Source: a virus
IMG/VR virus record: IMGVR_UViG_3300042922_000357
Location: 1-31,411 of that record
Length of the DNA stretch: 31,411 nucleotides
Reading direction: 5' to 3' (one strand)
The notes under the pieces are model-generated. The model searched no databases and was not told the DNA's origin. It worked only from the letters and a program-made list of their open reading frames with translations. The stretch's first letter is position 1. The number at the start of each line of letters is the position of its first letter. Positions 1-31,411 of the stretch are shown piece by piece. Made by a program: the position numbers and the translations under genes.

Positions 1-828
1 GCTGCGGCAATGATTGCGCTGATAACAGGCTGCTATAACCGCGGGGTGTATATCATCATCACCCAAGGATTCCGGACATTTCCGGAGCAGGATAACCTGT
101 ATGCCAAAGGTCGGACCGCCCAGCAGCTTGCTGCCGTGGGGCTGGCTCACGTAACCGCGAAGCCCAAAGAGGACGTTGTAACCAATGCGCGGGGCGGCTA
201 CAGTAATCATAATTTCGGTTGGGCGATTGATTTTGCGCTGCTGTTGCCGAACGGACGCACCGTGTCCTGGGATACCCTGCGGGACGATGACAAGGATAGC
301 CTGCCAGACTGGTCAGAAGTGGTAGAAGAAGCTAAAAAGCTGGGCTTTGCCTGGGGCGGAGATTGGCGTACTTTCAAGGATATGCCTCACCTGGAGATGG
401 TGTTTGATCTTACCACCACGCAGCTGCGGCAGGGAAAGAGGCCGGCAGCGTCCTTAATAGAAAAAGCATTCGCTGTAATTGATAAATATATGGAGGAGGC
501 GGACGAATTGTCCAAGGAAGACGTAAAGCGCATTACTGATTTAGAGGCGACGGTTAAAGCATTGACGAACAGCAGGGATGTACTCAAGGAACAGGCCTTG
601 CAGCAGGCCGGAGAAATTAAGGAACTGAGCGCCTTATTGCTGGAGCTGACCGACACTAACCCACCAGTATGGGCGGAAGATGCGCTTAATGCTTTTGCAA
701 ACACTCCGTCAGTAATCAATGGCAAGCCGGTAATTGATACGCCGGACAAGGCCACTTATACCGAGGCTCGGCTGATTACGATTCTGTACCGGCTGGGGCT
801 GGCTGCGCAGCAGAAAGGGGCTAAGTAA
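1..828 (+). CDS. Endolysin, peptidase M15 (D-Ala-D-Ala / L-Ala-D-Glu peptidase type), 5'-partial
   Basis: Peptidoglycan-cleaving lysin used for host lysis. The reading frame is open from base 1, and the first Met (base 10) already lies inside the fold just before the conserved ITQGFR segment. The true start is therefore left of the window and the visible 275 or so residues are incomplete. Counting from that Met, the zinc-site motif SNHNFGWAIDFA has H67 and D74, and MPHLEM gives H127 with E129; this is the SxHxxGxAxD ... HxE signature of VanY/CwlK/Ply500-like enzymes. A charged helical segment (about 165-205) links to a C-terminal module ending TYTEARLITILYRLGL, resembling C-terminal modules of Bacillales phage lysins and possibly binding the cell wall. 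The holin gene follows after 2 nt, so the order is lysin then holin, the reverse of many phages. Function is confident from the catalytic motifs; the exact bond cut is inferred. Confidence 0.93.
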   Translation, partial: AAAMIALITGCYNRGVYIIITQGFRTFPEQDNLYAKGRTAQQLAAVGLAHVTAKPKEDVVTNARGGYSNHNFGWAIDFALLLPNGRTVSWDTLRDDDKDSLPDWSEVVEEAKKLGFAWGGDWRTFKDMPHLEMVFDLTTTQLRQGKRPAASLIEKAFAVIDKYMEEADELSKEDVKRITDLEATVKALTNSRDVLKEQALQQAGEIKELSALLLELTDTNPPVWAEDALNAFANTPSVINGKPVIDTPDKATYTEARLITILYRLGLAAQQKGAK

Positions 829-830
829 TC

Positions 831-1211
831 ATGGATACTGTATACCAAAACATCGCGGACAACTTGCTGACTTACCTGGTGGGCGCCGTAGCACTTATCA
901 TCATAGCCTTTGCTTTGCGGCACTGGCGGGCGTTGGGGGCGTGGATCAAGGCTAAGAAGGCGGCGGCAGAGGCGGACGCCAAACAGAAGCTGCAGGCCTT
1001 GCTGTGGTCGAAGGCATTGGAGGCTTACCTTTACGCGGAGACGGCGTTTGCTGAGCTGGAAGGATCAGAGAAGATGAACAAGGCGCTGCAGTATGTCTCT
1101 GACAAGCTTGCGCTGCTGGGTATATCGTTTTCGCCCGAAGAGATCCGGGCATCCATTGAAAAAGCGTGGTATGAGTATGAGGGAGAAGAGAAGAAGAAAT
1201 CGAAGTTGTAA
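831..1211 (+). CDS. Holin, LL-H family
   Basis: Small membrane protein expected to time lysis by permeabilising the membrane for the M15 lysin just upstream. The 126 residues have a short N-terminus, one hydrophobic segment (about 13-31), a basic Ala-rich helix, and a C-terminal region with YAETAFAELEGSEKMNKALQ and EEIRASIEKAW, typical of LL-H type phage holins. The tail is highly charged (EEKKKSKL). The start lies 2 nt after the lysin stop, with AAAGGGG upstream, so the two genes are co-transcribed. A strong hairpin terminator follows at 1235. Assignment rests on size, topology, the C-terminal pattern and lysin linkage. Confidence 0.85.
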   Translation: MDTVYQNIADNLLTYLVGAVALIIIAFALRHWRALGAWIKAKKAAAEADAKQKLQALLWSKALEAYLYAETAFAELEGSEKMNKALQYVSDKLALLGISFSPEEIRASIEKAWYEYEGEEKKKSKL

Positions 1212-1234
1212 ATTCCCAAGCGTTTGGGATTATG

Positions 1235-1274
1235 AAAGCCCTGCTGGCCATAATTGGTCTGCAGGGCTTTTTTT
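1235..1274 (+). terminator. Rho-independent terminator of the lysis operon
   Basis: A perfect 10-bp stem AAAGCCCTGC / GCAGGGCTTT (1235-1244 and 1261-1270) has a 16-nt loop and runs into seven T residues (1268-1274). It lies 23 nt after the holin stop and directly abuts the stop of the convergent gene at 1276, so it separates the two transcripts. On the minus strand the T tail is only three bases, so it is likely weaker in that direction. Confidence 0.88.
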
Positions 1275-1275
1275 A

Positions 1276-1959
1276 TTACTCATTTGCATCGCTAACTGTA
1301 AACCATACCCCTAACTGACCGGTATTTCTAAGGCTATATTTAATATTATCTCGAACAACTTCGGTATCCACATCTGTAAGATCAGCACCTTCACCAAGGA
1401 TACCAAGAGTTTTAAACATTTTCTGAATATCCTCGGGCTCAAGATCAGGTGTTGTTGCCTTTATTGTAGTGCTTATGGCAGTAAAATAATTCATTACTGA
1501 ATCAGGGCTTTCAAATTGAGATCCGATTAATATAACCTCTCTGATTGAACCATCCGCCTTATTTATAGAGGCGGTAAATCCATAGTCGTTTGCGAGGGCA
1601 TACGTAAAGGTGTCTTGTTCCTCTCCTTCTTCAACGGTCAACTCGTTAATTTTAAAATTAACACTGTCATTACTGGAAACTTTATTAAATGCCGCTTTGA
1701 ATTCTTCGGGTGTCATACCAATTGTTCCGGGTATTGGTTGCTCTGTCGGTTCAGTGGTAGGAGCAGTAGTGGGCTTCTCCGTAGGAGCTTCAGTAGGTTC
1801 AATAGTAGCATCTGCTATAACAGGCTTAGCAGGTTCCACGCTTGCTGAAGGCGTTGCTAGATCTGTTGATTTGTCGTTCTCGCCCATATTTCCAATCGCA
1901 CCAATGACAAGTATTAGTACGACCCAAAACCACCATTTCTTATAAATCGGCTTTTTCAA
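1276..1959 (-). CDS. Membrane-anchored protein with Pro/Thr-rich stalk and extracellular domain
   Basis: I place the start at a TTG (1959-1957). GGGGGAAGAAG lies just upstream on the coding strand, whereas the upstream ATG at 1992 has no comparable site. This gives 227 residues: a basic N-terminus (KKPIYKK), one transmembrane helix (WWFWVVLILVIGAIG), a Thr/Pro/Glu stalk with EPTEAPTEKPTTAPTTEP-like repeats (about 45-80), then a 140-residue domain starting near GMTPEEFKAAFN. The anchor resembles those of many Firmicutes surface proteins; the outer domain is not recognised. The gene is transcribed against the lysis operon and lies between lysis and attachment regions, a usual place for lysogenic-conversion genes. 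A role in surface change or superinfection exclusion is speculative. It could be expressed from the prophage, but no clear promoter was found. Confidence 0.75.
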   Translation of the reverse strand: MKKPIYKKWWFWVVLILVIGAIGNMGENDKSTDLATPSASVEPAKPVIADATIEPTEAPTEKPTTAPTTEPTEQPIPGTIGMTPEEFKAAFNKVSSNDSVNFKINELTVEEGEEQDTFTYALANDYGFTASINKADGSIREVILIGSQFESPDSVMNYFTAISTTIKATTPDLEPEDIQKMFKTLGILGEGADLTDVDTEVVRDNIKYSLRNTGQLGVWFTVSDANE

Positions 1960-2054
1960 TCTTCTTCCCCCTAAATCTGATAATAATTTCAAATTTATTC
2001 TACCAGATATAGGTAAGACTATCTATGTATTTTACAAAGAACAATATATGTGAA

Positions 2055-2142
2055 GGGGAGCGTGCGCTGCTCCCTCGTAGCGGGTTCCCGCGACTCACTC
2101 CCCAAATCTGGAGCGTGAGTTTCGTCCGGTTCCCCTCCGGAC
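2055..2142. repeat. GC-rich island of consecutive small hairpins
   Basis: Four inverted repeats follow each other in otherwise AT-rich DNA: GGGAGC/GCTCCC (2056-2061/2069-2074); GCGGG/CCCGC around 2080-2091; ACTCAC/GTGAGT (2093-2098/2115-2120); GTCCGG/CCGGAC (2124-2129/2137-2142). The second and third overlap by two bases and would compete. No T-run follows on either strand, so this is not a standard intrinsic terminator. It lies just past the 3' end of the minus-strand gene at 2147-2374. It may be a structured RNA, an mRNA 3' end, or an intergenic repeat; function unknown. Confidence 0.5.
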
Positions 2143-2146
2143 ATCA

Positions 2147-2374
2147 TCAGTCAGGGGTATATTCTTTAGGAAATACAACATTGTATGCGGCATTAAGCGC
2201 CCGTACTCTAACGATTATTTCCTCGTCCTTATATTGGAGGGTAACAATATTATCCAAATACCTTGTGAAGAGATTTTGTGCGATTTCTTTGGATACATAG
2301 TACCCTCTACCCTCTATTTTCAAATCCTCAAAGTGCTCTTTGTACCGACCATAATGATAATCGTAGTCTGGCAT
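2147..2374 (-). CDS. Hypothetical protein, 75 aa, acidic/aromatic
   Basis: An unrecognised small protein rich in Tyr, Asp and Glu (starts MPDYDYHYGRYKEHFEDLK). A ribosome site GAGGGGCGG precedes the ATG on the minus strand, which favours a real gene. The centre (YYVSKEIAQNLFTRYLDNIV) looks like an amphipathic helix followed by beta-type sequence with VTLQYKDEEIIVRVRAL. No motif allows a function. It shares its orientation with the membrane protein at 1276-1959 and the regulator at 2575-2796, but wide gaps make a single operon uncertain. Confidence 0.5.
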   Translation of the reverse strand: MPDYDYHYGRYKEHFEDLKIEGRGYYVSKEIAQNLFTRYLDNIVTLQYKDEEIIVRVRALNAAYNVVFPKEYTPD

Positions 2375-2516
2375 GTGGTTTCCGCCCCTCAGGTGTGTTG
2401 TGCTCCTTGTTATATGAATATGGTCTTAACTGTTAAAGTTTGTATTTAATTACCGAATATATGTTCGACATTTAACGACAGCGTTTTCCACGAAATAGTT
2501 TTAAGATGTGTATAAG

Positions 2517-2565
2517 CGAACGTATAGGTTCGAATTCCGGACGGGGAGCGCGACTATTGTCGCTC
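2517..2565. repeat. Two hairpins downstream of the orphan XRE gene
   Basis: CGAAC/GTTCG (2517-2521/2528-2532, 6-nt loop) is followed by CGAC/GTCG (2551-2554/2559-2562) extended by GAG/CTC across a 2-nt bulge. The second carries the GGGGAGCG string also seen in the island at 2055. They lie just 3' of the minus-strand regulator and could end its transcript, but there is no T-run. The stretch 2375-2516 holds nothing else that I can support. Confidence 0.35.
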
Positions 2566-2574
2566 TGCCTGCGC

Positions 2575-2796
2575 TTACTTACTCGACTTGTTCCAATCGT
2601 ACAGTGCTTCCATTGGAACTTCTAATATCTGTGATGCAGCATACACGGCCTCAAGGCTCATCTTTCGTTGATTGCTGCACCAATGATAGACCATTCGAGA
2701 AGACCAACCTACTCGGCGAGCAAACTCTGCCGGAGTAATTCCTCTCTCGTCGAGTAAGTCCTGCAGCTGGCAGTTCCCGAGGGGACTCTGTGCCAT
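2575..2796 (-). CDS. XRE-family helix-turn-helix regulator (orphan)
   Basis: A 73-residue DNA-binding protein of the Cro/C1 type. The helix-turn-helix covers LQDLLDERGITPAEFARRVG and WSSRMVYHWCSNQRKM, followed by the usual helices (SLEAVYAASQILEVPMEALY). I chose the second ATG (2796) because AAAAGGAG lies 10 nt before it but only 1 nt before the upstream ATG (2805). It lies outside the immR/cro switch, close to attP, and has its own extended -10 promoter. It could control the accessory genes around it, or it may be a host-acquired regulator. Family assignment is firm; targets are unknown. Confidence 0.85.
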   Translation of the reverse strand: MAQSPLGNCQLQDLLDERGITPAEFARRVGWSSRMVYHWCSNQRKMSLEAVYAASQILEVPMEALYDWNKSSK

Positions 2797-2836
2797 CGCC
2801 GCCATACTCCTTTTGGAAAAGGTTAATAACGAGCGA

Positions 2837-2845
2837 ATTATAACA
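2837..2845 (-). promoter_or_regulatory. Extended -10 promoter for the orphan XRE gene
   Basis: On the minus strand the bases read TGTTATAAT, a consensus TATAAT with the TGn extension, 41 bp upstream of the 2796 start. No good -35 element is found at 16-18 bp, which is usual for extended -10 promoters. The plus-strand gene at 2871 starts close by, so the region may be divergent. Confidence 0.5.
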
Positions 2846-2870
2846 CACTACAGAATTAGGGGCGATCAAA

Positions 2871-3074
2871 ATGAAATACTTTGACATTAATGACTTATCA
2901 CTCATTGCAAGAGTGAGATCTGATCTTATGTTTCTAATTGGACAATTGGAGAATGGCGATGATGGCTTCAGCAGAGAAGAGGCTGCCAAGGAAATTAGAA
3001 ATATTGTTGTTGATATTTTTGATTTCGAGAAAGGAATACATGAAGAATTTTTTTCAGAAGACAAAAAGATATAA
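2871..3074 (+). CDS. Hypothetical protein, 67 aa, acidic helical
   Basis: Unrecognised. It starts MKYFDINDLSLIARVRSDLM and is rich in Asp/Glu, predicted mostly helical, and has no Cys and no membrane segment. AGGGGCG lies 8 nt before the ATG. It stands alone on the plus strand between the orphan regulator and the candidate attP, divergent from the regulator. The overlapping minus-strand frame (2651-3064) has no ribosome site and is treated as a shadow. Confidence 0.5.
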   Translation: MKYFDINDLSLIARVRSDLMFLIGQLENGDDGFSREEAAKEIRNIVVDIFDFEKGIHEEFFSEDKKI

Positions 3075-3117
3075 TGTTGCGTTCGGACTTCTAATTAAAG
3101 ATATACCACTTCCGCTC

Positions 3118-3137
3118 CTTCCCACAACTTTCCCACA
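3118..3137. repeat. Candidate integrase arm-type site, copy 1
   Basis: CTTCCCACAACTTTCCCACA is a 20-bp element matching 17 of 20 bases of a direct copy at 3315-3334. Each copy is itself two TTCCCAC-like half-repeats. Paired sites flanking 177 bp next to an integrase gene are what arm-type integrase binding sites look like. Confidence 0.55.
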
Positions 3138-3314
3138 GGGAGTAAAAAAACAGTTGGTTTTTAACGTTTTTTTTGGGTGTTAATGATACAAAATAAATGA
3201 ATGAAAAACGTGTTGTAAAAGGTGATATGTGACATAAGATTGTTACTGATACAATACGTATTGAACCTATCCGATGTATGATTTTGCCTTAATTTATAAG
3301 CCATTGCACTAACC
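3138..3314. other. attP: Candidate attP core region
   Basis: Non-coding, AT-rich DNA between two 20-bp direct repeats, immediately 3' of the integrase gene. It holds a perfect 12-bp palindrome CAATACGTATTG (3252-3263), a possible strand-exchange site, and T-rich and A-rich runs (3151-3174) that could bend. The core identical to attB cannot be defined without the host site. No other gene-like frame is seen here. Confidence 0.45.
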
Positions 3315-3334
3315 CTTCCCACGCTTTTCCCACA
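3315..3334. repeat. Candidate integrase arm-type site, copy 2
   Basis: CTTCCCACGCTTTTCCCACA ends one base before the integrase stop codon (3335-3337). It is the direct partner of the 3118 copy, same orientation, with three mismatches. Confidence 0.55.
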
Positions 3335-4546
3335 TTATACCCCATCCATAAATTTCTCAAATCTCAAAGGAGCTTCCTTTTTCCTTTTCTTGGTGACGTG
3401 AGTATATATATCCCTGGTTATCTGATCATTTTTGTGACCCAACCTTTTTTGAATGACTTCCAGATCTTCTCCAGCTTCAGCCAGTAATGAAGCGTGAGTG
3501 TGACGTAGTGAATGGGGTGTTAATGATTTTGGTAACTTCGCCGTCTCAAGAAAATCCTTCATTCGTCTTTGGGGGACTTCGTGAATCATGGGATAACCCG
3601 GCTTAGTTAAATCGTTTACAAAGATGAAGTTTCCGGCTTTGTAATATGTCTTTCTTTTAGACATCATTAGCTCCCTCTGCCAAGCGTACTGCGCTTCTAA
3701 AACTTCAAGCACCTTATCGCTTATTTCTACCTCACGGACTGATGATCTCGTTTTAGGTGTGTTCAAAACAAAATTCTCTACACCTTCCCTAACATAAAGT
3801 GTTTTGGTTATTGAAATGTATTTTTCTGTTTTATTAATATCTTTCCATTTCAAAGCGCACGCTTCACCTATTCTTATGCCGGTGTAGGCGAGTAAAAAAA
3901 ACAATGCATATTCTTGCGTAGTCCCTATTTCTTTAGCGACCTCCAAAAAAGCAGACAACTCTTTTTTCTCTAAGTATTTAGGTAAATCGCTTCCTGACTC
4001 CAACTGTTCCACAGTCTTCTGGAAAGACGGTAACTTCGCACCGATCGTCGGGCTGGTTTTAATAATTTCCTGTTCAACAGCCGAATCGAATAACATTTTT
4101 GCGGATACATGTACTAAATTAATTGAATTATAAGATAATTTATTTCGTTTTAAATCGTTCAACATACCTTGGTACTGCTTCTTTGTGATCTCCCTTAACT
4201 TCAATCCTCCGAAGTAAGTGGCTGCTTTTTCAAGATTGATTTTTCTTAAAAATACAGTGGAGTTTTTAACATTTCCGTGAGCCTCGTACATCTCAAGCCA
4301 ATCTTCAACATACGAAGAAAATGTGATGTTTTTCTCTTCAATATACGTTCCTTTCCTTAAGTCTGCTTCAATCTCGATGCCAGCTTGGAAAGCTTCTTTA
4401 GCAGAATTAAAACCAGGTGTTTCTTTTTGTTTTCTTTTTCCAGTTTCGGGGTTGATAATGCTATAACGGTAATGGAACTTTCCATTTCTAGGCCTAACGC
4501 CAGGATATTTCGGTTCTTCTTTTGGCGTTTTTGGATTTTTAGCCAT
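3335..4546 (-). CDS. int: Tyrosine site-specific integrase
   Basis: Catalyses integration and, with the excisionase, excision of the phage. The 403 residues have an N-terminal arm-binding domain (about 14-65, KYPGVRPRNGKFHYRYS), a SAM-like core-binding domain (about 75-175) and a C-terminal catalytic domain. The catalytic set is visible: R225 in TGIRIGEA, K265 in TPKTRSS, H345 and R348 in PHSLRHTH, H371 in LGHKN, and nucleophile Y381 in DIYTHV. GGAGG lies 7 nt before the ATG. It is the last gene of an immR-immA-int minus-strand unit, 23 nt after immA. All key residues are intact, so the enzyme should be active. The presumed attP is at its 3' end. Confidence 0.97.
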   Translation of the reverse strand: MAKNPKTPKEEPKYPGVRPRNGKFHYRYSIINPETGKRKQKETPGFNSAKEAFQAGIEIEADLRKGTYIEEKNITFSSYVEDWLEMYEAHGNVKNSTVFLRKINLEKAATYFGGLKLREITKKQYQGMLNDLKRNKLSYNSINLVHVSAKMLFDSAVEQEIIKTSPTIGAKLPSFQKTVEQLESGSDLPKYLEKKELSAFLEVAKEIGTTQEYALFFLLAYTGIRIGEACALKWKDINKTEKYISITKTLYVREGVENFVLNTPKTRSSVREVEISDKVLEVLEAQYAWQRELMMSKRKTYYKAGNFIFVNDLTKPGYPMIHEVPQRRMKDFLETAKLPKSLTPHSLRHTHASLLAEAGEDLEVIQKRLGHKNDQITRDIYTHVTKKRKKEAPLRFEKFMDGV

Positions 4547-4569
4547 ATCAATACCTCCGTTAAAAATTG

Positions 4570-4974
4570 TTAATAAAACTCATGAAACTCATAAGGAACC
4601 CCACAACGTATTAAAAATGATTCACGGGTTTCATTTGTCATTGGGACTTCTAATGCAACCATAAGGCGTATGGAAAATTTATGAGCCTCTCTCTCGATCT
4701 TATTCAAAGAGAATAAGGTGTTTTTTCTAAGAAAGGGTGTGTTGATGTGCGGATGTATGTAGTGATGTCCTAATTCATGCCCAGCTGCGAACATGATTTG
4801 TGGTCTGTTTAATCGATTGTTTAAATGTATTTGAGGTATTCTGTGTAATTTGGTGTAGTATCCCCAAATATTTTCGCCCAAATTTTCAAAGTATAATTCT
4901 ACGCCGGCAATCTCAGCTAATGTTAGAGGGTTATTTGTTTCATGTTTTTTAACCAGCTTCTGGACAATGTCCAT
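4570..4974 (-). CDS. immA: ImmA/IrrE-type zinc metallopeptidase (repressor-cleaving)
   Basis: Expected to cleave the adjacent ImmR-like repressor and so trigger induction, as ImmA does for ICEBs1 in Bacillus. The 134 residues carry the zinc motif HELGH (H66, E67, H70) with a downstream acidic helix (IEREAHKFSIRLM, E95 the likely third ligand), the normal arrangement of the COG2856 family. GGAGGT precedes the ATG by 7 nt. It lies 18 bp after immR and 23 bp before int on the same strand, the conserved order of these immunity modules. No DNA-binding domain is present. The gene name is by family and position; the substrate is inferred. Confidence 0.9.
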   Translation of the reverse strand: MDIVQKLVKKHETNNPLTLAEIAGVELYFENLGENIWGYYTKLHRIPQIHLNNRLNRPQIMFAAGHELGHHYIHPHINTPFLRKNTLFSLNKIEREAHKFSIRLMVALEVPMTNETRESFLIRCGVPYEFHEFY

Positions 4975-4992
4975 TGAAAATACCTCCGAAGA

Positions 4993-5397
4993 TCAACGAT
5001 GTTTTTTGGGAGTGAATTTTTTCTTAGCCATTTGTTTAGAAGTCCGTAAAGCATTTTCAAGTGAAATACGCAGCAATTCTCTGTCTTCTTCGTCCATAGG
5101 CTCTCCCATAAAGGCTAAGGAGTCATTCCCCTCAAGAGCGTTCATCATGTCCTCCAGTTTCTTAGCTATATCAACCTCTTCTTTAACTGTTAAATTTTCA
5201 ATATCTGTGTCAGAGAAAATTTTATCAATGTCTACTTGATAAACTCCCGCGAGTTTTCTTATAGTCTCTAGCCCTGGCTTCCTATTTTCATTCTCGTAGT
5301 GAGAGTAAGTTTGCTTGCTAATTCCAATTTTTTTTGCAACTTCCTCTTGGGTCCATCCTTCTATTTTTCTTAATTCGCGTAAGTTTTGACCGTACAA
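4993..5397 (-). CDS. immR: ImmR-like XRE repressor
   Basis: Master lysogeny repressor by position and family. I place the start at TTG (5397-5395), because GGAGGA lies 6 nt upstream; the longer ATG frame from 5517 would run back through the promoter and operators. The 134-residue protein has an N-terminal helix-turn-helix (about 3-60: LRELRKIEGWTQEEVAKKIG, ISKQTYSHYENENRKPG) and a variable acidic C-terminus, then a basic tail (KKKFTPKKHR). It should bind the GTCAAC-N4-TARGCGA sites between it and cro, repress the early promoter and regulate its own promoter, whose -35 overlaps one site. ImmA downstream would inactivate it. Confidence 0.88.
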   Translation of the reverse strand: MYGQNLRELRKIEGWTQEEVAKKIGISKQTYSHYENENRKPGLETIRKLAGVYQVDIDKIFSDTDIENLTVKEEVDIAKKLEDMMNALEGNDSLAFMGEPMDEEDRELLRISLENALRTSKQMAKKKFTPKKHR

Positions 5398-5428
5398 TTT
5401 AACTCCTCCTATGTATCTCATTGGAAAC

Positions 5429-5457
5429 ATAATATTACTTTCTACATCTAATGTCAA
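5429..5457 (-). promoter_or_regulatory. PimmR, promoter of immR-immA-int
   Basis: On the minus strand a perfect -35 TTGACA (5457-5452) is followed by a 17-bp spacer and -10 TATTAT (5434-5429). Transcription would start near 5422 and give a leader of about 25 nt before the TTG start of immR. Operator site 1 (5453-5468) covers the -35, so repressor binding here gives autoregulation. Confidence 0.85.
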
Positions 5458-5479
5458 CAAATAAGCGACAATTAAGCGA
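5453..5479 (+). promoter_or_regulatory. Operator sites 1 and 2 (over PimmR)
   Basis: Two tandem copies of the switch motif: GTCAACAAATAAGCGA (5453-5468) and AGCGACAATTAAGCGA (5464-5479). They start 11 bp apart, one helical turn, which suits cooperative binding. Site 1 overlaps the -35 of PimmR. The shared core is CRAC-N3-TAAGCGA. Confidence 0.7.
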
Positions 5480-5510
5480 CAAATAAACAAAAAACAATGT
5501 AAATCATGGG

Positions 5511-5539
5511 TTGACATCGCCTAAGTGTTGTTTTATTGT
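5511..5539 (+). promoter_or_regulatory. Pcro, early (lytic) promoter
   Basis: Consensus -35 TTGACA (5511-5516), 17-bp spacer, -10 TATTGT (5534-5539), reading to the right toward cro, excisionase and the antirepressor. It diverges from PimmR, with about 55 bp between the two -35 elements. One operator lies within its spacer and another just downstream of the -10. Confidence 0.85.
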
Positions 5540-5558
5540 TAAGTCAACGCCTAGGCGA
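5517..5558. promoter_or_regulatory. Operator sites 3 and 4 (over Pcro)
   Basis: Site 3 is inverted, occupying 5532-5517 on the minus strand as AACAACACTTAGGCGA, inside the Pcro spacer. Site 4 is GTCAACGCCTAGGCGA (5543-5558), centred on the palindrome CGCCTAGGCG, at the expected transcription start. Repressor bound to either would block Pcro. The sites share CAAC-N3-TAGGCGA with the copies at 5453 and 5773. Confidence 0.7.
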
Positions 5559-5580
5559 CAAAGCGGAAGGAGGAAATAAG

Positions 5581-5784
5581 TTGAATATTAATGTGGTCGC
5601 CATCAAAAGAAAAAAATTAGAACTTACTCAAGAAGAAATGGCGGAGCTACTTGAAATCTCACGCCAACATTACAATTCAGTGGAAAATTTCAAGAAAGTA
5701 CCTTCTGTGGAATTGGCAAAAGGTATATCTAGCCTTTTAGGTGTGGAGTGGACAATTTTTTTTGAAGAAGAAGTCAACAAATAG
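5581..5784 (+). CDS. Cro-like XRE regulator
   Basis: A 67-residue protein with a helix-turn-helix (about 9-60: IKRKKLELTQEEMAELLEIS, RQHYNSVENFKKVPS) and almost nothing else, as in lytic-side Cro proteins. The TTG at 5581 is preferred because GGAAGGAGG lies upstream with correct spacing; the ATG at 5536 falls inside the promoter -10. It is the first gene of the early transcript and should bind the same operators as ImmR, favouring lytic growth. Its 3' end carries operator site 5 (5773-5788). Confidence 0.82.
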   Translation: MNINVVAIKRKKLELTQEEMAELLEISRQHYNSVENFKKVPSVELAKGISSLLGVEWTIFFEEEVNK

Positions 5785-5788
5785 GCGA
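5773..5788 (+). promoter_or_regulatory. Operator site 5 at the end of the cro-like gene
   Basis: GTCAACAAATAGGCGA matches operator site 1 (5453-5468) in 15 of 16 bases and spans the last codons and stop of the cro-like gene. The copy may act as an auxiliary operator for looping, or as a block to early transcription in the lysogen. Confidence 0.6.
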
Positions 5789-5807
5789 TTTTATGGAGGT
5801 GACAGCC

Positions 5808-5966
5808 TTGTCAGTAAACGATAAGCAGACAAGAAAAGAGGCTTTGCTTCGTAGCATTGTATTGGAATTGTTCGCTGAAACAAAAGAATTAGAGGGGGGG
5901 GTGAAATATGCTCAGCCGAAAATCGTTATCAGTGAGCCAAATGCCAGAGTTGCTCAAACCAGATGA
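5808..5966 (+). CDS. Small hypothetical protein, 52 aa
   Basis: A TTG start (5808) lies 8 nt after GGAGG (5795-5799). The protein (LSVNDKQTRKEALLRSIVLE...) is charged, with a helical first half. It overlaps the excisionase gene by 59 bp, which is long, so either the C-terminal part is poorly constrained or translation mainly serves to couple the next gene. The alternative in-frame ATG at 5793 sits on the ribosome site and is less likely. No family recognised. Confidence 0.45.
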   Translation: MSVNDKQTRKEALLRSIVLELFAETKELEGGVKYAQPKIVISEPNARVAQTR

Positions 5967-6126
5967 GGTTGCTGCATATCTAGGAGTTTCAAGAAACACC
6001 ATCTATCGATGGTGTAAATCAGGGGATATCGAAAGCATCAAAGTGCGTAAAACTCTGCGTATCCAGAAATCAACTTTGATTGACTGGATCGCTGAGCAAG
6101 AGAGGGCGAGTTGCAATTCGGTGTAG
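5908..6126 (+). CDS. xis: Excisionase-type helix-turn-helix protein
   Basis: A 72-residue MerR-like winged HTH of the excisionase/HTH_17 type: LLKPDEVAAYLGVSRNTIYR, then WCKSGDIESIKVRKTLRIQK, ending in DWI. Such proteins bend att DNA and direct the integrase toward excision, or act as small regulators. A run GGGGGGGG-TG lies right before the ATG at 5908; M12 is an alternative start that keeps the whole domain. Placed on the early transcript beside cro and opposite int, it fits the role of directionality factor. Involvement with this integrase is inferred. Confidence 0.75.
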   Translation: MLSRKSLSVSQMPELLKPDEVAAYLGVSRNTIYRWCKSGDIESIKVRKTLRIQKSTLIDWIAEQERASCNSV

Positions 6127-6186
6127 CCACTCTATCAGCCATAATAACCACATCATAGGGTTTTATACCTGGAAGGGAGCAGAGGT

Positions 6187-6462
6187 ATGAGCAAGAAGCC
6201 AGACAACGCTGCTATCCATGAATCACAACGCCGTATAATTGCCGGCAGCTGGGGCGGCCAGCAGCACCTGAAGCAGAGTAATGATGTCTACAGCATGCAG
6301 GTGACGATGCAATCCTGCCTGGATGCAGGGGCGCCGCCAGATCTGCTGCGGCAACTCATTGCAATGTACCGTCGGCATTATGCAGGGGACAAGCAGATGC
6401 AGGTCATTATCAACGATGTAGAGTTTCGGTACATCACATCGCTGGAAGGGGAGACACCATGA
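6187..6462 (+). CDS. Hypothetical early protein, 91 aa
   Basis: Unrecognised. A polar N-terminus (MSKKPDNAAIHESQRRIIAG) leads to a helical central segment (LRQLIAMYRRHYAGDKQM) and a short beta-like end. GGGAG lies about 8 nt before the ATG. The stop overlaps the antirepressor start as ATGA, so the two are translationally coupled. The 60 bp between the excisionase and this gene show no clear promoter. Confidence 0.65.
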   Translation: MSKKPDNAAIHESQRRIIAGSWGGQQHLKQSNDVYSMQVTMQSCLDAGAPPDLLRQLIAMYRRHYAGDKQMQVIINDVEFRYITSLEGETP

Positions 6463-7238
6463 ATAACCGACCGACTATCTTCAATCACCCTGAGTTTGGG
6501 GAGATTCGCACGATCGATATCGCCGGAAAGACTCACTTTGTTGGCAACGACGTTGCGAAGTCCCTTGAGTACGCCCGGCCTTACGAAGCGGTATCAGCTC
6601 ATTGCAAGGGGGCGGTAAGTTACCGTGTCCTTACAACAGGCGGAGAACAGGATGCAAAAATTGTTCCGGAGGGCGATGTATACCGGCTGATCGTCAAAGC
6701 TGCAGACCAATCCCGCAGCCTGGCAGTCAAGGCGAAGGCAGAACGGTTCGAGCGCTGGATATTCGACGAGGTGCTTCCGTCCATCCGGAAGACAGGCATG
6801 TATGCTGCTGACGAGCTACTGGATAACCCTGACCTGCTCATTGAGGCAGTAACCAAGCTGAAGGAGGAACGGGCAGCTCGCCGGGTGCTGGAAGTGAAGG
6901 TGGAACAGGACAAGCCCAAGGTGCTGTATGCCGAATCGGTGGAAGTTTCTTCGACTACCATCCTGATCGGCGAGCTGGCGAAACTGCTGAAACAGAATGG
7001 AATGGATATTGGTCAGAACAGACTGTTCAAAATTCTCCGGCAGCGCGGGTTTATGGGGTCGAAGGGCGATTATTATAACATTCCTACTCAGCGGGCCATG
7101 GACCTGGAGCTCTTCGAGATCCGCACCCGAACCATAATCAATCCGGACGGAAGCAGCCGCATTACCCGGACAACCAAAGTCACCGGCAAAGGTCAAATCT
7201 ACTTTATCAATAAGTTCAAGGGAGAGGGATGGGCATGA
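6459..7238 (+). CDS. Phage antirepressor, BRO-N plus C-terminal KilAC-like domain
   Basis: A 259-residue regulator. Residues about 5-115 form a BRO-N/Bro family domain (FNHPEFGEIRTIDIAGKTHF, VGNDVAKSLEYARP, ending RWIFDEVLPSIRKTGMY). A charged linker (140-160) leads to a KilAC/ANT-type C-terminus (ILIGELAKLLKQNGMDIGQN, RLFKILRQRGFM, then TRTTKVTGKGQIYFINKF). Antirepressors of this type inactivate phage repressors or control lytic genes. AAGGGGAG precedes the start, and ATGA couples it to the gene before. With ImmA this gives the phage two possible ways out of lysogeny. Domain assignment is firm; the target is unknown. Confidence 0.9.
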   Translation: MNNRPTIFNHPEFGEIRTIDIAGKTHFVGNDVAKSLEYARPYEAVSAHCKGAVSYRVLTTGGEQDAKIVPEGDVYRLIVKAADQSRSLAVKAKAERFERWIFDEVLPSIRKTGMYAADELLDNPDLLIEAVTKLKEERAARRVLEVKVEQDKPKVLYAESVEVSSTTILIGELAKLLKQNGMDIGQNRLFKILRQRGFMGSKGDYYNIPTQRAMDLELFEIRTRTIINPDGSSRITRTTKVTGKGQIYFINKFKGEGWA

Positions 7239-7414
7239 AAGACGCCAAGGAATGCCGTTATCAAATGCGTTATTGGCTGGAGGCCAGCAAAGATGCGAGA
7301 TTGCGGGGTGATCAAACGAATGAGCAACATGCCATTCAGATGTTCAGGCAGCACCGAGACGATTTGCTTACCATCTGGAGCAGCCCGGCCGAGTTCGCCG
7401 CCCAGTGTGGATAA
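7229..7414 (+). CDS. Hypothetical protein, 61 aa
   Basis: Small helical protein (MKDAKECRYQMRYWLEASKD core) resembling the many short early-region proteins of phages; no function recognised. It overlaps the antirepressor end by 10 bp. AAGGGAGAGGG serves either ATG 7229 or ATG 7235, the latter with better spacing. The following 100 bp (7415-7515) are non-coding apart from a ribosome site. Confidence 0.6.
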   Translation: MGMKDAKECRYQMRYWLEASKDARLRGDQTNEQHAIQMFRQHRDDLLTIWSSPAEFAAQCG

Positions 7415-7515
7415 CCTGTGGACAAACGAAAAACAGCCCAACGGGTTAGGAGCCGCGGACTGTAGCTTGAAAAAATAGATTACGGCCAGTTTATCAGGGA
7501 TCGGAGGAAAAAGCA

Positions 7516-7683
7516 ATGAAAACAGCAGATAAGGAGAAATTTGTCATCGTGGGTACCTGCGCGGATCAGTATTGCCGCCGGGTTATCCTGTCCGGACAGC
7601 CGGCCGTGCGCTATGGAAGTGCGCTTTGCTGCAATTATTCGTGTCTTAATCATCTCATGTTCGGCGGGGGGCGCCGTGGTTAG
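7516..7683 (+). CDS. Small Cys-rich protein, 55 aa
   Basis: The ATG at 7516 has GGAGG with 8-nt spacing. The protein (MKTADKEKFVIVGTCADQYC ... YGSALCCNYSCLNHL) has five Cys, in CADQYC and LCCNYSC, suggesting a single metal-binding knuckle. The stop at 7681 overlaps the GTG of the HNH gene (7676), so the two are coupled. No family recognised. Confidence 0.6.
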   Translation: MKTADKEKFVIVGTCADQYCRRVILSGQPAVRYGSALCCNYSCLNHLMFGGGRRG

Positions 7684-8062
7684 CTTTGGGTTTCATCCTG
7701 CACCGAAACCGAAGCATAAGCGTAACAAGCCCACAGCCAAACAGCGGGGAGCTATCAGCAAGGAAGTGTATGCGGCAGCGCTGGAGAGATCCGGGGGCCG
7801 CTGCGAACAATGCGGAAGCACGGAGGGTCTGCAATGCGCCCACCTGCTGCGTCGCTGGCAGATCGAGGGAGAAACCACCGTCAATGACGTTGCTATGCTC
7901 TGCGGTCCCAGCGTCAACAGCGGTACATGTCACCATTACGTGGATTACACTGCCGGCGGGAAGCAGTGGGCAATCAACAAACGTGAGGAATTCTATTCCC
8001 GAGCTTTCCCGGAACTTCCGGGAAATTCCCATAACAACAAGGAAGGCGCTGCCGATGGCTGA
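7676..8062 (+). CDS. HNH endonuclease-like protein
   Basis: A 128-residue protein with a zinc-stabilised HNH fold: CEQC, then LQCAHLLRR (first His), a central Asn in TVNDVAMLC, and SGTCHHYVD (last His). I chose GTG 7676, after GGCGGGGGGC and inside the overlap with the preceding gene; the upstream ATG at 7541 overlaps that gene in another frame. In early phage regions such proteins act in recombination (NinG-like) or as homing nucleases. The phage terminase-linked HNH proteins lie elsewhere, so a packaging role is less likely. Its 3' end contains the palindromic origin-like repeat at 8005-8025. Confidence 0.8.
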   Translation: MVSFGFHPAPKPKHKRNKPTAKQRGAISKEVYAAALERSGGRCEQCGSTEGLQCAHLLRRWQIEGETTVNDVAMLCGPSVNSGTCHHYVDYTAGGKQWAINKREEFYSRAFPELPGNSHNNKEGAADG

Positions 8063-8513
8063 AAAAAGAATGCTCTCAAAAGTAATTTCAATATCGGAGA
8101 AGGTCAACGAGCTGCCTGATATATTCGATATGCTGCTATACACCTGGATGATTCCCCATGCAGACGATTTCGGGCGCCTGGCGGGTTCCCCGGGCAAGAT
8201 CAAGGCTTTAGTTGTACCGATGCTGGACAAGTCCATTAAGGATATACGCGATTCCCTGCAGGTTCTGGACCATCAAGGGCTGATTCTGTGGTATGAAGTT
8301 TCCGGCGAAAAAGTCGTCCAGATTCAGCAGTTTGAAAAGCATCAGCAGGGATTACACAAGCGGACACGCTCTAAATTCCCCGACTTTCCGGGAAATTCCG
8401 GGAATGTCCAAGAATTTCCCTCTGAACTGAAGGGAACTGAACTGAACAGAACTGAAGAGAACGGAACAGAAGAGAAGGGAACAGAACAAGAACAGAAAGG
8501 AACTGAAGGCAGC
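8005..8513. other. Candidate replication origin with TTCCGGGAA repeats and purine-rich tract
   Basis: TTCCGGGAA occurs at 8016-8024, 8386-8394 and 8396-8404. Its inverse TTCCCGGAA at 8006-8014 forms a dyad with one spacer base. TTCCGGGAAATTCC is identical at 8016-8029 and 8386-8399. From about 8424 to 8513 the top strand is almost purely purine plus C, built from repeats of GAACTGAA and GAACAGAA. Iterons followed by a strand-biased tract inside an initiator-type gene is the layout of lambda ori. The repeats also encode the GTE-rich linker of the DnaD-like protein, so they could be protein-driven. Confidence 0.45.
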
Positions 8514-8999
8514 ATGCCGGCTTCGCCTGATGCAGCAGAGGATGAATACCTTTATGGTGGTGGTCCTCTTCCATCGATTCTCGATGCTTTCAAGATGTTT
8601 GAAGCCGAGGGATTTGGGCTGATCAGTCCCAGTAACAAGGAAAGTCTGGAGGAAATGATAGCTACGTACAGCGAGCGCTGGGTATGTGAGGCTATAAAAA
8701 AATCATCCTTTGCGGGTAAGCGGAATTTAGGCTATGTGCAGGGCATCCTCAAGCGCTGGAAGGCCGATGGGATTGACGAGCCTTGGACAAAGGACAAGCC
8801 GCCCGAGCAAACAAGCAGCAGGGGGCCCCGCGGTGGATACAGTGGCAAGCCGCACATTGAGATCGTTAAGCCGACGACGGACGGTCCCACTCCGGAGGAT
8901 ATCGCCCTGCAGCAGAAGCTGCTCGCGGAGCTCAAGGCCAAAAAGGAAGAGAAGCTTCTCCAAGAAGAACGGGATAGAGGGGAGGGGCCAAACCATTGA
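8055..8999 (+). CDS. DnaD-like phage replication protein
   Basis: Primosome/replication-initiation protein, 314 residues from ATG 8055 (AAGGAAGG upstream, and an 8-bp overlap with the HNH gene). The frame is open much further left, but that part overlaps the HNH gene and lacks a start signal. Residues 1-110 form a winged-helix type N-terminal domain (VNELPDIFDMLLYTWMIPHA). A repetitive hydrophilic linker (about 112-155, repeats of GTE) follows. Then comes a DnaB_2/DnaD C-terminal domain (about 175-240: AFKMFEAEGFGLISPSNKES, ending GYVQGILKRWKADGID). The Lys/Glu-rich tail is predicted helical. DnaD-like proteins recruit the host helicase; no phage helicase or loader is seen in the window. Confidence 0.88.
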   Translation: MAEKRMLSKVISISEKVNELPDIFDMLLYTWMIPHADDFGRLAGSPGKIKALVVPMLDKSIKDIRDSLQVLDHQGLILWYEVSGEKVVQIQQFEKHQQGLHKRTRSKFPDFPGNSGNVQEFPSELKGTELNRTEENGTEEKGTEQEQKGTEGSMPASPDAAEDEYLYGGGPLPSILDAFKMFEAEGFGLISPSNKESLEEMIATYSERWVCEAIKKSSFAGKRNLGYVQGILKRWKADGIDEPWTKDKPPEQTSSRGPRGGYSGKPHIEIVKPTTDGPTPEDIALQQKLLAELKAKKEEKLLQEERDRGEGPNH

Positions 9000-9211
9000 G
9001 AAAAATGTGCTCAGTACCTACCTGCCAGCTCGACGCCACAACCACATGGGCGACTGTCCCGGTGTGCCGGCACTGCTGGGATATCATCATGCATGAGCAG
9101 CTGGAGTATTACGCAGGCAAGATCCCGGAGCATGAACGCTGCCGTTACGTCCGGATCCGGCATCTAACACCGCTCTGGCCGATCCTCAAGCGGGAAATGG
9201 CCTATGGTTGA
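8996..9211 (+). CDS. Small Cys-containing hypothetical protein, 71 aa
   Basis: Start TTG 8996 lies 8 nt after GGAGGGG and overlaps the DnaD-like stop as TTGA. The N-terminus has CSVPTC and CRHC, a likely zinc-binding finger, followed by a basic, aromatic helix region (MHEQLEYYAGKIPEHERCRY). It is common for phage replication modules to carry such short finger proteins; no specific role is known to me. Confidence 0.65.
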   Translation: MRKMCSVPTCQLDATTTWATVPVCRHCWDIIMHEQLEYYAGKIPEHERCRYVRIRHLTPLWPILKREMAYG

Positions 9212-9506
9212 TCAGAACGGATGGTTGTCCCGCTCCGAGGCGGCAGCCTGCAGGAAGCCGGTATACGTCACCGGTGGCCCCGGATGGCGCCCAGCGCGTC
9301 CGGTAGGCTGGATATTCCTTCCCCGCTTCCGCTGTGCAGAGCTTGGCGCTCATGTTGCAGCAGGTGAGCAGCCGGCAGCTTACCTTCATGTTCCGAAGGC
9401 GATCCCGCCGCACAGTTACGCCCCGCTGTATGCCCGTGGCCCTGATCAAATCGACAGAAGCCGACTTACGCCCGGCGAGCTGGCCGAAACGGAGCGGGGA
9501 CCATGA
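9204..9506 (+). CDS. Hypothetical protein, 100 aa
   Basis: Unrecognised, Pro/Arg/Ala-rich. Supported by an 8-bp overlap with the gene before and an ATGA overlap with the gene after, both typical of this operon, but the ribosome site (GGGA) is weak. Contains few motifs beyond WRPARPVGWIFLPRF. Other frames in the same stretch lack operon-type junctions. Confidence 0.5.
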   Translation: MVDQNGWLSRSEAAACRKPVYVTGGPGWRPARPVGWIFLPRFRCAELGAHVAAGEQPAAYLHVPKAIPPHSYAPLYARGPDQIDRSRLTPGELAETERGP

Positions 9507-9649
9507 TTCTGGTGTGTCTGGAGTGTACGGCGGATATGCAGGAGATCGAGCAGAACGTATTCCGCTGCCCCTGCTGCGGCTGGGAAGCGGAGCAATTAAC
9601 TATACCTGAAAGGATTGAAGAACATGAAACACTCAAACGCGGGACTTAA
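9503..9649 (+). CDS. Zinc-ribbon protein, 48 aa
   Basis: Starts ATG 9503 within the ATGA junction. The sequence MILVCLECTADMQ ... VFRCPCCGWEAEQ has paired knuckles CLEC and CPCC, a rubredoxin-like or zinc-ribbon fold spanning nearly the whole protein. It overlaps the start of the next gene by 26 bp. No function assigned; such ribbons may bind nucleic acid or protein partners. Confidence 0.6.
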   Translation: MILVCLECTADMQEIEQNVFRCPCCGWEAEQLTIPERIEEHETLKRGT

Positions 9650-10166
9650 TATTAAAGGCTTGTGCAGCCAAATTAGGGATTCCAAGAAAATCATGCTCTG
9701 GTCTTTCGAAAATGGACAATATGCAATTTCTAATCGCCATTGGGTAATCCGGTTCACTGAAATCCCTGAAGAGGTACTGAAAACACTGTTCATGATATTC
9801 GGCCAGCTGCCGGAAGATGGAACGTGCCTGAAGTTCTATTTTGATAAAGTCCTTTCAGATCCGAAAGTTCCGGACTTTCAAACCATCTATAAAGGTGCCG
9901 AGCGGGGAACGCCGGGAATCAAGACTCCCATCATCAAGGAAAGCGGCGATTTGCTGCTGCGGGTCTTCAAAAACGCAGAAACGCTCTATTTTGTATCAGA
10001 GCGCAATCTGAAGACCATTAATCATAACGATTACGAAGGTGAAATTCTGACATCCGGCCCGCAGTCGCCAATCTTGTACAAGGATTTAGATTATATCGTA
10101 TTGCCCGTTCGTGTTCTTCAGGTTGTAGAAGAAGCAGCGCTGATCAATCAAGTCATATACGGATAA
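9624..10166 (+). CDS. Hypothetical protein, 180 aa
   Basis: No family recognised. Start ATG 9624 is preferred over TTG 9615, as AAAGGA lies 9 nt upstream. The protein mixes strands and helices (MLWSFENGQYAISNRHWVIR, TLYFVSERNLKTINHNDYEG, LDYIVLPVRVLQVVEEAALI). It ends in a hydrophobic C-terminal stretch that is not long enough for a sure membrane helix. Followed after 12 bp by the next gene. Confidence 0.7.
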   Translation: MKHSNAGLNIKGLCSQIRDSKKIMLWSFENGQYAISNRHWVIRFTEIPEEVLKTLFMIFGQLPEDGTCLKFYFDKVLSDPKVPDFQTIYKGAERGTPGIKTPIIKESGDLLLRVFKNAETLYFVSERNLKTINHNDYEGEILTSGPQSPILYKDLDYIVLPVRVLQVVEEAALINQVIYG

Positions 10167-10178
10167 GGAGCTGATTTT

Positions 10179-10388
10179 GTGGGTCAGATAAACATCCCTC
10201 CAGATGTACAGCGAGCCTGGAACACTGTAGCGGCATTTTTGAACCGGCAGCCGGAGCTATCATTCAGCATTAACCCCTGGTACCGCTCCGGTGAGCCTGA
10301 TGAACGCAATCAATACACGATTGAGACCAATGACGGCAGCGGCCGGCTGGTCATAACTGCATCCGAAGAATGGAGGTGGAAGAAGTGA
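10179..10388 (+). CDS. Hypothetical protein, 69 aa
   Basis: GTG start (10179) 8 nt after AAGGAG. Small soluble protein with a helical first half (PDVQRAWNTVAAFLNRQPEL) and a beta-type second half (YTIETNDGSGRLVITASEEW). The stop overlaps the next start as GTGA. No family recognised. Confidence 0.65.
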   Translation: MGQINIPPDVQRAWNTVAAFLNRQPELSFSINPWYRSGEPDERNQYTIETNDGSGRLVITASEEWRWKK

Positions 10389-10954
10389 AAGATACGAAAA
10401 TACTAATCCCTGAAATACCGAAGGAATGGACCCAGCGCACACGCGCAGGTCATACGAATATTTGGAATGAGCCATTTCACCAGAACGGTTTGCCAGTAGT
10501 CCGCCTTTCACCGCCGATGGAGGGGCTATACGCTGAAAGATTTGAAGATGGATGGTATTGGGTTTGTGGATGTCACAAATGCCTGGGTATCGATAAACCT
10601 TACTCTTATGTTGTTTGCTATGAGCACGACAGATGCGTGACCTGCGGCACACATCGGACTGATCTGAAGGATACTCCTTGGGGTGGACCGAACGGATTTC
10701 AATGCAAGCCCTGTGCAGAGCGGGAACATGAGGAGAACAAACAACAGGCTCTCGAAGAAGCTCGGGAACGGGGACATTCTGAAAGCGACTGCTGGTACAC
10801 GGCAGATGTTCTGTGCCCAGTGTGCGGATCGGAATGTTCTGATGATGGTATGCACGAAAGCAGGCAACACGAAGTTACCTGTGATGTCTGTGACACCGAA
10901 TTCATTGTAGAAGTTGAGTATGAGGCGAGGTATACATCCAGGCTGAGAGAGTAA
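10385..10954 (+). CDS. Multi-zinc-ribbon hypothetical protein
   Basis: GTG 10385 is chosen because GGAGGTG lies 6 nt upstream and the GTGA overlap fits; the ATG at 10370 is part of that ribosome site. The 189-residue protein carries successive metal knuckles: CGCHKC, CVTC, CKPC, then CPVCGSEC and CDVC near the C-terminus. The last module (LCPVCG ... TCDVCDTEFIVEVEYEARY) closely resembles the N-terminal ribbon of the gene at 11800 (CPYCG ... CDNCGMEFEVEVEFDPSY), so the two share a domain and flank the PP-loop gene. A nucleic-acid-binding or regulatory role is likely but unproven. Confidence 0.72.
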   Translation: MKDTKILIPEIPKEWTQRTRAGHTNIWNEPFHQNGLPVVRLSPPMEGLYAERFEDGWYWVCGCHKCLGIDKPYSYVVCYEHDRCVTCGTHRTDLKDTPWGGPNGFQCKPCAEREHEENKQQALEEARERGHSESDCWYTADVLCPVCGSECSDDGMHESRQHEVTCDVCDTEFIVEVEYEARYTSRLRE

Positions 10955-10998
10955 TGTCTCAGTAGACGCATACGGCGTATCAAGGGGAGGTCATGATT

Positions 10999-11763
10999 AT
11001 GAATCTACCAGAAGAGATTGCTGGTTTAGTAGAATCTGGAGCAATATTCTACTGCTCTCATTCAGGTGGTAAGGATTCGCAAGCAATGTATGCCTTGCTC
11101 CAGGGTTTCATTCCAGATGAACAATTGGTCGTGGTTCATGCGGATTTGGGTGAAGTTGAATGGACTGGGATTCAAAACCATATCGTTACCCATACCCGTC
11201 ATCCTGTGAATGTTGTCAGAGCAATTAAGCTGAACGGTGAGGTGAAGACGCTGCTTGGCATGGTCGAGGATCGGGGGAAATGGCCTTCATCATCATGCAG
11301 ACAGTGTACCAGTGACCTAAAACGCGGTCCGATATTTAAGTTTATCCGAAATGACCTTAAACAGCGCGGTGCTTCCATCGCGGTGAACTGCATGGGGATT
11401 CGGGCAGAAGAGTCTTCAGCCAGAGCTAAGAAACAGCCGTTTCAATATAACGTTTCTGAGAGTTGCCGGAGCCGTGACGTATACAACTGGATGCCGATTT
11501 TTGATTTAACTACTGAGCAGGTCTTTCAGGTGATTAGAGATGCTGGGCAGGAACCGTTCTGGGCATACGCTGACGGCAATGAACGTCTGAGCTGTGTGTT
11601 CTGCATCATGGGTTCAGTCAATGACCTCCGGCATGGGGCCGTCTGCAACCCAGACTTATACCGCAGTTACGTTGAGCTTGAGAAACAGATTGGACACACC
11701 ATGTTCATGAAGGGGAAGCAGCCGATCAGCCTGGAGGATCATGTAGGAATCAAGATCGATTAA
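10999..11763 (+). CDS. PAPS reductase-like PP-loop ATP pyrophosphatase
   Basis: Adenine-nucleotide alpha-hydrolase family protein. The PP-loop SGGKDS lies near residue 23, after the hydrophobic strand AIFYCSH, and VVVHADLGEVEW follows as the second strand. Later Cys pairs SCRQC and LSCVFCIMG, with GIRAEESSAR between them, match phage and DndC-like members rather than true sulfate-assimilation enzymes. ATG 10999 has GGGGAGG 8 nt upstream; ATG 10993 is only 2 nt away. In phages these proteins are thought to act in nucleic-acid modification or sulfur transfer; the substrate here is unknown. Zinc-ribbon genes sit on both sides. A 38-bp gap upstream and a 36-bp gap downstream separate it a little from the overlapping genes. 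Confidence 0.85.
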   Translation: MNLPEEIAGLVESGAIFYCSHSGGKDSQAMYALLQGFIPDEQLVVVHADLGEVEWTGIQNHIVTHTRHPVNVVRAIKLNGEVKTLLGMVEDRGKWPSSSCRQCTSDLKRGPIFKFIRNDLKQRGASIAVNCMGIRAEESSARAKKQPFQYNVSESCRSRDVYNWMPIFDLTTEQVFQVIRDAGQEPFWAYADGNERLSCVFCIMGSVNDLRHGAVCNPDLYRSYVELEKQIGHTMFMKGKQPISLEDHVGIKID

Positions 11764-11799
11764 TGCGCATTCCGACGATGTGGCGAAGGAGAGAATGCA

Positions 11800-12135
11800 A
11801 TGAATGATAATGTTGAATGCCCTTATTGTGGCTATGACAACGATATGTCAGATGGAACAACTGATTTGCCCAGTGATAACAAATTTGACCATGAATGCGA
11901 TAACTGCGGGATGGAGTTCGAAGTAGAAGTTGAATTTGATCCGAGTTATAGCGCCAGTAAGATTGTATATGTAAATTGCGAGAAGTGTGGCGAAGAAACT
12001 CGAGATCCTGCAAGTAAAGGAAGCATATTTCCTTGGCCGCAATTCATTGATCAAAGTATATTATGCAGATCTTGCTTTAGGAAAGCTCATCAAGAAGAAT
12101 ATGCAAATCGTAATAATGAGGAGGCACAGGCATGA
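11800..12135 (+). CDS. Zinc-ribbon protein, 111 aa
   Basis: Four CxxC knuckles (CPYC, CDNC, CEKC, CRSC) make two zinc ribbons. The first ribbon ends CGMEFEVEVEFDPSYSA and is similar to the last module of the protein at 10385. AAGGAGA precedes the ATG by about 8 nt, and the stop overlaps the ASCH gene as ATGA. This small protein type is common in phage early operons; its role is not established. Confidence 0.75.
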   Translation: MNDNVECPYCGYDNDMSDGTTDLPSDNKFDHECDNCGMEFEVEVEFDPSYSASKIVYVNCEKCGEETRDPASKGSIFPWPQFIDQSILCRSCFRKAHQEEYANRNNEEAQA

Positions 12136-12602
12136 AAGCCATAACTATCATGCAGCCCTGGGCGATGCTGATCGCTCTGGGCGAGAAACAGTTTGAAACC
12201 CGCAGCCGGTCTATCAAGCACCGCGGCGAGCTGGCTATTCACGCCGGCAAGCGATTAGATAAGGAAGCCTGTGAGATACCGGAGATTAAAGCAGCGCTGT
12301 CCCGACATGGTTACACAGCCGACAACCTACCTACCGGCGCGGTGGTGGCGATAGCTTATCTGCTGGAATGCTGGAAGTGGGATGTGAAAGACGGGGTATT
12401 GCTCCGGAATACTCCAATTATCGAATATGAGGCAATCGGAGCAATTCAAAATAACCTGAGCATCAGTGATAAAGAGAAGGCGTTCGGTTGGTTTGGGCAT
12501 GGCCGGCATGCATGGCAGCTTGATAATGTCCGGATGTTGTCAGAGCCGATCCCGGCCAAGGGGCAGCTGAGCTTGTGGAACTGGGAAGGGGTACTACCAT
12601 GA
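12132..12602 (+). CDS. ASCH-domain protein
   Basis: A 156-residue protein of the ASCH (ASC-1 homology) superfamily, a PUA-like RNA/nucleotide-binding fold. The family signature is at the N-terminus: MKAITIMQPWAMLIALGEKQ followed by ETRSRSIKHRGELAIHAGK. The middle GAVVAIAYLLECWK and the C-terminal LSLWNWEG complete the barrel. ASCH proteins are proposed to bind RNA or act on modified nucleosides; some bacterial members are nucleases or amidohydrolases. It starts and ends in ATGA overlaps, so it belongs to the same operon as the PP-loop and zinc-ribbon genes. Confidence 0.87.
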   Translation: MKAITIMQPWAMLIALGEKQFETRSRSIKHRGELAIHAGKRLDKEACEIPEIKAALSRHGYTADNLPTGAVVAIAYLLECWKWDVKDGVLLRNTPIIEYEAIGAIQNNLSISDKEKAFGWFGHGRHAWQLDNVRMLSEPIPAKGQLSLWNWEGVLP

Positions 12603-12997
12603 ATGATGCAGGCAAAGTTTCCTTACCCGTTACAATCGCCCGTCTGCCTGAAGAAGCAATAACGGAGCTTGATGAACGTGTCGTAGAATTATGGCGGGAT
12701 GAAGGCGGGGATTATGAAACAGAAGAGTACATCACTGATGACATGATGAGCACCTTTAACCTGCTTACTATCGGATATGACGCTGCTTGGACTGAAGCGG
12801 GGCGGTTATCTAAGGCGCTATCGGAGGCACAGCAGACCATAGTCCGGCTTGACCGGTTTGCTGGATCTGTTGAATCAATCATGGACAGAGCGCGGGCTGC
12901 ATTGAGTGATGATGACAAATTCGGTTACCAATCCGGGCTTAAAGATATTTTGGCTTATTGTCGGACAGCGTTCGGGGAAGGAGCTAAGGAATCATGA
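12599..12997 (+). CDS. Hypothetical protein, 132 aa
   Basis: Starts at ATG 12599 (AAGGGG 7 nt upstream, ATGA overlap with the ASCH gene); an upstream ATG at 12575 has poorer support. Acidic, mostly helical, with a likely coiled-coil (AWTEAGRLSKALSEAQQTIV). No catalytic motif and no family recognised. Ends in an ATGA overlap with the next gene. Confidence 0.7.
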   Translation: MNDAGKVSLPVTIARLPEEAITELDERVVELWRDEGGDYETEEYITDDMMSTFNLLTIGYDAAWTEAGRLSKALSEAQQTIVRLDRFAGSVESIMDRARAALSDDDKFGYQSGLKDILAYCRTAFGEGAKES

Positions 12998-13515
12998 GCC
13001 TAAATATGTACGCCATCATTTGGAACAAATACATCAAAGATTTGGTTATCGCTGAAACCGAAGAGTCAGCCCGCGAGCTATTATGCGATGAAGAAATAGG
13101 AATTAACGCGAAAGACGAGGACGTGAAATGCGTAAAGTTAGACGATACCTTGCAGACTTTTACCAAAAATGGCATCCAAAGCGTGCGGGAGATTATCGAA
13201 CAGTACGGAAAGCCGATTTATTTGTTAAGCATAGATGATATTAGAATCCAATTCTCCGAGGTGAGTGCGATGAATGAAGAGGAGGCATTAAAGCTTATCA
13301 AGCAAGTGTTTGACGAGAAGCTGAAGGACGGATTATTGAACCTACAGGTAAAATGGCTTATTGATCAGGCTGAAAAAGTCCACCCATTAGAACAACGCAT
13401 TGAGAATTTATTAAGCGTAATAAACTCAATCCGTAAAGAAGTTGAGGAACACTGTACTCCTGCATTTTCTCAGCATGTCAGCATGATTTCAAACCGAGCA
13501 CGTGAAGAGAACTGA
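12994..13515 (+). CDS. Hypothetical protein, 173 aa
   Basis: Unrecognised soluble protein. N-terminal half begins MSLNMYAIIWNKYIKDLVIA and is mixed alpha/beta; the C-terminal half (EEEALKLIKQVFDEKLKDGL to the end) is helical, charged and coiled-coil-like. It closes the run of overlapping early genes that began near 10179; the next gene is 152 bp away. Confidence 0.7.
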   Translation: MSLNMYAIIWNKYIKDLVIAETEESARELLCDEEIGINAKDEDVKCVKLDDTLQTFTKNGIQSVREIIEQYGKPIYLLSIDDIRIQFSEVSAMNEEEALKLIKQVFDEKLKDGLLNLQVKWLIDQAEKVHPLEQRIENLLSVINSIRKEVEEHCTPAFSQHVSMISNRAREEN

Positions 13516-13667
13516 TGCATTTGGCCGGAGGCCTCCGAGACCGACCGAATTACCCAGCGAAGCGGGGGCCGCCAGCCTGTGAACTTATCCTTATAAGTAG
13601 GAACATACCCCTACAACTATCCAACGGATAGGATTATCTAAATTAAGCTAAGGGAAGAGGTTGAATG
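13516..13667. promoter_or_regulatory. Intergenic region with palindrome and tandem dyads
   Basis: Contains the perfect 12-bp palindrome CGGAGGCCTCCG (13526-13537). Further on are two adjacent short hairpins, GTAGG/CCTAC around 13597-13614 and CTATCC/GGATAG (13617-13622/13626-13631, 3-nt loop). TATCC-like motifs recur on both strands. This is the first real gap after a long overlapping operon, so it likely holds a promoter or regulatory site; no convincing -35/-10 pair is seen and no T-run follows the hairpins. Confidence 0.4.
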
Positions 13668-14246
13668 ATGAGCTATCTTAAACTGATGATGACCGAGGGA
13701 AATAAGAATGTAGAACTGGAGATTGAGAATTCCGATGAGAAGCAGCGTAATGACACTGTCATGGGTCTGTTCCGCTTCTTCGGGGATAAGGAAGCAATCA
13801 GCATTCCTGCAATCATGATAACTGCGTCGAAGGAGAAAGCAGATCCCGCTCCTCTGCCGACTTTGAGCGCAGGGGGGACAACAACAACACCTGAGCTGTA
13901 CAAGCCCGCAAAACCGCCTCTCATGCATTCAGAGCGGACGCTGCAAATGCCGATTGGTGAAATTACTGGTTCTGCTTCAACGGATGAGGGCAGCACTGTA
14001 CCGGAGCATTACAAGACAGGTATCAAGTATAAGGACGGCATCCCACATTACCGGATGCGTTACTGGTGCAAAAACCAAAAATGCCGCGACAAGGGGACGG
14101 ATTATATCCTTCCAGATGAAATGATAGCTAACTGCAGAACCTGCGGTACAGCCCATAAGGTTCGGCCAGCTGCTCCTAAAGGGGAGCGGGACAATTACGG
14201 GAACTTCTTTATCGCCGACGCGCTTGCGGAAGGGGCAATGGGCTAG
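13668..14246 (+). CDS. Hypothetical protein with one zinc knuckle pair, 192 aa
   Basis: The second ATG (13668) is better spaced from AGAGG than the first (13665). N-terminal 45 residues contain a compact beta-like segment, followed by a long low-complexity Pro/Thr/Ala linker (about 55-110). The C-terminal domain (HYKTGIKYKDGIPHYRMRYW) has CKNQKC and CRTC, a likely zinc ribbon. It resembles modular phage early proteins; no function recognised. Confidence 0.65.
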   Translation: MSYLKLMMTEGNKNVELEIENSDEKQRNDTVMGLFRFFGDKEAISIPAIMITASKEKADPAPLPTLSAGGTTTTPELYKPAKPPLMHSERTLQMPIGEITGSASTDEGSTVPEHYKTGIKYKDGIPHYRMRYWCKNQKCRDKGTDYILPDEMIANCRTCGTAHKVRPAAPKGERDNYGNFFIADALAEGAMG

Positions 14247-14247
14247 A

Positions 14248-14379
14248 ATGGTAGACTTAATTATTCTGATATTTGCAGTAATCGGCTCATTGACTATAGG
14301 GACGTTTGCGGGGGCGATGATCCTTGGAGGGAAGATTGATATCCAGATCTGGAGCGGGAATGGAGATGACGAGCAATGA
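14248..14379 (+). CDS. Small membrane protein, 43 aa
   Basis: ATG 14248 follows AAGGGG. Nearly all of the protein is a single transmembrane helix (DLIILIFAVIGSLTIGTFAG) with a short polar tail. The stop overlaps the next start as ATGA (14376). Role unknown; a single-pass phage protein outside the lysis cassette. Confidence 0.6.
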   Translation: MVDLIILIFAVIGSLTIGTFAGAMILGGKIDIQIWSGNGDDEQ

Positions 14380-14609
14380 GCATAATTCACATGCGTAAAT
14401 CAAAGGCTTCGAAAAGAGTCTGGAGGATCTTGCAGCGCATTACCGGCTTTCACCGGATTCATCACCATTACTGGTCTTACGGATGGAAACTCCCGTTTCT
14501 GAAGGTTGGATATTTTCCAAAGGGACTGTTCGGCACTAAATACGGATTCAAGCAGCTCAAAGGGCGCGGACATGATTATCACAATTGTACCAAGACTGGG
14601 ATTTATTAA
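14376..14609 (+). CDS. Basic hypothetical protein, 77 aa
   Basis: Very basic, rich in Lys, His, Tyr and Trp (MRKSKASKRVWRILQRITGF, HRIHHHYWSYGWKLPF). The ATGA overlap and an upstream GGAG support it. It could bind nucleic acid, but no family is recognised. Confidence 0.6.
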   Translation: MSIIHMRKSKASKRVWRILQRITGFHRIHHHYWSYGWKLPFLKVGYFPKGLFGTKYGFKQLKGRGHDYHNCTKTGIY

Positions 14610-14627
14610 GCAGGAGGGGGGATTTTC

Positions 14628-14906
14628 GTGGATAAATTCACATCCGAAATGCTTGCCCGCATTGCTGCAGCTGCAGATTTATCGCTTATCAAGTTTGATC
14701 ACGAAGACCTTGATAAATATATCGAAAAGGGAAACGACATCGATAAAACGGTGCTCATGACATCTTTCGATGAAATGAAAGATTGGAGAAGAGTCAAAAC
14801 AAAGCACGGCCTGCTGGAAGTGAAATATTCCTCAGTGCTCCCTCCCAATACGATGTGGCTAATTAAAACGAATTCATGGGGATACACTCCTTGGAAGTAT
14901 CAATAG
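14628..14906 (+). CDS. Hypothetical protein, 92 aa
   Basis: GTG start (14628) preceded by GGAGGGGGG. Soluble alpha/beta protein beginning MDKFTSEMLARIAAAADLSL and ending in an aromatic strand region (PPNTMWLIKTNSWGYTPWKY). No family recognised. Confidence 0.65.
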   Translation: MDKFTSEMLARIAAAADLSLIKFDHEDLDKYIEKGNDIDKTVLMTSFDEMKDWRRVKTKHGLLEVKYSSVLPPNTMWLIKTNSWGYTPWKYQ

Positions 14907-14956
14907 GAAAACGGAGAGGAATTATACCAAATATTATTCTGGAGAGGATGAAAAGT

Positions 14957-15076
14957 ATGGCAGAAGCGGCATGGCTTCTAGTACCGGCATGTTTGGTAGG
15001 AGCGGCATTCCTGCTCCACGGTTTCAATTTTGTGACGATCCACAAGCACTATTACAATCACGAAAAGAAGGAATAG
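14957..15076 (+). CDS. Small single-pass membrane protein, 39 aa
   Basis: The ATG at 14957 lies 9 nt after GGAGAGG; an ATG at 14948 touches the site and is less likely. One hydrophobic helix (AAWLLVPACLVGAAFLLHGF) is followed by a His/Lys-rich tail. Function unknown. Confidence 0.5.
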   Translation: MAEAAWLLVPACLVGAAFLLHGFNFVTIHKHYYNHEKKE

Positions 15077-15086
15077 GCATAGCAAA

Positions 15087-15120
15087 GCCCCTGCAATCCT
15101 TGGCCGGGTCCGCAGGGGGC
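15087..15120 (+). terminator. Hairpin, possible weak terminator or attenuator
   Basis: CCCCTGC/GCAGGGG (15088-15094/15112-15118) with a 17-nt loop, 11 bp after the preceding stop. There is no T-run, so it may need a factor, stabilise RNA, or regulate the ArpU-like gene that follows at 15175. The rest of the gap (15121-15174) shows only the ribosome site. Confidence 0.35.
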
Positions 15121-15174
15121 GTATACAAACAAATGTTCCTCTCACTATATTATCATAAAGGAGTTGCCGAGAGG

Positions 15175-15693
15175 ATGAACAATGTTCAGATCATGCCACA
15201 ATGGTCGGTGATGGACTTAGGTGAGGCGACAGTATTAAATTACGAGCGTTCCCGCCTTGGAGCTGAGAGGGCGTACAGACGGGCTGACGCAGACGATAAG
15301 AAGGTTATCACCGGCATGGTCTCCGATTGTGAGTTTGTCATAGAGTGGTTATCCACCGGACGGCGACCAGGTAACAAGCGCGGGGTAGAGCGGCGGGCAG
15401 CCTATCAGAATGAGAAGCCAATGGACCCATTGCGGATGCAGGCGTTCGCTTCCAGGAGCACAGCAGGCAGTCCAAGTAACCTAAGCGATTGGGAAATGTT
15501 CCAACTGGAGGACGCACTATCAACGCTAAGTCCACGGGAGCGGGAGTGTTATACCCTGGCGCAAGGTGAATGCTTCTCTTACGCAGAAATTGCAATGATG
15601 CTATTCATAAGCAAATCCAGTGTTCAAGATTATGTAGAGCGGGCGAAGAAGAAAATCACTGAAGCACTGAACACCAGTTTGTTTCTTACGTGA
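15175..15693 (+). CDS. ArpU-like late gene regulator (sigma-70 region 4-type HTH)
   Basis: A 172-residue protein whose C-terminal part is a sigma region 4 helix-turn-helix: LEDALSTLSPRERECYTLAQ, then CFSYAEIAMMLFISKSSVQD and YVERAKKKITEAL. Proteins of this ArpU/RinA class sit just before terminase genes and switch on packaging, structural and lysis genes. The ATG at 15175 is used, with AAAGGAG about 11 nt upstream; the open frame to its left has no better signal. It precedes a dyad-rich control region and the terminase. Family and position agree; the binding site is not known. Confidence 0.8.
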   Translation: MNNVQIMPQWSVMDLGEATVLNYERSRLGAERAYRRADADDKKVITGMVSDCEFVIEWLSTGRRPGNKRGVERRAAYQNEKPMDPLRMQAFASRSTAGSPSNLSDWEMFQLEDALSTLSPRERECYTLAQGECFSYAEIAMMLFISKSSVQDYVERAKKKITEALNTSLFLT

Positions 15694-15712
15694 TTTTTGC
15701 CATACGATTGCC

Positions 15713-15752
15713 ACCTATAGGTATAACCTATAAACGGTTATTGGTTTATAAG
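15713..15752. promoter_or_regulatory. Dyad cluster, candidate ArpU-type site / late promoter region
   Basis: The perfect palindrome ACCTATAGGT (15713-15722) is followed by the inverted pair TATAAAC/GTTTATA (15729-15735/15744-15750; 8 of 9 bases if extended). It lies just after the ArpU-like gene and before a terminator. AT-rich, non-coding and highly symmetrical, so a regulator binding site is likely. A late promoter could overlap it but is not defined. Confidence 0.5.
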
Positions 15753-15767
15753 TTTGTGACGGGTGGA

Positions 15768-15794
15768 GAGTCGCTGTAACGCGGCTCTTTTTTT
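15768..15794 (+). terminator. Rho-independent terminator after the ArpU-like gene
   Basis: Stem GAGTCGC/GCGGCTC (15768-15774/15781-15787, one G-U pair), 6-nt loop, followed by seven T. It ends the early/middle transcript; the next gene starts only 16 nt beyond the T-run. Confidence 0.85.
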
Positions 15795-15809
15795 ATTGGA
15801 GGATTGATC

Positions 15810-16016
15810 ATGGAGAAGATGCCGCGGCAGTTATATGTTCCACCTCGGCAGCCTGAGAAATGCAGAAGCTGCTTGTGGGGAGAGTGGACCGGTACGAAGC
15901 AATTCTGTAGTCGCTTGGAATGCCAGAGGAATGATATGAAACGGGGGGGACGAAACTGCAGCGCAACCCGGATACCTGAAAAAGGCGAAAAACCTTCAAA
16001 ATCGTCCCAAAATTAA
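15810..16016 (+). CDS. Small Cys-rich protein, 68 aa
   Basis: ATG 15810 lies 7 nt after GGAGG. The N-terminal CRSC and the later CSRLEC form a likely zinc site; the C-terminus is basic and Lys/Ser-rich. It sits alone between two terminator hairpins just upstream of the terminase, so it is probably transcribed by read-through or from a promoter near 15713. No family recognised. Confidence 0.65.
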   Translation: MEKMPRQLYVPPRQPEKCRSCLWGEWTGTKQFCSRLECQRNDMKRGGRNCSATRIPEKGEKPSKSSQN

Positions 16017-16152
16017 AGCTCTGGGTCCCTCTGGGAAATAAAAAAGAATGCGGGTGCGCGTGAGCCCGATTTTCGGCTAGGTTTATTTTCGAAATAGTCG
16101 CTTCGTTTCTGTATTCAGGCGATTGCATAAATAACCGTATATGATGAATAAA
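16017..16152. other. Non-coding region, candidate cos
   Basis: 136 bp without a credible gene, ahead of a Nu1/GpA-type terminase. Phages with this terminase class cut at cos sites normally lying just upstream of the small terminase gene. It contains a GC-rich block with CGGG...CCCG symmetry near 16053-16073. The cut site itself cannot be read from sequence alone. Confidence 0.3.
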
Positions 16153-16183
16153 CCAAAAACCCTTGATACATAAGGGTTTTTGG
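16153..16183. terminator. Strong hairpin, likely terminator before the packaging operon
   Basis: Perfect 12-bp stem CCAAAAACCCTT/AAGGGTTTTTGG with a 7-nt loop (16165-16171), followed by TCGTTTTC. The A- and T-rich arms can give a U-tract in either direction, so it may be bidirectional. Only 50 bp separate it from the small terminase gene and they hold a ribosome site but no clear promoter, which suggests read-through or antitermination for the late operon. Confidence 0.65.
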
Positions 16184-16233
16184 TCGTTTTCAGGATTTTA
16201 TGAGGTCATTTTGAGGGGAGGGGGAGGCATTTA

Positions 16234-16773
16234 ATGGCGAAATCAGGGGATATACAAAGCGAAATGATATTTACCACCAATCAGATGGCGGAATTGCTTG
16301 GCCTGACTCCGCGCCGGATTCAGCAGTTGGCTGAAGAGGGCGTAATCGTAAAGAGTAGCCGGGGCAAGTATGTGGCAGCTGAAAGCATCCAAAATTATAT
16401 CCAGTTTCAGTCTGAAAGCGGCGGTGGAGCTTCTGAAGTCGATTATTTTGATGAAAGAGCCCTGCATGAGCGGGTAAAACGGCGCAAAGCGGAGCTGGAA
16501 TTGGCTGTAATGGAGGGGGATCTACACCGTTCCGACGATGTAAGGCTGGTCATGAATGACATGATTGTGACCTTTCGTTCCCGGATTCTCGCGATGCCTT
16601 CCAAACTAGCCCCTCAAATGCTTGGGCAAAGCGAGCTGCCGGTAGTGCTGGACCTTCTTACGAAGGAGGTAAAGGAGGCGGCATCCGAGCTTTCCGAGTA
16701 CGATCCGGAGAAATTCTATGCTGTCAGTGAGGAATATGTGGGGTTGACGGCCGATGCCGAAGATACCAGCTAA
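16234..16773 (+). CDS. terS: Terminase small subunit, Nu1-like
   Basis: Binds the packaging site and loads the large terminase. The 179 residues match the size of lambda Nu1 (181). An N-terminal winged HTH (about 11-55: TTNQMAELLGLTPRRIQQLA, EEGVIVKSSRGKYV) is followed by the family block RVKRRKAELELAVMEGDL, HRSDDVRLVMNDM and FRSRILAMPSKLAPQ, then an acidic C-terminus for contact with the large subunit. GGGGGAGG lies before the ATG. Overlaps the large-subunit gene by 20 bp. Confidence 0.9.
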   Translation: MAKSGDIQSEMIFTTNQMAELLGLTPRRIQQLAEEGVIVKSSRGKYVAAESIQNYIQFQSESGGGASEVDYFDERALHERVKRRKAELELAVMEGDLHRSDDVRLVMNDMIVTFRSRILAMPSKLAPQMLGQSELPVVLDLLTKEVKEAASELSEYDPEKFYAVSEEYVGLTADAEDTS

Positions 16774-18580
16774 ACTTAATCAACTATTTAAGGGATTTGC
16801 GAAGCTTATCGCCCCGCCTCCTGACCTGACGGTATCCCAATGGGCAGATGCTTACCGCAAACTATCCCGAGAGGATTCATCGGAACCAGGACAATGGCGA
16901 ACCAGTCGAGCACCATTCCAAAAAGAGCCGATGGACGCAATTAATGATCCGCATGTTGAAACCATTGTTCTCATGTGGGCTTCGCAGACCGGGAAAACAG
17001 CGCTGATGATGAACGTCATGGGCTTCTTTGTCGATTATGACCCGGCGCCGATTATGTTGGTGCAACCGACGATCACAATGGCCGAGGCTTTTTCAAAGGA
17101 TCGACTCGCGCCGATGATTCGGGACAATCCAACTATCAAAGACAAGGTTCATGACGTGAAAAGCAAGGACAGCGGCAATACCATCCTGCATAAACGCTTC
17201 CCGGGCGGCAGCATCACCATGTCGGGGGCCAATTCTCCGGCTTCGCTGGCTTCCCGCCCGATACGCATCGTCATGATGGATGAGATTGACCGGTTCCCGG
17301 AATCGGCCGGCACTGAGGGTGATCCGGTCAACCTAGCGACAGCCCGCAGTGAGACCTTCTGGAACAAAAAACGGATTCTTATCAGCACGCCAACAGTCAT
17401 GGGGGCATCCCGCATCGATTTCGCTTATGAGAATAGCACGATGGAGCAATGGCATTTGCCTTGTCCGGAATGCGAGGAGCCGCAGCCGTTGATCTGGAAG
17501 GGAATCGAATTTGATTTTGATGAAAAAGCCAACCGAATCAAGAGTGTGGCTTATCGGTGCCAGCACTGCGGCATGCTTTCCACGGAACACGAATGGAAGT
17601 CCGGGGCAGGAACTTGGGTCGCCCGTAAGGATCATGCTGACACTCGCGGCTTCCACCTCAATGCCTTGGCTTCACACTTTGTTTCCTGGTCGCGGATCGT
17701 GAACAAATTTCGGGAAGCGACCAGGGGCGGCAAAGAAATGCTCAAGACCTTTTTCAATACGGTCATGGCAGAAGCCTGGGAAGAAACAGGCGAGAAGTTG
17801 GATGATGAAATGCTCTACCAGCGCCGGGAGGATTATGGCGAAGAAATAGATGTGCCCAGCGAAGCGGTACTGCTGACGGCAGGAGTGGATACCCAGGACA
17901 ACCGGTTAGAGGTGGAGGTCGTCGGCTGGGGGGCGGGCAAGGAGAGCTGGGGAATTCAATATCATATTATCCCCGGTAATCCTGCGCTGCCTGAGATATG
18001 GCAGGAGCTGGACACTTATCTGGACCGTCAATGGAAACGGGCAGATGGTTCTTCTGCCGTCATTGCTGCAGCGTGCATCGATTCCGGAGGTCACCATACC
18101 ACCGAGGTCTATAAATACTGTAAACGGCGGGAACACCGGCGTATTTTCGCAATCAAAGGGGAAGGCGGGCCCGGCAAACCAATTATTGCCGGACACAGCC
18201 GGACGAAACGGGAGAAGTGCCTGCTGGTTCGGGTCGGTGTCGATGCCGGGAAAGAGCGAATCACCTCTAACCTGAAGCTGGAAGAGTGGGGGCCGGGATA
18301 CTGCCATTTCCCGGACGCCGCGGACAAGGGATATTCAGAGCAATACTTCCGCGGTCTCACGGCAGAGCGCAAGGTGCTTCGCTACTATAAGGGCCAGCCC
18401 CGGTACGAGTGGCAGAAGACAACGGCCCGAAATGAACCCTTGGACTTGCGAAATTATGCTATGGCCGCGCTGGAGATCGTGAAACCGAACCTCGATGCGC
18501 TGCCTCCGGCTTCAGGCCAGTCATTAGGAGCGCCGAAGAAGCCAAAGCGTAAGCGCGGGACCATCAGTAAAGGATTGTAA
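16754..18580 (+). CDS. terL: Terminase large subunit, lambda GpA family
   Basis: ATP-driven packaging motor and cos-cutting nuclease, 608 residues. The ATPase domain has the Walker A-like MWASQTGKTA (74-83), Walker B RIVMMDEID (D176, E177) and STP (211-213). A zinc knuckle CPEC/CQHC (237-240/269-272) lies between ATPase and nuclease. The nuclease domain shows AGVDTQDNRLEVEVVGWG (D379), CIDSGGHHT (D443) and DLRNYAM (D564). This is pfam05876-type, which implies cos packaging. The start at 16754 overlaps terS by 20 bp. The C-terminus is basic (PKKPKRKRGTISKG), where the portal-binding end normally is. All key motifs are intact. Confidence 0.96.
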   Translation: MPKIPAKLNQLFKGFAKLIAPPPDLTVSQWADAYRKLSREDSSEPGQWRTSRAPFQKEPMDAINDPHVETIVLMWASQTGKTALMMNVMGFFVDYDPAPIMLVQPTITMAEAFSKDRLAPMIRDNPTIKDKVHDVKSKDSGNTILHKRFPGGSITMSGANSPASLASRPIRIVMMDEIDRFPESAGTEGDPVNLATARSETFWNKKRILISTPTVMGASRIDFAYENSTMEQWHLPCPECEEPQPLIWKGIEFDFDEKANRIKSVAYRCQHCGMLSTEHEWKSGAGTWVARKDHADTRGFHLNALASHFVSWSRIVNKFREATRGGKEMLKTFFNTVMAEAWEETGEKLDDEMLYQRREDYGEEIDVPSEAVLLTAGVDTQDNRLEVEVVGWGAGKESWGIQYHIIPGNPALPEIWQELDTYLDRQWKRADGSSAVIAAACIDSGGHHTTEVYKYCKRREHRRIFAIKGEGGPGKPIIAGHSRTKREKCLLVRVGVDAGKERITSNLKLEEWGPGYCHFPDAADKGYSEQYFRGLTAERKVLRYYKGQPRYEWQKTTARNEPLDLRNYAMAALEIVKPNLDALPPASGQSLGAPKKPKRKRGTISKGL

Positions 18581-18598
18581 GAGAGGAGGTGTATCGAG

Positions 18599-18754
18599 GT
18601 GATAACCGCAGATAGTATTCATCCAATAACAGCAAGTCAATTAAAAAAGGTACTTGGAAAAGCGGAACGCATCGACCTTAGAAGTGAGCGCCCCGCCCCT
18701 GAATCCATTAAATCGTGTACTTCTTCCAAGGGATTTGCGAAGGGTGAACATTAG
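18599..18754 (+). CDS. Small hypothetical or truncated gene, 51 aa
   Basis: GTG 18599 lies 8 nt after AGGAGGTG, a very good ribosome site. The protein (MITADSIHPITASQLKKVLG...) loses any family-like pattern at its end, and its last 47 bp are antisense to the minus-strand gene ending at 18708. This may be a late-operon gene cut short when that cargo gene arrived. Alternatively, it is a genuine small protein. Confidence 0.4.
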   Translation: MITADSIHPITASQLKKVLGKAERIDLRSERPAPESIKSCTSSKGFAKGEH

Positions 18755-18962
18755 AAAGGAACTTTACGATATCTTGTCTTCCACGATATCTAAATCTTCC
18801 ATGTTCTTGAGCAGCTAACACGATTGGCATACTGCCAAAAGCTCTAACCCCAAAACCCATCATTTCTTCGCTTGAAGAGTCTGAACGAAGAACACTGGGT
18901 TTTACAATGACTATGCCAAAAGTAATGCCTTGCTCTTTAATTACTGAACCTTCAAATTGCAT
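18708..18962 (-). CDS. Opposite-strand cargo ('moron') gene, 84 aa, unknown
   Basis: A minus-strand gene inside a plus-strand late operon. AAAGGAG lies 8 nt before its ATG. The protein reads MQFEGSVIKEQGITFGIVIV, continues with GSMPIVLAAQEHGRFRYRGR, and ends VHPSQIPWKKYTI. It resembles small conserved Bacillales proteins that I recall but cannot name. Hand counts of one 60-base line give 33% GC here (18901-18960) against 58% in the terminase (18241-18300), so it is probably recently acquired. A TTGTCG/TAATCA promoter with an 18-bp spacer is possible upstream. Being reversed, it may be expressed from the prophage; function unknown. Confidence 0.7.
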   Translation of the reverse strand: MQFEGSVIKEQGITFGIVIVKPSVLRSDSSSEEMMGFGVRAFGSMPIVLAAQEHGRFRYRGRQDIVKFLSNVHPSQIPWKKYTI

Positions 18963-19085
18963 GAGACCTACTCCTTTCTAAAATGATTAGGAACAATTGA
19001 CTATTTTCGACAACATATTTCGGTTTCCTTCCAAACGAATGTTCTATTGAGAAAAATTAGAAATTGAAAGGGGGTGAAGGAACGT

Positions 19086-19310
19086 ATGCCAATGACATGG
19101 CAAGAAGCAGAAGTGCATTTGAAGGCATGGCAGGCGGCGGACTTGGCGGTTTCGACGGGGCAGTCGTACTCCTTGGGAAGCCGAAGCCTAACGCGGGCCA
19201 ATATCGCGGATATCCGGCAGCAAATTGCCTATTGGGAGAAAAAGGTGCTGGAGCTTCAGACCGGCCGCCGTGGCGCTCGGGTAATGCGTGCGGTTCCGCG
19301 TGACCTATGA
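19086..19310 (+). CDS. Head-tail joining protein, gpW-like
   Basis: A 74-residue gpW family protein that fits in the portal-neck of lambda-like heads. Typical pattern: helical start (WQEAEVHLKAWQAADLAVST), then GQSYSLGSRSLTRANIADIR and QQIAYWEKKVLELQTGRRG. ATG 19086 is preferred because GGGGGTGAAGG precedes it; GTG 19074 sits in that site. It ends in an ATGA overlap with the portal. In lambda the order is A-W-B, exactly as here apart from the inserted cargo gene. Confidence 0.88.
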   Translation: MPMTWQEAEVHLKAWQAADLAVSTGQSYSLGSRSLTRANIADIRQQIAYWEKKVLELQTGRRGARVMRAVPRDL

Positions 19311-20893
19311 ACATTGTCGATCGAGCGGTAGCGGCGGTATCCCCTGAGCGTGGTCTGAAACGGCAGGTCGCGCGCCGGAAAATGGAGGTTATGAACTCCG
19401 GATATGCCAATCATGGAGCCAGTCGGACAAAGAAATCTTTGCTCGGCTGGCTTTTTCGCGGGGGTTCGCCGGATGAGGATATTATCGACAACCTGGAGAC
19501 GCTGCGGCAGCGTTCACGCGATTTGTATATGGGCGGGGCTACGCTGGCAACCGGAGCGCTGAAAACGGCGCGGACAAATATCGTTGGTACCGGCCTACGG
19601 CTAAAGCCGGCGCTGGACACCGATTTCCTGGGCCTAAGTGAGGATGAAGCCCAGGACATAAAACGTACCATTGCCCGAGAATTTTCAATGTGGGCAGACT
19701 CTCTTCACTGTGATGCGAATCGCATCAATAATTTCTATGAGCTGCAGCAGCTCGCCTGTCTGTCCTATCTCATGAGCGGGGATGTGTTCGGCCTGCTGCC
19801 GATGGTTCCGCGCAAGCATTCCATTTATGACCTGCGCATTCGACTGGTTGAAGCAGATCGCTGCTGTGACCCGAGAGACAAGGGCGGGAAGGACATTAAA
19901 GGCGGGGTTGAAGTGAACAGTGACGGCGAGATTGTGGCTTATCACTTCGCCAACAAACACCCCTTAGCCAATGGAGTGTATGACATTAGGGGCTGGGCCA
20001 GAGTCGAGGCGTTTGGCGAAGAGACCGGCCGCCGCAATGTCGTCCACATGATGGAGTCGGAGCGGCCGGAGCAGCGGCGCGGTGTTCCGTTTATCGCGCC
20101 GGTCATCGAATCGCTGAAGCAACTCGGACGTTATACGGAAGCGGAACTGATGGCTGCCGTAGTTTCTGGGATGTTTACCGTCTTTATTCAGTCCGAAACT
20201 GCCGGTAATCCACTGGGAGACGGTATTGACTTGGAAGATCAAGTGGATACCACCGACGATAACAGCTATGAGCTGGGCAATGGGGCAATTGTTGGCTTGG
20301 GACCTGGAGAGACAGCCAACACCGCCAATCCTGGCCGCCCAAACACCGCCTTTGACGGATTTGTAACCTCCATCCTCCGTCAAGTGGGGTCCGCGCTGGA
20401 AATCCCGTATGAGCTACTGGTGAAGAACTTCACTTCTTCATACTCTGCCAGCCGGGCGGCACTACTGGAAGCCTGGAAGATGTTCCGCATGCGCCGGAGC
20501 TGGATCGCAAATGATTTTTGCCAGCCCATATATGAAGAATGGTTCGCAGAAGCCGTAGCAAAGGGACGTATCCCAGCGCCCGGATTTTTTGATGACGAAT
20601 TGATTCGCCGGGCTTATACGAAGGCGGAATGGCATGGTCCGTCACCGGGCCAATTGGATCCGCAGAAGGAAGCGACAGCTGCTGTCACTCGGATTGAGAA
20701 CGGATTGAGTACCCGGGAGCGGGAAGCTGCAGAAATCAACGGCAGCGACTTCGAACAGAATCACCGGCAACTGGTCCGCGAGGAACGCATGCGCCGGGAT
20801 GATGGCTTAACCGCCGCGCCAGCAACGGAGGGAGGTGAAAAAACGAATGCCGAAAATGACGACGACGATCTTCGCCGCCAAGAAGATCAATAA
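19307..20893 (+). CDS. Portal protein, lambda gpB family
   Basis: A 528-residue portal (lambda gpB is 533) that forms the dodecameric vertex through which DNA enters. Family features include RSRDLYMGGATLATGALKTA near 75-95, NIVGTGLRLKP, an LVEADRCCDPRD segment in the central domain, PFIAPVIESLKQLGRYTEAE, and the SYSASRAALLEAWKMFRMRR block near 380. Gene order gpW-portal-protease supports the call. The C-terminus is Glu/Arg-rich (EEGKT... DDDDLRRQEDQ-like) and overlaps the next gene by 47 bp in another frame. Confidence 0.95.
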   Translation: MNIVDRAVAAVSPERGLKRQVARRKMEVMNSGYANHGASRTKKSLLGWLFRGGSPDEDIIDNLETLRQRSRDLYMGGATLATGALKTARTNIVGTGLRLKPALDTDFLGLSEDEAQDIKRTIAREFSMWADSLHCDANRINNFYELQQLACLSYLMSGDVFGLLPMVPRKHSIYDLRIRLVEADRCCDPRDKGGKDIKGGVEVNSDGEIVAYHFANKHPLANGVYDIRGWARVEAFGEETGRRNVVHMMESERPEQRRGVPFIAPVIESLKQLGRYTEAELMAAVVSGMFTVFIQSETAGNPLGDGIDLEDQVDTTDDNSYELGNGAIVGLGPGETANTANPGRPNTAFDGFVTSILRQVGSALEIPYELLVKNFTSSYSASRAALLEAWKMFRMRRSWIANDFCQPIYEEWFAEAVAKGRIPAPGFFDDELIRRAYTKAEWHGPSPGQLDPQKEATAAVTRIENGLSTREREAAEINGSDFEQNHRQLVREERMRRDDGLTAAPATEGGEKTNAENDDDDLRRQEDQ

Positions 20894-22166
20894 CAGCGCG
20901 GAGTTGACGATTTACGCGCCGATTGAGGATGAAGAATCCTGGTGGTACGACTCCGTGACGCCTAAGGGGGTCATGCGAGCGGTGGCCAACCTGGGAAACG
21001 TATCTGAAATTGTGGTCCGGATTAACAGCAACGGCGGCAGCGCCTTTGCTGGGCTTGCGATTTATCAGTATCTCAAGGACCATGCCGCGAAGATCACGGT
21101 GAAAGTGGATGGCCTGGCCGCCTCGGCAGCCTCCATTATCGCAATGGCGGGCGACAAGATCATTATGGGTACCGGCGCCATGCTGATGATTCATAATCCA
21201 TGGACCGTCACCATGGGTGAAGCCAGTGAGCTGCGCAAGACAGCAGACACGCTGGACAAAATCAGTCAGTCCCTGGTGGCCGTGTATCAGGAGCGTACCG
21301 GCAAAGCGCCGGAGGAACTTCAGACAATGCTGGATGATTCTACATGGCTGACCGGAGACGAGGCGGTTTCCATGGGCTTTGCGGATGAAGTAGACCGGCA
21401 GTTCCAAGTTTCTGCAGCCATTCGCGGCGGAATCGCCGTGTTCAATGGTCAGCGCTTTGACTTGCGGGCTTTTGCTTCAGTGCCAAAGCTGCCGGAAGCT
21501 GCTGAAGACCTTAATGTCCGTGACGAAGCCAACTCCCTGCCACTCTTTGATGTCGGCGAGCGCTGCGTAATTGTAGGCACGCCGCATGATCCGTCTCATA
21601 CAGGCGGAGAGGTCCGGGAAGCTGTCCTGACCTGGACCTATGGTCTGCTGCTGGATGGGATGGAGGATATGGGCGTGCATCACTGGTATGTCGAGTCGGA
21701 GCTTGGGCCGGACGAATCGAGCAGTGAAGACGATGAGCCGGAAATGAGTTCTATGAATAAAACCAAAACACCTGGAGGTGCTGAAACTGTGAAGGACTTA
21801 GGAGAATTGAAAGCTAAACACCCGGATATTTATCAAGCGGCTATTCAGGCGGAGCGGGACCGGATCAAGGCGCTGGATGATCTGGCTTCCCCTGCGAATG
21901 CCGCGATTATTACCGCCGCCAAAGAGTCGGGGGCGACGCCAGAAGCGACAGCGATGGAGATCATCAAGGCGGATAATGCCCGCCGCGCCGCGATGGCCGG
22001 CAAGCTGAAGAACGATGCTGACAAATCGGGGATTGATGATCTGGAACCGGATGCTCCCGACGATCTGATTCCGTCCTCGAAGGAAGTCAAGGACCAGAAG
22101 AAGACGGAGGCTCAGGCTTCAGGCATTGCTGCCAAGGCCCAAAAACTCAGAGGAGGTACACGCTAA
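20847..22166 (+). CDS. Head maturation protease (ClpP-like) with extra middle domain and C-terminal scaffold
   Basis: Prohead protease, 439 residues from ATG 20847 (GGAGGTG 9 nt upstream; the GTG at 20835 is inside that site). The ClpP-type S14 domain spans about 12-190. The nucleophile is in GLAASAAS (S93), the His in MLMIHNPW (H116), and the acid in LDDSTWLTGDEA (about 163-164). Residues about 232-286 form an extra SH3-like domain (GERCVIVGTPHDPSHTGG ... GVHHWYVESEL) not expected in ClpP proteases. The acidic linker SSSEDDEPEM leads to a helical C-terminus that is probably the scaffold. A strong internal ribosome site and GTG at 21789 could make that part alone, as Nu3 is made inside lambda C. 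Confidence 0.9.
   Translation: MPKMTTTIFAAKKINNSAELTIYAPIEDEESWWYDSVTPKGVMRAVANLGNVSEIVVRINSNGGSAFAGLAIYQYLKDHAAKITVKVDGLAASAASIIAMAGDKIIMGTGAMLMIHNPWTVTMGEASELRKTADTLDKISQSLVAVYQERTGKAPEELQTMLDDSTWLTGDEAVSMGFADEVDRQFQVSAAIRGGIAVFNGQRFDLRAFASVPKLPEAAEDLNVRDEANSLPLFDVGERCVIVGTPHDPSHTGGEVREAVLTWTYGLLLDGMEDMGVHHWYVESELGPDESSSEDDEPEMSSMNKTKTPGGAETVKDLGELKAKHPDIYQAAIQAERDRIKALDDLASPANAAIITAAKESGATPEATAMEIIKADNARRAAMAGKLKNDADKSGIDDLEPDAPDDLIPSSKEVKDQKKTEAQASGIAAKAQKLRGGTR
21789..22166 (+). CDS. Nested in-frame scaffold protein, Nu3-like (predicted)
   Basis: Inside the protease gene, GGAGGTG (21774-21780) lies 8 nt before an in-frame GTG (21789), codon 315 of the protease. Translation from here would give 125 residues ending at the same stop: KDLGELKAKHPDIYQAAIQA, ERDRIKALDDL, then a Lys/Asp/Ala-rich helical tail. 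Lambda makes its scaffold Nu3 (about 130 aa) from just such a nested start in C. No separate scaffold gene is present between portal and capsid. Sequence supports the start; expression is inferred. Confidence 0.6.
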   Translation: MKDLGELKAKHPDIYQAAIQAERDRIKALDDLASPANAAIITAAKESGATPEATAMEIIKADNARRAAMAGKLKNDADKSGIDDLEPDAPDDLIPSSKEVKDQKKTEAQASGIAAKAQKLRGGTR

Positions 22167-22531
22167 TGCCGGAACAATACACAGACATTTTTGCTTATGA
22201 CAATCTGTTTGCGGGTCCACCGCATGTCATTGCCAAGGGAGTCATCTTCCAGGGCTCTGGAACATTCAAGCGCGGCCAACTTGTGCAATATGTCAGCACG
22301 AGCGCTGCAGGAGTGGATACCGTAAAACCCTATGTCGGCGGAGAAACGGATACTCCCTACGGCGTCCTGGCGGATCCGGTGGTTATCGTGACCACGACGC
22401 AGCCGGCATCGATCTATCTGAGCGGAGAATACAACCTCGCCGCACTCAGAATCGACGGGACGATTGCTGTCAAAGACCATGTTGAAAAGCTGCGCCAAGT
22501 CGGACTGATCGTGAAGACAGTCGTAAAATAA
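22166..22531 (+). CDS. Head decoration protein, lambda gpD-like
   Basis: A 121-residue trimeric capsid cement protein (lambda gpD is 110). Features are the N-terminal arm (MPEQYTDIFAYDNLFAGPPH), the Gly-rich turn KGVIFQGSGTFKRGQLVQYV, and PYGVLADPV with VYLSGEYN-like sequence. It overlaps the protease stop by one base (TAATG) with AGAGGAGG upstream and lies directly before the capsid gene, as in lambda. Confidence 0.9.
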   Translation: MPEQYTDIFAYDNLFAGPPHVIAKGVIFQGSGTFKRGQLVQYVSTSAAGVDTVKPYVGGETDTPYGVLADPVVIVTTTQPASIYLSGEYNLAALRIDGTIAVKDHVEKLRQVGLIVKTVVK

Positions 22532-22542
22532 GGAGGATAACC

Positions 22543-23586
22543 ATGGGATACTATGATACTCGAACACTGCTTGCTGCCATTCGGCAGATTCCACCGATGC
22601 AAACCTTCCTGCGGGACCGGTTCACGGTTCAGGGGAAGACCTTTCCTACCAAAACGGTGGAAATCGAATACACCAAAGGTAAGCGCCGCCTGGCTCCGTA
22701 TGTTTCGCCTCTGCTTCCGGGCAAGGTAGTCAGCCGAGATGGACGCTCCGTGAAGGTGATTGAGCCTGCTCTGATCAAGCCGGCACGCAGCATCACCGTC
22801 ATTGATATTGATCAGCGCGGCTTTGGTGAACCTCTGTACTCCGAGAAAACACCGGAGGAACGTGCAGAGGAGCTGCTGGCCAGTGACTTGATATATCTGG
22901 ATGATATTATCACCCGTCGTGAAGAAGTCGCCCTTGCGGAACTGATCTTCACTGGGAAGGTTACGCAAATTGGTGAAGGAGTTAATCAGGTCATTGACTA
23001 CGGCCTGACAAACAAAGAAATCCTGACTGGAACCAATCTGTGGAGCAATGAAGCAAGCAAACCTGTCGGCAATCTGATTAACTGGAAGCAGTTTGTCGGT
23101 AAGGCTTCGGGTGGAACTGTCGGGACCGTGCTCATGGCTACAGATGTCGCTCAGGCCTTTATTGAGAATCCACAGATTTTGAAACTGCTGGATAACCGCG
23201 GGTTCTCGCTGGGTAGCATTGCGCCTAAGGATAACCAAAACGGCGCCAGTTACATCGGATACTTGAACTTCCCGGGCGTGGAGTTCTGGAGCTATGACGA
23301 TTGGTATCTGGACGACACGGAGCTGGATGGCAACGGAGACCCTACACTGAAGCCGGTCATTCCGGCTGGCCACATCGCCTTCTTGCCGAATAGCCCATTC
23401 ATCCAGTTCAACTATGGGGCGATCACACTGATGGGTGATGACCACAAGCACAAGACCATTGAAGGTTCCCGCGTGCCGGATGTATGGTCTCAAAAGGACC
23501 CAGCAGTAACTTGGTTGAATATCCACGCCAAACCACTGCCGGCTCCGATGAACGTTGATGGTTGGTTCGTCGCTAAGGTTCTGTAG
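22543..23586 (+). CDS. Major capsid protein, lambda gpE family
   Basis: A 347-residue HK97-fold capsid protein (lambda gpE is 341). It starts MGYYDTRTLLAAIRQIPPMQ, has TFLRDRF near the N-terminus, RRLAPYVSPLLPGKVV, and a spine-helix region SEKTPEERAEELLASDLIYL. Its C-terminal half contains YLDDTELDGNGDPTLKPVIP and the characteristic ALP/N-type PNSP segment. AGGAGG precedes the ATG. Order decoration-capsid and size make the call secure. Confidence 0.95.
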   Translation: MGYYDTRTLLAAIRQIPPMQTFLRDRFTVQGKTFPTKTVEIEYTKGKRRLAPYVSPLLPGKVVSRDGRSVKVIEPALIKPARSITVIDIDQRGFGEPLYSEKTPEERAEELLASDLIYLDDIITRREEVALAELIFTGKVTQIGEGVNQVIDYGLTNKEILTGTNLWSNEASKPVGNLINWKQFVGKASGGTVGTVLMATDVAQAFIENPQILKLLDNRGFSLGSIAPKDNQNGASYIGYLNFPGVEFWSYDDWYLDDTELDGNGDPTLKPVIPAGHIAFLPNSPFIQFNYGAITLMGDDHKHKTIEGSRVPDVWSQKDPAVTWLNIHAKPLPAPMNVDGWFVAKVL

Positions 23587-23599
23587 AGGAGGGAACGAT

Positions 23600-23938
23600 A
23601 TGCCGATTATTTCCGAATGGGTTTTCAACACGCCGGACGGTATGATTCCTGCCGGTGAGATTGTGCGGCTGACGGAAGAGGAAGAAGCGGAGCTAGTACA
23701 GAAGGGGCTTGCGGTTTGGGCGGATGAAGAATCCGATACCAGCGCAGCCCCTTCTGACGTTCCACCGGAAGATCCGGACGATGGGGAGGATTGGCCCACG
23801 GCGGAAGCCTTTGCTGCGGCGAAAGCGGATGAGCAGAAGGAATTGCTGCTTGAGGCCGGGATCGAGCCGGCGTCCAATGGTCCAGAGCGTCTGAAGCAAT
23901 ACGAAGCCTGGCTGCAGGAGGATGGTGGAACGGAATGA
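23600..23938 (+). CDS. Acidic hypothetical protein, positional analogue of lambda gpFI
   Basis: 112 residues from ATG 23600 (GAGGAGGG upstream). A short N-terminal domain with GMIPAGEIVRLTEEEEAELV is followed by an acidic, Pro-rich linker (SDVPPEDPDDGEDWPT) and a helical C-terminus (ADEQKELLLEAGIEPA). The first part resembles the short DUF-type proteins that follow capsid genes; the position after gpE is that of lambda FI. Homology to FI is not visible, so function is only suggested. ATGA overlap with the next gene. Confidence 0.6.
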   Translation: MPIISEWVFNTPDGMIPAGEIVRLTEEEEAELVQKGLAVWADEESDTSAAPSDVPPEDPDDGEDWPTAEAFAAAKADEQKELLLEAGIEPASNGPERLKQYEAWLQEDGGTE

Positions 23939-24264
23939 ATATGCCCGTTCCCAATTTCAAGGACTTCCTGGCTACCGACATTCAGAACGTCTTCCTGAAT
24001 GTAAATGAGTTTGCGGAAACGTACACCATTGACGGGAAGTCAGTTAAGGCCATGCTTGATTCGGCCACAGACAGCAAGCACCCCCTGGCTTATGCTGAGG
24101 GGGTTTCGCTTGTTGCCGATGTGCTTTATGTGGATGCGCAGGAATTAGGCCGTGTGCCGAAGCAGAACGGCTGGATTACGGTCAACGGTGTAGAGTACCA
24201 CATTATCCGTGTGGCCTCTGAGCGGGGCATGCTCGCGCTCTATCTGGAGGTTAATGCCGGATGA
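23935..24264 (+). CDS. Head-tail attachment protein, gpFII-like
   Basis: 109 residues matching the pattern of phage head-tail attachment proteins: DIQNVFLNVNEFAETYTIDG, then VSLVADVLYVDAQELGRVPK and GVEYHIIRVASERGMLALYL. Such proteins close the filled head and form the joint with the tail. It overlaps the gene on each side as ATGA, consistent with a head-tail connector block before the tail genes. Confidence 0.75.
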   Translation: MNMPVPNFKDFLATDIQNVFLNVNEFAETYTIDGKSVKAMLDSATDSKHPLAYAEGVSLVADVLYVDAQELGRVPKQNGWITVNGVEYHIIRVASERGMLALYLEVNAG

Positions 24265-24842
24265 AAATCGAGGGATTAAGCGATGCAATCAAAGGGACGA
24301 AATCTCTGCGGAGCAAGATGCAGCCTGCTGCGTCCCTCGCCTTAAACCGTGTCGGTCAGGGGATCGTCACCGAATCCGCCCGAAAGGTGAAGGAGACGTA
24401 CAACATCAAAGCAGCTGACGTGAAGGCGGGGCTTCGGCTGGTGTTATCTTCTCCGGATGCTGGGGAAATCTTCATCAAAGCTCGCGGACGAAACTTGCCG
24501 ATTACACGGTTCAAGGTAACGCCGAAGGCTCCGGCCAAAAAGCGAAAGGTAATCAAGGCCGCCGTCAAGCGAGGAGATACCAAAAATTTAGGCCCGGCGT
24601 TCATCACCTTCAGGCGCGGAGAAAACCGGGTCATGAAGCGTAAATTTCCGACAGGCCAGAGCGGACGTCCCCGCATTGTTAACCGGTTGGGGCAGCGTCC
24701 AGAATTGCCAATTGAGGAGCTTCATGGCCCGGCGATCCCGCGCATGCTCAATGAACCTCAGGTGCTGGCGCACATCCAGGACGAGGCTCAGAAACGGATG
24801 GATAAACGCCTTGAGCATGAAATCAAACGAATTTTGAAATGA
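24261..24842 (+). CDS. Minor tail / neck protein, gpZ-like
   Basis: A 193-residue basic protein of the prophage minor tail Z type: N-terminal helix (SKMQPAASLALNRVGQGIVT), then AARKVKETYNIKA-like sequence, a central beta region (GEIFIKARGRNLPITRFKVT), and the C-terminal ELPIEELHGPAIPRML followed by a helix. Lambda gpZ is needed for correct head-tail connection. Located between the FII-like protein and tail genes, as expected. Confidence 0.8.
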   Translation: MKIEGLSDAIKGTKSLRSKMQPAASLALNRVGQGIVTESARKVKETYNIKAADVKAGLRLVLSSPDAGEIFIKARGRNLPITRFKVTPKAPAKKRKVIKAAVKRGDTKNLGPAFITFRRGENRVMKRKFPTGQSGRPRIVNRLGQRPELPIEELHGPAIPRMLNEPQVLAHIQDEAQKRMDKRLEHEIKRILK

Positions 24843-24843
24843 G

Positions 24844-25287
24844 GTGAGTCCGATTTCCACACCCATTCTGTTACTGCAAGCACTGAAAGAACACCTGCAG
24901 GCTTTGGTCAGCGATAATGTCCAGGTGAAACCGACGATTCATATTGGGTTTCTGCCGCCGAAGAACAAGGATAACGAGAATATCAGTGAATTTCCGTTTA
25001 TCATTATCCGGCCGCATGTCGGGAAAGACCAGCAGGACAATTCCAAAATCACAGTCAAACTTCTGTTTGGGATCAAATCGGAGGATCCGGAAGGTTTTAT
25101 GGACCTGTTCGGCATCATGGAGCAGGTCCGTTTTGAGCTGCAGAGCAGGCGGATCATTAACAGGCGCTTCAAGATGGACCTTCCGTATGACTGGGAGTTC
25201 TTCGAGGAACAGCCTTATCCAGAATGGTACGGACAAGCGACTACGATCTGGACGCTGCCAGCAATACAAGAGGAGGGATTACTTTGA
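24844..25287 (+). CDS. Putative tail terminator / tail completion protein
   Basis: 147 residues, mixed alpha/beta: TPILLLQALKEHLQAL, EFPFIIIRPHVGKDQQDNSK, ITVKLLFGIKSEDPEGFMDL, ending WYGQATTIWTLPAIQ. The ISEFPFIIIRP ... V.L.FG..... pattern and position between gpZ-like and sheath genes suggest a tail terminator. GTG 24844 is taken as start although its ribosome site partly coincides with it (GAGGTGAG), so the exact start is unsure. Overlaps the next gene as TTGA. Confidence 0.6.
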   Translation: MSPISTPILLLQALKEHLQALVSDNVQVKPTIHIGFLPPKNKDNENISEFPFIIIRPHVGKDQQDNSKITVKLLFGIKSEDPEGFMDLFGIMEQVRFELQSRRIINRRFKMDLPYDWEFFEEQPYPEWYGQATTIWTLPAIQEEGLL

Positions 25288-25637
25288 ACGTGAAAAAAGT
25301 TAAAGAAGAAGAGTCAGCCGGACCGAATGCCGGAACGCTCGATATTGTGTCTGAAGGAGAAGTTGTAATTCCAAAGGGAGAGGGCGAGACACTGGTGCCA
25401 GAGAAAGTCGTTTCCCGGATTTACATGGGACCTAATCTCCGCGCAGGTCGCCTGCTGCAGTCTACCGTATTCCGGGGAGGCATTCCGGCTTATTTGCAAC
25501 CGCTGCTTGACGAGCTGCCGGACGTTGCGTCTTTGATTGTGCCGGTAGACGAAATGTCTGGGGTTCAGGCCAAAATTGTCCAGGTCGGCACGCCGGAGTA
25601 TGGAGCTTACAACGCGATTATGAAAGGAGGGTTTTAG
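25284..25637 (+). CDS. Hypothetical structural-operon protein, 117 aa
   Basis: Start TTG 25284 lies 6 nt after GAGGAGGG within the TTGA overlap; a GTG at 25290 is an alternative. The protein has a charged N-terminus, then SEGEVVIPKGEGETLVPEKV and a C-terminal PVDEMSGVQAKIVQVGTPEY. It sits directly before the sheath gene, where P2-like phages of Gram-positive hosts carry a small unassigned protein. No function recognised. Confidence 0.65.
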   Translation: MNVKKVKEEESAGPNAGTLDIVSEGEVVIPKGEGETLVPEKVVSRIYMGPNLRAGRLLQSTVFRGGIPAYLQPLLDELPDVASLIVPVDEMSGVQAKIVQVGTPEYGAYNAIMKGGF

Positions 25638-25640
25638 ACG

Positions 25641-27086
25641 ATGGCTTTCAAACACGGTGTTACGATCATCGAACAGGCAACATCCGTGCTCGCGCCCACA
25701 GAGGCGACAAGCGGCATACCGTTTGCGGTAGGTACCGCCCCGGTTAACTTAGCATCCGCCCCGGTGGCGGTGAATACGCCGGTCCTGGTGTATACCTATG
25801 CCGAAGCAGTGGCAGCGCTCGGTTACTCGGACAATTGGGAGGATTACACGCTCTGCGAGCTGATTTACTCGCATTTTGCGCTGTACGCCAAAGCCCCAAT
25901 GATACTGGTCAATGTGCTTGATCCAGCAACGAACAAAACAGCGGTCGCGCCTGCGGTGCTTCCGGTCAGTAATCGTGTGGCAACCCTGGAGGTAGAAGGT
26001 GTGCTGCTTCCGTCCATCGTTGTTAAATCTTCGGATGGCGTGACCACTTATAGTAAGGTCACGGACTATACCGCTGCCTTCGATGCAGACGGTCATGTGA
26101 TGATTACTACCAAGTCCACTGGGGTTATCGACAGCAGCATAGCGCAGCTGCAGGTGGGATATGACAAGCTGAATCCTGCGGGTGTAGTCGCTGACGATAT
26201 CATCGGCGGTGTGACTCAAGACGGAGCCTATACTGGCTTTGAGCTGGTCAACCAGGCATACCCTCGCTTTGGCGTCCTGCCGGATCTGCTGCTGGCTCCG
26301 GGCTGGTCGCACTTACCGACAGTAGCGGCGGTCATGAAGGCCAAGGCCGGGAATATTAACGGTAACTTTAAAGCTATTGCGTTGACGGACCTTGACCCGG
26401 AGCAGGCCTATACTGACGCGGGTGCCTGGAAGTCGAACAACAGCTATACGGGACCTCTGCAAATTGTGACATATCCTATGCTGACCCTGGGAGATAAGTT
26501 GTTTCATTACTCCTCGCAGTTGGCCGGGGTCATTGCCACAACGGATGCGGCCAATGGCGGGATTCCATTCGCTTCGCCTTCTAATAAGGCCTTGCAGGCA
26601 GATGGCACGGCGCTCGCAGATGGCACGGACCTGTATCTTGGCGCAGATCAGGCGAGCTACTTGAACAGCCTGGGCATCATGACAGCCCTGAATCTTGGAA
26701 CAAGCGGCTGGAAGTCATGGGGCAATAGCACCGGGGCGTTCCCCGGAAACACGGATCCAAAGGACAGTTTCATTCCGATACGCCGGATGTTTAACTGGAT
26801 TGGCAATAGCGTCATTCTGACGTATATGCAGAAGGTTGACGATCCAATGAACAAACGGCTGATCACAACCATTACGGACAGCCTGAACATTTGGCTGAAT
26901 GGTTTGACCAGTTCGGGCGCTCTGCTGGGTGGCCGGGTGGAATTTAACGATTCTGAAAACCCCGTTACGGATCTGATGGCCGGTAAGCTCACTTTCCACC
27001 TGCATATCACGCCGCCAGGACCGGCACAAGAAATCTCGTTCTTGCTTGAATACGACACATCATATCTGACCGCGCTGTTCGCGTAG
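25641..27086 (+). CDS. Contractile tail sheath protein, P2 FI-like
   Basis: 481-residue sheath subunit that contracts on infection and drives the tube through the envelope. The N-terminus MAFKHGVTIIEQATSVLAPT is the linker arm, and FAVGTAPVNLA and YAKAPMILVNVLDP are sheath-family blocks. The C-terminal domain contains IPIRRMFNWIGNSVILTYMQ, FNDSENPVTDLMAGKLTFHL and HITPPGPAQEISFLLEYDTS, the most conserved part of the family. AAAGGAGG lies inside the previous gene 10 nt before the start. It shows that the phage has a contractile tail. Confidence 0.95.
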   Translation: MAFKHGVTIIEQATSVLAPTEATSGIPFAVGTAPVNLASAPVAVNTPVLVYTYAEAVAALGYSDNWEDYTLCELIYSHFALYAKAPMILVNVLDPATNKTAVAPAVLPVSNRVATLEVEGVLLPSIVVKSSDGVTTYSKVTDYTAAFDADGHVMITTKSTGVIDSSIAQLQVGYDKLNPAGVVADDIIGGVTQDGAYTGFELVNQAYPRFGVLPDLLLAPGWSHLPTVAAVMKAKAGNINGNFKAIALTDLDPEQAYTDAGAWKSNNSYTGPLQIVTYPMLTLGDKLFHYSSQLAGVIATTDAANGGIPFASPSNKALQADGTALADGTDLYLGADQASYLNSLGIMTALNLGTSGWKSWGNSTGAFPGNTDPKDSFIPIRRMFNWIGNSVILTYMQKVDDPMNKRLITTITDSLNIWLNGLTSSGALLGGRVEFNDSENPVTDLMAGKLTFHLHITPPGPAQEISFLLEYDTSYLTALFA

Positions 27087-27099
27087 AAAGGAGTTAAAC

Positions 27100-27618
27100 A
27101 TGCCACAAGTACCTGAAAGATTAGCAGGCTATAGCGTGTTCAGAGACGGCACGGAGCGGGTCGGTACAGCCGACATTGAACTTCCGAGCTTGGAGTCCAT
27201 GAGCGATACCGTTTCCGGAGCCGGGATTGCGGGTGAAGTTGAAAGCCCGACAATCGGTTTCTACAGCAGCCTGGGTGTGACTTTGAACTTCCGGACCTTG
27301 GATGTTCCAATGATCCGGCTGGCAGCCCCGAAAGCCCATGCCCTTGATTTCAGAGGGTCGCAGCAGGCGTATAACTCGACTACGGGTGAATATGAAAGTA
27401 TCCCGGTGCGAGTAAGCGTCCGTGCAGTGCCTAAGAATACCACCTTGGGTAATTTCGAAGTCAATGCGGGTACCGGAAGCTCTATCGAAATGGAGTGCAA
27501 TTATCTGCTGATCTTTATCAATAATGTAAAAATGCTTGAGCTCGACAAATTTAATAACATCTGCTGGATTGACGGAGTCGATTACTTGGCTCAGTACAGA
27601 CAGCATTTGGGACTGTGA
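27100..27618 (+). CDS. Tail tube protein, P2 FII-like
   Basis: A 172-residue major tail tube subunit, the size usual for FII-like proteins. Family blocks: QVPERLAGYSVFRDG, ADIELPSLESMSDTVSGAG, GEVESPTIGFYSSLGVTLNF, and C-terminal ECNYLLIFINNVKMLELDKF then GVDYLAQYRQHLGL. Sheath-tube-chaperone-tape measure is the P2 order. AAAGGAG precedes the ATG. Confidence 0.94.
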   Translation: MPQVPERLAGYSVFRDGTERVGTADIELPSLESMSDTVSGAGIAGEVESPTIGFYSSLGVTLNFRTLDVPMIRLAAPKAHALDFRGSQQAYNSTTGEYESIPVRVSVRAVPKNTTLGNFEVNAGTGSSIEMECNYLLIFINNVKMLELDKFNNICWIDGVDYLAQYRQHLGL

Positions 27619-27629
27619 GGGATTAGATC

Positions 27630-27950
27630 ATGCCAACAAACGAAAAAAATACTTCCGTGGAGGTCGGCGAGCACGTTTATACGCTCAGTCGGCCTTATGT
27701 TTTTGAAGATGTGGAATATACGTTCCTGAATTTGGATTTCGATGCTTTGTTCGGGGATGATCTGCTGAAGATCAACGCCCGATTCGATGCGGAAGCGAAG
27801 AATTTTTCCTTCGTGAAAGCTCTCTCGCTGGCGTATCAACTTGAGGTGGCCGCAGTTGCTGCAAAGATTCCTGTACAGTTTTTTAATAGATTGCCAGCGA
27901 AAGACGTGCAGAGAATCGGCCAGAGGGCGCAGAATTTTTTGCTCGTTTAG
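27630..27950 (+). CDS. Tail assembly chaperone, short form (P2 gpE-like)
   Basis: 106-residue protein between tube and tape measure genes. It contains VYTLSRPYVFEDVEYTFLNL and a helical core FVKALSLAYQLEVAAVAAKI. It is the zero-frame product of a frameshifted gene; its last codons include the slippery TTT TTG. Tail chaperones bind the tape measure while the tube polymerises, with the short form in excess. It is translated together with the long form described for 27630-28144. Confidence 0.88.
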   Translation: MPTNEKNTSVEVGEHVYTLSRPYVFEDVEYTFLNLDFDALFGDDLLKINARFDAEAKNFSFVKALSLAYQLEVAAVAAKIPVQFFNRLPAKDVQRIGQRAQNFLLV

Positions 27951-28144
27951 GCCTGGCAGACAAACAAGGCCCGCGCAAGCTGAAAAAACTGGCTGCGGGT
28001 CTTTCTTCTGCATATTTCACTCCAATTCCGTTTTGGCTTAACATGCCGCCGAGAGAAATGTACGAGTGGATTGAGGATGCCAATGACATGGCAAAGGAAC
28101 GGGATAAGCCTCAGCAGCAAAAGCCTAAGCGGAAAAAGAGGTGA
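27630..28144 (+). CDS. Tail assembly chaperone, long form by -1 frameshift (P2 gpE'/lambda gpGT-like)
   Basis: A -1 slip on T TTT TTG (27935-27941) joins the first 104 codons to 67 codons beginning at 27941, giving 171 residues. The extension reads ARLGLADKQGPRKLKKLAAG, then TPIPFWLNMPPREMYEWIED and a Lys/Gln-rich basic tail. The NMPPREMYEWIED block is the usual kind of chaperone extension (a Pro-rich turn and a short helix contacting the tape measure). The second frame has no start of its own near 27941 and fills the space to the tape measure gene precisely. The stop at 28142 lies within the tape measure ribosome site. Confidence 0.88.
27935..27971 (+). promoter_or_regulatory. Programmed -1 ribosomal frameshift site
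   Basis: Slippery heptamer T TTT TTG (27935-27941) in the zero frame, then an 8-nt spacer, then a stem GGCCT/AGGCC (27950-27954/27967-27971) with a 12-nt loop. A second stem CCCGC/GCGGG (27970-27974/27995-27999) would compete with it. The zero-frame stop TAG (27948) is 7 nt after the heptamer. Heptamer, spacing and position between chaperone frames match the classic arrangement. Confidence 0.85.
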
Positions 28145-28152
28145 AGTAGCGT

Positions 28153-31014
28153 ATGGCAGGAAAAGAGTACAAAATAGCGTTTGAACTGCAAGCGAAGCTT
28201 GAATCCAGTTATAACACGGTGACGCATAAGGTCCTGGATAACCTTGAAAAAATCAATGATACCGCCCGTGCTATTGAAGCGATTCGCATTTCCGGCGACA
28301 TGGTCCGTCCACTGCGCGAAGGGCTCCAGGCAACGGAACGGGAGTTTGATCAGCTGCGCCGGATGCCACGGATTGACGGCATCTTTACTGAAACCGTCAA
28401 AGAACTCAAAGAGGCGGTCAAGGAATCTGCGCAACTCGCCCGTAACCTGCAGGAGATTGCCCGGATCCGGATGCCGTCGAATATGTTCGGCAATGATTTG
28501 CAGCGGTATACCCGGGATATGCAAGATCTCGAGCGCCGCATGCGGGAGATTAACGACATCCAAGGACCGCAGCCGGGAGATCCTGGCGGAGGAGGCGGGG
28601 GCAGTGAAGGTGATGGAGGTAGTTCTGGGGCTTGGGCCTTAGGTGGTGCCGCGATTGCTGGAGGCATCGGAGTTGCTGCTGTGGCTGGGCTTGGGTTAGC
28701 CGGCCATGCTGTATTCTCTTTTTCTGAGGAATATCAAGAAGCAATGAATCAACTACAGGCAAGCACGAATTCATCTGCAGAGCAAATGGAAGGATTCAGT
28801 GCAATTGCTGAAAGTCTATATAACCAGAATATGGGTGAAGGCTTCTATGATGTAGCTGAGAGCATGAGCGCAGTACGCAAAGTGACCCAATTAACTGGCA
28901 CTGATTTAGAGAATACAACCAAGAACGCAATGATATATTCTGACGTGTTTAGCGAAGATATTGCAGAATCAGTTAAAGCAGCAGATACTATGATGAAGAA
29001 TTTTGGTATTACATCGACTGATGCATACAACCTTTTGGCGCAAGGAGCATCCGGTCCCTTATCAAAGAGCATGGACTTATTAGATACAGCTAACGAATAC
29101 AGCGTGTATTTTGCTCAGCTGGGATTCTCAGCAAATCAAATGTTTGATACCTTTGCTGCTGGGATGGAGGCAGGCGCGTTTTCACTTGACAAGGTAGGGG
29201 ATGGGATTAAGGAATTCGGCATTAGAACAAAAGATGGTTCGAAAAATTCCTTAGCAGCCTACAAAGAGCTCGGCTTAAATGGTGTGAAAATGACCGCAGA
29301 GTTTAATGCAGGTGGGAAGACGGCACAAGAAGCCTTCCTTAAAACTGCTAAAGCCATTGCCGCTGTAAAAGATCCAGTGGTAGCTAATGCGGTGTCGGTA
29401 CAATTGTTTGGCACCCAAGCAGAAGATCTGGAATCACGCGTTGTCAAGGCTATGACCTCTGCAAAAAGTCAGTTCGACATGACCAAAAATACCATGGAAG
29501 AGATTGGTAAGGTCAAGTACAATACCATAGGTCAAGCGTTCGGGGGGATAGGTCGTACCCTACAAACATCGCTTATCCTACCAATTTCGAAAGAATTGCT
29601 TCCATTTTTTTCGGGTATGGCTGCCAAAATGACCGAATGGGTACCGAAGGTAATGGGTGGATTCAAAAAAGTTGGTGGAGCCATCAAAGAAGCTGCAACG
29701 AATGTCCAGTGGTTGTATGAAAACGGTTTTGACGGCGAAATGAGAGGCATCACGGAAAATTATTTGACAGCCTTCGGTATGGACAAGGAGACTGCTGAAG
29801 AAATCGCGCTCAGCATTCAAAGTGTTTACGATTCCGTCGCTGGTGTTGTCGGTGATATTAAGGGCCTATTTACTGGGAAAATTAGCATCACTGAAATGCT
29901 CGGATTCAAGAAGAAGGACATGAAAGGCATTACCTCCGGATTCAAGGATATTGTCGGCGGGCTCATGGACTATTGGGCTGATTTTGGTAAGAACCTGTTG
30001 GGGTTATGGCCGAATATCAGAAGTATATTCGTCTCCTTGGGAACCATCGTCAAAACTGTTGCCCCGATTGTGGGGGCGCTGGTGACTACGGCCGTCTCTG
30101 GCTTCAAGGCGATATACACCGCCGTGTTTCCAATCGCAACTTATCTCGCCGGGAAAATGTGGCCAATCGTGCAGAATATCTTCAATTACCTGAGCACCCA
30201 GGCATTCCCGCAGGTTGCCCGGTTAATATCCGCCCTTATGCCGCAAATCATGGGTATTGCATCCAAAGTTCAGGAAGCGTTCGGCGCTATCGGCGGATGG
30301 ATCAGCCGGACGTTCGAAGCGTTGAAGCCTACGCTGGATAATTTGTTCGCAACCTTCGATTTTGTTTGGGGAGCGATTAAAATCGTAGTGTCCAATGCCA
30401 TTGATGCCATCGGCGGCGTAATTAGCGGTCTGCTGACTTCATTGGGTGGTATCATCGACTTTGTCACCGGTGTATTTAGCGGTGATTGGGGTAAAGCCTG
30501 GCAGGGCGTTCGCGAAGTCTTTGAGGGGATCTTTACCGGTATCGGGGCCATTCTCGTATTCCCGATTAATGTGGCCGTCGATGCCATTAACGCAGCCATT
30601 CGCGGGATAAACAAAGTCAAATTCGATGTTCCTGATTGGGTACCTGGTATTGGAGGGGATACATTCGGTTTCGACATACCCACCCTTCCCCATGTCGGCG
30701 GTTATGCGAATGGCGGTTATGTGGACAGTCCAGAACTGGCGTGGATAGGCGAGGGGCGTTCACCGGAATGGATTATCCCTGAAAACAATTCAGCTCGATC
30801 TCAGGCTCTCCTGCAGGCTGCAAACCGCAGTATGGGAGGCGGAGACGCTGGCGGGACCACCATTGGAGATTTCATCTATAAGCCGATATTCAATTTCTAC
30901 GGCCCAGCGGATCAGGAAGCGGTACAGAAAATGGAACAGCGGAATCAGCAAGAGTTCGGGAAACAGTTTTCAGATTATAAACGTCAGTCTAGGAGGAGGA
31001 GCCTATCGACATGA
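28153..31014 (+). CDS. Tail tape measure protein, TP901 core type
   Basis: Sets tail length and is ejected through the tube; 953 residues suggests a tail of roughly 140 nm at the usual 0.15 nm per residue. Order of parts: N-terminal helical coiled-coil region (about 10-135), Gly-rich linker (139-158), hydrophobic segment (160-189), TP901-type core (about 195-430, with ADTMMKNFGITSTDAYNLLA and GAFSLDKVGDGIKEFGIRTK), membrane-active helices (about 625-800) and the Gly/Asn-rich end GGYANGGYVDSPELAWIGEG. GAGGTGA precedes the ATG. GC content falls sharply from near 28700 and rises again by about 30000, a sign of mosaic exchange. No gpU-like gene is present between it and gpX. Confidence 0.94.
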   Translation: MAGKEYKIAFELQAKLESSYNTVTHKVLDNLEKINDTARAIEAIRISGDMVRPLREGLQATEREFDQLRRMPRIDGIFTETVKELKEAVKESAQLARNLQEIARIRMPSNMFGNDLQRYTRDMQDLERRMREINDIQGPQPGDPGGGGGGSEGDGGSSGAWALGGAAIAGGIGVAAVAGLGLAGHAVFSFSEEYQEAMNQLQASTNSSAEQMEGFSAIAESLYNQNMGEGFYDVAESMSAVRKVTQLTGTDLENTTKNAMIYSDVFSEDIAESVKAADTMMKNFGITSTDAYNLLAQGASGPLSKSMDLLDTANEYSVYFAQLGFSANQMFDTFAAGMEAGAFSLDKVGDGIKEFGIRTKDGSKNSLAAYKELGLNGVKMTAEFNAGGKTAQEAFLKTAKAIAAVKDPVVANAVSVQLFGTQAEDLESRVVKAMTSAKSQFDMTKNTMEEIGKVKYNTIGQAFGGIGRTLQTSLILPISKELLPFFSGMAAKMTEWVPKVMGGFKKVGGAIKEAATNVQWLYENGFDGEMRGITENYLTAFGMDKETAEEIALSIQSVYDSVAGVVGDIKGLFTGKISITEMLGFKKKDMKGITSGFKDIVGGLMDYWADFGKNLLGLWPNIRSIFVSLGTIVKTVAPIVGALVTTAVSGFKAIYTAVFPIATYLAGKMWPIVQNIFNYLSTQAFPQVARLISALMPQIMGIASKVQEAFGAIGGWISRTFEALKPTLDNLFATFDFVWGAIKIVVSNAIDAIGGVISGLLTSLGGIIDFVTGVFSGDWGKAWQGVREVFEGIFTGIGAILVFPINVAVDAINAAIRGINKVKFDVPDWVPGIGGDTFGFDIPTLPHVGGYANGGYVDSPELAWIGEGRSPEWIIPENNSARSQALLQAANRSMGGGDAGGTTIGDFIYKPIFNFYGPADQEAVQKMEQRNQQEFGKQFSDYKRQSRRRSLST

Positions 31015-31214
31015 CTTATACCACTGTACAAGGCGATACCTGGGATGGTATCGCCTTTAAAGTTTATGAGCAGGCAAGCCTTATGACGCTGCTCATCAAT
31101 GCCAATCCGGAGTATGTTTCGATAGTTGTATTTTCCGGAGGCGTCATTCTGGCTGTGCCGGATAAGCCGGCTGACGCTGCTGACACGCTGCCTCCGTGGA
31201 GAAGGGAGGATTAA
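31011..31214 (+). CDS. Tail protein gpX-like with LysM domain
   Basis: 67 residues, essentially one LysM-type fold: YTTVQGDTWDGIAFKVYEQA, LMTLLINANPEYVSIVVFSG, GVILAVPDKP. It is similar in size and position to P2 gpX, thought to act at the tail tip or baseplate hub. It overlaps the tape measure stop as ATGA and is followed 1 nt later by the gpD-like gene. Confidence 0.9.
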   Translation: MTYTTVQGDTWDGIAFKVYEQASLMTLLINANPEYVSIVVFSGGVILAVPDKPADAADTLPPWRRED

Positions 31215-31215
31215 C

Positions 31216-31411
31216 GTGGAGAACATGCAGGACGCACGCAGGGCGGTGCTAGTGATCACGTACAATGGCAAGGACATTACCACGGATCTCGCCAAGTCGC
31301 TGATTGACTTTTCTTATAACGATGCAGCGCCGGGGGATGCGGATGATATTGCTATTAATCTCGAAGACCGGGCGTTGAATTGGTCCGGTCCCTGGTCTCC
31401 GGTGGAAGGCG
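31216..31411 (+). CDS. Late control protein D / baseplate hub, gpD-like, 3'-partial
   Basis: Starts at GTG 31216 (GGGAGGA upstream) and runs off the window after 65 codons. The N-terminus VENMQDARRAVLVITYNGKD, then LIDFSYNDAAPGDADDIAIN and EDRALNWSGPW, matches the P2 gpD/XkdQ hub family, which forms the spike-carrying hub under the tube. Position after gpX supports this. The missing part lies to the right of the window. Confidence 0.88.
   Translation, partial: MENMQDARRAVLVITYNGKDITTDLAKSLIDFSYNDAAPGDADDIAINLEDRALNWSGPWSPVEG

Follow-up and report, generated by a model that had tools for sequence, protein, structure and literature searches.

The window, that is, the whole analysed stretch of 31,411 nucleotides (positions 1 to 31,411 of the IMG/VR record IMGVR_UViG_3300042922_000357), carries a head module with the gene order A-W-B-protease-D-E, as in lambda, and the GpA terminase is present. 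The original prediction stated that a stand-alone scaffold gene is missing from the interval between the portal and the capsid genes, and we indeed found only a long fusion ORF and a D-type protein there. The features of the region are listed below.

Features of the head region of the window (all coordinates refer to the window)
Feature	Coordinates	Strand	Details
Lambda-type portal (B)	19307..20893	+	PF05136 5e-97; overlaps protease start
Head maturation protease (S14, ClpP fold) with predicted scaffold part, fusion	20847..22166	+	439 aa
S14 protease domain, residues 18-182	20898..21392	+	NF045542 match 18-182
Linker between protease and scaffold, residues 219-313	21501..21785	+	pLDDT below 50
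Extra segment in linker, about 63 residues	21534..21722	+	sequence comparison with relatives
Internal Shine-Dalgarno (SD) sequence GGAGGTG	21774..21780	+	equivalent SD in most homologues
Putative internal start codon GTG of nested gene	21789..21791	+	codon 315 of long ORF
Predicted nested scaffold gene, 125 aa, helical	21789..22166	+	ORF reading, five-helix AlphaFold model
Lambda D-type head decoration protein	22166..22531	+	PHROG 49, 2e-14; PF02924 weak, 0.03
Lambda E-type major capsid protein	22543..23586	+	PF03864 2.5e-61

The ATG at 20847 is preceded by the SD sequence GGAGGTG, with an anti-SD energy of -12.7, and GTG at 20835 is a second candidate start of the fusion ORF. The N-terminal part of the protein matches the Pfam family CLP_protease (PF00574) at 4e-32 and the NCBIfam model NF045542 'head maturation protease, ClpP-related' with 207.9 bits against a cut-off of 120 (8.6e-62, profile positions 1-165). 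Ser93 (21123-21125) and His116 (21192-21194) of the protease domain are invariant in 43 homologues, and the top PDB matches of this part are ClpP structures (TMt about 0.8). The S49 profile PF01343 reached only 0.07 with the window protein, which belongs to S14, whereas lambda C matches PF01343 at 1.5e-44; hence, the contrast drawn earlier between the S49 protease of lambda and the S14 protease of the window was correct. The extra segment in the linker is missing from the nearest lambda-type relatives (L003 and L004) and had no match in a Pfam search. In an HK97-type module (L163), the C-terminal part of the S14 protease is 68% identical to this segment; the protease domain in front of it shares only 44% identity with that of the window. 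Judging from these comparisons, the segment is a mosaic insertion.

The original prediction proposed that a second, nested protein is started within this gene, and its anatomical part was exact to the base: GGAGGTG is followed after a gap of 8 nt by an in-frame GTG. The distance from the ATG at 20847 to this GTG is 942 nt (314 codons), and the 125-residue product ends at the stop codon TAA (22164-22166) common to the nested and the long ORF. According to the strength of anti-SD pairing (-10.6), the site ranks third among the 30 in-frame start codons, behind the true start and GTG 20982. The latter lies in frame inside the protease domain, behind a stronger SD-like stretch, AAGGGGGT (-11.8). 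The codons ATG 21744 and ATG 21753 were also considered as the true nested start and rejected, since their SD sequences are weak (-1.9 and -3.5, respectively) and both are located upstream of the conserved boundary. Thus, when the window is viewed alone, the site does not stand out, and its sequence is no more than suggestive of a nested start.

In the AlphaFold model of the full protein, the ClpP domain is predicted with confidence; it is followed by a stretch of low confidence, residues 219-313, which we read as a probably disordered linker, and by a helical domain, again confident, from residue 318. The helical domain therefore begins behind the linker, three residues after the internal start (residue 315). 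When modelled alone, the nested product formed five helices with a mean pLDDT of 83.8, and the two models agree with the helical character ascribed to it earlier. Searches with the 125 aa gave no match in Pfam, PHROG or PDB sequences, and no solved scaffold was found by sequence. The best viral match in a fold search with the scaffold model was G8DH45, a weak one (E 0.05), and the best match in the PDB had a Z of 4.5, which is not meaningful for a helical bundle; no solved scaffold matched clearly by fold either.

To follow the alignment of homologues suggested in the original prediction, we gathered homologues of the tail by protein and profile searches and kept 56, all below 85% identity. 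ATG, GTG or TTG occupied the aligned start position in 51 of the 56 sequences (35 ATG, 9 TTG and 7 GTG), although the homologues share descent and are not fully independent, and the search pattern sat just downstream of the start. The frequency expected by chance is about a quarter, as estimated from 30 start triplets per 439 codons and at most four codons inspected per sequence. The five exceptions were a homologue at a contig end, one with the scaffold as a separate gene, one whose ATG, preceded by GGAGG, lies three codons farther upstream, and a pair of S49 phages, in which a clear start is absent at the aligned position. Wherever the aligned residue is Leu, it is encoded by TTG (9 of 9; background 15%), and an aligned Val is encoded by GTG in all six S14 genes having it (background 24%). 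Moreover, the mean anti-SD energy at the aligned site was -9.5 kcal/mol, whereas the 917 other start codons that lie in frame within these ORFs averaged -2.5 kcal/mol (P = 8e-26). The aligned SD was the strongest in its own ORF in 39 of 49 cases (2.7 expected) and exceeded synonymous shuffles (P = 2e-7). The GGAGG or AGGAG core occurs in differing codon registers and encodes GG, GE, KE, EE or KG; this variation is a sign that selection acts at the nucleotide level. In addition, there is less base pairing around the aligned start than around the remaining in-frame starts (0.57 vs 0.44, P = 1e-9). The internal start site is thus kept, codon and SD together, at the homologous position in dozens of distantly related phages from several bacterial phyla.

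The presence of the tail was associated with the type of the capsid protein. In the set of non-redundant S14 loci whose downstream capsid gene could be identified, the S14 genes with the scaffold tail were followed by an E-type capsid gene in 43 of 43 cases, a sample biased by the fact that these loci were partly found by searching with the tail itself. None of the 33 S14 genes located before an HK97-type capsid gene had the scaffold tail (median tail length, 57 aa vs 178 aa). The HK97 capsid protein has its own scaffold (delta) domain (PMC3185693), and the absence of the tail before capsid proteins with such a built-in domain fits a scaffold role. Eleven more loci combine an S14 protease and an E-type capsid protein with a tail of similar length that belongs to a different sequence family and mostly has no strong internal SD; in view of these phages, the layout does not require a nested start. 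The different tail family (...AAHVFNACREANLS...) is found in L010, L020, L095, L117 and similar loci of Burkholderia, Pseudomonas and related prophages. It is possibly another type of scaffold, released in another way.

We consider that the region 20847-22166 very probably contains a nested scaffold gene, and we infer the scaffold role of its product from its position and its association with the capsid type. The comparative data, namely the conserved start and SD, the domain edge, the link with E-type capsid proteins and a phage with the scaffold as a separate gene (see below), lend strong support to the original prediction in both its parts, that a nested start exists and that its product serves as scaffold. 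If lambda C/Nu3 is taken as a model, initiation at ATG 20847 would yield the protease-scaffold fusion of 439 aa, and initiation at GTG 21789 behind GGAGGTG would yield a free 125-aa scaffold, probably the more abundant of the two. The free scaffold would drive the co-assembly of the E-type capsid protein, which itself has no built-in scaffold, and the fusion would enter the prohead through its own scaffold part. The protease of the fusion would then degrade the scaffold and itself before DNA packaging. We assign a probability of roughly 0.88 to this reading of one frame and two proteins as a whole.

Of the other explanations, a mode similar to that of P2 gpO, in which only the fusion is made, self-cleavage frees the scaffold and the internal start is unused, is improbable, though it survives best. 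The linker predicted to be disordered in the fusion and the S14 and E-type phages having other tails without a strong internal SD would be consistent with it. However, it leaves unexplained why an SD is kept at a fixed place and why only TTG or GTG are chosen as codons there. It is slightly less probable still that the internal start is used but its product is not a scaffold, e.g., that it regulates the protease or acts as its partner in targeting. The lack of a match between the predicted scaffold and any solved scaffold could speak for such a product, but the nested domain tracks the type of the capsid protein, occupies the same place as Nu3 in lambda and is annotated as scaffold in relatives, and the head module has no other scaffold gene. 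Finally, 30 of the 1553 start triplets on the plus strand of the window (about 2%) reach -10.6, but the idea that a Gly-Gly codon pair resembles an SD by chance and happens to precede a Val codon is statistically refuted by the start conserved in 51 homologues from several bacterial phyla, and we regard it as practically eliminated.

The original prediction left it open whether an arrangement like that of lambda around a different protease reflected convergence or domain swapping. Profile comparison (hhalign) revealed one scaffold domain behind both S14 and S49 proteases (99.2%, E 7e-20), and this match speaks against convergence of the two nested layouts. Moreover, in the scaffold tree the S49-linked rows did not form one clade (AU p 0.00016, with long branches as a caveat), and two rows confirmed as S14 (L222 and L223) were located inside an S49 group with 100/100 support. 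Vibrio phage H188, Acinetobacter phage Scuro, Sinorhizobium phage phi3LM21, Shewanella phage SFCi1 and Vibrio phage 97.13 have an S49 protease, and it is followed by a homologous scaffold domain whose aligned position also carries a start codon. In Sulfurimonas phage SNW-1, the S49 protease and the homologous scaffold are separate adjacent genes (L233, 2300-2809). Since the ClpP fold is common to S14 and S49, a replaced protease domain cannot be fully told apart from deep divergence. Independent invention, however, is unlikely, and the data are best read as common ancestry of the scaffolds combined with an exchange of modules, or with a change of protease, inside a single lineage of scaffold genes. 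As to Nu3 of lambda, homology is no more than suggestive: the scaffold profile matched that of Nu3 at 79% over 44 columns, with an E of 1.6e-5 for a single comparison, and PHROG 8399 gave no match. The findings on the S14 family also point to recombination between scaffold and protease modules. It is conceivable, at somewhat less than even odds, that a mobile cassette consisting of the scaffold, its ribosome-binding site and its start codon has been attached repeatedly by phages to proteases of different types (S14 and S49). In that case, the evolution of capsid-scaffold pairs would be separate from that of the protease by which the scaffold is removed.

The same S14 fusion with the internal start as in the window was found in Paenibacillus phages Lily and phiERICV and in Vibrio X29, as well as in E. 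coli 473R2, Roseburia Shimadzu and nd4, which are annotated as scaffold/Nu3. The putative internal starts of Lily, X29 and 473R2 are located at L174:4224, L176:4170 and L177:4146, respectively. GenBank labels on some S14 relatives read protease C / scaffold Nu3 or Clp protease-like scaffolding protein; the nested CDS was listed in none of the 11 annotated S14 records examined. The literature searched, which mostly lay outside subscription journals, did not mention a nested scaffold start for S14 phages. In Pseudomonas phage MD8, the single gene for gp5 was reported to encode a protease, modelled on ClpP, and behind it a proposed scaffold domain (PMC8508860). Unlike the window gene, it is also fused to the major capsid protein, and the accessible part of that report does not describe an internal start. 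In the record of Acinetobacter phage HFM1, proteomics notes accompany the portal, decoration and capsid proteins; the protease/scaffold is not among them, as would be expected if it leaves the head.

Nested scaffolds were already known in lambda, N15 and Mu, and the new observation is that the internal start is conserved across the S14 family. This extends the nested-gene solution of lambda C/Nu3 to S14 phages as diverse as those of Firmicutes, Fusobacteria and Proteobacteria. It also supplies scaffold gene coordinates for phages seemingly lacking such a gene, and automatic annotation of the missing nested gene is feasible. The nested layout around a protease other than S49 is not unprecedented, as illustrated by Mu and the herpesviruses. 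In Mu, the annotation places the start site of Z inside the protease gene I, as is predicted for the window, but the I protease belongs to the Mu-like_Pro family (PF10123) and not to S14. The herpesvirus genes UL26/UL26.5 encode a protease and a scaffold nested in frame (PMC2949831); they differ from the window in having a separate 3'-coterminal transcript and an unrelated protease. In N15, gene 5/gene 6 carries the annotation 'internal in-frame translational start' with a nested scaffold, as predicted for the window. Lambda C/Nu3 resembles the window in gene order, place, in-frame scaffold start, common stop and similar lengths (439 and about 131 aa), and differs from it by the S49 protease. 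Lambda Nu3 is essential and binds C, the portal and E (PMC3224144, PMC10695390). The lambda record (L178) annotates nu3 inside C, from 5132 (201 aa), and we observed that AGGAGG is located upstream of the lambda ATG at 5342, which matches the 131-aa scaffold family PHROG 8399.
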